A stretch of DNA of 53,739 nucleotides from Planctomycetota bacterium (lineage in GTDB: Bacteria; Planctomycetota; UBA1135; UBA2386): positions 1 to 53,739 of the forward strand of contig VGZG01000016.1 of the NCBI GenBank assembly GCA_016872675.1, in the 5' to 3' direction. Shown here piece by piece: positions 1 through 53,739 of this stretch. The notes beneath the pieces were generated by a model, which did not search any database, was not told the DNA's origin, and worked only from the letters and a program-made list of their open reading frames with translations. Made by a program: the position numbers and the translations under genes. Position 1 is the first letter of the stretch. Each line of letters begins with the position of its first letter.

Positions 1-1368
1 GCCGGCCGGCTCGACCGCGTCGCCATGGTGCAGGGCTCGACGGCGACCGGCACGCAGCGGCCGCCGGTCGAGTGGCAGACGGTCAATTGGTCGTGCCGCC
101 GCTACGAAGCCGACAACCTGCAGCAGAACCAGACGCCGCCCGAGCGGCTGGGGCCGTGGCCGTTCCAACTGGTCGCCTTCCAGGACGAGGTCACCAACGC
201 CTACCTCGGCCCGCCGCGCGGCACGCCGCTCTTCGATCCGCGGCGCTTCGACCGCCTCGTCAAGTTCCCGAGCGGCGAGCTGCCGGCGGCGTGGTGCCAG
301 CAACCGACGCTCGGCGCCGGCCTCGGCAACAGCCAGCAGATGCAGGGCATGGTCGACGAGGTCGAACTGGTGCAGCACGCGCGGCCGACCCTCGTGCTCG
401 ACGACGACGTCAACGAGTCGGCGCAGACGTTCCGCGTGCAGCGCAACATCGACCTGACGTCGGCCGGTCCGATTTACTACGCCAACGACCTGACGCCGGC
501 GTTCCCGCCGACCGGCGGCCTCGTCGACATCGACGGCGAGATCGTCGCCTACCAGACGCACGCCGACGGCACCTTCCAGGTTGCGGTCAACGGGCGCGGC
601 ATGCTGAACACGCAGCCGCGCGGCCACGGCCGCGGCGCCCGCGTGCAGTTCCTGTCGCACCGGCCGGCGGCGATCCTCGCCGGCGGTGTCGGGCTGCGCG
701 ACGCGCAGATCCCGCTGCAGGACCTCGGCGCCATGCCGCCACGCTACGGCACGGCGCTGCTCGGCACGGAGCTGCTGCACTACACCTGGGTGCGCCGCAA
801 CGGCGACCAGGCGGCGCTCGAAATGCCTCGCCACTACCCGGGCGAGGACGAGCCTGGCGGCGGCCAGCCGCGTGGCCTGTTCCGCGGCCGCTACGGCACC
901 ACGCCGGCGACCGCTGCGGCGGGGCAGGCGCTGGTGTGGTTCCCGATCCGGTACTGGGATCGATTCGTGGAGCGCAGCGACGACCCGGAGCTGGCGTACT
1001 TCCAGCTGTCGGTCAACGAGGCGCCCGGCTTCTTCAAGACGCTGCGCTGGCGACAGGAGACGCAGGACGCCCGCGTCGAGCTGCTGTGCCGCGCGCGCGT
1101 CGATGGCAAGCTGGCGTGGGACAGCGTGCCGCTGCCGGCGGCCGGCCTGTGGGAGCTGCGCGGCGGCAGCGCTGACGCGCCGCCGCACCGGTTGATGCAC
1201 CATGGCGCGCTGCTCGAGTTGCGGTTCTTCACGCGCTACCAACCTGGCTGCGTCGACCTCGTGACCTACCGGTCGCACGGCTGGAAGACCACGGCGAAGG
1301 TCGAGGACGTGCGCGTCGAGTACGAAGGCCAGGGCCGCGTCCTCGGCGAGGAGATCACCGCCCGATGA
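1..1368 (+). CDS. Pseudopilin-cluster protein, 5' truncated
   Basis: The frame is open from base 1, so the start lies upstream; an in-frame ATG at 25 exists but nothing marks it as the start. At least 455 residues are present. I do not recognise the family. The N-terminal part has a stretch ending in GMVDEVEL, which resembles the end of LamG/concanavalin-type domains (weak inference). Two later segments carry a repeated pattern: a short 'G..E...Y' strand pair followed by an RG..(G/N)T......G. motif, around GRGMLNT (about residue 200) and RGRYGTT (about residue 295). The same pattern recurs in the next gene. Its stop overlaps the next start as ATGA (1365-1368), so the genes are translationally coupled. 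The context suggests an exported component of a type IV pilus or type II secretion-like machine, possibly a GspK/PilX-like protein whose N-terminal prepilin helix is outside the window. Confidence 0.6.
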   Translation, partial: AGRLDRVAMVQGSTATGTQRPPVEWQTVNWSCRRYEADNLQQNQTPPERLGPWPFQLVAFQDEVTNAYLGPPRGTPLFDPRRFDRLVKFPSGELPAAWCQQPTLGAGLGNSQQMQGMVDEVELVQHARPTLVLDDDVNESAQTFRVQRNIDLTSAGPIYYANDLTPAFPPTGGLVDIDGEIVAYQTHADGTFQVAVNGRGMLNTQPRGHGRGARVQFLSHRPAAILAGGVGLRDAQIPLQDLGAMPPRYGTALLGTELLHYTWVRRNGDQAALEMPRHYPGEDEPGGGQPRGLFRGRYGTTPATAAAGQALVWFPIRYWDRFVERSDDPELAYFQLSVNEAPGFFKTLRWRQETQDARVELLCRARVDGKLAWDSVPLPAAGLWELRGGSADAPPHRLMHHGALLELRFFTRYQPGCVDLVTYRSHGWKTTAKVEDVRVEYEGQGRVLGEEITAR

Positions 1369-2579
1369 GCCCGCTCCCGCGCGCCTCTCGACGCAGCGAC
1401 GGCTTCACGCTGATCGAGCTGCTCGTCGTCATGGGCATCCTCACCGGCTTCCTGCTGATGCTGGCGCAAATCGTCGACGGCGGCTTGCGCCTGTTCGGCG
1501 AGGGCGAGCTCGGCCAGGCGCTCGCCGACCGCGCCAGCACGGCGCAGCGCCGCGTCACGCAGGAGCTCGCGCTGCTGCGCGGCGCGCCGACCGGCCGCGA
1601 GTCGCCGCGGGTGACCGACCGGCTCGTCGTGCAGGAACTACCGCTTGGCCTGCCGCCGCGGGCCGAGCGCGGCGCGTCGCGCATCCAGGTCCTGCGCGGC
1701 GCCGTACGTCTGCCGCCGGATCGCGAGCTGCCGCTGCTCGACGCCAAGATCGCCGCCGAACTGCTGCGCGAGCAGCCGACGCTCGCCGGCGCGGAACTGG
1801 AGAAGGCGATCGCCACCGCCCGCCAGGGCGTGCCGTTGCGCGGGCTCGGCAACCTGATGCTGCTGCCCTGGCGCCAGGAGGGCAGCGACGAAGCGCTGCT
1901 CGAACTGCGCGCGGCATGGCTGTTGCCCGGTCAGGTTGTGCCGGTCGGCCCTGATCGCTTCGTCGATCCGTTCGACGTGCCGCTGCCGGGTTCGCCCGAG
2001 CTGCCAGCGCTCGCCGCGTGGACGCTGACGCAGCCGCTGGTCGGCGACCTGCTGCACGTCGAGTTCCTGCTGTGGTCGCAGCAGACGCAAAAGTGGGGCC
2101 GCGACGATGGCACGACCGCTGGCGGCGGCGTCGCCCTGCGCTGCTGGGACAGCGCCCGCGGCGGGTGGCTCGTCGACGCGGCTGCGGGTGGCGAGTTCCC
2201 GTTCGATCGCGGCGCCGCCAGCGCCAACGACCCGCGCGACGATGTGCACCCGCACGCGATCCTGGTCCGCCTCGTGGTCGCGCAGCCCGCCGAGTACGCG
2301 CCGGAAGGGCTGCTGGCCGCCGATCTCGCCAACGACGACACGAGCCTGCGGCTCTACGACGGCGACCGCTTCCCCGGCCCGCCCGGCGGCGGCTGGATCA
2401 AGGTCCGCAGCGAGTGGATGGCCTACGCCGAGCGCAGCGGCGACGAACTGCGCGGCCTGCGCCGCGGCCTGCGCGGCACGGCGGCGAAGGAGCATGCGAG
2501 CGGCGCGCGCGTGCACGTTGGCCGCGCCGTCGAGTTCGTCGTGCCCGTGCTGCACGCGAAGGACGACTGGAATGGCTGA
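1365..2579 (+). CDS. Prepilin-like pseudopilin (GspJ/PilW-like position)
   Basis: A 404-residue protein. The N terminus has a short basic leader followed by the class III prepilin signal GFTLIELLVVMGIL: Gly before Phe is the cleavage site and Glu5 is present, leading into a hydrophobic helix of about 20 residues. Such proteins are cleaved and N-methylated by a PilD-type prepilin peptidase and assembled into type IV pili or type II secretion pseudopili. The length and place in the cluster fit a minor pseudopilin (GspJ/PilW type), but the body is not clearly assignable. The C terminus contains WIKVRSEWMAY, RRGLRGT and EH.SGARV, the same repeat pattern seen twice in the upstream protein. It overlaps the upstream gene by 4 nt and the downstream one by 8 nt. 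Confidence 0.8.
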   Translation: MSPLPRASRRSDGFTLIELLVVMGILTGFLLMLAQIVDGGLRLFGEGELGQALADRASTAQRRVTQELALLRGAPTGRESPRVTDRLVVQELPLGLPPRAERGASRIQVLRGAVRLPPDRELPLLDAKIAAELLREQPTLAGAELEKAIATARQGVPLRGLGNLMLLPWRQEGSDEALLELRAAWLLPGQVVPVGPDRFVDPFDVPLPGSPELPALAAWTLTQPLVGDLLHVEFLLWSQQTQKWGRDDGTTAGGGVALRCWDSARGGWLVDAAAGGEFPFDRGAASANDPRDDVHPHAILVRLVVAQPAEYAPEGLLAADLANDDTSLRLYDGDRFPGPPGGGWIKVRSEWMAYAERSGDELRGLRRGLRGTAAKEHASGARVHVGRAVEFVVPVLHAKDDWNG

Positions 2580-3042
2580 TCCACGACGCACCGAAGCCGG
2601 CTTCACGCTCGCCGAGATGCTGGCGGCGCTCGGCATCCTGCTGTTCGGCGTGACGTCGCTGCTCGCGGCGATGGCCAGCAGCATCGGCCAGCGGCGCACT
2701 GCCGACGCGCGGCTCGAGACGACGGCGCTCGTCGAGCACGTCGTCCATCGCGCGCAGGAGGAGTGCGTCGCGCTGCGCGACGGAGGTTCGTCGCCGGTCG
2801 ACCTGGAGTTCAAGCCGCTCGTCGACCAGCCGTGGCCTGGGTTCCCCGGTCTACTGTGGTCGGTGCGCGCCGTCGCCGACGAGGACCGGCCGACGGTGTG
2901 GTTGCTGCGCATCGAAGCCAAGTGGTTCGACGGCGGCGACGAAGTGGTGTCGGAGTTCCTCAGGGTCGTGCCGCGGCAGGCGCCGCTGCGTGACCGGGTG
3001 TTGACCTCCCGCGGCGGCGCTGCGGAGAATACGGACAGGTGA
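2572..3042 (+). CDS. Small prepilin-like pseudopilin (GspI/PilV-like)
   Basis: A 156-residue protein whose N terminus, EAGFTLAEMLAALGILLFGV, is a prepilin cleavage and methylation signal: Gly-Phe cleavage site, Glu5 kept, hydrophobic helix. The ATG at 2572 is chosen because it lies 8 nt inside the preceding gene and puts a seven-to-nine-residue leader before the cleavage site, which is typical. The frame is open further upstream, but that part is antisense-like low-complexity sequence inside the previous gene. Size and order after a larger pseudopilin fit GspI/PilV-type minor pilins. No other domain is recognisable in the C-terminal 110 residues. It is followed directly by a TGATG overlap with the next gene. 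Confidence 0.8.
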   Translation: MADPRRTEAGFTLAEMLAALGILLFGVTSLLAAMASSIGQRRTADARLETTALVEHVVHRAQEECVALRDGGSSPVDLEFKPLVDQPWPGFPGLLWSVRAVADEDRPTVWLLRIEAKWFDGGDEVVSEFLRVVPRQAPLRDRVLTSRGGAAENTDR

Positions 3043-4544
3043 TGGCCATGATGCGTATCCAGCTCGCGTTCCTCCTGCTCGCGTTCGCCGTCGCCGGCGT
3101 CGCCCGCGCCCAGTCGGTGCAGCTCGCCGACGGCCGCGTGCTGCTTGCCGAGGTCGAGCCCGGCAGCGTCACCGGCGAAGGCATGCGCGTGCGCCGCCTC
3201 GACAACGGCGGCGTTCTCGACCTTCGGTGGGACCACCTGACGCCGGCTAGCGCGACGGCGTGGAAGAAGCGCTTCGACCTCGCCGGCGACGCGCAGGAGG
3301 AGATCACCGTCCGCGCCGACGAGGTGACCTACGAGATTGGCGGGACCCGGCGCACGGCGCTGGGCCGCATTGTTGAGCAGGGCAGCGACACGATCGTAGT
3401 GCAGCAGAAGGGCGTGCCGAGCGTGATCAAGCGCCGCGATATCGTTGGCGTGCGCAAGGTCGACGCGCCGGTGACGCAGGTGATGACGCGCGAGGAGTAC
3501 TACTCCGATCTCGTCACGCAGATGAATCCGGGCGGCGATGCCGACAAGAACCTGCTGGTTGCCGAGCAACTGATGAAGGTGCGCGACTACGACCGCGCGC
3601 TCGAGCACGTCGAGAAGGCGCGCGCCGCCGGCAACAGCAAGAACCCGCCGCAGATCGACGCGATGGCGGGCAAGCTGCAGCGTTTCAAGGAGGCCGCGAA
3701 GGAGCTCAAGGTGATGGAGGCCATCCAGGCGGCGCGCAGTCGCGGCGGCCTCGCCGACTTCGACAAGGGCGGCATGTTGATCGCGCAGTTCGAGAAGGAC
3801 TACCCGCAGACCAAGCTCAAGGCCGAGTTCGAGGCCGAGAAGCGGCGCTTCGGCGAGGCCCGCACGCGCTACCTGACCGGTCAGGTAGCCGAGCGCTGGC
3901 GCGAGTCGATTCGCGTGATCGCCGACAAGGCCTGCGGCGACGCCGGTCTGACGCTGCAGGCGGCGCGCGACTACGCCACCGGCAAGATGACCGACGACAT
4001 CCTCGCGCGCGTTAGTTCGGTACTGAAGCTCGACGCCGCCGAAGTGAAGGCGCTGTGGGCGGGCCGCAAGGACAACGCGCTCGGCAAGCGGCCGGAGGCG
4101 TTCAGTTACGGCCTTGGTTCGTGGACGCTCGGCGAGCCGGCGATCCTCAAGGACACGCAGCAGGGCAAGGCCAACGCCGCGCAGAAGGCCGACGCCGGCG
4201 CAAACGCTGCGGGCAGCAACCCGCAGCTCGACCGGTTGCAGAAGCTGCTGCGTCAGGCGCAGGAACGGCGGCAGGCGGCGCAGTCGCAGGGCGCCGAGCA
4301 GCGGGAGCTGACCGACGAGGACTGGTGGCGGCAAGCCGAGCGCGTCGACCGCGTCGGCTGGTTGCGCGCCTACTACGCTGAGTTCGGCGGCCAGCTGACG
4401 GTGACCTTCGCCACGGTGTCGCCGTGCATCAGCTGCAACGGCGAAGGCAGTCTGCCGGAGATCGGTTCCCAGGGTCGGATCGTCCGCGCCAAGTGCTTCC
4501 TCTGCCAGAACACCAAGTGGCTGCGCACCTTCAAGGCCTTCTGA
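3042..4544 (+). CDS. Exported protein with Cys-rich C-terminal tail
   Basis: A 500-residue protein of unknown function. The start is set at the ATG overlapping the previous stop (TGATG); ATGs at 3048 and 3051 and a GTG at 3039 are alternatives. A clear signal peptide follows, ending near VARAQS, so the protein should be secreted. The next ~140 residues read as small beta repeats resembling SH3-like or Sm-like motifs (LADGRVLLAEVEPG; weak inference), followed by charged, mostly helical sequence with TPR-like character and a Gln/Ala-rich linker. The C-terminal ~45 residues hold two CxxC pairs (CISC...CFLC) that look like a zinc ribbon or DnaJ-type zinc finger. That is unusual in an exported protein, where such cysteines could instead be redox-active. 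It is co-transcribed with the pseudopilins and the following foldase. Confidence 0.75.
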   Translation: MAMMRIQLAFLLLAFAVAGVARAQSVQLADGRVLLAEVEPGSVTGEGMRVRRLDNGGVLDLRWDHLTPASATAWKKRFDLAGDAQEEITVRADEVTYEIGGTRRTALGRIVEQGSDTIVVQQKGVPSVIKRRDIVGVRKVDAPVTQVMTREEYYSDLVTQMNPGGDADKNLLVAEQLMKVRDYDRALEHVEKARAAGNSKNPPQIDAMAGKLQRFKEAAKELKVMEAIQAARSRGGLADFDKGGMLIAQFEKDYPQTKLKAEFEAEKRRFGEARTRYLTGQVAERWRESIRVIADKACGDAGLTLQAARDYATGKMTDDILARVSSVLKLDAAEVKALWAGRKDNALGKRPEAFSYGLGSWTLGEPAILKDTQQGKANAAQKADAGANAAGSNPQLDRLQKLLRQAQERRQAAQSQGAEQRELTDEDWWRQAERVDRVGWLRAYYAEFGGQLTVTFATVSPCISCNGEGSLPEIGSQGRIVRAKCFLCQNTKWLRTFKAF

Positions 4545-5536
4545 TCGGCCTCGCGGCGGGGGCGTTCGCCGGTTGCGCCAGCGGTCCGCGGGCGGTTCCC
4601 GTCGCGGCCACGGCGCCGCCGGCGGCGGCCACGCCGGAGTTGCCCGCCGGGCCGGCGCCACGGCTGCTGCCGGTTCGGTCGCCGAAGGCCGACCCGGGGC
4701 TCGGCCCGGAGCTCCTGCTGCCAGAAGCGACCGCCCCGGATGCGGCGCTGGCCGAGGTTGGCGACGTCACCATCCGGCAAAGCCACGCCTTCGCGCGGCT
4801 GCTGACCGCCAATCCCAAGGTCGCTCTGTCGGCCGTCGACCTGCTGGTGTTCGACGTCCTGGTCGCGCGTCATGCGCAGGAACACGGTATCCGGGTGCCA
4901 GTCGCCCGCGTCGACGAGCTGGCCAGGGACGAGGAGGCGGCGCTGCGCAAGCAGGTCGCCGACGAGCTCGCCGGCCAGATGGACTTCGCCTCCTACCTCT
5001 GGCGAGCCTTCGGCCTCGAGGAGGCAGACTGGCGGGCGGCTCTGCGGCTGCGCAGCGCCCAGCGGCTCTACCAGGGCTATGTGCTGCGTTACCTCGCCCT
5101 GCGCGAGGATCGCGCCCAGGTGCGGTTCCTGGTGCACGCCGACCCGGCGTTCTGCCGCGAGGTGGCGACCAAGGTCCGCGCCGGCGCCGACTTCGTCACT
5201 CTGGCCAGCAAGCACTCCGAGGACCCGTCGCGGCGGGACGGCGGGCTGCTGCCGCCGTTCGCCCGCGGTTTCCAGCACCCCGTTGCCACGGCGGCATTCG
5301 AACTGCGGCGCGGCGAGGTCAGCGAGCCGTTCGAGGCGAGTTGGGGCGAGGGCAAGCGCTGGTTCGTCGTCTACTGCCTCGATCGCATGCCAGGTCGCGA
5401 GGTGCCATTCGCCGCGGTCGCTGACGAGATCGACGCTGGCCTCGCAACGACCCCGATCAGCCCGCTGGAGACCAGCGCCTATACGCTGCGCTGGCGCGGC
5501 CAACTCGAAGGCCGGCCAGCAGGTGACCGCAAGTGA
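4517..5536 (+). CDS. PpiC/SurA-type peptidyl-prolyl isomerase lipoprotein
   Basis: The C-terminal half contains a parvulin (PpiC) domain: VRFLVHAD, the ADFVTLASKHSEDPSRRDGGLL core and the GEVSEPFEA strand are its hallmark segments. It is preceded by a SurA-like helical N-terminal region. The family catalyses prolyl cis/trans isomerisation and chaperones exported proteins in the periplasm. The start is uncertain. A GTG at 4517 gives a leader of about 19 residues ending in a lipobox-like FAGC, which would make this an anchored lipoprotein. It overlaps the previous gene by 28 nt. A CTG at 4541 and an ATG at 4424 are in the same frame, but the latter would put a long non-signal stretch before the lipobox. 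The context suggests a foldase serving the exported pilin-like proteins upstream. Confidence 0.8.
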   Translation: MAAHLQGLLIGLAAGAFAGCASGPRAVPVAATAPPAAATPELPAGPAPRLLPVRSPKADPGLGPELLLPEATAPDAALAEVGDVTIRQSHAFARLLTANPKVALSAVDLLVFDVLVARHAQEHGIRVPVARVDELARDEEAALRKQVADELAGQMDFASYLWRAFGLEEADWRAALRLRSAQRLYQGYVLRYLALREDRAQVRFLVHADPAFCREVATKVRAGADFVTLASKHSEDPSRRDGGLLPPFARGFQHPVATAAFELRRGEVSEPFEASWGEGKRWFVVYCLDRMPGREVPFAAVADEIDAGLATTPISPLETSAYTLRWRGQLEGRPAGDRK

Positions 5537-5580
5537 GGGGATGACAAGCGGATGCGGGGCCGGTAGAACACGTCGCCAGC

Positions 5581-6450
5581 ATGGAAGACATCACGCGTGA
5601 GGTCCCCGCCGACACCACGCCGACGCCTTCTTCCGACGACCGCGGTCAGGCGGGCGTAGGCAAGGGCCCGGAGGAGTTGGTTCGCCATGGACGTGGCAAC
5701 GTCGCCGACGCTCTCGTCGTGCGCGATCGCATGGCCATCGACGCCGCGGCGCCCGCAATGGCGCCGATCGAGATCGACGCGCCAGAAGCCGGCGGGCCGG
5801 CGCCTGCCGCCGAGGGCGTTGACGCCGAAGTGGCCGCAGCCGCGGTCGCGCGCGAGGAGGACACCGTCGCGATCGAGGAAGACCTCGGCGGCGACGACGA
5901 AGCCCTGCCGCCCGTGCCAGAACTCGCTGACGCTCAGGCTGTCGCGCGCATGGTCTACGTGCTGATGCTGACGTCGCGCGAAGGCCTATCGCTGTTCCGC
6001 CTCGCGCAGGCGTGCAACACCACGCAGAAACTCGTCGAGGAAGCGCTCGACGTGCTGCGCGAGAAGATGCATCAGCTCGGCCTGCCGGTCGAACTCGCGC
6101 GCACCGGCGACACCGTCAAGTGGATGTCGGGTAGCGAGACGTTCGCGTACCTGCAGCGTCTGCGCGGCGTGAAGAAGATGGAACGGCTGTCGCCGGCGGC
6201 GCTCGAAACGCTCGCGGTGATCGCCTACCGCCAGCCGGTGATGCGCGGCGAGATCGAGGCGATCCGCGGCGTGAAGGCCGGCCCGATGCTGCGCACGCTC
6301 CTGCATCACAAGTTGGTCAAGGTCACCGGGCGCGCCGACGTGCCCGGGCGACCGCTACAGTACGGCACGACGCAGCAGTTCCTCGAACGCTTCGGGCTCG
6401 CGTCGCTGCAGGAACTGCCGAGCATCAAGGAATGGAAGAGTCTCGGCTGA
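5581..6450 (+). CDS. scpB: Segregation and condensation protein B
   Basis: A 289-residue protein. Residues ~118-289 match ScpB: two winged-helix domains with the diagnostic SPAALETLAVIAYRQP segment and the following EIEAIRGV helix. ScpB dimers bind ScpA and the SMC ATPase to form the SMC-ScpAB condensin that organises and segregates the chromosome. The first ~118 residues are a low-complexity, acidic, Ala/Pro-rich extension that most ScpB proteins lack; it is presumably disordered. No scpA is adjacent. The gene begins 44 nt after the foldase gene and ends before a 188-bp spacer leading to the tRNA-Glu promoter. The ATG at 5581 is the first in the frame, and an internal start would remove only the extension. 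Confidence 0.92.
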   Translation: MEDITREVPADTTPTPSSDDRGQAGVGKGPEELVRHGRGNVADALVVRDRMAIDAAAPAMAPIEIDAPEAGGPAPAAEGVDAEVAAAAVAREEDTVAIEEDLGGDDEALPPVPELADAQAVARMVYVLMLTSREGLSLFRLAQACNTTQKLVEEALDVLREKMHQLGLPVELARTGDTVKWMSGSETFAYLQRLRGVKKMERLSPAALETLAVIAYRQPVMRGEIEAIRGVKAGPMLRTLLHHKLVKVTGRADVPGRPLQYGTTQQFLERFGLASLQELPSIKEWKSLG

Positions 6451-6594
6451 TCGCCAGCGCGCCGTCGCTTCGGCGGTGTCGTGGGGCGTCGCTGGAATGT
6501 GCGGTCGCGGTGGAGCCGCAGTTGCGCGACCGATGAGAGCGCCGACGGCGCACTGCTGCGCGCTGCAGCGCGGAGTTCGGCGCCGCGCGCGCGC

Positions 6595-6622
6595 TTGCAT
6601 CGCCGCGCCGCCGACCTACACT
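6595..6622 (+). promoter_or_regulatory. Sigma-70-type promoter of tRNA-Glu
   Basis: A TTGCAT element at 6595-6600 and a TACACT element at 6617-6622 are separated by 16 nt. They sit 16 nt before the tRNA 5' end, the right distance for a short 5' leader. The rpmF promoter candidate in this window has the same 16-nt spacing. Confidence 0.55.
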
Positions 6623-6638
6623 CGCCGCCCGCGTTCAC

Positions 6639-6716
6639 GTCCCGGTCGTCTAGTCCGGCCTAGGACCCTAGATTTTCATTCTAGTAACACGGGTTCGAAT
6701 CCCGTCCGGGATACCA
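6639..6716 (+). tRNA. tRNA-Glu (anticodon UUC)
   Basis: A complete cloverleaf can be folded. The acceptor GTCCCGG pairs with CCGGGAT (G1-U72 wobble). The anticodon stem CTAGA/TCTAG flanks loop TTTTCAT with anticodon TTC, and the T arm is CGGGTTCGAATCCCG. The discriminator base is A at 6713 and CCA is encoded at 6714-6716. It decodes GAA and GAG. It has its own upstream promoter and a strong downstream hairpin. Confidence 0.97.
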
Positions 6717-6729
6717 GAGACGCGCTCGA

Positions 6730-6762
6730 CAGGCCGGCTTCCGCTCTGCGGAGGCCGGCCTG
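6730..6762 (+). terminator. Intrinsic terminator after tRNA-Glu
   Basis: The hairpin has a 15-bp stem (6730-6744 with 6748-6762, one G-T wobble), a 3-nt TCT loop and a partly T-rich tail TTCGCTTT. It lies 13 nt after the tRNA CCA end and only 12 nt before the next start codon, so it also fills the ribosome-binding region of the acyl ligase gene. Confidence 0.75.
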
Positions 6763-6774
6763 TTCGCTTTGCCG

Positions 6775-8334
6775 ATGATTGCTGCCGAAACCGACCTCCT
6801 GGCGCTCGTCCGCCGCGGCGCGGTCCGCCGGCCGGACGCGGAGTTCCTGCGCTGCGGCGCCGAAGCGGTGTCCGGCCGGCAATTCCTGGCCCGCGTCGAG
6901 GCCGCCGCCGCCGGCCTGCGCGCGATCGGGTTGCGGCCGGGCGATCGCGTCGCCGTGTTCGTCAACCGCTCCGTCGACGAGGCCGTGTGGATCCTGGCTG
7001 CGGCGAGCGCCGGCGGCGTCGCCGTGCCGGTGCACGGCCGGCTGAAGGACCAGCAGGTCGCGCACATCCTCGCCGACTGCGGCCCGTTCGCGGTGGTGGC
7101 CTCGGCGTTGCGCCTGCTGGCGTTGGCCGAGCCGGTCGCGACGCTTGCTGGCCAGCGCGTGCTGCGCGTCGGTGACGCGCCGCTGCCGTTGGCGAGCGAA
7201 CCGGCGCCAAGAGCGGACGCGCCGCTGGCTGCGCTCGCGACGAACTCGCCGGCCATCCTGCTCTACACCAGCGGCAGCACGGGCCTCGCCAAAGGCATCG
7301 TGCAATCGCACCGCAACCTTGCGCTCGGCGCTGCGATCGTCAGCGGCTACCTCGGGCTCGCCGCGGACGACGTCGTGCTGGCGCTGCTGCCGTTCAGTTT
7401 CGACTACGGCCTCAACCAGTTGCTGGGCGCGTTGCACGTCGGCGCCGGCGTGGTCGCCGCCGACCACCTCGGTGTCGGCGAACTGGCGACGCTGCTGCGG
7501 GCGCATCGGCCGACGACGCTCGCCGGCGTGCCATCGCTGTGGCACGAGATCGCCGTAGGTTTCGTTGCCGGCGCGCTGACGCAGGACGATGGCCGGTCGC
7601 TGCGGCGGATGACCAACAGCGGCGCGTCGCTGCGGCCTGCCGACGGCGCGGCGGTGCGGGCGGCGTGGCCGCACGTGCAGGTTTTCGCCATGTACGGGCT
7701 CACCGAGGCGTTCCGCAGCGCCGTCTTGCCGCCGGCGGAGTACGACGCGCATCCGACGTCGTTCGGGCGCGCGATCCCCGGCGTCGAACTGCTGGTCGTC
7801 GATCCGGCGACCGGCGCGCCGCTCTTGGGCGAGGCGACGGGCGAACTCGTGCACGCCGGCGCGTTGGTGGCGCTGGGGTACTGGCGCCGCCCCGAAGCGC
7901 AGGCCGAACGCTTCCGCCCCGATCCGAGGGGTGGCGGCGCGCCGGTAGTGTTCTCTGGGGACATCGTTCGGCGTGACGCCGACGGCCGGCTCTACTTCGT
8001 CGCGCGCCGGGATCGCCTGCTCAAGGTCGCTGGTCATCGCATCTCGCCGGACGAGGTGGCGGCGGCAGTCGCCGGCATGGCCGGCGTCGGTGAGGTAGCA
8101 GTGTTCGGCGACGACGCCGGCGCCGACGGCCATCGCATCGTGCTGTGCGTTGCCGGCGATCCTGCGGATGCCGGGATCGTGGAGCAGGTTCGCCGGCGCT
8201 GCCGGGCGCGTCTGCCGTCGTACATGCAGCCGGCCGTGGTGCGCGTGCTGGCGGCATTGCCGCACAATCCCAACGGCAAGATCGACGAAGGCGCGTTGCG
8301 CGCCATGCTGCCGCCATGGACCTCCGACCGCTGA
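6775..8334 (+). CDS. AMP-forming acyl-CoA/acyl-acid ligase
   Basis: A 519-residue member of the ANL superfamily (acyl-CoA synthetases, adenylation domains). The P-loop YTSGSTGLAKG lies at about 164-174, the YGLTE motif at about 307, the GD motif (FSGDIVRRD) and hinge around 395-410, and the C-terminal NGK lysine near 500. These enzymes activate a carboxylic acid as acyl-AMP and pass it to CoA or a carrier protein. The overall pattern recalls the acyl ligases linked to exosortase/PEP-CTERM loci, and a PEP-CTERM protein lies 7 kb away, but the substrate cannot be read from sequence. ATG 6775 is chosen; TTG 6769 is an alternative. No Shine-Dalgarno sequence is visible because the tRNA terminator stem ends 12 nt upstream. 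It overlaps the Nudix gene by 19 nt. Confidence 0.85.
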   Translation: MIAAETDLLALVRRGAVRRPDAEFLRCGAEAVSGRQFLARVEAAAAGLRAIGLRPGDRVAVFVNRSVDEAVWILAAASAGGVAVPVHGRLKDQQVAHILADCGPFAVVASALRLLALAEPVATLAGQRVLRVGDAPLPLASEPAPRADAPLAALATNSPAILLYTSGSTGLAKGIVQSHRNLALGAAIVSGYLGLAADDVVLALLPFSFDYGLNQLLGALHVGAGVVAADHLGVGELATLLRAHRPTTLAGVPSLWHEIAVGFVAGALTQDDGRSLRRMTNSGASLRPADGAAVRAAWPHVQVFAMYGLTEAFRSAVLPPAEYDAHPTSFGRAIPGVELLVVDPATGAPLLGEATGELVHAGALVALGYWRRPEAQAERFRPDPRGGGAPVVFSGDIVRRDADGRLYFVARRDRLLKVAGHRISPDEVAAAVAGMAGVGEVAVFGDDAGADGHRIVLCVAGDPADAGIVEQVRRRCRARLPSYMQPAVVRVLAALPHNPNGKIDEGALRAMLPPWTSDR

Positions 8335-8873
8335 CCGAACTGCTCGCGCGGTATGCCGTGTCCTGGCCCGCCGAGTCGGCGCTCGCGGCTCGCTTCGCCG
8401 CGTTCGTCAGTTCGCGCGCCGACGTCCTGCTGCGCACGTGTCCGCCCGGCCACGTCACCGCGTCGGCCTGGATCATCGATGCCGCTGGCGGACGCGCGCT
8501 GCTCACGCACCATCGCAAGCTCGGCCGTTGGCTGCAGCTTGGCGGCCACGTCGACGGTGAGGAGCACGTCGAGCGCGCGGCGTTACGCGAGGCGCAGGAG
8601 GAGTCTGGCATGCAGCGCTTCGTGCTGCGCCGCTGGACGGACACGCTCGTGCCGCTCGACCTCGACGTGCACGTCATCCCGGCGCGCGGCAGCGAGCCCG
8701 AGCATCTGCACTGGGACGTGCGTTTCTGGCTGCAGGCTGAACCGGGACAGGAACTGCTGATCAGTGAGGAGTCGAACGACCTGCGCTGGTTCACGCCGGA
8801 CGAGTTGCGCGCCGCGACACAGGAAGAGAGCGTGCTGCGGCTGCTGCGCAAGACGCTCGCTCTCCTGCGCTGA
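8316..8873 (+). CDS. Nudix hydrolase
   Basis: A 185-residue protein with a full Nudix box at about residues 76-98: GHVDGEEHVERAALREAQEE then SGM fits GX5EX7REUXEEXGU exactly. Nudix enzymes hydrolyse nucleoside diphosphates linked to another moiety (NDP-sugars, ADP-ribose, CoA, dinucleotide polyphosphates) using Mg2+ bound by the REUXEE glutamates. The His/Trp-rich strand before the box (THHRKLGRWLQLGGH) is common in NDP-hexose or CTP-pyrophosphatase-like members, but the substrate cannot be assigned. The ATG at 8316 lies inside the end of the acyl ligase gene, so the pair is probably co-translated. The frame is open upstream but is only a shadow of the ligase there. Confidence 0.9.
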   Translation: MDLRPLTELLARYAVSWPAESALAARFAAFVSSRADVLLRTCPPGHVTASAWIIDAAGGRALLTHHRKLGRWLQLGGHVDGEEHVERAALREAQEESGMQRFVLRRWTDTLVPLDLDVHVIPARGSEPEHLHWDVRFWLQAEPGQELLISEESNDLRWFTPDELRAATQEESVLRLLRKTLALLR

Positions 8874-8905
8874 GCCAAGGCTGGCGGCGGCCACCAAACG
8901 ACGCA

Positions 8906-9811
8906 ATGATGCTGGCCATGTCGGGCGAACAAGCGAAGGCCAAGGGCGGTAGGCGGCGTGGACGCCGGATGGTCGGCGTTTGCGCGCTGCTGGTCGTCGC
9001 GTGGCTCGCCGGTCGCGGCTTCATGGACGGCGGCGCGGCGCAGGTCACGGCGGCCGACGCGGCCCCCGTGGCTTCGGTGGCAGAGTCGCAGCCGTCCGCG
9101 GCGCAGCCGGTGACGGACGCGTCGATGCCAGCCGATGCGGGGCTCGATGCGGATCGCTTCGCGGCGCTGTCTGCAGCACTGACGCTGCATGCCGCTCGCG
9201 GCGAGTTCGCTGCGTGTGCGGCGGCGTGGCGTCACCTGTCCGGATTGCCGCTGTCGCCCGCACAGCGGGCGGCCTGTGAAGCGGCGGTCTTGCTGGCAAG
9301 TCAAGCGGTCGCCGAACGTCTTGGGCGCGCGGGAGCGTTGCTCGCGGCGGGGCGGGCGGCGGCGGCCGTGCGCGTGCTCGCGCCGTTGCGGGGGCCTTCG
9401 TTCGCTGGCTGCACGGCGCTCGACCTGTTGCATCCGACCGTCGCCGCGGCGGTTGCGCCGATGCTCAACGTGCAGTTGCAGGCCGACGCCGTCGTTCCCG
9501 CGCCACGGCCGATGGCGCGCGGACGGTTGGTCGTGGTTTGGCTCGCCGAGACCGAGTTCCGCGGCGTCTGCGTCGCCGCGGACGCCGAGTCGGTCACGCT
9601 ACAGGTCCGACGTGACGATGGTTCGTCGTTCCCGCGCGCGCGCTATGCCGACTGCGACCCGGATAACGTGACCGGCGCCGAGGCCGTCGAGTTGGGACTG
9701 GCCGCGATGCGTGACGGCGATCCTGCGCTTACGCGCGCCTGGCAACTGGTCGCGGCAGCCCGCGGTGGCGCCGGCGCCAGGTTCGAGTCGCTGACGAAGG
9801 CGCTGCGCTGA
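8906..9811 (+). CDS. Membrane-anchored protein of unknown function
   Basis: A 301-residue protein. A basic start (GGRRRGRR) is followed by one hydrophobic segment (about 22-38), so it is a single-pass inner-membrane protein or carries an uncleaved signal anchor. Then come an Ala/Pro/Gln-rich linker, an Ala-rich helical section with paired Cys residues that resembles degenerate TPR-like repeats, and a C-terminal domain of about 90 residues (RGRLVVVWLAETEFRGVCVAADAESVTLQVRRDD) that looks like a small beta barrel. I do not recognise the family. ATGs at 8906, 8909 and 8918 are all possible. It converges with the antiporter gene, and only 3 nt separate the two stop codons, so no independent terminator fits between them. 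Confidence 0.7.
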   Translation: MMLAMSGEQAKAKGGRRRGRRMVGVCALLVVAWLAGRGFMDGGAAQVTAADAAPVASVAESQPSAAQPVTDASMPADAGLDADRFAALSAALTLHAARGEFAACAAAWRHLSGLPLSPAQRAACEAAVLLASQAVAERLGRAGALLAAGRAAAAVRVLAPLRGPSFAGCTALDLLHPTVAAAVAPMLNVQLQADAVVPAPRPMARGRLVVVWLAETEFRGVCVAADAESVTLQVRRDDGSSFPRARYADCDPDNVTGAEAVELGLAAMRDGDPALTRAWQLVAAARGGAGARFESLTKALR

Positions 9812-9814
9812 CCG

Positions 9815-11884
9815 TCAGGTCGTCGCGGGATCGCGGCCGCCGAGCCGCAGGAACAGCGCCATCGCCACGACGCCGCTGAGCAGGCACAGTGGCCAGATCT
9901 GCGGACCGAACCACGCCAGCGGCAGATAGCCACAGAGGACGGTCACTGTGAACGCCAGCAGCGCGTACGGCAACTGCGTGCCGACATGAGCCAGCAGGCT
10001 GCAGCGAGAGCCGATCGAGCTGAGCACCGTCGTGTCGCTGATCGGTGAACAGTGGTCGCCGAAGATCGCGCCCTCGAGCACGGCGCCGATGCACAGCAGC
10101 ATCAGCGCCGGGCCGCCGGCGGCCGGGTCGCCGGTGAACGCAGCGTTGGCGCCGGTCTGGTGGGCGAGCACGACCACGTTGGGCAGGAGGATCGCCATCG
10201 TGCCGAAGCTCGTGCCGGTGGCGAAGGCGACGCCGGCGGCGACCAGGAACAGCGTCGTTGGCAGCGCCCACGGCGACAGCGCGTCGCGGATCGCCGTGGT
10301 CAGGAAGAAGCTGGTGCCCAGGTCCTTGCAGAGGTGGCCAAGGCTCCAGGCCAGGAACAGGATGCCGAACGCGGCGCCAAGCGGTCGCATCGCCGCGAGG
10401 CAGGTCGCCAGCGTCTCGCGCACGGTCAACAGCCGCTGCGCGCCGGTCATCGCCAGCGCCACCAGCCACGCCGACGCCGCCGCGCCGAGCAGCGCCCAGT
10501 CGCTGCGGCTGTTGGCCAGCACCGTGCGCACGCGTTCACCCAGGTCCGCCGACGCGGGCAGCTTCGCCGCCGCCGACCAGCCGATCGCGATCATCGCGCC
10601 GACCGTGCCGACGACGAGCACGAGCAGCGGCACGACGGCGTTGCGCGCCCGCGCGCGCGGATGGACGGGGAGCGGCGGTTCGTCGCCCTCGTGCGAAGTA
10701 GTTTCGCCGCGGCGCGCCCGACGTTCGGCGGTGAGCATCGGCCCGAAGTCGCGGCGCATGAGGATCGTCATCGCGACCAGCGCCAGCGCGAACCAGCAGT
10801 AGCAGCGGAACGGCAGCGTGGCGAGGAAGACCTCGAAAGCGTCGCCCGGCACGTAGGGCATGCCGTCGGCGCGCGTCACCAGCGCGAGCGGCGCGCGGTA
10901 CTGCGACATCTCGTACGTCACCCAGGTCGAGAACACCGACACGCCGGCGATCGGCGCCGCGGTCGAGTCGACCACGTACGCGAGCTTCTCGCGCGAGACC
11001 CGCGACGCGTCGCACAGCGGCCGCATCGACGAGCCGACCAGCAGGCAGTTGGTGTAGTCGTCGAAGAACACCGCGACGCCGGCGGCGAAGGTCGCCAGCT
11101 GCGCGCTGACCGGGCCGCGGACGCGGCGCTGCAGCCGGGCGACGAAGCCGTGCACACCGCCGTTGCGCGTGATCAGGCCGACCGTCATGAACAGGAAGAC
11201 GACGAAGACCGTGATCCGCAGGTAGAAGTCCTCGCAGACCGAACGGCGCCAGAAGGCGTCGGCGACGAAGTGCCAAGCGCCGGCGACGACGGCCTGCGTC
11301 GTCGCGAGCGGCGTCTGCCAGCCGAAACTGGCCGCGGCGGCGAACGGCTGGCCGGGCAGGACCGCCGCGGCGTAGGCGACGCCGCCGGCGACGCACGCGA
11401 GCGCCAGGGCCAGCAGCACGCGCTGCAGAACCACGGCGACGGCGATCGCCACGACCGCCGGCAGCAGGCTCCAGCGGCTGGCGAACGGCAGCAGCAGCCT
11501 CGCGCCGCTGCCGTCAGGCAGCGGCGCGTCGGCCTGCAGGCCGCGCTCGCCGACGCGCACGCGCAGCGGCACCGCCGGCAGCGCCCGGTCGACGCGCGTC
11601 GGCGTGCCGTCGGCCGTCTGGGCGGCGGCCCATTCGGCGGTGATCCGTTCGTAGGCGGCGGCGACCTGCGCATCGTCCGGCGGCGGCGGCACGGTCTCGG
11701 CGGCGAGCGGCGGGACGGCGCCGTCGCGCTGCCAGCGGGCCAGCGGCGAGTCCGGGCCGAGCAGCCACTCGCGCACGCGCAGTTGCGTCAGATAGGCGCG
11801 ATCGGCGGGCTGGTCGCCGGCCGGCATGGCGAGGAACCAACCAAGCAGTGCGAGGACGACGAAGATCCGGGCGCGGAGTCGCAT
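9815..11884 (-). CDS. nhaC: NhaC-family Na+/H+ antiporter with large exported domain
   Basis: A 689-residue polytopic membrane protein. The C-terminal ~490 residues match the NhaC/ion transporter superfamily: FFDDYTNCLLVGSSMRPL, ISREKLAYVVDSTAAPIA-type and FGDHCSPISDTTVLSS segments hold the conserved Asp, Ser and Thr residues of these Na+/H+ (or malate-lactate type) antiporters. About 12 hydrophobic helices are visible. Unusually, a first transmembrane helix is followed by about 110 hydrophilic residues (roughly 25-140) before the core, making the protein some 200 residues longer than typical NhaC. ATG 11884 starts the first hydrophobic helix; the frame stays open upstream but is antisense to the permease gene. 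It is divergent from the permease, with a 63-bp spacer that must hold both promoters. The transported ion and partner cannot be deduced. Confidence 0.85.
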   Translation of the reverse strand: MRLRARIFVVLALLGWFLAMPAGDQPADRAYLTQLRVREWLLGPDSPLARWQRDGAVPPLAAETVPPPPDDAQVAAAYERITAEWAAAQTADGTPTRVDRALPAVPLRVRVGERGLQADAPLPDGSGARLLLPFASRWSLLPAVVAIAVAVVLQRVLLALALACVAGGVAYAAAVLPGQPFAAAASFGWQTPLATTQAVVAGAWHFVADAFWRRSVCEDFYLRITVFVVFLFMTVGLITRNGGVHGFVARLQRRVRGPVSAQLATFAAGVAVFFDDYTNCLLVGSSMRPLCDASRVSREKLAYVVDSTAAPIAGVSVFSTWVTYEMSQYRAPLALVTRADGMPYVPGDAFEVFLATLPFRCYCWFALALVAMTILMRRDFGPMLTAERRARRGETTSHEGDEPPLPVHPRARARNAVVPLLVLVVGTVGAMIAIGWSAAAKLPASADLGERVRTVLANSRSDWALLGAAASAWLVALAMTGAQRLLTVRETLATCLAAMRPLGAAFGILFLAWSLGHLCKDLGTSFFLTTAIRDALSPWALPTTLFLVAAGVAFATGTSFGTMAILLPNVVVLAHQTGANAAFTGDPAAGGPALMLLCIGAVLEGAIFGDHCSPISDTTVLSSIGSRCSLLAHVGTQLPYALLAFTVTVLCGYLPLAWFGPQIWPLCLLSGVVAMALFLRLGGRDPATT

Positions 11885-11947
11885 CGGGGGCAGGTCGTCG
11901 GTCTTTCGCTCCCGTGCGACCGCGCGGCAGCGTAGCGTTGGACTAGC

Positions 11948-13327
11948 ATGCAGTCCGGTCAATTGCAGCGGCGCCTGGGGCTGACCTCGGCGATCTCGAT
12001 CACCGTCGGCGCGGTCATCGGCTCGGGCATCTTCCTCAAGCCGCTGGCGGTGGCGCAGGCGCTGCCCTCCGAGGCGTGGATCCACGCGCTGTGGGTCGGT
12101 CTCGGCCTCGTCTGCCTGTTCGGCGCGTTCGCCTACGCCGAGCTCGGCGCGATGCTGCCGGAGGCCGGCGGCCAGTACTCCTTCTTGCGCGAGGGCTGGG
12201 GGCGCGGCGTCGGCTTCCTCTACGGCTGGACGTTCTTCTGGGTGATCAACGCCGGCACCATCGCCGCGCTGTCGCTCGGTTTCGCCGAGAACCTGCTGCC
12301 GGCGTTCGGCGTCGACATGGCCGCCGAGGAGCAGGCGCCGTTCTGGCTGCGGATCGTGCCGGTGGCGATGATCCTCGTGCTGGCGGTCGTCAACCACTTC
12401 GGCGTGGCGCTCGGCGCGCTGGTGCAGAACCTGTCGACCTTCGCCAAGGTCGGCGCGCTCGGCCTGATCATCGTCGGCGGCGGCCTCGCGCTCGAAGGCG
12501 TGGTCCCGGCGACCGCGGCGCCGGCGGCGCACGCGGCGACGTCGCTGACGTCGGCCGGTCTCGTGGCCGCGTTCATGGGCATCTTCTGGGCCTACGAAGG
12601 CTGGTACCAGATGCCGTTCAACGCCGCCGAGCTCAAGCGCCCCGAGCGCAACCTGCCGCTCGGCCTGATCGGCGGCATGGTGATCCTGATCGCCGTCTAC
12701 CTGTTCGTAAACGTCGTCTACCTACGCGTCGTGCCGTTCGAGGAGATGCAGGCGATGCCCAAGGGCACGCCGTCGACGCACGTCGCGACGCTGACCGTCG
12801 CGCGCGTCTTCTCGCCGGCGGTCGCCGCCTACTTGACGGTGTTCATCGCCATCTCGATCTTCGGCGCCGCCAACCCGAACATGCTGTCGTCGCCGCGCGC
12901 GTTCTACGCCATGGGCAAGGACGGGCTGGTGCCTCGGGCGCTCGAGCGCGTCAGTCCGCGGTGGGGCACGCCGACGACGGCGATCTGGGTGCAGGCGGTC
13001 GCCGGCGTGCTGCTGGTGCTGTTCCTGCGCACCTTCGGCGATGTCACCGAGTTTGTCGTCTTCGCGGCGTTCCTGTTCTACGCCATGACGGTCGCCGCGG
13101 TGTACCGCCTGCGGCGGTCGCGGCCGCACGCCGAGCGACCGTACCGGTGCACCGGGTACCCGTTCACGCCGGCATTGTTCATCCTGGTCAGCGTCGCCTT
13201 CGTGCTGGCGACGCTGCAGGACGAAGCCGGGCGCAAGAACGCGCTGAAGGGACTCGCCATCATCGCCGCCGGCCTGCCGTACTACTGGTGGTGGACGCGC
13301 CGCGCGGCGTCGCGTTTGGCCGCCTGA
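11948..13327 (+). CDS. APC-family amino acid permease
   Basis: A 459-residue integral membrane protein with about 12 predicted helices. The N-terminal SAISITVGAVIGSGIFLKP is the substrate-binding TM1 signature of the amino acid-polyamine-organocation family, and EAGGQYSFLREGWG follows in TM3 as in LAT/SteT-type exchangers. The likely role is proton-coupled uptake or exchange of amino acids across the inner membrane. The C-terminal YRCTGYPFTPALFI segment is also typical. It is divergently transcribed from the antiporter gene and followed after 41 nt by a small coiled-coil gene on the same strand. The substrate is unknown. Confidence 0.92.
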   Translation: MQSGQLQRRLGLTSAISITVGAVIGSGIFLKPLAVAQALPSEAWIHALWVGLGLVCLFGAFAYAELGAMLPEAGGQYSFLREGWGRGVGFLYGWTFFWVINAGTIAALSLGFAENLLPAFGVDMAAEEQAPFWLRIVPVAMILVLAVVNHFGVALGALVQNLSTFAKVGALGLIIVGGGLALEGVVPATAAPAAHAATSLTSAGLVAAFMGIFWAYEGWYQMPFNAAELKRPERNLPLGLIGGMVILIAVYLFVNVVYLRVVPFEEMQAMPKGTPSTHVATLTVARVFSPAVAAYLTVFIAISIFGAANPNMLSSPRAFYAMGKDGLVPRALERVSPRWGTPTTAIWVQAVAGVLLVLFLRTFGDVTEFVVFAAFLFYAMTVAAVYRLRRSRPHAERPYRCTGYPFTPALFILVSVAFVLATLQDEAGRKNALKGLAIIAAGLPYYWWWTRRAASRLAA

Positions 13328-13368
13328 CGGTCGCCGCGGCCGCGCCGGCGCGCTAGAGTCCGCCGCCG

Positions 13369-13920
13369 ATGAACGAGCTGCATTTCGCCCTGCTCTTCGC
13401 CGCCTTGGTCGTCGGCTACGTGCTGCTGCATGTCCGCGTCGCGCGCTTCGAGGGCCACTTGGAGAAGCTCGCCAGCCTGCGCAGCATCGACGACCGGCTG
13501 CGCCAGATCGACGACCGGATGCAACTGCTCGGCACGTCCGTCGACCGCATCCGCACCGATCGGGTCGAGAGCCAGTTGGAGCGTCTGCACAGCGACCTCC
13601 TGGACCTGCGCGAGGTCACCGCCAACGTGCAGAACGCGGTCGTGCAGATCCCAGCGCCGGTAGCGCCGACGCCTTCGGGCAAGTTCCCCACTGAGTCGAG
13701 CGCCGCGCGCATTCTGACGGCGGTCGAGAACCGGCTGTTCGAACTCGGCTACCACGAGATCCGCGTGCTCAACGATCTTGGCGGCGTGGAGCCTGCAGGC
13801 GACGTTGAATTGCAGGTCGAGTGCTGGCGCGGCGGCATGCCGTTGAAGGGGCGCGTGCTGGTGCGCAACTGCGCCGTGCGCGACGTCGCGCTGCAGACCG
13901 TCGTGCAGATGTTTCCCTGA
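13369..13920 (+). CDS. Coiled-coil membrane-anchored protein, unknown
   Basis: A 183-residue protein. An N-terminal hydrophobic helix (about 5-22) anchors it. Residues ~25-90 are a heptad-like coiled coil rich in Leu, Ile, Asp and Arg, and a Pro-rich linker leads to a C-terminal globular domain of about 75 residues (AARILTAVENRLFELGYHEIRVLNDLGG...). The C-terminal part has predicted alternating helix and strand, but I recognise no family. It follows the permease gene at 41 nt and may be co-transcribed. It converges with the lipoprotein gene over a hairpin that could terminate both. Confidence 0.65.
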   Translation: MNELHFALLFAALVVGYVLLHVRVARFEGHLEKLASLRSIDDRLRQIDDRMQLLGTSVDRIRTDRVESQLERLHSDLLDLREVTANVQNAVVQIPAPVAPTPSGKFPTESSAARILTAVENRLFELGYHEIRVLNDLGGVEPAGDVELQVECWRGGMPLKGRVLVRNCAVRDVALQTVVQMFP

Positions 13921-13964
13921 ACTGCGCGCCTTGCTGAACCGCGGGTTGCCAGCGTCCGAGGTGA

Positions 13965-13982
13965 CGCGCGCTTTAGCGCGCG
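13965..13982. terminator. Bidirectional hairpin between convergent genes
   Basis: A perfect 7-bp inverted repeat (CGCGCGC, loop TTTA, GCGCGCG) lies 44 nt after the stop of the forward gene and includes the TAA stop codon of the reverse-strand lipoprotein in its loop. There is no T tract on either side, so its strength as a terminator is unclear. Confidence 0.35.
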
Positions 13983-14656
13983 GCGCGGTCGGCTAGCCAG
14001 GCATCAAGGCGGTCAGCGAGGCGTTCGAGCTCGGGCCAACTGACGTCGGCATCGAGCGCGTAGGCGAACTCGGGGTCGTTCTCGCGCAGCACGAGCCGCT
14101 GGACAAAGTAACGCTCGAGCGCCCAGCGCGGGCGGACGGGCAGGCCGAGTTGCCGACCGAGCGCCTCGCCCTTCGGCGTGCCCGCGAGCAGGACACCGCG
14201 CAGCAGTGGCTGCGCCGCCCGGGCGTGACCGAGGCGGACCAACGCGCAGGCGGCCGCCGTGCGCAGCGCCGGATCGGCGGCGCGGTCATCCATCGCCGCG
14301 GCGAGCACATCGTACGCCAAGGCTGCACGACGGTCGCTCAAGGCCAGCGCGGCGTCGGTGGCCAGGGCGCCGCGATCGGCGACCAGTTGGACCAGGGCGG
14401 CGTCACCGCCGGCATACGCCGATGCGCCGAGCACAGCGATCGCCGCCGGCGCTCCCGGCGCGGTCGGCGCGGCCAACAGCGCCTTGGCTAGGTCCGCCGT
14501 GTCAGCCGCCGAGATCGGCAGCGAGGCCAGGATCGCGTCGGCCCAGCGCTCGGCCGGCGCAGCGAGCAACGCAGCGGCGGCAGGTGACGTCGGCGGCGCC
14601 GATGGCGCTGCCGCGCAGGCGGCTAGCAGCGCGAACAACAAGGCGTGCGGCTTCAC
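13973..14656 (-). CDS. Lipoprotein with HEAT-like helical repeats
   Basis: About 227 residues from the chosen GTG at 14656. This start puts a short basic N terminus before FALLAACAAA, a canonical lipobox (LLAAC) for signal peptidase II. An ATG at 14692 would add 12 charged residues. The mature protein is Ala-rich with repeated helix pairs (ACALVRLGHARAAQPLLRGVL), resembling HEAT/PBS-lyase-type repeats used as scaffolds. No catalytic motif is visible. It lies directly downstream of the RluA-type gene on the same strand, so it is likely co-transcribed, though a functional link is not obvious. A similar helical-repeat exported protein is encoded at 20047-21534. Confidence 0.7.
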   Translation of the reverse strand: MKPHALLFALLAACAAAPSAPPTSPAAAALLAAPAERWADAILASLPISAADTADLAKALLAAPTAPGAPAAIAVLGASAYAGGDAALVQLVADRGALATDAALALSDRRAALAYDVLAAAMDDRAADPALRTAAACALVRLGHARAAQPLLRGVLLAGTPKGEALGRQLGLPVRPRWALERYFVQRLVLRENDPEFAYALDADVSWPELERLADRLDAWLADRAAR

Positions 14657-14695
14657 ATTGGCAGCTTCGCGCGCCGGTCGCGCCTTGTCCACGCG

Positions 14696-15667
14696 TCAAC
14701 GGGCGGGCGGCGCATCCGCGAGCCACTTGGCGAATTCGTCGGGCGCGGGGCAACGGAAAGCCTCGTCCCGGCCGGTGGTCGGATGTCGGAACGCCAGCTC
14801 GTCGGCGTGCAGCAGATGGCGGTGGGGTTGGCAGCCGGAAGCCGTACGTGGATCGCCGCTCGCCTTCACCGCTGCGACGAAGGCGAGATAGACGGCGTCT
14901 GGCTGGCCGTAGATCTTGTCGCCGACAATCGGGTGGCCGCTGTGCGCGAGGTGGACGCGGATCTGGTGGGTCCGACCCGTCTGCGGCCAGCACTGCACCA
15001 AGCTGCGGCCGCCGCCCGCAGTGAGTCGTCGGCACCGTGTCGCCGCCGACTTCGGCGCCTCGGCATCGGCGCCGCACGTGCGCCGCAGCGTCACCTCGCT
15101 GCCCGCGGCACGGCCGATGGGCGCGTCGATCAGCCAGGCGTCCGGCGCCGCGCCATGAACGACCGCGACGTAGCGCTTGGCGACGGCGCCGGCTTCGAAC
15201 ATCGCCTGCATGGCCTTGCGCGCCGCCGGCGTGCGCGCAAGCACGGCGACGCCGCTGGTCTCGCGGTCGAGGCGGTGAACTAGTCCGAGCCCGGGCTCGC
15301 GCCGGCGGTCGCGCAACAACTGCACGAGCGTCGAGTTCACGAACGGGCCATCGGCGTGCATCGGCAGATGGGCGGGCTTGTGCACTACCAGCAGGTCGGC
15401 GTCTTCGTGCAACACATCGATGCGGTCGTCGACCCAGGGCTCGACCACCTGCCGCAGCCACGTGACGGTGTCTCCGGGGCGCAGCCGGGTTGTCGTCGCA
15501 GCGATGTCATCGCCGACGAGCACCCTTCGCGCGGCGATCTCGTCGCGCCACTGCGAGACGGTCTGATAACGGAACCGCTGCGCGAGGTAATCGACCACTG
15601 GCACATCGCGACCATCGACGCCGACGCGCGACCGCAGGGCTCGCTGTGGGTTGGGTTCAGGCGCCAT
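14696..15667 (-). CDS. RluA-family RNA pseudouridine synthase
   Basis: A 323-residue protein. Residues ~20-70 form an S4 RNA-binding domain (QWRDEIAARRVLVGDD...LRPGDTV). The catalytic domain follows with the diagnostic GLVHRLDRETSGV motif, whose Asp (about 134) is the nucleophile, and GRTHQIRVHLAHSGHPIVGDKIYG. Family members isomerise specific uridines to pseudouridine in 23S rRNA or tRNA. S4 plus catalytic domain resembles RluC/RluD, but the target position cannot be deduced. A ~30-residue insertion between the substrate loop and the GRTHQIR segment (DAEAPKSAATRCRRL region) is Cys/Arg-rich. It is preceded 48 nt upstream by the PEP-CTERM gene. Confidence 0.93.
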   Translation of the reverse strand: MAPEPNPQRALRSRVGVDGRDVPVVDYLAQRFRYQTVSQWRDEIAARRVLVGDDIAATTTRLRPGDTVTWLRQVVEPWVDDRIDVLHEDADLLVVHKPAHLPMHADGPFVNSTLVQLLRDRRREPGLGLVHRLDRETSGVAVLARTPAARKAMQAMFEAGAVAKRYVAVVHGAAPDAWLIDAPIGRAAGSEVTLRRTCGADAEAPKSAATRCRRLTAGGGRSLVQCWPQTGRTHQIRVHLAHSGHPIVGDKIYGQPDAVYLAFVAAVKASGDPRTASGCQPHRHLLHADELAFRHPTTGRDEAFRCPAPDEFAKWLADAPPAR

Positions 15668-15715
15668 GCCGCAGGCTCATGCTACGAGCCGGCTCCGGCG
15701 CGCGCGATCGGCGCG

Positions 15716-16108
15716 TCAGGCCGTCGTCTGGCGGCTGCGGCGGCGACGCAGGATCGCGAGTCCAGTGAGGCCGCTACCGACGAGCAGCAGCGTGCTCGGC
15801 TCTGGAACGGGCTGCCCGGCACCGCCGCCACCCGGGTTAGGGCCCGTGCCGCCGCCGCCGGTATTGCCACCGCCGCCGGTATTGCCACCGCCGCCGGTAT
15901 TGCCACCGCCGCCGGTATTGCCACCGCCTGGGTTTTGGTTGCTGCCACCGCCTGGGTTCGTCGTGCCGCCACCAGTCGTCGTGCCTGGATCGGGCGGGTT
16001 GATCGGCGGCGGTGGGTTGCTCGGCGCCGGCAACTTCGTGCCGTCACCCCGACCGCAGCCAGCGATAGCTAGCACGGCGATTGCAGCGAGGGATCGGCAG
16101 ATACGCAT
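15716..16108 (-). CDS. Small PEP-CTERM lipoprotein
   Basis: 130 residues from ATG 16108. The start is chosen because it gives a classical lipoprotein signal, MRICRSLAAIAVLAIAGC, with Cys18 as the lipid site; upstream in-frame ATGs (16159, 16147) would bury it. The mature part is a Pro/Gly/Asn-rich low-complexity chain with perfect NTGGGG repeats. The C terminus is a complete PEP-CTERM sorting signal: VPEP at about 101-104, a hydrophobic helix (STLLLVGSGLTGLAIL) and an RRRR tail. PEP-CTERM proteins are recognised by exosortase and exported, often with exopolysaccharide. Having both a lipobox and a PEP-CTERM helix is unusual. No exosortase gene is in the window. The function is unknown. Confidence 0.85.
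   Translation of the reverse strand: MRICRSLAAIAVLAIAGCGRGDGTKLPAPSNPPPPINPPDPGTTTGGGTTNPGGGSNQNPGGGNTGGGGNTGGGGNTGGGGNTGGGGTGPNPGGGGAGQPVPEPSTLLLVGSGLTGLAILRRRRSRQTTA
15861..15928 (-). repeat. 18-bp tandem repeat inside PEP-CTERM gene
   Basis: Three exact copies of an 18-bp unit (GTATTGCCACCGCCGCCG on the + strand) plus 14 nt of a fourth, with no spacers. They are in frame and encode the NTGGGG repeat of the lipoprotein. Being a multiple of three, copy-number changes would lengthen or shorten the linker without a frameshift. Confidence 0.9.
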
Positions 16109-16454
16109 GAGTGTCGGCTCAGGCACGAACACAGGTGAGTGTCGCATGCTCCCAAGCAATCGTCGTGCCGAAGACTACAACTTGAGCCGAATGGTAGCGC
16201 AAGTCCCGGTCAGGAGGGTCCGTGGTGGGTACGCGCGGCGAAGAGGCGGCTTGGCGACTAGTGTCGGCAACGGCCGAGCAGATCCGGGCCCCGGGCTAGG
16301 CGGCGGCAGTACGGCGAGTCCATGCCGGGCTGCTCGGCCCTTGGCATGGGCACATCGGCGAACCAGCCTTCGTGGGGCAGGAGCCGCGTTGCGTCCGCCA
16401 GGCATGCGTATCGGCGGGTTTCCGCCAGCTCCGTCCGTTCTCCGGCGCTACGGC
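16109..16454. other. Intergenic stretch without a supported gene
   Basis: This 346-bp gap lies between the stop of the DUF4388 gene and the start of the PEP-CTERM gene, both on the minus strand. Short open frames here lack homology features. It holds the hairpin listed at 16320-16349 and presumably the promoter of the PEP-CTERM gene near its left end, but I see no clear -35/-10 pair. Confidence 0.5.
16320..16349 (-). terminator. Hairpin downstream of DUF4388 gene
   Basis: CCATGCC (16320-16326) pairs with GGCATGG (16343-16349), and GGGC (16327-16330) pairs with GCCC (16337-16340), with a 6-nt loop and a 2-nt bulge. It is 105 nt past the stop codon on the minus strand and could end that transcript. 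No T run follows, so confidence is low. Confidence 0.3.
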
Positions 16455-19400
16455 TTAGCGCAAGTCCCCGAACACGCGGATCACGTGGTCGGGCTCGATG
16501 ACCCAGACGGCGCCCGCCGACGCCATCGCCCGGCCGCGCTTGCTCGCTGCAAGGCGGTAGAGCACGGCGCCGGTGGCCGCGTCGCGGACCTCCGGGCCAT
16601 GTGTCGATGGCACGACCAAGCGATTGCCAAGGACGCACAGCGGTCCGGTCGGTTCGCTCTGCGACGTCGGCAGTTTGCGCATCGTTGGACGCCGCAGACC
16701 ATTGCCCTGAACGATGCCTGACCGGAGTGTCTGCCAGAGATCGTCGCCCCGGACTGTTGGCGTGCCGAGCGGTTCGTCGGCGAGTTCCATGCGCCAGCGC
16801 TCGCCATCGTCGACGCCAAAGGCGACCAGGGTGCCGTCGTCGTCGTTGGCGTACACGGCGTCGCCGTCACACATCGCTTGGATGGCCGACGCAAGTCCGA
16901 GCGAACCGAGCAGTGTCAGTCGCCGTGCCGCATCCAGTCGGTATACGCCGCCGTCACGAGCGACCACGACGAGCCCGCCGTCGTCCAGCTTCCCCCAGGC
17001 GATGGCCGGCGAGGGTAGCGCGAGGCGCGTGACGTCGCCGCCGTCGCGACCGACGAACACGAGCTGGCTCAAGGTCGTTGCCACGGCGAAGCCATCGCCA
17101 TGTTCCTTCGGCTCGATCTCCGTCGGGCAGCCCGGCACGGACCAAGACAAAGTTCCCGTCCGCGCGTCGAGCGCGCGGAGTTCACCATCGACGGAACCGA
17201 CGACCACAACGGCCTGCGACAGAAGCGGCACGGTCAAGACGCCGGAGAGATCGTTGGAGCGGAACTGCCACCGAAGCACGCCGCCAGCGCCTAGGCGGGT
17301 CACGACGCCAGCCCGGTCGACAAGCAGTACGTCCTCGCCGACCGATGCTGGCGCCATCTCAATAGCGGTGTTGTGCTTGCACAGCTCGCGTGGCAGCAGC
17401 GCCAGCTCGCTGGCGACTGCCGCCGGCGAGTCGCCCTGCAAAGTCGCCTGCCACGGCTCGAAGCCAGGCATGGAGACCTCGACGGACATGGGGCTGCCCG
17501 GCACGCGCTCGATGAGGATAGGCGTCTCGCCGAGGTCCTTGCCGTTGCAAGCCACCCTGGCGCCGCGCGGCACGCTGTCGATCCGGCACGGCAGGCGCAC
17601 GATCCGGTCGAAGGTGACGTCAGCGTAGGTCTGACGAAGGGCCTCGAGATGCCGCAAAGCAGTGCCGTGGTCGCCGTTGGCGGTGGCGGCTCCGATCAGG
17701 TCGAGCTGTTGCACGATCGCAGCGTTGCGGGCCACACGCTCGCGGAAGTGCGCCGTCAAGGCTGGGTCGCCTTGTATGGCCGACTCGAGTTCTCGGTACT
17801 GAGCGAGCGCGGAGCGGAAGTCGTTGGCCGCCTCACGTTCGACGGCACGTTGGAAGAGCGGGTCCAGGCGCCGCTGTTCCGCGTTCTTCTCGAGCGCGGC
17901 CGCGTACTCGCCTGCCAGTTGTTCCGCCGCCTCGACGCCGGCCGTTCCGGCCTGCAGCGCGGCGGCAAGCCTCTGCTGTAGGTCGGCCGTGATCACGGCG
18001 TCGTTCGCGGCGTCGGCGATCGCCGCGCGGAGGCTGCGCACCGCGGCGCGGAGGTATGGCGGGCACACAGCCTCCAGATCCGCGCTGGCACGCAGCAGGT
18101 CGGCCCGGTCGAGCAGGCTTCGGGCCGCCGGCAGGTTGCGTCCGGCAAGGCTCCTGGCCGCCTGCTCGATCTCGTTGGCCAGCGCACCGAGCCGTGTTGC
18201 AGCGACGTCGCTGGTCTCCTGGCGCATGTCCGGATCGGCGGCGATGGACCGATACTCCGCCAGCGCAGCGGCGATGTCGCCAGCGGCCAAAGCATCAGCG
18301 GCGCGAGCAAGTCGCTTCGTCGCTTCTGCCCGCTTCTGCCGCATGGCCCGCGCCTGCTGCAGGCTCTGGCTATAGTTGACCTGCGTTTGCAGGTCATCGA
18401 TCACGTCGCATGGTCCAAGCCTCTCGCTCCACATGGCAAGGCTCGCGGCCGCACGGGCGTGGTCTTCCCGGGCAACGTGCTGCGCGACCTCCTCGCGCGC
18501 GCGCGCCATGTCGGCGAGATGGGCGCGGTGGCTCCAGACGGCGAAGCAGAACGCGCCAATGGTCAGCGCGGCAGCGAGCATGCTGACGCCGCGGAACACT
18601 CGGTCAGCCCTGGTCCGGCGCCGCGCCCTGAGCATCTTCGCAATGTCGCCGCGCGAACGATCGAGGCGTAGCAGCGCGTCGTAGGCCTCGATGGCCAACT
18701 GGATCTCGCCGCGGTCATCGTGCAGGCGGGCGAGCTCCTCGAGAACGGTGGTCGCGCCGGTCAGGTCGCGGGACTTCTGGCGGGCGCGCGCTTCGCGCAG
18801 CATGATCGCCGGGCAAATCGTGTTGGTGCGCCGCGCGTCTTCGATGATGTCGAGAGCGGTGGGTAGCTTGTCTGCGGCGATCAGCGCGTCGAGGAGGTCG
18901 ATGGTGCACTGCTCCAGCTCCGGCGAAGCCGCGGGTGCGTGCGCGATCAGGATGGTGCGTAGAAAGCTGAGGGACCCGACTTCGTTCGGCTCAAGCCTGC
19001 GAGCGTCGCGGGCGAGCGCGAGCGCTGTTTCGCTGTCGGGATGTCGCTGGGCGGCCTCGAGCAATAGATTGCTAGCGAGTTTGTTCTCGCCGAGGCCCTG
19101 TAGACAAAGCGCCATGCTCTGTAGGACGCCGACCGGACGATCCCCTTGGCGGTCGCGCAAGGTCTGCAGCGTCATGAGCGCTCGCTGGCCGTTGCCGGCC
19201 TCGGCGTAGCGCTGCGCGGCTGCGACCATCGCCGGTTCACCGATGTTGGCGATCAAGCGCATTCTGATCAGGTCGCGTGCAGCGCGGGCGGCCTCGAACA
19301 GGCCGGTGGTCGTGCGTTCCGCGTGCTCGCGATAGCTGCCGGCGCCGTCGATCGCACGCAGCAGTTCCAGATGCAGATCGCCGAGCGAGCCGTTCTGGGG

Positions 19401-20048
19401 CGCGTCGGCGACGCGCTGCGGCACTTCATCGAGCGAGCCGATGGCCGCGAGAATGGCGCCCCACTCGTCGGTGCGGCGCGCCACCTCGAGCAACAAGCCG
19501 TTGATCGCGTACTCAGGGCATGCCTCCAGAAGGTCGCGTAATTCGCCCTGTGGTTCGCCCTTCCAGAACTCGAAGCTGCCGCTGCGCCACGTGAACAGCG
19601 CGAACATGTCCTCGGCGACCTGGTCGGCGACGATCTGGTCGACGACCTGCTGGCTGACGACGCCGGACTCGACCAGCAGCAGGCCTAGCGGTCGCCGATC
19701 CTGGCGCTGCCGCAGCAGCGCGCTGCGCAGCGCCTCCTGACTGCAGAAGTTACCGCTGACGAGGCGTTGACCGATCCGGCGCGCGAGCAGGCGGCCGGGT
19801 ATGTGAAGTCGGAGATACCCGTCGCGGAAGTGCGCCTGTCGTTCCTCGAGGGGGTTGCGGATGCGCAGCACGCCCTCCATCTTCGTCATGGCGAGCGTCT
19901 GGAAGACATCGGCGAGCTGGATTTGCTCGAGATCGCCGCGCATCGTGACGCTCTGCGTTTCGACCGACTGCGACGGTTGTTCCTGCGCCTCCGCCGAGAG
20001 CAGGAAATCGACTTCTGCTTCGCTGAGGATCTCGGACCGTTCAACCAT
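16455..20048 (-). CDS. DUF4388/PEGA/beta-propeller membrane protein
   Basis: 1197 residues from ATG 20048. The order is: a short LSEAEVDFLLS motif (about 8-18) like the N-terminal CheY-binding motif of FliM; a DUF4388 domain (about 36-110) and its helical extension; a helical TPR-like region (about 210-470); a basic stretch and one transmembrane helix (about 484-506); long alpha-helical, coiled-coil-rich repeats (510-800); a PEGA domain (about 809-873, DSVPRGARVACNGKDLGETP); and a C-terminal PQQ/WD-type beta-propeller (about 885-1195; SVDGELRALDARTGTLSW). The N-terminal half should be cytoplasmic and the PEGA-propeller half periplasmic. DUF4388 is seen in signalling and gliding-associated proteins. 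The specific role is unknown; a transmembrane signal or scaffold protein is inference. A TTG at 20066 is another possible start. The chosen start overlaps that of the divergent gene. Confidence 0.8.
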   Translation of the reverse strand: MVERSEILSEAEVDFLLSAEAQEQPSQSVETQSVTMRGDLEQIQLADVFQTLAMTKMEGVLRIRNPLEERQAHFRDGYLRLHIPGRLLARRIGQRLVSGNFCSQEALRSALLRQRQDRRPLGLLLVESGVVSQQVVDQIVADQVAEDMFALFTWRSGSFEFWKGEPQGELRDLLEACPEYAINGLLLEVARRTDEWGAILAAIGSLDEVPQRVADAPQNGSLGDLHLELLRAIDGAGSYREHAERTTTGLFEAARAARDLIRMRLIANIGEPAMVAAAQRYAEAGNGQRALMTLQTLRDRQGDRPVGVLQSMALCLQGLGENKLASNLLLEAAQRHPDSETALALARDARRLEPNEVGSLSFLRTILIAHAPAASPELEQCTIDLLDALIAADKLPTALDIIEDARRTNTICPAIMLREARARQKSRDLTGATTVLEELARLHDDRGEIQLAIEAYDALLRLDRSRGDIAKMLRARRRTRADRVFRGVSMLAAALTIGAFCFAVWSHRAHLADMARAREEVAQHVAREDHARAAASLAMWSERLGPCDVIDDLQTQVNYSQSLQQARAMRQKRAEATKRLARAADALAAGDIAAALAEYRSIAADPDMRQETSDVAATRLGALANEIEQAARSLAGRNLPAARSLLDRADLLRASADLEAVCPPYLRAAVRSLRAAIADAANDAVITADLQQRLAAALQAGTAGVEAAEQLAGEYAAALEKNAEQRRLDPLFQRAVEREAANDFRSALAQYRELESAIQGDPALTAHFRERVARNAAIVQQLDLIGAATANGDHGTALRHLEALRQTYADVTFDRIVRLPCRIDSVPRGARVACNGKDLGETPILIERVPGSPMSVEVSMPGFEPWQATLQGDSPAAVASELALLPRELCKHNTAIEMAPASVGEDVLLVDRAGVVTRLGAGGVLRWQFRSNDLSGVLTVPLLSQAVVVVGSVDGELRALDARTGTLSWSVPGCPTEIEPKEHGDGFAVATTLSQLVFVGRDGGDVTRLALPSPAIAWGKLDDGGLVVVARDGGVYRLDAARRLTLLGSLGLASAIQAMCDGDAVYANDDDGTLVAFGVDDGERWRMELADEPLGTPTVRGDDLWQTLRSGIVQGNGLRRPTMRKLPTSQSEPTGPLCVLGNRLVVPSTHGPEVRDAATGAVLYRLAASKRGRAMASAGAVWVIEPDHVIRVFGDLR

Positions 20049-21534
20049 GACAGGGCATCCCTTCAAATCGCGCAGCCGTCGAAGCCTCGACGGTTTGCGC
20101 CTGGGGTCGTTGCTCCTGGTTATCGGTCCCGTGGCGGTCCTGTCTCAACCTGCCCGGTGCCAGCTCGGCGCCGCCGATGGCAGCGGCCCTTGGCTGGCTT
20201 CTGCGCGCGACAGCGCGCTCCGTTCCCGCTGCTCAGACGCCTTGGCGGCGCCGGATCCCACAGAATTGTGGCGCCTAGTTCGCAGCAGCGGTCCAGGCGC
20301 CGTGGCGCCGTTGTGGAGCCTGTTGAACGAGGCGGTCAAGGACGAGGCGCGCTGGCGTCTTGCCGCCGCGATTGTCGCCGCCGGCGGCGTCGCCGAGGAC
20401 GCCAACCTGCTCCGTTGGTCGGCTGCGGCAGGTCGCTCGGCCCGCGACCGCGCGTTCGTCGCCTTCCTGCTCGCGCTCGGTCCGGCGCGGCTGGTCGGCG
20501 ATGCCCAGGGTGTCTTCGACTCCCTGCGCAGCCCGAGCGACTTCGCCATGGCGGTCGCGGCGTGCGCGGCGGCGCGTTTTCCGCGCAGCCATAGCTTCGA
20601 AGGCGCGACGTCGAACGATGTCGGCGTCGCAGCGGCGCTGGCGTACGCCGGGGCCGCGGCGACGCTACGGGCGACGCCGCCGGTCCGCAGCGACCGCCGG
20701 GAGCCCCTGTGGTGGCGCGGCACGCTCCTGCGCGCGGCGCATGCCGGTGCCAGCGGAATCGTGCGCGAGCGTGCGTTGGCGCTCCGCTTTGGCGGCGATG
20801 TGGAGGACGTAGGCCTGCGCGCTGCCGCGTGGCGCTGCGCCGCCATGGCTGGAGACGCGACGAGCGATGGTGAGCGACCCGAACCGTTCACGCTGGAGGC
20901 GCTGGCGGCCGACGCCGGCACGCGGTCGCGATTCCGGGCCTGGTTCGACGGCGTGGTGGCGCCGCGGTACGAACATCCGGAGCGCTTGGCGGTCGCGCAG
21001 ATGCTCGCAGCGACGCCTTCTGAGGTGGTCAGCGCCGCCGCGCGGTGGCGTGGCGACGCGACCGCCGAGCGGCACGTCGCGCTGGCCGTCGCTTGGCGCA
21101 TCGCCGGTGGCGAGTCGCTCGACATCGCCGGCGGCGAGGATGCCGCATGGGCCCCGGTCGCGGTGGCGCGGCGAAGCTCCGTCGCGGTCGACGCCGTCAC
21201 CGACGAGCCGTTGCGCGCGGCATTGCAACTACGCCTCGTCGGACGTCTCGGCGACGAGCCATTCCGCGCCGCGCTCGAGGATGGGCTGTGGCGATGGGGG
21301 AGCCATCCGGCGCTTGCCGTCTGGCGCCTCGAACGTCTGTTCGTTCGCGACCTCGTGCTCGCTGGCAGCCAGGCCGGCGCCGGCATGTACCAGCCGCACG
21401 TGCCGCCCGAGCAACGCTTCCTGCTCGAGGGCATCGGCGCCAGCGATCCGTGGTTCAGAGCGGCCGTTGCAGCCAATGAGTTCTTCGAACCCGCCACCAT
21501 GCCGATGCCGGCGGCGGCGAAGATGGCGCGTTAG
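20047..21534 (+). CDS. Secreted helical-repeat protein, unknown
   Basis: A 495-residue protein. ATG 20047 is chosen because it gives a good Sec signal peptide: basic KSRSRRSLDGLR, then the hydrophobic LGSLLLVIGPVAVLS, with cleavage likely near RCQLG. The mature protein is Ala/Arg-rich with repeated amphipathic helices, similar to HEAT or PBS-lyase repeats, and has no catalytic motif I can identify. Its first codon shares bases with the start codon of the divergent DUF4388 gene (CATG at 20046-20049), suggesting the two are expressed from internal promoters or controlled together. It converges with the cysteine desulfurase gene across 54 nt. Confidence 0.7.
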   Translation: MTGHPFKSRSRRSLDGLRLGSLLLVIGPVAVLSQPARCQLGAADGSGPWLASARDSALRSRCSDALAAPDPTELWRLVRSSGPGAVAPLWSLLNEAVKDEARWRLAAAIVAAGGVAEDANLLRWSAAAGRSARDRAFVAFLLALGPARLVGDAQGVFDSLRSPSDFAMAVAACAAARFPRSHSFEGATSNDVGVAAALAYAGAAATLRATPPVRSDRREPLWWRGTLLRAAHAGASGIVRERALALRFGGDVEDVGLRAAAWRCAAMAGDATSDGERPEPFTLEALAADAGTRSRFRAWFDGVVAPRYEHPERLAVAQMLAATPSEVVSAAARWRGDATAERHVALAVAWRIAGGESLDIAGGEDAAWAPVAVARRSSVAVDAVTDEPLRAALQLRLVGRLGDEPFRAALEDGLWRWGSHPALAVWRLERLFVRDLVLAGSQAGAGMYQPHVPPEQRFLLEGIGASDPWFRAAVAANEFFEPATMPMPAAAKMAR

Positions 21535-21588
21535 AAGTCCGCGTATCGGAAGGGCGCGTCGCCCGCGTGCGACCCGTGGCGCAGACAG

Positions 21589-22719
21589 CTAGTTGGCCGA
21601 GAGTTCGCGCAGCAGCGCCAGCAACTCGGGCAGCGCATCGTCGCACTCGGCGTGACCGAGGCTGATGCGCACGACGCCCGCCTCGGCGGCGAAGTGGCGC
21701 AGCAACCACGGCGCGCACAGGTGGCCGGTGCGCGCGTGGAATCCGGCGCCGGCGAAGATCGCGCCGAGTTCCGCGGCGTCGTAGCGCGCGTGCGTGAAGG
21801 CGGTGACTGCGAGGCGGCGCCGCGCTGGCGCGGGCAGGAAGCGCACGCCCGGCAGGCCGGTCGCTGCGCGTTCGAACGCGCGCAGGCGCGCGTTCGCCAC
21901 GTCGCCGCGGTGGGGACGCTTGCCGTGGTGGCGCAACGCCGCCGCCAGCCCGAACAGCGCCAACGTGTTCGGTGTGCCTGCCTCGAAGGCCTGCGGCCAT
22001 TCGGTGGGATGCTCGGCGCGCGCCCGGCTGCTGCCCGTGCCGCCTTGCTTCTGCGGGACGAGCAGCACACCGGGCGCGCAGGCGAGGAAGCCGAGGCCAG
22101 GCGGCGCTTGCAAGCCCTTGTGGCAGCTGGCGACCAGCAGGTCGGCGCCGACCGCGATCGGCACATGGCCGGCGGTCTGGCAGGCATCGACGAGCGTCAT
22201 GGCGCCGTGCTCGCGCGCGTGCCGGCACATGGCCGCGACGTCGAAGGTGGCGCCGGTGACGTTGCTTGCGTGCGAAACGGCGAGCAGCCGCGTCGGCGCG
22301 CCCTGCACGCGCTCGGCTACCGCTGCCGGGTCGAGGTCGCCGTCCGGGGTCGGCGGCACGACGTCCACGCTGAGTCCGCGTTCGCGTTGCAGGGCGAGCA
22401 ACGGGCGGACCAGCGAATTGTGTTCGAATGCGGTCGTCACCACGCGGTCGCCCGGGCGCAACACGGCGCGCAACGCGAGGTTGAGCGCCTCGGTCGCGCC
22501 GGAGCAGAAGGCCACGCGCTCGGTCGGCACGCCGCACATGCTGGCAATGCCGCGGCGGGCGAAGTCGACCTCGGCGGCGGCGGCGGCGCACCGCGCGCCG
22601 TCGCCACGCGCAGCGCTCACGCCGACGTCGTCCATGAAGCGCAGCACGGCGTCGCGCACCGCTGGCGGCTTGGGCCAGCTCGTGGCAGCGTGGTCGAGAT
22701 AACGCGCCGGGTCGTTCAC
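21589..22719 (-). CDS. Class V aminotransferase, cysteine desulfurase-like
   Basis: A 376-residue PLP enzyme of the NifS/SufS/CsdA family. It has YLDHAATSWPKPP at the N terminus, EHNS at the cofactor region, VDACQTAGHVPI (Asp binding the PLP ring nitrogen), SCHKGLQAPPGLGF (Schiff-base Lys) and the RTGHLCAPW loop, whose Cys would carry the persulfide. This SufS-type short loop points to L-cysteine desulfuration (or selenocysteine lyase activity), giving sulfur to an acceptor. GTG 22719 is chosen: it overlaps the ThiF-like gene's stop as GTGA and puts the start right before the conserved YLD motif. GTG 22731 is an alternative. Co-transcription with an E1-like enzyme suggests sulfur transfer to a carrier protein or cofactor. 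Confidence 0.85.
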   Translation of the reverse strand: MNDPARYLDHAATSWPKPPAVRDAVLRFMDDVGVSAARGDGARCAAAAAEVDFARRGIASMCGVPTERVAFCSGATEALNLALRAVLRPGDRVVTTAFEHNSLVRPLLALQRERGLSVDVVPPTPDGDLDPAAVAERVQGAPTRLLAVSHASNVTGATFDVAAMCRHAREHGAMTLVDACQTAGHVPIAVGADLLVASCHKGLQAPPGLGFLACAPGVLLVPQKQGGTGSSRARAEHPTEWPQAFEAGTPNTLALFGLAAALRHHGKRPHRGDVANARLRAFERAATGLPGVRFLPAPARRRLAVTAFTHARYDAAELGAIFAGAGFHARTGHLCAPWLLRHFAAEAGVVRISLGHAECDDALPELLALLRELSAN

Positions 22720-23735
22720 GAGCCGATCCACCGGTCGTACAGCGCTTGTGCGCGCAGTGGGTCCTGCACACCGAAGACCAGGGCGCGCCCGCCAGGAAAC
22801 ACGCTGAAGCGGGCGCCGTCGGCGCGAAAGCGCACGAGATGTGGCGTCACGACGACGTCGGCGGCGACGTCGCGCAACCGCGTGGCGAAGCGTCCGAGGT
22901 CAAGCAGGCGTCCGGGCGGCGGCTCGACCTGCACGGCGTCGCGGCCGCACAAGGTCACGGCGCCGACGGACTGGCGGTCGAGCGCCGGCCGTTCGCCGCG
23001 GGCGCACACCGGGCAATCGGGCGCTGGTTCTGTCGCGATCCCCACGACCTGGTAGACGCCGCGCCAGACATCGCAGGTGAACACGCCCGCCGTTGTCGGC
23101 GCGCCGACCATTAGCTTGAGCGCCTCCGCGACCTGAAAGCCGCTGACCGCCTGGATCGCAGCAGTGAGGATGCCTCGCGTTTCGCACGTCGCGGCGTCGG
23201 CAGGCTGCTCGGTTTCGGGCCAGACGCAGCGCAGGCACGGCCCGTCGCTGCGCACGACCATCGCCGCCGCCTCGCCGGCAACTGCGCCAGCGTATACCCA
23301 CGGCAGGCGGACGTTGCGGCACCAGTCGTTGATCAGGTAGCGCGTCGCGAAGTTGTCGGCGCCGTCGAGCACGACGTCCGGCCGGACGCCCAAACCCGCG
23401 AGCCAAGCCGCCGAACACTGCGCGACGTGGGCGTCGACGTGGACCTCCCGATTGACTTCGCGGATGCGCTCGGCGACTGCGATCGCCTTTGGCGTGCCGG
23501 CTTCGGCGTCCGCTTCCCGGAACAACGACTGACGCTGCAGGTTGGACAGTTCGACGACGTCGCGATCGACGACCACGAGCCGGCCGACGCCGGCGCGCGC
23601 CAGCGCGTCGATTGCATGCGTGCCGAGCGCGCCGCAACCAACGACCAGCGCCGTGGCGTTTTGCAGCCGGCGCTGGCCATCCGGTCCGATCCCGGTGAAG
23701 CGCCGCTGCCGGCTGTAGCGATCAGGCGTCGACAC
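22716..23735 (-). CDS. ThiF/MoeB-type E1-like adenylyltransferase
   Basis: A 339-residue protein. The Rossmann motif GCGALGTHAIDALARAG, LSNLQRQ (ATP-binding Arg), GTPKA (Lys) and DGADNFATRYLIND (Mg-binding Asp) are those of MoeB/ThiF/HesA enzymes. Two zinc-binding CxxC pairs (CLRC and CPVC) and the Cys in the TCETRGIL segment are kept. A ~70-residue C-terminal part with LCGRDAVQV and FPGGRALVFG resembles the tail of Bacillus-type ThiF. Such proteins adenylate the C-terminal Gly-Gly of a sulfur carrier (ThiS or MoaD) so that sulfur from a desulfurase can be added. No carrier gene is present in the window, so thiazole versus molybdopterin function is open. The start is GTG 23735, 39 nt after the ferredoxin stop. 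Confidence 0.9.
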   Translation of the reverse strand: MSTPDRYSRQRRFTGIGPDGQRRLQNATALVVGCGALGTHAIDALARAGVGRLVVVDRDVVELSNLQRQSLFREADAEAGTPKAIAVAERIREVNREVHVDAHVAQCSAAWLAGLGVRPDVVLDGADNFATRYLINDWCRNVRLPWVYAGAVAGEAAAMVVRSDGPCLRCVWPETEQPADAATCETRGILTAAIQAVSGFQVAEALKLMVGAPTTAGVFTCDVWRGVYQVVGIATEPAPDCPVCARGERPALDRQSVGAVTLCGRDAVQVEPPPGRLLDLGRFATRLRDVAADVVVTPHLVRFRADGARFSVFPGGRALVFGVQDPLRAQALYDRWIGS

Positions 23736-23774
23736 GACGGTCTTCGACGCCGGCGGCGCATGCCGGGGCGACGA

Positions 23775-24020
23775 TCACTTCTTCGCGTAGTGGTCGCGGT
23801 TGACCTGCGCGAAGTGTTTCCACTCCTGCGGCACGTCCTCTTCGGCGAAGATCGCCTGGACCGGACAGGCCTCGACGCACAGGGTGCAGTCGATGCAGTC
23901 GTTGGGGTTGATGTAGAGCTGCGGGTCGGCGTCGCCGCCGTGGATGCAATCCACGGGGCAGACGTCGACGCAGGCCTTGTCCTTCACACCGACACAGGGT
24001 TGGGCGATGACGTGCGTCAT
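23775..24020 (-). CDS. 7Fe-type ferredoxin
   Basis: An 81-residue protein with eight cysteines: C9, C17, C21, C25, C42, C45, C48, C52. The usual second Cys of the first CxxC is Val12, as in FdxA-type 7Fe ferredoxins, so the expected pattern is a [3Fe-4S] cluster (C9, C17, C52) and a [4Fe-4S] cluster (C21, C42, C45, C48), with C25 free. This is based on the family and not on direct evidence. It is a low-potential cytoplasmic electron carrier. It starts 84 nt downstream of a tRNA-Leu gene and is followed at 39 nt by the ThiF-like gene, with which it is probably co-transcribed. Confidence 0.93.
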   Translation of the reverse strand: MTHVIAQPCVGVKDKACVDVCPVDCIHGGDADPQLYINPNDCIDCTLCVEACPVQAIFAEEDVPQEWKHFAQVNRDHYAKK

Positions 24021-24103
24021 TTCGTCTCTGAACTAGGGGCGTTCAGCGTAGCGGCTCGGGCGCCGGTTGCCATGGCGCCCGAGTGGCGAACTGGCGGCGG
24101 CAG

Positions 24104-24190
24104 TGGTGCGAGAGCAGGGACTTGAACCCTGAAGGGCTTGCGCCCGCAGGTACCTAAAACCTGTGCGTCTGCCAATTCCGCCACTCTCGC
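24104..24190 (-). tRNA. tRNA-Leu (anticodon UAG)
   Basis: The acceptor GCGAGAG pairs with CTCTCGC, the discriminator is A, and CCA is encoded (complement of 24104-24106). The anticodon stem CAGGT/ACCTG flanks loop TTTAGGT with anticodon TAG. A long variable arm (class II tRNA) and the T arm GGGTTCAAGTCCC are present. It reads CUA and other CUN codons. Confidence 0.97.
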
Positions 24191-24324
24191 ATGGCAGGTG
24201 ACGTTAGCTGCTGCCGTTCGGCGGCGGAAGCCCGGATCGGGACGGTCCACCGACCTACGGTGCAGCGATCGGCGGGCGATGGTCGATTCCTGTGCGGCGC
24301 GGGCACTCGACACTGCGAATCAAC

Positions 24325-26667
24325 ATGCACAAACGCTGCACCGGCGGGAATCGCTACGAACGCATCTGTGCTGCGGCCATGTTCCTCGCTGTCGCTGCGT
24401 GCAGCGCCGGTGGCATGGACTTGGGCGCTGGCGGCAGTTCTGGCGCCAGCGGCAATCCCGGCGCGGGCGGCAGCTCTGGCACCAGCGGCAATCCCGGCGC
24501 GGGCGGCGGCCCTGGCGCCCCTGGCGGCGCCGGCAATCCGCTCGATGTCGTGCTGGACTTCATCGTGCGTAACGACTCGCAGCGCGAGCGCACGGAGACT
24601 ATCCAAGCCTCGGTGCCGTTCCCGGAGGGCGCGTATCCGGCCAGCCAGCTCAGCAACATGGTCATAAGCGGCCATCAGACGGCGTGGCTGCCGCTGCAGT
24701 ATTGGGCCGACGGATCGCTCAAGGTCGCGCAGGCGCAGTTCACCGACGTCCTGCAGCCCGGGCAGCTGAAGACCTACACAGTCGCGCGCGACGTGCAGCC
24801 GCTGAGTGGCGCCTTCGAGCGCAATGCCTGGGTGGCGCAGGGCATCGGCGGCCTCGAATTCGGCGCCGAGGTGCGTGACACCTTCAACGTTGGTTATCGC
24901 GCGCTCGCCACGCTCGCGGGCGAGACGCTGCAGAGCACTCCACTCGTCCGCACCACGCGGCACCGCACGTACCATCAGGCCTTTGGCGGTCTGACGGGCA
25001 TCGGCCGCGACTACTTGTCGTCGACGTTCTACGTGACCGAGTTCCGCGACATGCCGTTCGTGCAGGTCGATTGGGTGCTCGGCAACGACTACCTCGGCGC
25101 TGACGTGGAGCCGGCGGGGAACTCCGATCCAAACCTACGCGCGCTCGGCACCGTCGACGTGCGCGGCGCGTGGTTCCTGTTCAAGGGCGCAGCCGGCGCC
25201 CTGGTCTATCGTGCGGCCACGGAAGGCGTCGGCGGCTACGAGGCCCGCGAGGGCGGCTTCGGCGCATACCGTGTGATGTCCGACACGTACCTGTCGGACG
25301 CGCAGACGCGTCGCTATCGCTTCCTGTTGCGCATTGAGCCGGCGGGGGCGAGCGCTGCGGAACTGGATCGCTGGCGCGCCACGTCGCTGGCGCGCAACGA
25401 GAACCCGCTCTACGCGCTGGCGTCGCAGCAGGCCTGGCAGCAGACCCGCGCGGCTGGTCTCGTTGGCGGCCCGATTGCCGGTCCGGTTGATGCGAATGCG
25501 CGCGCCAATGGTGAGCTCGCGAGCTGGAGCGGCAATGGTTCGTTGTTCGGCACGTGGGGCTCGCGTGGCGACGCGAAGGTGACCGAGACCACTGGCACGC
25601 CGCGCAACCACCCGCTGAGCCCCGAGTTCGCGCACGCGATCCAGGGCGCGTGCCCGGCGTTGCTGCAGGTGCTCGAGCAGATGGCCTGGGCGCAGGCGAT
25701 GCGTCCTTACCATCTCTACGGCCTGCAGGTCGGCGCTGAGCAGCAGATCATCCTGTGGGACGGCACGCCGATGCTCAACCTGCCGGGCGAGAAGCTCGGT
25801 CGCCTGCGCCTGCGCGACCAGGACCCGCACCCGCAATACCGCACGCTCAGCGTCGGCCAACCACGCGCGCACGGCTGGGGACACTTCGACCATGAGCACT
25901 GGTCGACCGACCTGCTGTTCGACTACTGGACGGCCACTGGCGACGCCTGGGCGCATGAGGAACTGCGCCAACTAGGCCAGAGCCTCAAGGGCCTGATGCG
26001 CCTGACCTACTACTACACCGCCAACATCCAGGCCGCGCGCGCCGAGGGCTGGACGATGCAAGGCTTCGCGCAGTGCTACCAGGCGACGCGCGACGCGAGC
26101 CTGAAGTCTTACGCAATGCGGCGCGTCAACGAGATCGTCGAGGTCCAGCGGCGCAAGACGCACGCCAGCAAGGCGATGGTGTTCCAGCAGAACTACGCGA
26201 ACACCGGCTACCCGATGAACCACGAGTTCTTCATGCCGTGGCAGCACGGCGCCGTGCTCTACGGCTACCTCGGCGCCTACAAGGCGTTCAATCAGCCGAT
26301 CCTGCGCGACATCGCCGAGGACGTAGTGCAGACCGTCGCCTACTCGTGGGTCACCAACCACCAGAGCGCGCAGTTCGGCTTCGTCGCCAACGGACTGCGC
26401 TACTACGTGCCGGCCAGTTCCAATGGCACGCCGGTGCCGGCGAACCACTGGGACGGCCTCGCGCAGGGCATCCGCTTCGGCGACTCGCCGCTCGGCGGCG
26501 CCCACGGCTTCCTGATCGGTGGCCTGCACCTGCTCGCTGAGGTCGCGACCGACAATGCCGTGCGCGAGCAGGCGGTCTACTACGGCGGCATCCTGCGCGG
26601 CCCGGCCACCTCGTTGGACCGTTGGTACAAGTGGAACTACTGCCTGCCGCAGCAGTTCGCGCAGTGA
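24325..26667 (+). CDS. Lipoprotein with PcRGLX/YetA-like lyase architecture
   Basis: 780 residues from ATG 24325. An upstream ATG at 24292 would add 11 residues. The signal ends in a lipobox (FLAVAAC), so the protein is probably lipid-anchored on the periplasmic or outer side. A ~40-residue Gly/Ser/Asn linker with two 36-bp DNA repeats follows. Next is a beta-rich domain (about 65-350; ...TAWLPLQYWADGSLKVAQAQF) resembling the RIFT-barrel N domain of exo-rhamnogalacturonan lyases (PcRGLX/YetA). The C-terminal ~400 residues are helical with W/H/Y-rich motifs (WGHFDHEHWSTDLLFDYW, NHEFFMPWQHGAVLYGY), as in an (alpha/alpha)6 catalytic barrel. The inferred role is degradation of an acidic polysaccharide at the cell surface. 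The family match is from recognised patterns and is not exact, so substrate and catalytic residues are unproven. Confidence 0.7.
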   Translation: MHKRCTGGNRYERICAAAMFLAVAACSAGGMDLGAGGSSGASGNPGAGGSSGTSGNPGAGGGPGAPGGAGNPLDVVLDFIVRNDSQRERTETIQASVPFPEGAYPASQLSNMVISGHQTAWLPLQYWADGSLKVAQAQFTDVLQPGQLKTYTVARDVQPLSGAFERNAWVAQGIGGLEFGAEVRDTFNVGYRALATLAGETLQSTPLVRTTRHRTYHQAFGGLTGIGRDYLSSTFYVTEFRDMPFVQVDWVLGNDYLGADVEPAGNSDPNLRALGTVDVRGAWFLFKGAAGALVYRAATEGVGGYEAREGGFGAYRVMSDTYLSDAQTRRYRFLLRIEPAGASAAELDRWRATSLARNENPLYALASQQAWQQTRAAGLVGGPIAGPVDANARANGELASWSGNGSLFGTWGSRGDAKVTETTGTPRNHPLSPEFAHAIQGACPALLQVLEQMAWAQAMRPYHLYGLQVGAEQQIILWDGTPMLNLPGEKLGRLRLRDQDPHPQYRTLSVGQPRAHGWGHFDHEHWSTDLLFDYWTATGDAWAHEELRQLGQSLKGLMRLTYYYTANIQAARAEGWTMQGFAQCYQATRDASLKSYAMRRVNEIVEVQRRKTHASKAMVFQQNYANTGYPMNHEFFMPWQHGAVLYGYLGAYKAFNQPILRDIAEDVVQTVAYSWVTNHQSAQFGFVANGLRYYVPASSNGTPVPANHWDGLAQGIRFGDSPLGGAHGFLIGGLHLLAEVATDNAVREQAVYYGGILRGPATSLDRWYKWNYCLPQQFAQ
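24431..24502 (+). repeat. Two 36-bp repeats in lipoprotein linker
   Basis: Two near-identical 36-bp units (24431-24466 and 24467-24502), differing at two positions, plus a degenerate third. They encode the GGSSGASGNPGA-type linker after the lipobox. The unit is a multiple of three, so slippage changes linker length only. Confidence 0.85.
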
Positions 26668-26671
26668 CGCG

Positions 26672-27277
26672 CTAGGACGCGCCGGCCGGCCAGGTGACGG
26701 CGCGGCCGCAGCGGCAACGATACTCGCCGGCTGGCACGGTGCCGGCGACTGCGCGCGCGACGACCTCGCCGCAGCGGCAGACCGCGCCGACGAGGCGCGC
26801 CGGATTGCCGAGCACGAGCGCGTGCGACGGCACATCGGCGGTCACGACGCTGCCCATGCCAACCATGCAGAAGGCGCCGAGGTCCAGGCCGGGACCGATC
26901 GTGCAGTTGGCGCCGATGGTGGCGCCGCGGCGGACGGTCGTGGCCAGGGTCGCTGCGGTCGGCGCGCTCGTCTGCAGGCAACGCACGTCGGGGTCGGTTG
27001 CGCGCGGGTTTCGATCATTGGTGAACACCGTGTGCGCGGCGACCATGACGCCCTCTTCGAGCGTGACTCCGGCGCAGAGGTAGACGCAGGCATTGAGCTT
27101 GCAGAGGTCGCCGACGACGACGTCGTAGGCGAGGTATGCCTTCTCGCCGACGATGCAGTCGCGACCGACGCGGGCGCCGCGGCGGAGGTGCGCGTTGTCC
27201 CAGACCGACGTGCCCGCGCCGAGGGTGACGCCGTCCTCGACGAGCGCAGTCGGATGAATACGCGGGGGTTGGCTCAT
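26672..27277 (-). CDS. Hexapeptide N-acetyltransferase (WbpD-like)
   Basis: A 201-residue protein. Residues ~5-150 are left-handed beta-helix hexapeptide repeats (IHPTALVEDGVTLGAGTSVWDNAHLRRGARVGRDCIVG, VVVGDLCKLNACVYLC). A C-terminal segment with two Cys pairs (CRCGEVV...CRCGRAV) resembles the small ribbon at the end of WbpD/WlbB-type UDP-3-amino-glucuronate acetyltransferases. Those enzymes acetylate the 3-amino group of UDP-GlcNAc(3N)A with acetyl-CoA as trimers. The start ATG at 27277 overlaps the dehydrogenase stop by 4 nt (ATGA). The context of dehydrogenase plus DegT aminotransferase supports this over other acyltransferases. It converges with the lyase-like gene, leaving 4 nt between stops. 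Confidence 0.85.
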   Translation of the reverse strand: MSQPPRIHPTALVEDGVTLGAGTSVWDNAHLRRGARVGRDCIVGEKAYLAYDVVVGDLCKLNACVYLCAGVTLEEGVMVAAHTVFTNDRNPRATDPDVRCLQTSAPTAATLATTVRRGATIGANCTIGPGLDLGAFCMVGMGSVVTADVPSHALVLGNPARLVGAVCRCGEVVARAVAGTVPAGEYRCRCGRAVTWPAGAS

Positions 27278-28263
27278 CGCGCGCCCTCCAGCACGTCGAT
27301 CCAGCGCGCCTCGCGCGCCGAGCGGTATGCCGCGTCGATCACGACGACCGAGGCCAGCGCGTCGCCGTCTTCGATCGCGCCCGGTGCGCCCGCTGTCGCG
27401 GCAGCGAAGTCGGCGAGCTGGCCGGCGAAGGCGGCGATCTTGTCGTAGCCGTCGCCGAAGCGTCGCCACTCGCCGCCGACCGGCTTCCAGCGCGACGCCT
27501 TCCAGCCGACCTCGAGCGTGCCCTTGGTGCCATGGATGCGCACGTAGCTGTCGGTCTCCTTGTGCATGCTCCACGACAGGTCGATCGAGCCGAGCGCGCC
27601 GCCTTGGCTGGTGAACAGCAGGCGCGCCGTGTCCTCGACAGCAAGCGGTTGCGCCTTGCGGCCGAACATCGCCTGCACGCGCGCGATCGGACCGAGCAGG
27701 AAGCGGGCGACGTCGACGCTGTGACAACCGTTGTCGATCAGCACGCCGCCGCCGCTCTGCTCCGGCAGCGCGTTCCAGCGTCGGGTCATGTCGACGTGCG
27801 AGCAGAAGACGTTCTCGTAGAGCACCGCGTCGCCACAGGCGCCGGCGCGCAGCAGGCGCTGCGCGGCGATGACGTCAGGCGTGTAGCGGAACTTGCTGCC
27901 CAGCATCAGGCGACGCTCGGCGGCGCGGGCGGCGGCGAGCATGCGCTTGGCGCCGGCGATCGTCGGCGCCAGCGGCTTCTCGCACAGCACGTGCAGGCCG
28001 TGGCCGAGCAGTTCGAGCGCGATGGCTTCGTGCGTTGCCGGCGGCGTCAGGACCAGCGCCGCGTCAGCGGCGACCCCGGACTGCCAGTACGCGGCGAGCG
28101 ACGCGAAGCGTGGCGCATCGGCGGGAGTCAGCCGCGCCGCGTCGGGCTCGACGACGGCCTCGAGCCGGAGCGCTGGGGAGCGCTGCAGGGCCTGGTGGTA
28201 GGCGGCCGCGATGCCGCCGAAGCCGACGACTAGCAGTCGCAGCGGCTTGGCTGGGTCAGGCAT
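27274..28263 (-). CDS. Gfo/Idh/MocA-family dehydrogenase (WbpB-like)
   Basis: A 329-residue oxidoreductase. The N-terminal Rossmann fold has GFGGIA at residues 14-19 for NAD(P), and the family motif EKP is at 95-97. The C-terminal part has GGGVLIDNGCHSVDV, whose Asp and His are the usual catalytic residues, and the DLSW/HGTKGTLEV core. In the WbpB/WlbA pathway this type of enzyme oxidises UDP-GlcNAcA at C3 before amination. Its exact substrate is inferred only from neighbours. It overlaps the fusion gene upstream by 8 nt and the acetyltransferase by 4 nt, so the three are one translationally coupled unit. Confidence 0.88.
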   Translation of the reverse strand: MPDPAKPLRLLVVGFGGIAAAYHQALQRSPALRLEAVVEPDAARLTPADAPRFASLAAYWQSGVAADAALVLTPPATHEAIALELLGHGLHVLCEKPLAPTIAGAKRMLAAARAAERRLMLGSKFRYTPDVIAAQRLLRAGACGDAVLYENVFCSHVDMTRRWNALPEQSGGGVLIDNGCHSVDVARFLLGPIARVQAMFGRKAQPLAVEDTARLLFTSQGGALGSIDLSWSMHKETDSYVRIHGTKGTLEVGWKASRWKPVGGEWRRFGDGYDKIAAFAGQLADFAAATAGAPGAIEDGDALASVVVIDAAYRSAREARWIDVLEGAR

Positions 28264-30493
28264 GCTGCATCGCCCCGACTGCGGCGCGGATGGTCGCGGC
28301 GACGTGCTGGACGTGGCGCTCGCGGTAGTGTTCGTTGATCGGCAGGACGATCACCTGCTCAAGTCCGCGCACGGCCCCGGGGTAGTCGGCGCGCACGAAC
28401 GGCGGCATCGGCCCTGTTCGGCGCGGATTGTGTTGCAGCGGCAGCCAAGTGACTGGCGACTTCGACCAGTCGGTGAACAGCTCGCATTCGAATGCGGGCT
28501 TCTGCACGTACCGCGGCACGCAGGCGACGCCGGCCTGCTGCATGCGCTGCCCAAGCGCCAGCGCGCCGCCGGGCACGACGTCGGCGTCGACGCGGAAGGC
28601 GAACTTCCACCAACTGTGCGCGCCGTCGGATGGATCGCCCGGCAACGCCAATCCGGGCACGTCGGCGAGTTCAGCGGCCAGCCGGGCGCAGACGGCGCGG
28701 CGGGCGGCGACGACGTCGTCGAGCTTCGGCAACTGCGCCACCGCCACCGCGCCCTGCAGCTCGGTCATGCGGTAGTTGAGCGCCGGGAAGTAGTGGTCGG
28801 GCTTCTTGTCGCCGTAGCCCCATGCCTTGTTGACGTAGAGGAACACGCGCCGCGCCAACTCGTCGTCGTCGGTGGCGACGATGCCGCCCTCGCCGGTGGT
28901 GATGTGTTTGCCCTGCTGCAGCGAGAACGCTGCGAGCGCGCCAAACGTGCCGCAGCGGCGCCCGCGCCAGCGCGCGCCGAAGGCCTGCGCGGCGTCCTCG
29001 ATCAGCGGCAGGCCGCGTTCGCGCGCGAGCGCGGCGAGGCCGTCGACGTCAGCGGGGCGGCCGAAGAGGTGGGTGACGACGATCGCGCGGGTGCGCGGCG
29101 TCAGTTGCGCGGCGACGGTCGCCGGCGTGATGTTCAGCGTGTCGGGATCGACGTCGGCGAACACCGGCACGCCGCCTTCGTAGAGGATCGGCGTGAGCGC
29201 GCCCATGTCGGTGATCGGCGTGGTCACCACCTCGTCGCCGGGCTGTAGGCGCAGCGCGGCGATGGCGCAGTGCATCGCGGCCGATCCCGACGCGCAGGCG
29301 ATCGCGTGCTTGCGGCCGAGCCACTGCGCGAAGCGTTGTTCGAACAGGCCGACGTAGCGGCCGCGCGTGCTGTTGAGCGTGCCGCGGCGGATGGCGTCGG
29401 CGGCGAGCAGCGCTTCCTCGGCACCGAGCGTGCGGCCGCTGGCGTCGCCGTCGCTCGGCAAGGCGACGACGGGCGTGGCGGTAGGCGCCATCGGGATCGT
29501 CACCGCCGTCAGCTGAGCTGCGAATCGGCTCGCGGCGCCCTGCGGCGCAGCGACCGGCGCTGGCGCCGCGAGCGCCCGCCGGACCGCAGCGACGAGACCG
29601 CCGGTCGCGTCACTGGCGACGTGAACGCAGCCGGTGGCGACCGCGTCGGCGAGCGGGCCGTGGCAGGCGTCGACGACGCAGCGGATGCCGCGCGCTTGCG
29701 CGTGCCGCTGGAAGCCAACCGAATCGGTGACCAGGACTGCAGCGCCAAGCGCGGCACGCAGCGCCGCCGCAGCGTTGGACGGCGCGAGGGCGACGCCCGC
29801 TGGCAGGCGTGCGTCGGCCAACGTGCGCGCCAACCACGGCGTCGCCAGCACGGTGACGCGCCTGGGCGCGAGCGCGGCGGCCAGTCGTTCGAGGCGTTGG
29901 CGGGCGGCATCGGGCGAGGAGAACGATTCGGCGTGCTCCCACGCGATGACCGCTTCGTCGGACGCAGCCACGGTCGACGCGGCGTCGGCGAGCAGATTGC
30001 CGGTCACCACGGCCTGAGCCGGATCGGCGCCTTCGCGAACGAGTTCCTGACGCTGCGCCTCGCCGTCGCATAGCCACAGCGTCGCGGCGTGGTCGGCGCG
30101 GCGGCGGGCGGCGTCGCGGCGGCAGCCAGCGACGTGCGAGCGCACGCCGGCGCCGATCCGCACGACCGCCAAACCAGCGCTGGCAGCGGCGGCGCCGATC
30201 GCTTGCGCGAACGCGTCGTGGCCGATGGTGACTACCGCGCGCCAGGGCGTGGCCAACAGCGTCGCGGCGAAGGCAGCGGCATCGGCGGCGAACTGTGGCG
30301 GCGACGCCGATGCCGATGGCGATCGCTCGTGGTCCGGCGTTGGCAGGCCTGCCGCGACGGCGTCCCTGAGGCGGGCTGCGTCGCCGTGCCATGCGAGCGC
30401 CGCCGCCGCGCCGCCCGCGCGCACTGCGCGCACTGCGGCGGCCACCTCGGGCGCGTCGCCGCAGTTGCCCAGCGCGAAGAGGAAGGCGGACAC
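28256..30493 (-). CDS. Epimerase-like/DegT aminotransferase fusion
   Basis: A 745-residue two-part protein from GTG 30493. Residues ~1-330 show the GT-B fold pattern of UDP-GlcNAc 2-epimerases (WecB/WbpI): RIGAGVRS where HVEAGLR is expected, a TGNLLADA motif, and DSVGFQRHA where DSGGIQEEA is expected. Residues ~345-745 are a DegT/DnrJ/EryC1/ArnB sugar aminotransferase with SAAMHCAIAALRLQPGDEVV, EDAAQAFG and SLQQGKHITTGEGG, where the lysine (about 529) binds PLP. This half fits WbpE, which aminates a 3-keto sugar nucleotide. In the N-terminal half the usual catalytic Glu of HVEAG is Gly, and the PEE motif is not recognisable. It may therefore be inactive as an epimerase and serve binding, or it may be a different GT-B enzyme. 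Fusion of these two folds is unusual. Confidence 0.8.
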   Translation of the reverse strand: MSAFLFALGNCGDAPEVAAAVRAVRAGGAAAALAWHGDAARLRDAVAAGLPTPDHERSPSASASPPQFAADAAAFAATLLATPWRAVVTIGHDAFAQAIGAAAASAGLAVVRIGAGVRSHVAGCRRDAARRRADHAATLWLCDGEAQRQELVREGADPAQAVVTGNLLADAASTVAASDEAVIAWEHAESFSSPDAARQRLERLAAALAPRRVTVLATPWLARTLADARLPAGVALAPSNAAAALRAALGAAVLVTDSVGFQRHAQARGIRCVVDACHGPLADAVATGCVHVASDATGGLVAAVRRALAAPAPVAAPQGAASRFAAQLTAVTIPMAPTATPVVALPSDGDASGRTLGAEEALLAADAIRRGTLNSTRGRYVGLFEQRFAQWLGRKHAIACASGSAAMHCAIAALRLQPGDEVVTTPITDMGALTPILYEGGVPVFADVDPDTLNITPATVAAQLTPRTRAIVVTHLFGRPADVDGLAALARERGLPLIEDAAQAFGARWRGRRCGTFGALAAFSLQQGKHITTGEGGIVATDDDELARRVFLYVNKAWGYGDKKPDHYFPALNYRMTELQGAVAVAQLPKLDDVVAARRAVCARLAAELADVPGLALPGDPSDGAHSWWKFAFRVDADVVPGGALALGQRMQQAGVACVPRYVQKPAFECELFTDWSKSPVTWLPLQHNPRRTGPMPPFVRADYPGAVRGLEQVIVLPINEHYRERHVQHVAATIRAAVGAMQHA

Positions 30494-30503
30494 GTTGGGG
30501 CTA

Positions 30504-31226
30504 CTAGCCGGGGCCGGGCTGCTGGTTGAAGCGGACGGCGACGACGCTGAGCAGGTCGTTCACCTGCTTCTCGATGCGGTTCACGTTGGCGACGTTGTCG
30601 AGCACGATCGCCTTCTTGGCAGTCGCCGGCTGGAAGATCAGCCGGCCGCTCCGCAGCAGCAGAAACTCGATGACGTCGTAGATTTCCTTGTTCATCTCCA
30701 GGCCCTCGGTCGACCAGCGCTGGATGTCGCCGAGGTAGCCATGGTGGTGCAGGATCTCGCGGGCGTTGACCTCGTAATAGTTGAAGCGCGTGTTGATCGT
30801 CACCACGAGCAACAGGAAGCCGAGTCCTGCCGACAGGAAGCCGTAGAACGAGGTGTTCATGCGGATGTCGATGGCGCCGAAGATGCGGCCGAGGAAGCCA
30901 GTGACGTTCATCTTCGTGTCGCCCCAGAGCACGAGCAGCACCACGGCGATGAGCGCGACCAGCAGCGTGATCGACTTGATGCGCGAGAAGTCGAACGAGA
31001 ACACCATCAGGTTGAGCAGCAACACCAGCATGAAGGTGTTGCCGAGGAACTGCGATCCGAGTTCGCCTGGGCCCTTGCCCATGCCGAGCCACGACAGCAG
31101 GAAGAACACCGTAGCGCAGACGAAGGTCGGGTAGAGGAACACGACCTTCGGCCACGGGCGGATGAGCACGCTCTCGACCTGCGGCACCGCCGGGGGGATG
31201 GACGGCGCTGGTTTCGTCTCGGTCAT
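30504..31226 (-). CDS. Multi-pass membrane protein, unknown
   Basis: About 240 residues from ATG 31226 (TTG 31238 gives MILPMTETK). A Pro-rich cytoplasmic start is followed by four hydrophobic helices (VVFLYPTFVCATVFFLLSWL, LGNTFMLVLLLNLMVFSF, ITLLVALIAVVLLVLW and SFYGFLSAGLGFLLLVV). A soluble C-terminal domain of ~90 residues (NTRFNYYEVNAREILHHHGYLGDIQRW...) has a conserved-looking, well-ordered pattern. No known family comes to mind. It lies 39 nt after the gcvP stop and 10 nt before the fusion gene, so it may be part of one long operon, though a link to either function is not evident. Confidence 0.7.
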   Translation of the reverse strand: MTETKPAPSIPPAVPQVESVLIRPWPKVVFLYPTFVCATVFFLLSWLGMGKGPGELGSQFLGNTFMLVLLLNLMVFSFDFSRIKSITLLVALIAVVLLVLWGDTKMNVTGFLGRIFGAIDIRMNTSFYGFLSAGLGFLLLVVTINTRFNYYEVNAREILHHHGYLGDIQRWSTEGLEMNKEIYDVIEFLLLRSGRLIFQPATAKKAIVLDNVANVNRIEKQVNDLLSVVAVRFNQQPGPG

Positions 31227-31265
31227 GGGCAGGATCAATAGGGTTGGTGGTTGCGCCCGCCGCGT

Positions 31266-34124
<2,859 letters not shown>

Positions 34125-34258
34125 GGAGTTGCGGAGGGGGTGGGCGGCGCGACCTCTGGGGCGAATGTTATAGGGATCCGTCCGGTCCGCGAGAAGGGTG
34201 GTAGCTGCCGCCAGATCGGTGTTGGCCGGTTGCGCCAGCGCCCGTCGCCGGGTCCGCT

Positions 34259-35071
34259 GTGTCGGTGCGCGCGCGTCCACTGTCGACGGCCCAGGCCGAA
34301 TCCTTCGTCCGCGACGGCTTCGTCGGTCCAGTTGACGTGCTGACGCCGGCGGAGGTCGCGGCGACCCGACAGGCGGTCGCGGAGGTGATCGCGCGTCTGC
34401 CTGCGCTGTCCACCCAGCTGTACGAGGTCGAACACGCCTACACCGAGCGCCCCGGCGAGGTCGTCTGCCACTTCCTCGGCGGTTGGCGCGTGCACCCGGC
34501 GCTGGCGGCGCTGGTGCGCCACCCGCGGGCGGTGGCGATGGCCGCGCAGTTGCTCGACGCGCCGACGGTGCGCTTCTGGCACGACCAGGTGTTCGCCAAG
34601 CCGCCGCGACATCCGGGCGTGGTGCCCTGGCATCAGGATTACAGCTATTGGACGCGGACGGCGCCGGCCTGCCACCTGACGATCAACATCCTGCTCGACG
34701 ACGCCGACGAAGCGAGTGGTTGCGTGCAGTTCGTGCCAGGCAGCCACCGCTGGGGCTTGCTGCCGAGGCTGCCGTTCGACGCGCCGCTCGAAGCGATCCG
34801 CGCGCACCTGCCGGCGGGCGCGGCATGGCGACCGGTGCCCGTGCCGGTCCGCGCCGGTCAGGCGACGATCCACCACAGCCACACGCTGCACGGCAGCGAC
34901 CAGAACCGCAGCGAGCGCTGGCGGCGGGCGGCGGTGCTCAACTACATGGGCGGCCACGTGCGCGTCGCCGACGGCAGCACGCCGCTGCTGCGCGGCGCGC
35001 CACTGTTGCCAACCGGCGCGTTGGTCGAAGGGCCGTGGTTTCCGCTGGTGTGGCCGTCCGCCGACGGCTGA
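34259..35071 (+). CDS. PhyH-family Fe(II)/2-oxoglutarate dioxygenase
   Basis: A 270-residue protein resembling phytanoyl-CoA dioxygenase family enzymes. The iron-binding facial triad is visible: H125 and D127 in WHQDYSYW, and H211 in TLHGS, followed by NRSERWRRA, whose Arg binds 2-oxoglutarate. [13 protein letters not shown] is the second diagnostic segment. These enzymes hydroxylate or halogenate diverse small molecules; bacterial members act in secondary metabolism, lipid breakdown and ectoine-type synthesis. The substrate cannot be assigned. It starts at GTG 34259, is divergent from gcvP across 134 bp, and converges with the propeller gene 9 nt away. Confidence 0.9.
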
Positions 35072-35080
35072 CGCGAGCGG

Positions 35081-36583
35081 TCAGAATGAACCGACGTTGG
35101 CCTGCACCGCGTTCGACGCCGACGCGCCGACGAGGTTGAAGGCGAAGTCGAACGCCAACGGCACGTACTGGTGGTGCAACTGCGTGCCAACCAGCGCCGG
35201 CACGTTCGGGATGGCGAGCGCGTAGGTCGCAGCACCGGCCGCCGGCACGAGCGCGTCGACGACGTCGGGGTTGGCGTAGAGCGTGCAGCCAGCGCCCGCC
35301 TGCGGCAGCGCGATCGCCAACGGCAACGCCGTCGGCGCGAGGCCGAGGACGCCGAGCACGATGCTGAGCGGCGGCAGGTTGGTGCAGCGCGAGCGGAACG
35401 TCTGACCGAGCATCGGGTACTCGCTGACGGCGAGCGCCGGCACGCCGCCCTGGCCGGCGCAGCCGGCGCCGGTGGCGACCACGGACGCCGCGCACGAACT
35501 GTCCAGGTTGACGAAGCGCGGCGAGACCACGCCGTTCGCTTGCGCGAAGTCGCCGCCAATGGCGAGGTTGCCGTTGCGCAACTTGCCGATGGTCTGGACC
35601 AGTCCGTTGGTGCCCGAGCCGAAGCCCGTCCAGGTCGCGCCGTTCCACTTCGCGAGGTTGCCGGTGGCGACCGGTCCAGCCGCGTTGAAGGAACCGCCGA
35701 CGATCAGGTCGCCATTGGGCAGCGCGGCGAGCGCGGTCACCGGACCCGACACGCCAGCGCCGAGGCTCGACCAAGCGCCGCCGCTCCACTGAGCGACGTG
35801 CGGCGCAGCGACGCCGCCAGCGGTGACGAACGAGCCGCCTACCAGGATGTCGCCGTTGGGACGCGTGGCGACGGCGGCGCCGCCGAACAGTCCGAGGCCC
35901 GAGCCGAGCGCGAGCCACTGGCTGCCATTCCACTGCGCGATGCCGTTGACGACGGTGGCCCCCGACGCGGTGAACGAACCGACGGCGACGAGCGCACCCG
36001 CTGGCGTGACGGCGAGGCCGCGCACGACGCCGTTGAAGCCGGCGCCGAGCGCCGACCAGGCCGTGCCGTTCCACCGCGCGATGTTGCTCGCCGGCTGCGC
36101 GCCGGCGCTGTTGAACGCGCCGCCCGCGACGAGATCGCCGCTGGGCAGCACGGCGAGCGCGCTGACCGCGGCGCCGAAGATCGCTTGCTGGCTCATGCCG
36201 CTGCCGAGCGCCGACCAGTTGGCGCCATCCCACTTGGCGATGCCGTTCGCGGTCGACGCGCCGGCCACCGTGAACGAGCCGCCGACGACGATCTCGCCGT
36301 TCGGCAGGCGCAGGACCGACAGCGCGTCGCCGTTCAGGCCAGCACCCAGCGCCTGCCACTGGCCATTCTGGAAGCGGACGGCGCGGTTGGCGGGAACCCC
36401 CTGGAACGTCGTGAAGCGGCCGACGACGTGCACGATGTCGGTGTCGTCCCACACGCCGGTCACGGTGCCGTCGGCGCCGGCGGCGTTGCCGTTCCAGGTG
36501 TAGGTGCATTGCGCCTGCGCTTGGCTGGCGGCAATGAGAGCGAGGGCGGTGGCGAGCAGGCTGACGGTGGAGCGGTGGTGCAT
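35081..36583 (-). CDS. Secreted seven-repeat beta-propeller protein
   Basis: A 500-residue protein from ATG 36583, which gives a signal peptide (MHHRSTVSLLATALALIAASQAQA). Residues ~45-370 hold about seven repeats of ~45 residues built on 'LPNGDLVVGGSF..AG......IA.WNG..W.ALG.G', a Kelch-like/RCC1-like pattern that should form a beta-propeller. The C-terminal ~125 residues form a distinct module (GAGCAGQGGVPALAVSEYPMLG... and SNAVQANVG) rich in Gly, Pro and Leu with paired Cys, seen repeatedly at the C termini of exported planctomycete proteins (from my knowledge). It may be a cell-surface sorting or adhesion domain. No catalytic site is recognised. It lies alone, with the CRTAC1 gene 123 nt upstream on the same strand. 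Confidence 0.8.
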   Translation of the reverse strand: MHHRSTVSLLATALALIAASQAQAQCTYTWNGNAAGADGTVTGVWDDTDIVHVVGRFTTFQGVPANRAVRFQNGQWQALGAGLNGDALSVLRLPNGEIVVGGSFTVAGASTANGIAKWDGANWSALGSGMSQQAIFGAAVSALAVLPSGDLVAGGAFNSAGAQPASNIARWNGTAWSALGAGFNGVVRGLAVTPAGALVAVGSFTASGATVVNGIAQWNGSQWLALGSGLGLFGGAAVATRPNGDILVGGSFVTAGGVAAPHVAQWSGGAWSSLGAGVSGPVTALAALPNGDLIVGGSFNAAGPVATGNLAKWNGATWTGFGSGTNGLVQTIGKLRNGNLAIGGDFAQANGVVSPRFVNLDSSCAASVVATGAGCAGQGGVPALAVSEYPMLGQTFRSRCTNLPPLSIVLGVLGLAPTALPLAIALPQAGAGCTLYANPDVVDALVPAAGAATYALAIPNVPALVGTQLHHQYVPLAFDFAFNLVGASASNAVQANVGSF

Positions 36584-36706
36584 GGGGCTGAGCGGTGGGC
36601 GAGACGTAGGATTCTGCCTCATCCTTGCGCGTCTGTCAGGCCGCGGGATCGGCTCGGATGCGACCGCTGCGCTCCGACGCTTGCGCTCCGCCGCAGCCAT
36701 GCGCCG

Positions 36707-39700
36707 TCAGCGCGGCAGCGCCGGCAGTTCTTCGTAGCCCTTGCCGTCGTGCAGGAAGCGCTGCACCGCGTCCGCGGGCCAGAACCAGGACGACGGGCCG
36801 TGGCTCAGGTAGCTGCTACCGGCGCCGGTCTCGATCGCGCGCGTGCGGCCATCGCTCAGCGTGGCGCGATGCCGACGGCCAACGCCCTGCGGATTGCCGG
36901 CCGGCCCGCGCTTGCTCACGCGGAAGGCATCCCCCGGCCAGCGCGCCGACCACAGCGGCCCGTCGTTGCGGCTGCCGAGCAGGGTCGGGCCGGCAGCGAT
37001 GAGCGCCTTGTGGTCGCCGAGCTGCACGAGGCCGTGCTCAGCGGGCGGCACGACCGCCAGCACGCCGGCGACGTCGCGCAGCACCAGCAGCGTGCCGCCG
37101 TCGAGGCGTCCCGTCTCCGGCTCCGGCGCGTAGCTGTTCTCAGCGGCGATCAGGTCGTTGCCGGCGGCAACCATGCCGAAGAGCGGCGCCAACTGCGCGA
37201 GGCGTGGCAGCGGCAGGACGGTGAAGCGGCCGCCGCCGTCGTTGCGCAGCAGGCTGTTGGCGAGCGTCGTCGCGCGCAGTTGCCCGCAGTTCGCCAGCTT
37301 GTCCTGGCCGTAGATCTCGGGCAGCAGCGCGCGCGCGAACAGGTCGTAGGTCGGAAAGCGCTGCTTGAGCGCCGGCATCGCCTGGCTGCTGCAGCTGCGG
37401 CCGCGCACCGGCAGCAGCTTGTCGCCGTCGTACTTCGCTTCGATCAGGTCGCGCGTGCCGTTGTCGTCGAAGTCGCCGAAGTAGAGGGCGGCGGGTTGCT
37501 CGGGCGACGCCTTGTACTTGCTGTTCAGCCCCTGGTTGCCGGCGACGTAGTCGAGGTCGCCGTCGGCGTCGCAGTCCCACGCGCACAGGCTGTTCCACCA
37601 GCCGACGTGCGGCGACAGCCCGGCGGCGGCCGTGGCGTCGGCGAAGCGGCCGCCGTCGTTGCGCAGGAAACGGATCGGCTGCCAGTGCGCCGCGACCAGC
37701 AGGTCCGGATCGCCGTCGCCATCGGCGTCGCTGAAGATCGCGCAGGTCACCATGCCGGCGGTCAGCAAGGCCGGCGCGAACTCCGCGGTGGCGTCGACGA
37801 AGCGGCCGGCGTCGTTGCGGTAGAGGCGCGTCGGCGGCGCGTCGGGGTAGCGGCCGGGCACGAGCCGGCCGGCGACGCACAGGTCGAGGTCGCCGTCGCC
37901 GTCGACGTCGGCCGCAGCGGCGTGGCCCGATGACGTCCGCACGTCGGGCAATGCGTCGTCGTCGCGGACGAAGCGCCGGCCGCCGTCGTTGCGGTAGAGG
38001 CGGTCGCGCAGCGCGGCGTGGCCTTCGGGCAGGTCGGCGCCGCCGCTGGCGACGAACAGGTCGAGGTCGCCGTCGCGGTCGTGGTCGAGCCAGAGCACGC
38101 CGAGGTCTTCGCAGCCGGCGTCGGCCTGCCACGGTCCGGCCTGCGATTGCCAGCCCGTCGGCGTGGCGAGGTAGAGCGCCGCTTCCTGGCCACGGGCACC
38201 GCCGACGAACAGGTCGTCGTCGCCATCGCCGTCGGCGTCGCCAAGGGCGAGGCCAGGGCCGAGACGCGAAACGCCGGCCGGCAGCAGCGGCTGGTCGCGG
38301 TACTCGTCGAAGTCATCGTCGCGGTGCGTGTATGGCGGCGGCGGTGGCGCGGGCGGGGTCGCGGCGCGCGGCGCGCGCGCTGCCGCGGCAGCCGTCGGCT
38401 CGCGCACGGTGTGGCACTGGCCTGCGCGCACGTCGCGCAGCGTCTGCACGCGGCCCGATGGCCACTCGATGCGCAGTTCGCTCGCCGCCGCAGCATCGCC
38501 GAGGCCGAAGTGCAACTCGGGCGCTTGGCCGGACAGGTAGCCGCGCGACGACCAACACTCACGCACCAGCACGCGGCCGTCGGGCAGCGTCGCGCTGGCG
38601 CGCGCGCCGAGGCCGAAGCGGTTGCCGCCCTGGCCCTGCAGGCGCACGGTGAAGGCGTTGCCGTCGGCGGTGCGGTTCTCGTACACGGCCGCCGGGCTGT
38701 TCCAGTTGTTGACGACGACGTCGAGGTCGCCGTCGCCGTCGAGGTCGCAGACGGCGGCGCCGTGACTGACCGCCTCGAGGTCGAGGCCCCAGTCGGCGCC
38801 GGTCGTGGCGAACTGCAGGTGGCCGAGGTTGCGCAGCGCGAGGTTGCGCTCGGGCACCGAGCGCACGTTCTGGATCAGGTCGATGGCGGCGCGCTGGCGG
38901 CCTTCGGCCCACAGCGCCTTGACGCGCAGGTCGAGGTCGGGGTCCGTGTCGAAGCGCGCGATGCCGTTGGTGGCGAAGACGTCGAGCCGAGAGTCGTTGT
39001 CGAGGTCGCCGAACAGCACGCTCCAGGTCCAGTCGGTGCTGGCAAGCCCGGCGAGATGCGCCGCTTCCTGGAACACGCCGAGGCCGGTGTTGCGCAGCAG
39101 GGCGTTGCGCATCACCTGCGGCGGCCGGCTGTGCAGCAGCACGGCGCGCTCCTCGTCCATGTCGCCCATGAGCACCTTCGCCTTCGCGTGCGTGGTCATG
39201 CTCATGTCGGCGACCAGCAGGTCGAGGTGGCCATCGCCGTCGGCGTCGCCGGCGTCGCTGCCCATGCCGTAGTACGCGGTGTGCGGCACGACCTCCGCAG
39301 TGACGTCGCGGAAGCGGCCGCCGCCTTCGTTGTGGTACAGCGTGTCCGGCGATTCGAGGTCGTTGGCCACGTACAGGTCGGGCAGACCGTCGTGGTCGTA
39401 GTCCCACCAGGTCGCCGACAGGCCCATGCCGTTGCCGGCGATCCCGGCGGCGGCGCTGACGTCGACGAAGCGGCCGCCGACGTTGCGCAGCAGGCGATCT
39501 GGCTGGCCGGCGATGAAGCGTTGGCCGCGGAAGACCAGGAAGTGCTCGCGCAGCGCCGCCGGCAGGTCATCGTCGCGGCGCAGGCCGTCGGCGCGCGCGA
39601 GGTCGTCGAGTTGCTGCAACTGCGCCAGCGTCGGCGCCATCGCGGCGGGCGTGCGGGTCGTTGCGGCGCCCGGCCGGAAGCCGCCGAGAACCTCCGGCGT

Positions 39701-40318
39701 CAGCGCCCAGCCCGGATGTAGCGCGCGGTTGGTGAGCAGATAGCAGTCGAGCTGGCCATCGCGGTCGTAGTCGGCGAAGGCGGCCATCGTCGACGCGGCG
39801 GCGATGTCGAGCCCGAACCTCGCCGCGTTCTCGCGGAAGGTGCCGTCGCCCTGGTTCTCGTACAGCAGGTTCTTCGCCTCGAGATTGCAGACGTACAGGT
39901 CGAGGTCGCCGTCGCCGTCGAGGTCGACGAAGCAGGCGCCAGTGCCCCAGGCATCGCCGCCATCGACGCCGCCGGCGCTCGCGGTGGCGTCTTCGAAGCG
40001 CATCGGCGCCACCTGGCGGAACAAACGGTTGGGCCCATCCTGCGACACCAGGTACAGGTCGAGGTCGCCGTCGCCGTCGTAGTCGCCGGTCGCCAGGCCC
40101 GCGCCGTTGGTCAGGTACGTGTAGGCGTTCTCGCGGCGCAGTTCGTTGGTGAAGGCCAGGCCGGTCGCCGCGGGCGGCAGCAGACGGAAACGTGGCCCGT
40201 CGCCGCCGGCTGTCGGCCGCAGCGGCGTCGTCGTCCACGCTGAGCCCGGGTCGGCCCCGCAGGCAGCGGCGAGGGTCAGCAACAGGCTGGCGGCAGGAAA
40301 ACGACGGGTCGCGAGCAT
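36707..40318 (-). CDS. CRTAC1-type FG-GAP/ASPIC-UnbV lipoprotein
   Basis: A 1203-residue exported protein. A signal peptide ending in LAAAC (Cys20) marks a lipoprotein. Residues ~70-550 are FG-GAP/VCBS repeats with many D-x-D-G-D-G-D-L-D calcium-binding loops. An ASPIC/UnbV domain follows (about 551-640; GNRFGLGARASATLPDGR...GYLSGQAPELHFGLG), then a Pro/Ala linker (645-660) and a second FG-GAP array (about 675-1090). At the C-terminal end is a second, degenerate UnbV-like segment (NPQGVGRRHRATLSDGR...SYLSHGPSSWFW). The repeats form Ca2+-dependent beta-propellers like integrin alpha chains. Proteins of this type are abundant in Planctomycetota and are usually surface or periplasmic binding proteins. 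The ligand is unknown. ATG 40318 is the start. Confidence 0.88.
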   Translation of the reverse strand: MLATRRFPAASLLLTLAAACGADPGSAWTTTPLRPTAGGDGPRFRLLPPAATGLAFTNELRRENAYTYLTNGAGLATGDYDGDGDLDLYLVSQDGPNRLFRQVAPMRFEDATASAGGVDGGDAWGTGACFVDLDGDGDLDLYVCNLEAKNLLYENQGDGTFRENAARFGLDIAAASTMAAFADYDRDGQLDCYLLTNRALHPGWALTPEVLGGFRPGAATTRTPAAMAPTLAQLQQLDDLARADGLRRDDDLPAALREHFLVFRGQRFIAGQPDRLLRNVGGRFVDVSAAAGIAGNGMGLSATWWDYDHDGLPDLYVANDLESPDTLYHNEGGGRFRDVTAEVVPHTAYYGMGSDAGDADGDGHLDLLVADMSMTTHAKAKVLMGDMDEERAVLLHSRPPQVMRNALLRNTGLGVFQEAAHLAGLASTDWTWSVLFGDLDNDSRLDVFATNGIARFDTDPDLDLRVKALWAEGRQRAAIDLIQNVRSVPERNLALRNLGHLQFATTGADWGLDLEAVSHGAAVCDLDGDGDLDVVVNNWNSPAAVYENRTADGNAFTVRLQGQGGNRFGLGARASATLPDGRVLVRECWSSRGYLSGQAPELHFGLGDAAAASELRIEWPSGRVQTLRDVRAGQCHTVREPTAAAAARAPRAATPPAPPPPPYTHRDDDFDEYRDQPLLPAGVSRLGPGLALGDADGDGDDDLFVGGARGQEAALYLATPTGWQSQAGPWQADAGCEDLGVLWLDHDRDGDLDLFVASGGADLPEGHAALRDRLYRNDGGRRFVRDDDALPDVRTSSGHAAAADVDGDGDLDLCVAGRLVPGRYPDAPPTRLYRNDAGRFVDATAEFAPALLTAGMVTCAIFSDADGDGDPDLLVAAHWQPIRFLRNDGGRFADATAAAGLSPHVGWWNSLCAWDCDADGDLDYVAGNQGLNSKYKASPEQPAALYFGDFDDNGTRDLIEAKYDGDKLLPVRGRSCSSQAMPALKQRFPTYDLFARALLPEIYGQDKLANCGQLRATTLANSLLRNDGGGRFTVLPLPRLAQLAPLFGMVAAGNDLIAAENSYAPEPETGRLDGGTLLVLRDVAGVLAVVPPAEHGLVQLGDHKALIAAGPTLLGSRNDGPLWSARWPGDAFRVSKRGPAGNPQGVGRRHRATLSDGRTRAIETGAGSSYLSHGPSSWFWPADAVQRFLHDGKGYEELPALPR

Positions 40319-40476
40319 CCGAGGGCGTGGGCGCGGCAGAATGTAGGGCCGTCTGTAACCCAGGGCGCTGCAGCCTGCACATTCCTGCTGCCCGGCGAAA
40401 AAGGTTTGGCTTTTGTTCGGGTTGGTGTTAGGGTGTGCGCTTTGCTACGAAACCGCGCCCAGGGAGGGCATCCGTG

Positions 40477-41670
<1,194 letters not shown>

Positions 41671-41674
41671 CGCG

Positions 41675-41689
41675 CGCTCGCTGCGAGCG
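41675..41689 (+). terminator. Hairpin after recA
   Basis: CGCTCG (41675-41680) pairs with CGAGCG (41684-41689) around a CTG loop, five nt after the recA stop. A second GC-rich inverted repeat (CCGCGC...GCGCGG) follows. There is no T tract, so this may or may not separate recA from alaS. Confidence 0.3.
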
Positions 41690-41854
41690 TGGGCCGCGCG
41701 GCGCTTGCCGCGGCGCGGATGGCCGCGTTTTGGGGCACGTGCTCTGCGGCCGCGTTGCGCCGGCGGGCCGCCGCGGTGGCGGCCAAGCCCGTCGCGCTTC
41801 CGACCGGCGACGGTGTTCGCTACAACCGGCGCCCCGAGCCCCTGCGGGTATCCC

Positions 41855-44524
<2,670 letters not shown>

Positions 44525-44631
44525 CCTGCGGCTGCGCGGGGGCCGCAGTCAGCGCCGCCAAGCACGGGTCCCGACGCGGGTTGCGCTGGCGCAACCGCGG
44601 CCGACCCGAGGCCGGAGCGGCGGGATCGCGG

Positions 44632-44659
44632 TTGACACGGGGGGGCCGGTCCGTACTCT
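44632..44659 (+). promoter_or_regulatory. Sigma-70-type promoter before rpmF-plsX-fab genes
   Basis: A perfect TTGACA at 44632-44637 and TACTCT at 44654-44659 are separated by 16 nt. They lie about 65 bp before the rpmF ATG, giving room for a short untranslated leader. The element resembles the tRNA-Glu promoter in spacing and -10 sequence. Confidence 0.6.
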
Positions 44660-44730
44660 GGTCGCCCCTTTCCACGCCTCAGTCCCGGCGACGCCGCGGC
44701 TTGGCCGGGAACGTTCGCAGGTATCGCAAC

Positions 44731-44913
44731 ATGGCAAATCCGAAGAGAAAGCTCAGCCGCGCGAGCAAGGGGCACCGCCGCGCCCACCTGGCGCTCACGC
44801 GCACCCAGCTCGTCCGCTGCACGCACTGCGGTGCGATGATTCGCCCGCACACGATCTGCAAGGCCTGTGGTCACTACCGCGGCCGACAGATCATGGTCGC
44901 CGACAACGGGTAA
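44731..44913 (+). CDS. rpmF: Ribosomal protein bL32
   Basis: A 60-residue basic protein: MANPKRKLSRASKGHRRAHL with the later CTHCGAMIRPHTICKACGHYRGRQI, where four Cys form the zinc ribbon of the C+ type of L32. It is part of the 50S subunit near the peptidyl transferase exit region. ATG 44731 gives the canonical MA-P-K-x-K start; the frame is open upstream but non-coding. The rpmF-plsX-fabH order is a classic bacterial arrangement linking ribosome and lipid synthesis. The usual upstream DUF177 (YceD) gene is missing. A 231-bp spacer follows before plsX. Confidence 0.97.
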   Translation: MANPKRKLSRASKGHRRAHLALTRTQLVRCTHCGAMIRPHTICKACGHYRGRQIMVADNG

Positions 44914-44983
44914 CCGCCGACGGAGCCGGTCTGGCAGGCAGCCGGTTCGCGCTCGCCCGGCAGGATGGCAAAAGGGTTGAGTG

Positions 44984-45010
44984 GGCGGGCTCGCTCTGGC
45001 ATCGCCCGCC
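44984..45010 (+). terminator. Hairpin between rpmF and plsX
   Basis: GGCGGGC (44984-44990) pairs with GCCCGCC (45004-45010) around a 13-nt loop, 70 nt past the rpmF stop. It could be a partial terminator or attenuator separating rpmF from the lipid genes. No T run follows. Confidence 0.25.
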
Positions 45011-45144
45011 TGTTGGCGCGATAGTCATGGCGCCTCTCGGGCCGCTGCGGCCTCTGCGGCTGGGCGGTTGGTTAGGGAGGCGCGTCGTCCGACGCCAACG
45101 TCCTAACGCGCCCATCGTCGGCACTCCCCACACCCCAGGGAACC

Positions 45145-46149
45145 ATGAGCAAGGTCGTACTCGATGCGATTGGCGGCGATCACGGCGCGAAGGAGTGCAT
45201 CTCCGGCGTGGCCTTGGCGCTCCGGAAGGGCTTCGTCCGCCCGGACCAGATCGTCCTGACTGGTCCCCGCGCGGAAGTCGTCGCCGCCATGCGCGCCCAG
45301 AACCTGACCGAGAGCGTGCTGGTGATCGACGCGCCTGACATCCTGACCGACACCGACTCGCCGACGGACGCCGCGCGCAAGAAGCCGCGCAACAGCATCA
45401 TGCTGGGCGTCCAGGAACTGCGCGAAGGCCGAGCCGGCGCGTTCGTCAGCGCGGGCTCGACCGGCACGGTGGTGGCGGCGGCGACTCTCGGCCTCGGCTG
45501 CCTGGAAGGCATCCGTCGCCCGGCGATCGGCGCGATCATCCAGGGCGAAAAGAACCCGTTCCTGCTGCTCGACGTCGGCGCCAACCCGCAGCCCAAGGTC
45601 CATCACCTGGCGCAATACGCCCTGATGGGATCGGCCTACTACCAGGGCACGTTCGGGGTCGCCGAACCCAAGGTCGGCATCCTGAACATCGGCAGTGAGG
45701 AATTGAAGGGCAACCCGCTGGTGCGCGAGGCACGCGCGCTGATGAAGCAGATGCCGATCCACTTCCACGGCAACATCGAAGGCATCGAGCTGTTCTCCGG
45801 CGACTGCCACGTCGTGGTCACCGACGGCTTCACCGGCAACGTCGTGCTGAAGGTCAGCGAGGGTCTGGCGGAGTACCTGCTGCGCATGGTCTTCGGCCTG
45901 ATGCAGAAGGTCGGTGTCGAACCGCAGAAGATGGGCGCCGTGAAGCAAGGCATCATGCCGCGCCTCGACTTCACCGAGTACGGTGGCGCGCTGCTGCTTG
46001 GCGTCAACGGCTGCGTGACGATCTGCCACGGTCGCTCGACCGCGCCGGCGTTCGCCAACGCGATCCGCTTCGCCATCCGCGCCGTGGACGCCAAGGTCAA
46101 CGAGCACATCGTGCAGGCTGCGCGCGCGTACGAGACGCCGCAAGCCTAG
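45145..46149 (+). CDS. plsX: Phosphate acyltransferase PlsX
   Basis: A 334-residue protein. The start VVLDAIGGDHGAKE, SAGSTGTVVAAATLGLG, LLLDVGANPQPKVHHLAQYA and GFTGNVVLKVSEG are characteristic PlsX segments. It makes acyl-phosphate from acyl-ACP and phosphate, feeding PlsY for lysophosphatidic acid synthesis. ATG 45145 is preceded by CCAGGGAACC, a modest Shine-Dalgarno site. Next is fabH after 48 nt. Confidence 0.96.
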   Translation: MSKVVLDAIGGDHGAKECISGVALALRKGFVRPDQIVLTGPRAEVVAAMRAQNLTESVLVIDAPDILTDTDSPTDAARKKPRNSIMLGVQELREGRAGAFVSAGSTGTVVAAATLGLGCLEGIRRPAIGAIIQGEKNPFLLLDVGANPQPKVHHLAQYALMGSAYYQGTFGVAEPKVGILNIGSEELKGNPLVREARALMKQMPIHFHGNIEGIELFSGDCHVVVTDGFTGNVVLKVSEGLAEYLLRMVFGLMQKVGVEPQKMGAVKQGIMPRLDFTEYGGALLLGVNGCVTICHGRSTAPAFANAIRFAIRAVDAKVNEHIVQAARAYETPQA

Positions 46150-46197
46150 CCCAACGCATGAACGCCAATCGCCCCGCCGACGGCAGGAGCCGCTGAA

Positions 46198-47187
46198 ATG
46201 GCAAAAGTCATCCCGGTCGGCATCGCCGGGCTCGGTCGCTATGTGCCGGAGAAGCTGCTGACGAACGCCGACCTCGAGAAGATGGTCGACACGTCGGACG
46301 AGTGGATCGTGCAGCGCACGGGCATTCGCGAGCGCCGCCTTGCCGCGCCGGCGCAGGTCACCAGCACCCTCGCACTCGCGGCGGCGCGCCAGGCGCTCGC
46401 CGACGCCAACATGCCGGCCGAGGAACTCGACCTCGTCATCTGCGCGACGATCACCGGGGACCAGCCCTTCCCGGCGACGGCATGCCGCATCGGCCTCGAC
46501 CTCGGCGCCAAGAAAGCCGGCGGCTTCGACCTCGCCGCTGCGTGCAGCGGCTTCGTGTTCGCCTCCCAGGTCGCCGCCGGTCTGGTCGGCTCGGGGCAGT
46601 TCCGCAACGTCTTGGTCGTCGGCGCCGAGATCCTGAGTCGCATTCTCGACTACACCGACCGCAACACCTGCGTGCTGTTCGGCGATGGCTCGGGCGCGGC
46701 GGTGTTCACCTCGCTCGAGCGCGCCGGCCGCGGTGAATTCCTCGGCGGCTCGATCAGCATGGAAGGCGGCGCCGAGACCATCCTGGCGCTGCCAGGCGGC
46801 GGCAGCCGCCATCCAGCGAGTCAGGACTCGGTCAACCAGCGCCTGCACTTCATGAAGATGGGCGGCACCAAGGTGTTCCGCTTCGCCGTCCGCGTGTTCG
46901 CGGAACTGGTGCAAGGCGTCATCGACAAGTATGGCCGCGACCAGATCGGCGTGATCATCCCGCACCAGGTCAACCAGCGCATCATCGAAGCGGCGATGGA
47001 GCAGTTGGGCATGCCGATGGACTTCGTGTTCAGCAACATCGATCGCTACGGCAACACGTCCGCCGCATCGGTGCCGATCGCGCTGCGCGAGGCCTACGAC
47101 GCCGGTCGACTGCAGAAGGGCAAACTCGTGGTGATGCCGGCGTTTGGCGCCGGCATGGCCTGGGGCCATCTGCTGCTGCGCTGGTGA
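46198..47187 (+). CDS. fabH: Beta-ketoacyl-ACP synthase III
   Basis: A 329-residue protein. The catalytic triad is visible: Cys116 in AACSGFVFA, His in IIPHQVNQRIIEA and Asn in YGNTSAASVP. It condenses acetyl-CoA with malonyl-ACP to start fatty acid synthesis. The TSDEWIVQRTGIRERR motif near the N terminus is typical. A good AGGAG site lies 8 nt before ATG 46198. It is followed by fabG with no fabD between them. Confidence 0.96.
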   Translation: MAKVIPVGIAGLGRYVPEKLLTNADLEKMVDTSDEWIVQRTGIRERRLAAPAQVTSTLALAAARQALADANMPAEELDLVICATITGDQPFPATACRIGLDLGAKKAGGFDLAAACSGFVFASQVAAGLVGSGQFRNVLVVGAEILSRILDYTDRNTCVLFGDGSGAAVFTSLERAGRGEFLGGSISMEGGAETILALPGGGSRHPASQDSVNQRLHFMKMGGTKVFRFAVRVFAELVQGVIDKYGRDQIGVIIPHQVNQRIIEAAMEQLGMPMDFVFSNIDRYGNTSAASVPIALREAYDAGRLQKGKLVVMPAFGAGMAWGHLLLRW

Positions 47188-47212
47188 TCCGCACGACGCC
47201 GAGGAATCACTC

Positions 47213-47974
47213 ATGTCCCAATCGCTTCCGCTCTCTGGCAAGACCGCGCTGGTGACTGGCGCGTCGCGCGGCATCGGTCGGGCGGTCGCCGTCGCCTTGG
47301 CCGCTGCCGGCGCCAGTGTCTACTGCACGTCGACGAAGGCCGGTGGCTGCGACGAGACGGTCGCCGCCATCGGCGCGCTGCCGGCCGGCAGCGGCAAGGG
47401 CCGCGCCCTGGTCGTCGATGTCGCCGATGCCGCCTCGGTCGAAGCCATGGCCAAGCATCTGTTGGCCGAGGCCGGCACGCTGGAACTGCTGGTCAACAAC
47501 GCCGGCATCACCCGCGACGGCCTGTTCCTGCGCATGGGCGCCGACGACTTCGACGCCGTGATCGGCACGAACTTGCGCGGCGTCTTCCTGGTCTGCAAGG
47601 CGTTCAGCCGCACGCTGGCCAAGGCCAAGGGCGCGCGGATCGTCAACATCGGCTCGGTCGTCGGCATCACTGGCAACGCCGGCCAGGTCAACTACGCCGC
47701 CAGCAAGGCTGGCCTGATCGGCCTGACCAAGTCGCTGGCCCAGGAGTTCGCCGGCCGCGGCCTGACCGCCAACGTGGTCGCGCCGGGCTTCATCGCGACC
47801 GACATGACCGCGGCGCTGCCCCAGGAAATCCGCGATGGCATGCTCAAGAACATTCCCCTCAGCCGCTTCGGTGCGCCGGACGACATCGCCAAAACGGTGG
47901 TGTTCCTGTGCGGGGACGGCGCCTCGTACATCACGGGACAGACCCTCGTGGTGGACGGCGGCATGACCATGTAG
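47213..47974 (+). CDS. fabG: 3-oxoacyl-ACP reductase
   Basis: A 253-residue short-chain dehydrogenase. It has TGASRGIGRAVA (NADP(H)-binding TGxxxGIG), NNAGITRDGLFLRM, NIGSVVG (catalytic Ser) and YAASKAGLIG (YxxxK), plus the C-terminal TGQTLVVDGGMTM. It reduces 3-oxoacyl-ACP to 3-hydroxyacyl-ACP with NADPH. ATG 47213 follows a GAGGAA site and is 25 nt after the fabH stop. Longer upstream frames are non-family. Confidence 0.96.
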   Translation: MSQSLPLSGKTALVTGASRGIGRAVAVALAAAGASVYCTSTKAGGCDETVAAIGALPAGSGKGRALVVDVADAASVEAMAKHLLAEAGTLELLVNNAGITRDGLFLRMGADDFDAVIGTNLRGVFLVCKAFSRTLAKAKGARIVNIGSVVGITGNAGQVNYAASKAGLIGLTKSLAQEFAGRGLTANVVAPGFIATDMTAALPQEIRDGMLKNIPLSRFGAPDDIAKTVVFLCGDGASYITGQTLVVDGGMTM

Positions 47975-48062
47975 CTAGAGTTCCGCTTCCAAGATCTCCC
48001 CGGCGGTGGGGGTGACTCCTCCGCCACAGCCCTTTTCCCAAGTCCGTACGAGGCAAAGAACC

Positions 48063-48308
48063 GTGTCGAAGGCAGTCAACATCGAAGAGCGCGTCCACAA
48101 CATCGTCTGCGAGCAATTGGGCACCACCCGCGACAAGATCACGGCGGAGACGTCGTTCATCAACGACCTGGGCGCCGACTCGCTCGACACGGTCGAGCTC
48201 GTCATGGAGTTCGAGGACGAGTTCGAGATCAACATCCCGGACGAGGACGCCGAGAAGATCCAGACCGTCGGTGACGCGGTGAAGTACATCACCGGCAAGC
48301 TCAGCTGA
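48063..48308 (+). CDS. acpP: Acyl carrier protein
   Basis: An 81-residue acidic protein with the [20 protein letters not shown] motif. Ser40 is the 4'-phosphopantetheine attachment site. It carries growing acyl chains for the Fab enzymes around it. The start is GTG 48063, with an AGGCAAAG site upstream; the frame is open further upstream but the extra residues are not ACP-like. It lies 88 nt after fabG and 132 nt before fabF. Confidence 0.96.
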
Positions 48309-48440
48309 GCCAGGCGTTCGCGCGGGTCCGGCTGCCCGGAACGCGCGCCGCCTCTAGCCGATGGCCCCATTCCGTCTTCGCCCGCTGGTCCGCCGGCGGA
48401 CATCGGGTCGCCGCGCCGCGACCTAACCTACGCGCACACC

Positions 48441-49679
48441 ATGAGCAGACGTCGGGTCGTCATCACCGGGATCGGGGCGGTCTCCAGCCTTGGTCTCGAC
48501 ATGAAGTCCAACTGGGCGGCGATGCTCGCGGGCACGTCGGGCGCTGGCCCGATCAGCCGCTTCGACACGTCCAAACACACCTGCAAGTTTGCTTGCGAGG
48601 TGTGGCAGTGGGACACGGACAAGTTCTTTCCGAAGACCGAGTCGAAGCGGCTCGAGAAGTTCACCCAGTACTACCTTGTGGCCGCGAGCGAGGCGATGGC
48701 CGCGTCGGGGCTGGACATGGCCAAGGAACAGCGCGATCGCGCCGGTTGCATCCTTGGCACCGGCATCGGCGGCATCCACGAGATCGAGGCCAGCAAGGTC
48801 CTGCAGGTCGAGCGCGGCGCCGACCGCGTCAGCCCGTTCTTCATTCCGAAGATCATGGCCAACGCCATGGCTGGCCAGGCGGCCATCCGCTTTGGCCTGA
48901 TGGGCACCTGCTACGTCACGTCCTCGGCCTGCGCCAGTTCGAGCCATGCCATCGGCATGGCGCTGCGGACCATCCAGTGGGGCGAAGCGGACATCATGCT
49001 GACCGGCGGTAGCGAGGCGGCGACGACCGAACTGGGGCTCGCCGGCTTCTGCTCGCTGAAGGCAGTCTCGACCCGCAACGACGATCCCAAGCGTGCGTCC
49101 CGCCCATTCGACAAGGACCGCGACGGCTTCGTCATGGGCGAGGGCGCGGCGGCGCTCGTGCTCGAGGAGTACGAGCATGCCAAGCGACGCGGCGCGCCGA
49201 TCCTGTGCGAGGTGCTCGGCTACGGCTCGACCGACGATGCCTTCCACATCACGGCGCCAAACGAGGACGCGGATGGCCCCATCCGCGCCATAATGGGCGC
49301 GCTGCGGGACGGCGGCGTGGCCGCCGACAAGGTCGGCTACATCAACGCCCACGGCACCAGCACGTTCCTCAACGACAAGATCGAGACGGCCGCGATCAAG
49401 CGCGTCTTCGCCGACCACGCCAGGAAGCTCTGCGTGTCGTCGACGAAGTCGATGGTCGGCCACCTCCTTGGCGCCTCGGGCGCCATCGAACTCGCCGCCT
49501 GCGCGATGTCGATCCAAGACCGCAAGGTGCACCCGACGATCAACCAGGAGACGCCCGATCCGGAGCTCGATCTGGACTACGTCCCGAACGTCGCGCGCGA
49601 CCTCAAGGTCGACTACGTGCTGAGCAACTCGCTCGGTTTCGGCGGCCATAACACGAGCCTTCTCCTCGGCCGCATCTGA
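48441..49679 (+). CDS. fabF: Beta-ketoacyl-ACP synthase II
   Basis: A 412-residue protein. It has Cys164 in the SSACASSSHAIGM loop, His in YINAHGTSTFLND and KSMVGHLLGASGAIE (second His), the KAS I/II catalytic set. GGSEAATTELGLAGF is typical of FabF. It elongates acyl-ACP by decarboxylative condensation with malonyl-ACP. It ends the rpmF-fab cluster. The ROK kinase gene follows after 25 nt. Confidence 0.96.
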   Translation: MSRRRVVITGIGAVSSLGLDMKSNWAAMLAGTSGAGPISRFDTSKHTCKFACEVWQWDTDKFFPKTESKRLEKFTQYYLVAASEAMAASGLDMAKEQRDRAGCILGTGIGGIHEIEASKVLQVERGADRVSPFFIPKIMANAMAGQAAIRFGLMGTCYVTSSACASSSHAIGMALRTIQWGEADIMLTGGSEAATTELGLAGFCSLKAVSTRNDDPKRASRPFDKDRDGFVMGEGAAALVLEEYEHAKRRGAPILCEVLGYGSTDDAFHITAPNEDADGPIRAIMGALRDGGVAADKVGYINAHGTSTFLNDKIETAAIKRVFADHARKLCVSSTKSMVGHLLGASGAIELAACAMSIQDRKVHPTINQETPDPELDLDYVPNVARDLKVDYVLSNSLGFGGHNTSLLLGRI

Positions 49680-49704
49680 GCCGCGGCCGCGGCGCAATCG
49701 ACCC

Positions 49705-50643
49705 ATGCGCACCGTCCTGGCAGGCGACCTCGGCGGCACCAAGTGCCGCTTTGCGCTGGTCAGCGAGGACTACGGCGTGCACCGGGTCCAGCACGTGCCG
49801 ACGGTGCGCGAGCGCGAGCCGTTCCTGCGCTCGCTCGAACAGGCGCTGGCGACGATCGTCGCTGACCTGCCACCGGGCTGCGAGCCGCCGCTAGCGTGCG
49901 GTTTCGGCACCGCCGGGGTCGTTCCGCGCGACGGCCGCTCGATCGACCGCGCGCCGAACCTGCCACTCGACGGCTTCCCTCTGGCCGACTTCTGCGAGCG
50001 GCAATTCGGCGTGCCGACGACGCTGCTGAACGACGGCCGGGCCAGCGCTTGGGGCGAGTTCCTGCGCGGCCACGCGGCCGGCCTCGACCCGCTGCTGTGC
50101 TTGCTCTTTGGCACCGGCATCGGCATCGGATTGATCGTCGACGGCAAGCCGTTCGCTGGCGGCAACAACGCGGCGGGCGAGATCGGCCACACGACGTTCG
50201 TCCCGGATGGCCGGCTATGCCCGTGCGGCGGCAAGGGCCACTTCGAGGCGTACTGCGGCGGCCGGGCGATCACCGAACAGGGGGAAGCCAGGCTCGGTCC
50301 AGGGCCGAACGGCGGCCGTTGGACCGTTGGCGCCATCGCCAAGGCAGCCGCCGGGGCGGGCAGCACCGCTGCGGCGGCGCGCGCGATCCTGGCCGAAGCC
50401 GAGGCCGCTGCCTGTGCGCTGGTCGCCAATGCGTGCACGCTGCTCAACCCGCGCGCCGTCGTGCTCGGCGGCGGCGTGTTGTCCGGTTGGCCGGAACTCG
50501 AAGCCCGCATCGTCACCCACGTTCGCGCCGCGACGTCGCCGATGATCCACCGCGATCTCCGCTTCGTGCCGACGCTGGGCGGTAGCGACGCGATCCTGTG
50601 GGGCGCGTCGGCGGCGACCGGCAAGCTGTTCGCGGCCGGCTGA
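49705..50643 (+). CDS. ROK-family sugar kinase (glucokinase-like)
   Basis: A 312-residue protein. LAGDLGGTKCRFALV is the ATP-binding phosphate 1 motif of the ASKHA fold, FGTGIGIGLIVDGK phosphate 2, and GEIGHTTF carries the substrate-contacting Glu and His. In ROK kinases a zinc site follows as CxCGxxGCxE; here it reads CPCGGKGHFEAYC, so the third Cys is His. Members phosphorylate glucose, N-acetylmannosamine or other sugars with ATP; substrate choice cannot be set. Co-directional with fabF, and ddl follows after 79 nt. Confidence 0.88.
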   Translation: MRTVLAGDLGGTKCRFALVSEDYGVHRVQHVPTVREREPFLRSLEQALATIVADLPPGCEPPLACGFGTAGVVPRDGRSIDRAPNLPLDGFPLADFCERQFGVPTTLLNDGRASAWGEFLRGHAAGLDPLLCLLFGTGIGIGLIVDGKPFAGGNNAAGEIGHTTFVPDGRLCPCGGKGHFEAYCGGRAITEQGEARLGPGPNGGRWTVGAIAKAAAGAGSTAAAARAILAEAEAAACALVANACTLLNPRAVVLGGGVLSGWPELEARIVTHVRAATSPMIHRDLRFVPTLGGSDAILWGASAATGKLFAAG

Positions 50644-50722
50644 GCCTCACGCCTACGGCGGCAGGGCATCGGAAAGCCACGGCGAGACCGTATGCTGCGC
50701 CAACACCTTGGAGGGGTGCGCG

Positions 50723-51832
50723 ATGGATGTTTGCGTGTTGGCCGGCGGGCGGTCGCCGGAACATGACGTGTCGTTGTCGTCGGTCCGACAGGTGCTGCAG
50801 CACCTCGACCGCGCGCGCTACCGCGTCTGGCCGGTGTATCTCGCCCGCGATGGCGCGTGGTGGCCGGCGAAGTCGCCGCTGCCCGCCGACGAAGCGTGGC
50901 GACCCGGCGACGCCAGAACCGCCCATGGCCCGCTGCGTCCCGGCGCGGCGCTCGCGTGGCTGCTCGATCACGCACGCGTGCAGGTGGCGCTGCCGATCCT
51001 GCATGGCCCCTACGGCGAGGACGGCACCGTGCAGGGCATGTTCGAACTGCACGACCTGCCGTTCGTCGGTTCCGGTTGCGCCGCCTCGGCCGTGGCGATG
51101 GACAAGTTGCGAACCCGCGAGACCTTGCAGGTGGCTGGCGTTCCTTTGGCCAAGGCCTACGAGCCCGCGACCCCGATCAACCGCGCCGACGCGCGCGTCG
51201 AGTTCGAGCGCATGCGGGACGCCATCGGCGTCCCCGCGTTCGTCAAGGGCGACGTCAGCGGCAGCACGGTTGGGGTGCAGCGGGTAACGACCGCCGACGA
51301 ACTCGCGGCGTTCTTCGCCGAGTTCCGCGGCACGTTCCGGCGCTGGTTCGCCGAGCAGGCGCAGATTGGCGAGGAGATCACCGTGCCAGTGCTCGGCAAC
51401 ACCGGCGCGACCCTGCAGCCGCTGCTGCCGGTCGGCATCTATCCGCGCACCGACACGTGGTTCACGCACCAGGCGAAGTACCAGCCAGGCGCGACCGAGG
51501 AGACCGTGCCGCCGCGAGGTTGGACGGCGGCGCAGATCCGCGTCGTGCAGGACATCGCCGTCCGCTGCCACGAGGCCTTGGTCTGCGACGGCATGTCGCG
51601 CACCGACATGATTGTCACCAAGGACGGCCCAGTGGTGCTCGAGACCAACACGATCCCCGGCATGACGCCTACCAGCCTGCTGCCGCAGTCGGCGGCGAAG
51701 TGCGGCCTGCCGTTCCCGCGCCTGCTCGACACGCTGATCGACCACGCCTTGGCGCGAGCAGGCGCAAGCAAGCCGGCGACGGCGTCGGTCGCCTCGACAG
51801 GTCACGCCGCGGCTGCGGCCAACGGGGACTGA
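50723..51832 (+). CDS. ddl: D-alanine--D-alanine ligase
   Basis: A 369-residue ATP-grasp enzyme. GGRSPEHDVSLSS is the N-terminal glycine-rich/Glu motif, LPILHGPYGEDGTVQG the first substrate loop, FVKGDVSGSTVGVQRV the ATP-grasp loop, and LETNTIPGMTPTSLLPQSA the Mg-binding motif. It joins two D-Ala for peptidoglycan precursor synthesis, consistent with a cell wall in this organism. ATG 50723 is chosen because a near-perfect GGAGGGG site (50710-50716) lies 6 nt before it; a TTG at 50708 is upstream in frame. An Ala/Thr-rich tail of about 20 residues ends the protein. Confidence 0.95.
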   Translation: MDVCVLAGGRSPEHDVSLSSVRQVLQHLDRARYRVWPVYLARDGAWWPAKSPLPADEAWRPGDARTAHGPLRPGAALAWLLDHARVQVALPILHGPYGEDGTVQGMFELHDLPFVGSGCAASAVAMDKLRTRETLQVAGVPLAKAYEPATPINRADARVEFERMRDAIGVPAFVKGDVSGSTVGVQRVTTADELAAFFAEFRGTFRRWFAEQAQIGEEITVPVLGNTGATLQPLLPVGIYPRTDTWFTHQAKYQPGATEETVPPRGWTAAQIRVVQDIAVRCHEALVCDGMSRTDMIVTKDGPVVLETNTIPGMTPTSLLPQSAAKCGLPFPRLLDTLIDHALARAGASKPATASVASTGHAAAAANGD

Positions 51833-51840
51833 GCTGTAGC

Positions 51841-52077
51841 GTGCCTGCGCTGACTGCCGCAATGCTGCCGCAGGTTCGGGGCGCCACTGCGGCGCCCGGA
51901 GGCCTGTGGGCGGCCCTGCAGGCGCTCTGGCAGTCGCCCGGCGTGCTGGAGACCTGCCTGCTGCTCGTCGTCTTCGCGACGGCGCTCGGTCGCGGCGACG
52001 AGGCCGCGCGATTGCTCGCGGAGCAACACAGGCTGTTGCTCGGCGACGACGAGGTTGGTGCCGGAGGCGGGACTTGA
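51841..52077 (+). CDS. Doubtful small reading frame after ddl
   Basis: A GTG at 51841 opens a 78-codon frame with a hydrophobic middle (LLLVVFATALGRG), 8 nt after the ddl stop. It runs into the 3' end of the reverse-strand tRNA-Leu gene before stopping. It has no recognised family. Codon use is plausible but not strong evidence. It may just be non-coding sequence between ddl and the tRNA. Confidence 0.2.
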   Translation: MPALTAAMLPQVRGATAAPGGLWAALQALWQSPGVLETCLLLVVFATALGRGDEAARLLAEQHRLLLGDDEVGAGGGT

Positions 52078-52142
52078 ACCCGCACGCCCGTGAGGGCGCA
52101 GGTTTTTGAAACCTGTGCGTCTGCCGATTCCGCCACTCCGGC
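52056..52142 (-). tRNA. tRNA-Leu (anticodon CAA)
   Basis: The acceptor GCCGGAG pairs with CTCCGGC, discriminator A, and CCA is encoded (complement of 52056-52058). The anticodon stem CAGGT/ACCTG flanks loop TTCAAAA with anticodon CAA. The long variable arm and T arm GGGTTCAAGTCCC fit a class II tRNA-Leu. It decodes UUG. Confidence 0.97.
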
Positions 52143-52257
52143 GAGCGCGGGGCGACGAGCGTAGCTCCGGGTCCTCGGGGGTCAACGTCGACGCCACAGC
52201 CGGCCGCGCGCCGGCTGCAGAGCGACGCACGCACGCCGCCGGACGCGGCTTCCGGCC

Positions 52258-52623
52258 TCAGCTCGCTGCGGCCCGCAGGCGGTGCGCGCCGGGACCGGCG
52301 GCGACGACGATGCCAACGCGCTCAGCGGCCTCGATCAGGTCGCGCGCTTCGTCGAGGTCGATCGCCAGGCTCTGCGCCAACGCGAACGCCAGCGCGTCGT
52401 CGGCCACGGTCGCGGCTCGACCGCCGAGACGCTCGAAAACCTGCGGGAACAGCGAACGGTCCGGCGCAGCGTCGATCTTCGCGGTCGCTGCCGCTTCCTC
52501 GAGCGCATTGGCGCCCGTGCAGCACGGCTCGATGTTGATGCCGCAATGCGCGCACTGACCGTGGCCGTGCACGCGCACCGGTTCGCCGACCCGACCGCAG
52601 TAGGGGCAGCGGATCGCGCTCAC
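52258..52623 (-). CDS. Small zinc-ribbon protein, unknown
   Basis: A 121-residue protein from GTG 52623, which overlaps the Nfu stop as GTGA. The N terminus holds two zinc-type CxxC pairs (CPYCGRVGEPVRVHGHGQCAHC) followed by a further CC pair (EPCCTGA), like a zinc ribbon. The remaining ~85 residues are helical and Ala-rich (FERLGGRAATVADDALAFALAQSLAIDLDEARDLIEAAERVGIV), resembling a small winged-helix or helical bundle. I recognise no family. Coupling to the Fe-S protein suggests a role in metal or cluster handling, but this is a guess from context. Confidence 0.65.
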   Translation of the reverse strand: MSAIRCPYCGRVGEPVRVHGHGQCAHCGINIEPCCTGANALEEAAATAKIDAAPDRSLFPQVFERLGGRAATVADDALAFALAQSLAIDLDEARDLIEAAERVGIVVAAGPGAHRLRAAAS

Positions 52624-53186
52624 GACATGGTGACGACGAGCTCTTCGTCGATCTCCGCCTGCAGCAGCCGCTGGATCGCCATCAGCGTGCCGGCCGACGA
52701 ACTCGGACAACTGCCGCACGCGCCCTGGTAGCGGATGAACAGCGTCTTGCCCTCGAGGCCCATGACCTGCAGGCCGCCGCCGTCGCCGGCGAGCGCCGGC
52801 CGCACGCGCTCGTCGAGCAGCGCGTTGATCTTGGCCATGACCTCCGGATCGCCACCCTTGGGCAGCGTCGCCAGCGGGTCGTCGGACTTCGGCGGCGTCG
52901 GCGCGTCGATGGCGGTGTCCGGGATGTGGCTCTCGATCAGCCGCGTCACCTGCTCGGCGACGGCGCGCCAATCGGCCTGCCCCGTCATGCTGACGGTGAC
53001 GAAGTTGTCGCAGAAGAAGAGCGTGTCGACGCCGGGGATGGCGAACAGGCCCTGGGCCAAGACGTCGCTGCGCGCTTGCTCCGGCTTGGCGTACGCCAAC
53101 GAGTGGCCGGGCTTGGCCAGCTGCGTGTCGCAGAGGAACTTGAACGCGTTGGGGTTGGGCGTCGGTTGGATGCTCGAGACCTTCAT
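52620..53186 (-). CDS. Nfu-type iron-sulfur cluster carrier
   Basis: A 188-residue protein. Residues ~4-85 are an Nfu/NifU N-terminal domain (PTPNPNAFKF...LFAIPGVDTLFFCDNFVTVS). Residues ~115-185 are the NifU C-terminal domain with GACGSCPSSSAGT, whose Cys pair (C157, C160) bridges a [4Fe-4S] cluster in a dimer. Between them is a Pro/Asp-rich linker. It delivers clusters to apo-proteins in the cytoplasm, downstream of the main scaffold. It matches the eukaryotic/bacterial NFU1 layout more than Azotobacter NifU. It starts at ATG 53186. Confidence 0.92.
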   Translation of the reverse strand: MKVSSIQPTPNPNAFKFLCDTQLAKPGHSLAYAKPEQARSDVLAQGLFAIPGVDTLFFCDNFVTVSMTGQADWRAVAEQVTRLIESHIPDTAIDAPTPPKSDDPLATLPKGGDPEVMAKINALLDERVRPALAGDGGGLQVMGLEGKTLFIRYQGACGSCPSSSAGTLMAIQRLLQAEIDEELVVTMS

Positions 53187-53504
53187 GCGGCTCGCAACGA
53201 TAGCAGGGATCGGGACCCGTAGGATGTGGGACTTGTCCGTCGCGCCGGCAAGAACGGCGGTCGCTCAGTGCAGCGGCGGCGCGCCGGCGTCGGCCAGGCC
53301 GGTGGTGAAGACAGCCGGCCGCCACAGGCCGACGGCGCTGGCGTGGTCGACGCCTGCGCGAACGATCTGGCTCACCGTGCCACGGCACAGCGCGCCGTAG
53401 GCGGCGGGCATGGCGGCGCCCTACTCACGCGCGCGGGCCGACACGCGCGGCGAAGTCGCCGGTCCGGCATTTCTTCGCGGCTGGCGCTGCGGCACGATGC
53501 CAGC
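53187..53504. other. Intergenic stretch of ~318 bp
   Basis: It separates the Nfu gene from the gene at the right edge. The only clean open frame is the 48-codon reverse-strand one listed at 53265-53411. I see no clear promoter or RNA structure. Confidence 0.4.
53265..53411 (-). CDS. Doubtful 48-residue reading frame
   Basis: ATG 53411 opens a 48-residue frame (MPAAYGALCRGTVSQIVRAG...) that ends at 53265, upstream of the Nfu gene on the same strand. It has no signal, membrane segment or recognised domain. It may be a small gene, a remnant or chance. Confidence 0.2.
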   Translation of the reverse strand: MPAAYGALCRGTVSQIVRAGVDHASAVGLWRPAVFTTGLADAGAPPLH

Positions 53505-53739
53505 GTGACGACTGCCGCCGCCGATCTCGCCTTCCTCGCGCCGGGCTTCGTGCACCAGCTCGGCAACGTCTTCTTCGCCATGCAGGGCCAGGTGCTGCAG
53601 GCCGACGCCGCCGCCGCCGGTCCGGCGCTGCAGGCGATCGCCGGCCAACTGGACCGCGGCGCCGCGGCGCTGCGGCTGCTGCGGCACGTTCTCGGCGACG
53701 GTGGTCCAGAGCCGGCGCCCGCCGGCCGCGCGGTCGCCG
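53505..53739 (+). CDS. Possible histidine kinase, 3' truncated
   Basis: The frame runs off the right edge; 78 codons are visible from GTG 53505. The N-terminal APGFVHQLGNVFFAMQGQVLQ resembles the phospho-acceptor helix of HisKA-type sensor kinases (H.LNN...I.G), with His at about residue 17 and Gly-Asn where Asn-Asn is common. A second helix with Leu/Arg-rich character (LDRGAAALRLLRHVLGD) follows. If real, this is a soluble kinase with no sensor domain before the dimerisation helix. The catalytic ATP-binding domain would be outside the window. Confidence 0.5.
   Translation, partial: MTTAAADLAFLAPGFVHQLGNVFFAMQGQVLQADAAAAGPALQAIAGQLDRGAAALRLLRHVLGDGGPEPAPAGRAVA

Follow-up and report, generated by a model that had tools for sequence, protein, structure and literature searches.

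A membrane protein encoded in a Planctomycetota contig carries, at its extreme N-terminus, a short tip that resembles the CheY-docking motif of FliM, and this tip is conserved in every orthologue with a complete N-terminus. The gene lies in a window of 53,739 nucleotides, by which we mean the whole stretch of DNA analysed. We tentatively read the protein as a single-pass inner-membrane receptor for c-di-GMP, whose FliM-type arm would recruit a receiver-domain protein that is not tied to chemotaxis.

Domain layout and the putative c-di-GMP module

Translation of the gene gives a protein that starts with MVERSEILSEAEVDFLL, its N-terminal residues reading MVERSEILSEAEVDFLLS, and 15 orthologues align with it over most of its length at 27-46% identity. 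The initial annotation had described DUF4388, a helical region, one transmembrane helix, PEGA and a PQQ-like propeller, and all of these were recovered by a combination of Pfam, hydropathy, profile and structure prediction (Table 1). The Pfam scan of this protein returned no match to the FliM domain (PF02154) or the receiver domain (PF00072).

Table 1. Features of the gene and its product, with positions in the window.
Feature	Residues	Positions	Strand	Basis
Whole gene, membrane protein of 1197 aa		16455..20048 (including stop)	minus	translation
N-terminal tip, with FliM-like motif LSEAEVDFLL at 8-17	1-17	19998..20048	minus	conservation, FliM matrix, modelled helix
Variable linker, probably disordered	18-33	19950..19997	minus	low column conservation at 18-31; pLDDT <50 at 20-30
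DUF4388 / PATAN domain	37-196	19461..19940	minus	Pfam PF14332, 85 bits (gathering 25)
MshE-type c-di-GMP motif inside PATAN	91-143	19620..19778	minus	NCBIfam NF053729, 41.9 bits (cut-off 38)
TPR-like helical repeats	224-477	18618..19379	minus	profile matches, AlphaFold2 model, fold matches
Single transmembrane helix, positive side N-terminal	about 484-506	18531..18599	minus	hydropathy; model helix 480-509
Periplasmic long-helix region	about 530-807	17628..18461	minus	AlphaFold2 model of C-half
PEGA domain	822-870	17439..17585	minus	Pfam PF08308, 40.4 bits
BamB-like beta-propeller	about 888-1197	16458..17387	minus	PQQ_2; Foldseek

The helical region reached Pfam only under the cut-off (TPR_7, 14.1 bits vs 27.9). 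A profile of the cytoplasmic halves matched solved TPR/PPR proteins, the AlphaFold2 model of the region consists of paired helices, and TPR-type proteins make up most of the best 50 fold matches to the cytoplasmic half, which include neither an MshE nor a PATAN structure. The best hydrophobic stretch (487-505) is preceded by the positively charged segment RRRTRADRVFR, and the positive-inside rule therefore orients the protein N-in/C-out. The N-terminal motif, which had been assigned to the cytoplasm, is predicted to sit on a floppy arm on that side of the membrane.

In the C-terminal half, PQQ_2 is present in 26/26 members of alignment A3 and PEGA in 25/26 at E values up to 0.01; alignments A2 and A3 include L176, a protein with a degenerate tip from the sister clade f3, and leave out L174, which has a possible frameshift. 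The best PQQ_2 stretch of this protein covers residues 896-974 (Pfam, 47 bits), and Foldseek relates the propeller to BamB (E 3.9e-15) and to designed propellers (TMt about 0.8). While the fold is shared with BamB and other PQQ_2 propellers, here it forms part of a membrane signalling protein, with 15-20% identity among the matches listed. Periplasmic ligand binding, previously suggested for this part of the protein, is at most a candidate function, given that the propeller resembles BamB.

The MshE-type motif at residues 91-143 had no place in the initial annotation. NF053729 is at or above its cut-off in all 29 tip carriers (L174 being counted among them and L151 scoring exactly 38.0), and the profile of the cytoplasmic half matches the N domains of solved MshE, PilB and PilF (5htl, 9g1w, 6f8l). 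In common with the MshEN/GSPII-B domains of MshE, PilB, PilF and NfrB, the module comprises two 24-residue halves joined by a 5-residue spacer, beginning RIGQRLV... and PLGLLLV..., the latter with P in place of R. In contrast to those domains it is inserted in PATAN, and its second half begins with R in only three of 27 rows and with P in 15 (the second half of L025, with a 5-residue insert, is misread). The key residues (R, L, G, L, G, L-x3-L and Q) are complete in half 1 in 22/27 rows, and the conserved G of this half is N in the present protein.

As R is rare at the first position of half 2, the affinity for c-di-GMP may be low. One might go further and suppose that the module is structural only and has lost c-di-GMP binding, the protein then being an envelope scaffold and its tip a generic anchor; the 24 of 27 rows that start half 2 without R, together with the N in half 1, would agree with this. 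However, the curated cut-off is reached throughout the tip carriers, the source's own genome has four GGDEF matches, and the relaxed MshEN motif, in the part of PMC5013675 that presents it, permits R, K, P or N at the first position of half 2. We thus consider a purely structural module improbable, and the sequence of the PATAN-inserted module suggests that it probably binds c-di-GMP. An alpha-helical insertion in PATAN is announced in the title of Makarova 2006, while the portions of the DUF4388/PATAN literature that were surveyed do not treat the present architecture.

The FliM-like tip

The form Lx3E[VI][DEN]FLL is present in 27/27 complete orthologue N-termini, 26 with D/E and one with N (the 27-row tip counts leave out L017, L024 and L029, whose N-termini are missing at contig edges). 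The FliM-like motif noted earlier is real, and the conservation among orthologues on which it had been staked holds. Residues L8, E12, F15, L16 and L17 are invariant, and linker columns 18-31 are poorly conserved. The tip shares with the docking motif of FliM and FliY (LSQxEIDxLL; 'EIDALL') its extreme N-terminal position, the L-x3-E-[I/V]-[D/E]-x-L-L spacing and a predicted short helix carried by a loose arm. It differs in that Q is not conserved, I is mostly replaced by V and F is fixed between D/E and LL, this last position being left free in the motif as published (PMC5677366, in part) and taken by A, T or S in those FliM tips that could be read. Given the invariant F15 and the prevalence of V over I, the surface read by the tip may differ from that read by FliM's.

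The likeness was quantified with a 14-column matrix derived from the N-termini of 26 FliM proteins belonging to the same order. Its best site was the tip in all 27 complete orthologues, with z between 2.8 and 7.3 and p between 0 and 0.012 against shuffles (first 34 residues). The pattern Lx3E[IV][DE]xLL has 12 DNA matches in the source's own genome, and only in this gene and in FliM, which is a separate gene, does it stand 7-8 codons past a plausible start, as judged by eye; the remaining ten lie deep within longer frames or in spurious-looking ones. Among 35,974 potential N-termini from a non-random DNA sample, the strict F-containing form was exclusive to this family; its near equivalent without F was seen 32 times, 29 of them in FliM. 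As far as sequence comparison goes, the likeness of the tip to FliM exceeds chance. Judged by title and the start of the abstract, none of the papers surveyed concerns a FliM-like tip in proteins other than those of the motor or injectisome.

Such a likeness may nevertheless be convergent, with the tip an amphipathic acidic helix that acts as a cis lid over the PATAN/c-di-GMP module or docks onto something other than a receiver; we regard this as a credible contender, if one to which we would not give even odds. An F15 that is invariant here and absent from the FliM tips examined would suit convergence, and so would retention of the tip where chemotaxis genes were not found (see below). Conversely, most rows match the FliM matrix strongly, and all tip carriers have E12, a residue for which a merely hydrophobic helix would have no use. 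Nor does AlphaFold2 place the tip with confidence (block pLDDT about 42-55), modelling residues 10-22 as a low-confidence helix followed by a floppy linker.

Distribution of the tip and of flagellar and chemotaxis genes

FliM is matched in 25/29 tip carriers and CheW in 16/29. These figures, and the fact that FliM is the closest match to the motif, could be taken to mean that the tip, like that of FliM, docks canonical, phosphorylated CheY and so links the protein with flagellar chemotaxis. Against this, 13/29 carriers, the source's own genome included, have no CheW match in their draft genomes, and of 16 carriers in which CheW and MCP were both searched for, 11 lack a match to either; the own draft genome is again among those without either. 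Three genomes (G124, G125 and G141; 92, 94 and 89% complete) have no matches to FliM, FlhA, CheW or MCP and retain intact tips (ILNEAEVDFLL, ILNEAEVNFLL and LLDDDEVEFLL). A chemotaxis CheY is on this evidence unlikely as the docking partner. With the tip retained even where searches for flagellar and chemotaxis genes came back empty, it probably has a partner other than the usual one.

Absence from a draft genome is no proof, but here all four markers are missing at once, and in two genera. G126 and G127 were rejected as flagellum-free genomes, as they lack an FlhA match yet have FliM with LTSEEIDSLL and LSSEEIDTLL, respectively; the FliM of G126 adjoins small frames that resemble FliL and FliN by eye. 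G094, without a FliM match, was similarly dismissed because FlhA is present. The source's own genome has 32 receiver-domain matches, and a home-made pattern applied to its receiver domains recovered five, with no clear partner.

The tip is confined to one clade, which together with f3 forms a single group (support 100/99). None of the seven f3 proteins reaches the c-di-GMP cut-off (best score 22.2), and all seven depart from the strict tip, retaining the hydrophobic spacing and F but not E-[VI]-[DE]. This joint loss is uneven, as L056 has a tip (LQDEELDFLL) only one residue off the strict form and a c-di-GMP score of 22.1, and because f3 is a single clade the joint change counts as about one event. 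The convergent reading is served by the f3 tips, which keep what a hydrophobic helix would need, and by the concurrent disappearance of score and strict tip, which fits a contact in cis; L056, with nearly the whole tip and no c-di-GMP score, does not agree with it. FliM is matched in 6/7 f3 genomes and CheW in 5/7. The outgroups L196, L197 and L199 are over the c-di-GMP cut-off and have no tip.

The domain order, which had been thought special, turned out to recur without the tip. In 8/8 scanned homologues lacking the strict tip, DUF4388 precedes PQQ_2 with one strong hydrophobic stretch between them, and since PEGA is over its cut-off in two of these (L053 and L061), the full order exists without the tip. 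The tip is absent in seven of the eight and degenerate in one (L049). Thus tipless homologues in the phylum, among them the paralogue L002 in the own genome, share this order and differ in having no or a degenerate tip; L002 also has no c-di-GMP motif match at 0.01. The cytoplasmic-half profile is matched at 1e-10 in 172 of 392 sampled genomes of the phylum, a count that may include TPR-only matches. A profile search of genome contigs by alignment gave 38 loci, while the single protein as query gave no matches there, and no viral relatives were confirmed.

Proposed mechanism and gene neighbourhood

In our preferred reading, to which as a whole we give somewhat less than even odds, PATAN with its inserted module would bind c-di-GMP inside the cell, the TPR-like repeats would provide a scaffold, and the transmembrane helix would connect these to the periplasmic part, in which a long-helix stalk and PEGA are followed by a BamB-like propeller touching the envelope. 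Like the FliM tip, residues 1-17 would be a short, loosely tethered helix. Its most likely role would be to recruit a receiver-domain (CheY-like) protein, not necessarily one from a chemotaxis pathway, and one membrane protein would then bring c-di-GMP state and response regulator together. That the tip docks a receiver domain seems to us a reasonable possibility, though not yet a probable one. Precedents are found in the Cle proteins, which are CheY-like and need no phosphorylation to bind the FliM tip (in the relevant part of PMC5677366), and in PATAN proteins paired with response regulators at PilB, the motor of the pilus (PMC10519157 and PMC7690835, in part). PATAN proteins such as Synechocystis PixE and PixG share with ours the PATAN domain and a link to receiver-domain signalling, whereas ours has no fused receiver match and possesses instead an N-terminal docking-like peptide, a transmembrane helix and a periplasmic half.

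In weighing this reading, we counted in its favour the floppy arm, the invariance of the tip beside an unconserved linker, its match to the FliM matrix and to a published motif that leaves the place of F free, the confinement of the near-start pattern to FliM and this gene in the own genome, the c-di-GMP motif in 29/29 carriers, the grouping of tip carriers with f3, the GGDEF and receiver matches in the own genome, the absence of both c-di-GMP score and strict tip in f3, and the Cle and PATAN precedents. Counted against it were the F15 and V that differ from FliM, the low confidence of the AlphaFold2 tip placement, the departure of f3 from the strict tip despite FliM and CheW in most of its genomes, the uneven case of L056, the tipless outgroups with a c-di-GMP score, the rarity of R in half 2 and the lack of a chemotaxis or receiver match in the ten neighbouring frames scanned. 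If the tip does catch a receiver domain, response-regulator docking peptides would be portable and could be put to use by c-di-GMP receptors of the membrane, away from the flagellar motor; a large family would also have a first hint of its function. A more speculative scenario, which we hold to be rather doubtful, is that the receptor acquired a duplicate of the CheY-docking peptide, or a peptide resembling it, and became a two-signal coincidence device in which the c-di-GMP state has to be right for a receiver-domain protein to be caught at the membrane, and that this device outlived flagella and chemotaxis in some lineages; were this so, the FliM tip would be a portable docking module outside the motor.

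The neighbourhood was discarded as a functional clue, as the Pfam scan of ten neighbouring frames of the window gave no chemotaxis or receiver family match. Across 21 neighbourhoods (the window and 20 others), families of the window that recur by BLAST are pseudouridine synthase, aminotransferase class V, ThiF and amino-acid permease. A ferredoxin, named by eye, also recurs across the neighbourhoods.

Domain organisation of P0001

Pfam, profile matches, the hydrophobic stretch and AlphaFold2 together confirmed the domain order proposed for P0001 in the initial annotation, namely DUF4388, a helical region, one TM helix, PEGA and a propeller (see table). The profile of the cytoplasmic half (29 sequences) was matched by the solved N domains of MshE, PilB and PilF and by TPR/PPR proteins, while the periplasmic half gave matches to designed propellers and to BamB. 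In the AlphaFold2 model, the cytoplasmic half (mean pLDDT 87.3) places helices 85-151 as an insertion between strands 78-82 and 158-163 of the PATAN (DUF4388) domain, followed by paired helices (224-477) and the TM helix (480-509). The C-terminal half (pLDDT 89.5) consists of long helices, PEGA and the propeller, and the N-terminal tip (residues 1-17) is modelled with a low-confidence helix (10-22), residues 1-6 and 20-30 lying below pLDDT 50. The MshE-type c-di-GMP motif is a feature that the initial description lacked.

Features of the P0001 gene and protein
Feature	Position	Strand	Basis or remark
P0001 gene, 1197 aa	16455-20048	minus	translation
DUF4388	residues 37-196		Pfam
MshE-type c-di-GMP motif	residues 91-143		NCBIfam NF053729, 41.9 bits vs cut-off 38
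Single TM stretch	residues 487-505		preceded by RRRTRADRVFR
PEGA	residues 822-870		Pfam
PQQ_2	residue 896 onward		Pfam

The order itself proved unremarkable: in all eight homologues scanned DUF4388 precedes a single strong hydrophobic stretch, after which comes PQQ_2, and PEGA is above cut-off in two. The same succession is seen in L002, a tip-less paralogue on contig C127 of the same genome, in which neither PEGA nor the c-di-GMP motif was matched at 0.01.

The N-terminal tip and its likeness to FliM

An ortholog search of the order matched 43 of 154 genomes; 27 of the 30 loci among the matches listed have a complete N-terminus. All 27 carry L-x3-E-[VI]-[DEN]-F-L-L, with L8, E12, F15, L16 and L17 invariant, six or seven residues past the start in 26 and four in L028, and the linker that follows shows no conservation among them. 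Loss of the motif in orthologues, named at the outset as a possible refutation, is thus not what is found. Two further carriers (L055 and L174) bring the total to 29. The proposed FliM-like motif is real: a matrix of 26 FliM N-termini from the same order scored highest at the tip in 27/27 orthologues (z 2.8-7.3, p 0-0.012), confirming at the sequence level a likeness that exceeds chance.

A broader tip pattern has 12 DNA matches in the P0001 genome, which lie near a plausible start only in FliM (MTQLTNEILSNDEIDALL) and in the P0001 gene. Furthermore, N-termini were surveyed in 225 records (1,486,731 bases; 35,974 potential N-termini), a non-random set much of which was fetched via the P0001 family, FliM or the pattern. 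Within this set the F form of the tip occurs at 29 distinct N-termini, every one of the P0001 family, and the non-F form at 32, comprising 29 FliM proteins and three from pattern-fetched loci. At the position of F15, FliM tips have A or T in the 28 that are readable (30 loci) and S in one further FliM, whereas the P0001 family has F; this position is unconstrained in the FliM motif LSQxEIDxLL as it stands in the excerpted text of PMC5677366.

History of the tip and of the c-di-GMP motif

Across the phylum, the cytoplasmic-half profile matches 172 of 392 genomes at 1e-10, some of them through the TPR part only. The tip is absent from the in-frame stretch (at most 75 residues) before PATAN in all 25 loci read among the best matches outside the order (L196-L220), most of which have a start codon immediately upstream of PATAN, and from four paralogues (one from the P0001 genome) and three proteins of families f4/f5. 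In a homologue tree of 66 rows, with a midpoint root used for drawing only, the 26 carriers of family f1 form a single group (100/100), adjoined by the seven proteins of sister clade f3 (96/85) and then the f7 carrier (34 combined, 100/99). Taken with the tip-less homologues, this grouping would most simply reflect a single gain of the tip onto an older architecture. In f3 the tip has drifted (LEDEALDFVL, LDDEALDFVL, LKDEELHFLM, LGNKEWNFLM and two with changed spacing), and that of L056 (LQDEELDFLL) is one position off the strict form.

The c-di-GMP motif reaches the cut-off in 29/29 tip carriers (P0001, L172, L148-L157, L159-L168 and seven more), L151 scoring exactly 38.0. The cut-off was reached by none of the seven f3 proteins (best 22.2; L176 and L049 are one f3 gene) and by none of eight homologues scanned (best 35.0, L180). 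Since the tip-less phylum proteins L196, L197 and L199 exceed it, the motif does not depend on the tip and probably predates it. Given that f3 is a single clade in which L056 keeps nearly the whole tip, the joint change of tip and score there is suggestive only. The relaxed MshE-type motif, as excerpted from PMC5013675, allows R, K, P or N at the first position of its second half; P stands there in 15 of 27 rows and R in just three, so c-di-GMP affinity may be lowered.

Candidate binding partners

FliM is matched in 51 of the order's 154 genomes (40 above cut-off) and the CheW domain in 67 (65 above cut-off); among tip carriers the figures are 25/29 and 16/29. The P0001 genome (95% complete) encodes FliM (C21, 48035-48601) and FlhA (C49, 19707-21653), and searches of it for CheW-domain and MCP proteins gave no match. 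Its FliM retains an intact CheY-docking motif despite this absence. FlhA and MCP were checked in 19 selected genomes, 16 of them tip carriers, and in 11 of these 16 neither CheW nor MCP was matched. In three of these 11, G124 and G125 (one genus) and G141, FliM, FlhA, CheW and MCP are all unmatched and the tip is intact; genes may be missing from draft genomes, but here four markers are absent jointly. For the proposed response-regulator docking, chemotaxis CheY is therefore unlikely as the sole partner.

A non-chemotaxis receiver domain is a possible partner, given 32 receiver-domain matches in the P0001 genome and the precedent of Cle proteins, which are CheY-like and, in the excerpted text of PMC5677366, can bind the FliM tip without phosphorylation. 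In other systems, PATAN domains and response regulators act together on the motors of type IV pili, according to excerpts of PMC10519157 and PMC7690835. The neighbourhood, to the extent scanned, gives no pointer to the partner. Our leading, though tentative, reading is that P0001 could be a membrane receptor for c-di-GMP whose FliM-type arm docks a non-chemotaxis receiver protein. Almost equal to it ranks the alternative that the tip is a convergent helix working in cis or on a different partner. The initial interpretation was half right, its underlying observation being sound.

Two genomes of one genus (G126 and G127) possess FliM (L221, 5575-6585, and L222, respectively), which in G126 adjoins frames resembling FliL and FliN by eye; FlhA, CheW and MCP are unmatched in both, and their flagellar gene sets are reduced or incompletely assembled. 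In the window, the divergent neighbour of the P0001 gene is the F6 gene (~20100-21534, plus strand), which gave nothing at 0.01 in a Pfam scan and whose family occurs in 17 of 21 neighbourhoods. A small minus-strand open frame with approximate ends (~15690-16130) combines a lipoprotein-like N-terminal stretch and NTGGGG repeats with a C-terminal VPEPSTLLLVGSGLTGLAILRRRR, which we take to resemble a PEP-CTERM sorting signal.

Follow-up and report, generated by a model that had tools for sequence, protein, structure and literature searches.

Divergent planctomycete genes with start codons in one CATG and a promoter-like element within signal-peptide codons

The start codons of two divergent genes of a lake planctomycete overlap in a single palindromic CATG at positions 20046–20049 of the window, the whole stretch of 53,739 nucleotides that was analysed. 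The locus raises the question of whether both starts are genuine and, if so, where the regulatory signals of genes packed in this way could lie. The two ATG codons were found where the preliminary description had placed them, at 20048–20046 for the minus gene and at 20047–20049 for the plus gene. The main features of the locus are as follows.

16455–20048, minus strand: DUF4388 (PATAN) protein with TPR-like, TM, PEGA and PQQ beta-propeller regions, 1197 aa (Pfam; relatives with conserved M1; model)
20047–21534, plus strand: secreted all-helical protein without a Pfam family, 495 aa (AlphaFold model with pLDDT 80, helical repeat)
20046–20049, strand not applicable: palindromic CATG with overlapping starts (sequence; in-frame in 20 of 21 genomes of the supported clade)

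The gene pair was traced through the GTDB family of the window, in 34 genomes with 28 readable junctions; these relatives are assembled genomes of Planctomycetota, mostly MAGs, and their kinship inflates simple counts. A first contig scan with a single-protein query gave no matches. On every contig where both genes were found, the two are divergent. Their neighbourhood is conserved as well: in the five stretches examined, an aminotransferase V gene and a ThiF gene are located past the plus gene. A short minus-strand ORF directly downstream of the DUF4388 gene (15716–16159) contains GNTGGGG repeats and ends with the PEP-CTERM-like C-terminal sequence VPEPSTLLLVGSGLTGLAILRRRR. Elsewhere in the window, the minus strand at 36707–40318 encodes a protein of 1203 residues with FG-GAP repeats and an UnbV/ASPIC domain. 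A search of PDB folds with the model of the plus protein (pLDDT 80) gave no significant match.

Both start codons are backed by 28 relatives from the same family. The N-terminus of the minus protein aligns from M1 in all relatives and continues into L-x3-E-[VI]-[DEN]-F-L-L, so the minus start holds as described, with the motif close behind a conserved M1. A clade supported by an SH-aLRT of 99 in the tree of DUF4388 proteins comprises 21 genomes, of which 20 keep the in-frame CATG and one, G005, has CATT; the overlap is conserved in relatives. Three more distant genomes (G010, G021 and G013) have a longer spacing that is out of frame, and the shared start is therefore a trait of the 21-genome clade, perhaps also of G015. 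Altogether, the shared in-frame ATG was lost or never present in G005 (CATT), G020, G013, G019, G044, G010 and G021, and all of them retain both genes. The claim that mutation of one gene must affect the other was too strong in view of such relatives.

The plus start was approached through its reading frame. The N-terminus of the plus protein has a basic n-region and a hydrophobic core, giving the following feature.

20047–20163, plus strand: signal peptide of the plus protein, MTGHPFKSRSRRSLDGLRLGSLLLVIGPVAVLSQPARCQ, with the n-region running from the CATG (alignment, coding test; cleavage site placed by eye)

The distance between the CATG and a fixed block of the signal peptide is 66, 72, 75, 78, 81 or 96 in the 21-genome clade, 57 in G015 and 48 in G020, in every case a multiple of three. 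At least eight length changes within the clade, inferred on the DUF4388 protein tree, are all multiples of three. Between the CATG and the signal peptide, the start frame has no stop over 607 codons, compared to 13 and 9 stops in the other plus-strand frames. In-frame stops upstream of the shared ATG, one codon away in G017 and three codons away in G048, exclude or nearly exclude longer forms of the plus protein in these genomes. On these grounds the stretch between the CATG and the signal peptide behaves like coding sequence. Both frames are coding through the overlap, which is conserved in relatives, and the proposed plus start at the shared CATG agrees with both the length changes and the stop counts.

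Two simpler accounts of the start region bear on this result. The plus gene could begin downstream, at TTG 20095 or similar, and leave an ordinary short intergenic spacer; the n-regions are indeed long for signal peptides, in-frame TTG and GTG codons lie nearer to the hydrophobic core, and a Shine-Dalgarno sequence before the plus ATG is not clear. We nevertheless consider this improbable, since all eight length changes between the CATG and the conserved element described below preserve the frame, stops are confined to the other frames, and none of the downstream starts is conserved among relatives. The other account accepts both starts and treats the shared CATG as functionless, a result of close packing and of a preference for C before ATG. 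Among 34 flagellin starts of the family, 22 (about 65%) have C immediately before the ATG, where it is the commonest base, so that an opposite-strand ATG is often to be expected at a start codon; moreover, G005 and the outgroups work without a shared CATG. Retention of C in 20 of 21 genomes is slightly above this preference (p about 0.0015 without correction for relatedness), and we give this account an even chance. With this control on the flagellin starts, conservation of the CATG was discounted as a stand-alone proof. The case rests on the coding evidence of the opposite frame, the CATG alone being weak evidence, and the shared CATG itself is probably no regulatory device but a compact consequence of the bias toward C in front of ATG.

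A candidate regulatory signal was found within the signal-peptide codons of the plus gene; it points at the DUF4388 gene, whose ATG lies about 70 bases downstream of it.

20121–20148, minus strand: promoter-like element TTGAG (20148–20144)-N17-CCGATA (20126–20121) (28 of 28 junctions, synonymous constraint, single genomic site)

On the plus strand the element reads TATCGG-N17-CTCAA, or a near form of it, at all readable junctions. TTGAG, CCGA and the 17-base spacer are identical in 28 of 28 junctions; the full CCGATA box is present in 25, with variants CCGATG in G019, CCGAAA in G048 and CCGACA in G049. Codon choice in this region departs from the background. The codon preceding ATC ends in T in 27 of 28 junctions (9.6% in a background of 12,585 codons of these genes), the glutamine codon is always CAA (19.6% in the background), and the codon preceding glutamine always ends in CT, as do only 5–8% of such Ala, Ser and Pro codons in the background. 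The residue before ATC varies between V, A, S, P, L, C and G, therefore the constraint acts on DNA. The signal peptide thus holds a conserved pair of boxes under synonymous constraint in the codons of its host gene. The orientation of the element, the spacing of its two boxes by about two turns of the helix, and its location 48 to 173 bases before the DUF4388 start, a distance that varies among relatives, fit a promoter of DUF4388. Sequence comparison shows divergent starts in one CATG together with a bipartite DNA element that is fixed in the signal-peptide codons of the plus gene and oriented toward DUF4388.

The boxes were compared with known promoter types. The consensus of sigma-28 is TAAAGTTT-N11-GCCGATAA (PMC2859248). 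The -10 box of the element is GCCGATAA-like, with CCGA in all 28 junctions and CCGATA in 25. The upstream box is TTGAG at N17, not TAAAG or TCAAG at N15 from CCGA, and the element is kept in G013, G014 and G043, where flagellin and FliM matches are absent. The -35 box, the spacing and the persistence of the element in these three genomes led to the rejection of a sigma-28 promoter. FliA-like sigma genes are still present in G013, G014, G041 and G043, the genomes that gave no flagellin and no FliM match. Upstream regions of the flagellin genes of the family (L080–L105), read by eye, contain CTCAAG about 15 bases before CCGA; this TCAAG-N15-CCGA arrangement is likely a sigma-28 promoter type, unlike the element considered here. 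A scan for standard sigma-70 promoters found nothing, the boxes fit no standard sigma-70 consensus, and an Rfam search gave no match.

The exact element occurs at one site in the 3.58 Mb genome. Across the 34 genomes the exact motif has 51 matches. Counted by eye, 25 of them are at this locus, about 15 belong to one similar sequence that recurs, and about 11 lie elsewhere. A backwards control gave 11 matches, and the motif was rejected as a regulon in the absence of enrichment in these genomes. The recurrent sequence, TTGAGTGCGCTGCTGCCGATTGCCGATA with variants, is found once per genome (G002, G004, G008, G009, G011, G012, G015, G016, G045 and others) and is probably conserved coding sequence that only resembles the motif. 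Such a locus-unique element is unusual for a sigma-factor promoter, and this counts against that assignment.

The preliminary description had also proposed that the promoter and the ribosome-binding site of each gene lie inside its partner. For promoters this held on one side: the promoter-like element of DUF4388 lies in plus-gene codons, in 28 of 28 junctions and under synonymous constraint, and no counterpart was found for the plus gene. The third-base composition of DUF4388 codons 1–240 revealed no pair of boxes; only E10, E12 and D39 stand out, and no third-position constraint in this region is as strong as at TTGAG-N17-CCGATA. The ribosome-binding site inside the partner is present locally, before the DUF4388 ATG.

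20058–20063, minus strand: AAGGGA, Shine-Dalgarno-like, inside the plus coding region, 9 bases before the DUF4388 ATG (sequence; not conserved in relatives)

This part of the proposal does not extend to most relatives, as most genomes of the clade have a weak Shine-Dalgarno sequence or none on either side.

The N-terminus of the DUF4388 protein contains a motif that resembles a segment of FliM.

19998–20030, minus strand: ILSEAEVDFLL, FliM-like N-terminal motif (L8, E12, F15, L16 and L17 invariant)

Conservation of its core, L-x3-E-V-[DE]-F-L-L, extends over 28 relatives, some of whose genomes have no flagellin and no FliM. FliM of the same genome (L078) carries EILSNDEIDALL, to which ILS-x2-EVDFLL of the DUF4388 N-terminus is similar. 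The EIDALL motif of FliM and FliY binds CheY-P (PMC9126983). The DUF4388 motif shares with this peptide the form of a helix in a disordered tail, but has an A to F change inside the motif, sits on a PATAN/TPR membrane protein, and is kept in relatives that lack flagellin and FliM. As a lead only, the motif could mark an output protein that binds a CheY-like partner. In outgroup families, the DUF4388 relatives examined lack the TTGAG-N17-CCGATA element, and no plus gene was found.

The best overall explanation, to which we assign a probability of roughly 0.6, is that the two genes start in the shared CATG and that the element is the presumed promoter of DUF4388, placed inside the coding sequence of its neighbour. 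The DUF4388 transcript would then begin near 20114, some 7 bases downstream of the CCGATA box, with a leader of about 65 bases antisense to approximately the first 22 codons of the plus gene. The promoter of the plus gene would have to lie upstream, within DUF4388 and under no strong conservation, and the two units would interfere with each other locally.

The element always co-occurs with the plus gene, and the comparison cannot separate which gene is its target. It could instead be an operator or an RNA element that controls the plus gene, such as a roadblock, a repressor site or an mRNA element. Its nearly fixed place relative to the cleavage site of the plus protein, its variable distance from DUF4388, and its uniqueness to the locus, as for the site of a dedicated regulator, agree with this proposal; however, the 17-base spacer, the sigma-28-like -10 box and the orientation fit a promoter, and Rfam offers no match, so that we regard it as unlikely. 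A further proposal is an excludon-like switch, in which the 5' transcripts overlap, the polymerases collide and high expression of one gene shuts off the other; overlapping 5' ends would follow if both starts are real and the promoter is correctly assigned. The excludon concept allows for 5' overlaps that are long and for transcription of one partner by alternative sigma factors (PMC7154746). The overlap predicted here is short and the plus promoter was not found; we consider such a switch doubtful. We speculate further, and at long odds, that a dedicated single-target regulator or sigma factor might recognise TTGAG-N17-CCGATA, its site having been fixed for the age of the bacterial family in the signal-peptide codons of the partner, and that a hard-wired, mutually exclusive switch might be built from the secreted protein and the DUF4388 membrane sensor that bears the FliM-like peptide.

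The favoured reading, a shared start with a DUF4388 promoter in the neighbouring gene, has partial parallels in known systems. Head-to-head overlapping genes are known in prokaryotes but under-represented, and the need for regulatory sites upstream is the probable reason (PMC2174442). The locus described here has opposite strands and overlapping 5' ends in common with them; it differs in that only the start codon is shared, that this is kept across many genera, and that the codons of the partner contain a conserved promoter-like element. Divergent overlaps are thought to be rare since each gene needs upstream regulatory DNA, and the locus suggests a way round this: a promoter-like element is written into the signal peptide of the partner, where codon choice absorbs it. 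Its 28 natural variants provide a clean test case for coding and promoter constraints acting on the same bases, and a candidate promoter type can be named in uncultured Planctomycetota.

Intragenic FliA (sigma-28) promoters of E. coli, some of which drive a neighbouring gene, as the one inside flhC drives motA (PMC4183435), resemble the predicted promoter in their location inside a gene and in a CCGATA-like -10 box. In contrast to them, the TTGAG box and 17-base spacer misfit TAAAG-N15-CCGATAA, and the element is antisense to its host gene and kept in genomes without flagellin and FliM. In excludons, overlapping divergent transcripts can make genes mutually exclusive (PMC7154746), while the overlap at our locus is a short one predicted from sequence. 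Set beside these systems, the locus is a conserved variant in which two genes share their start and the signal peptide of one carries a promoter-like element.
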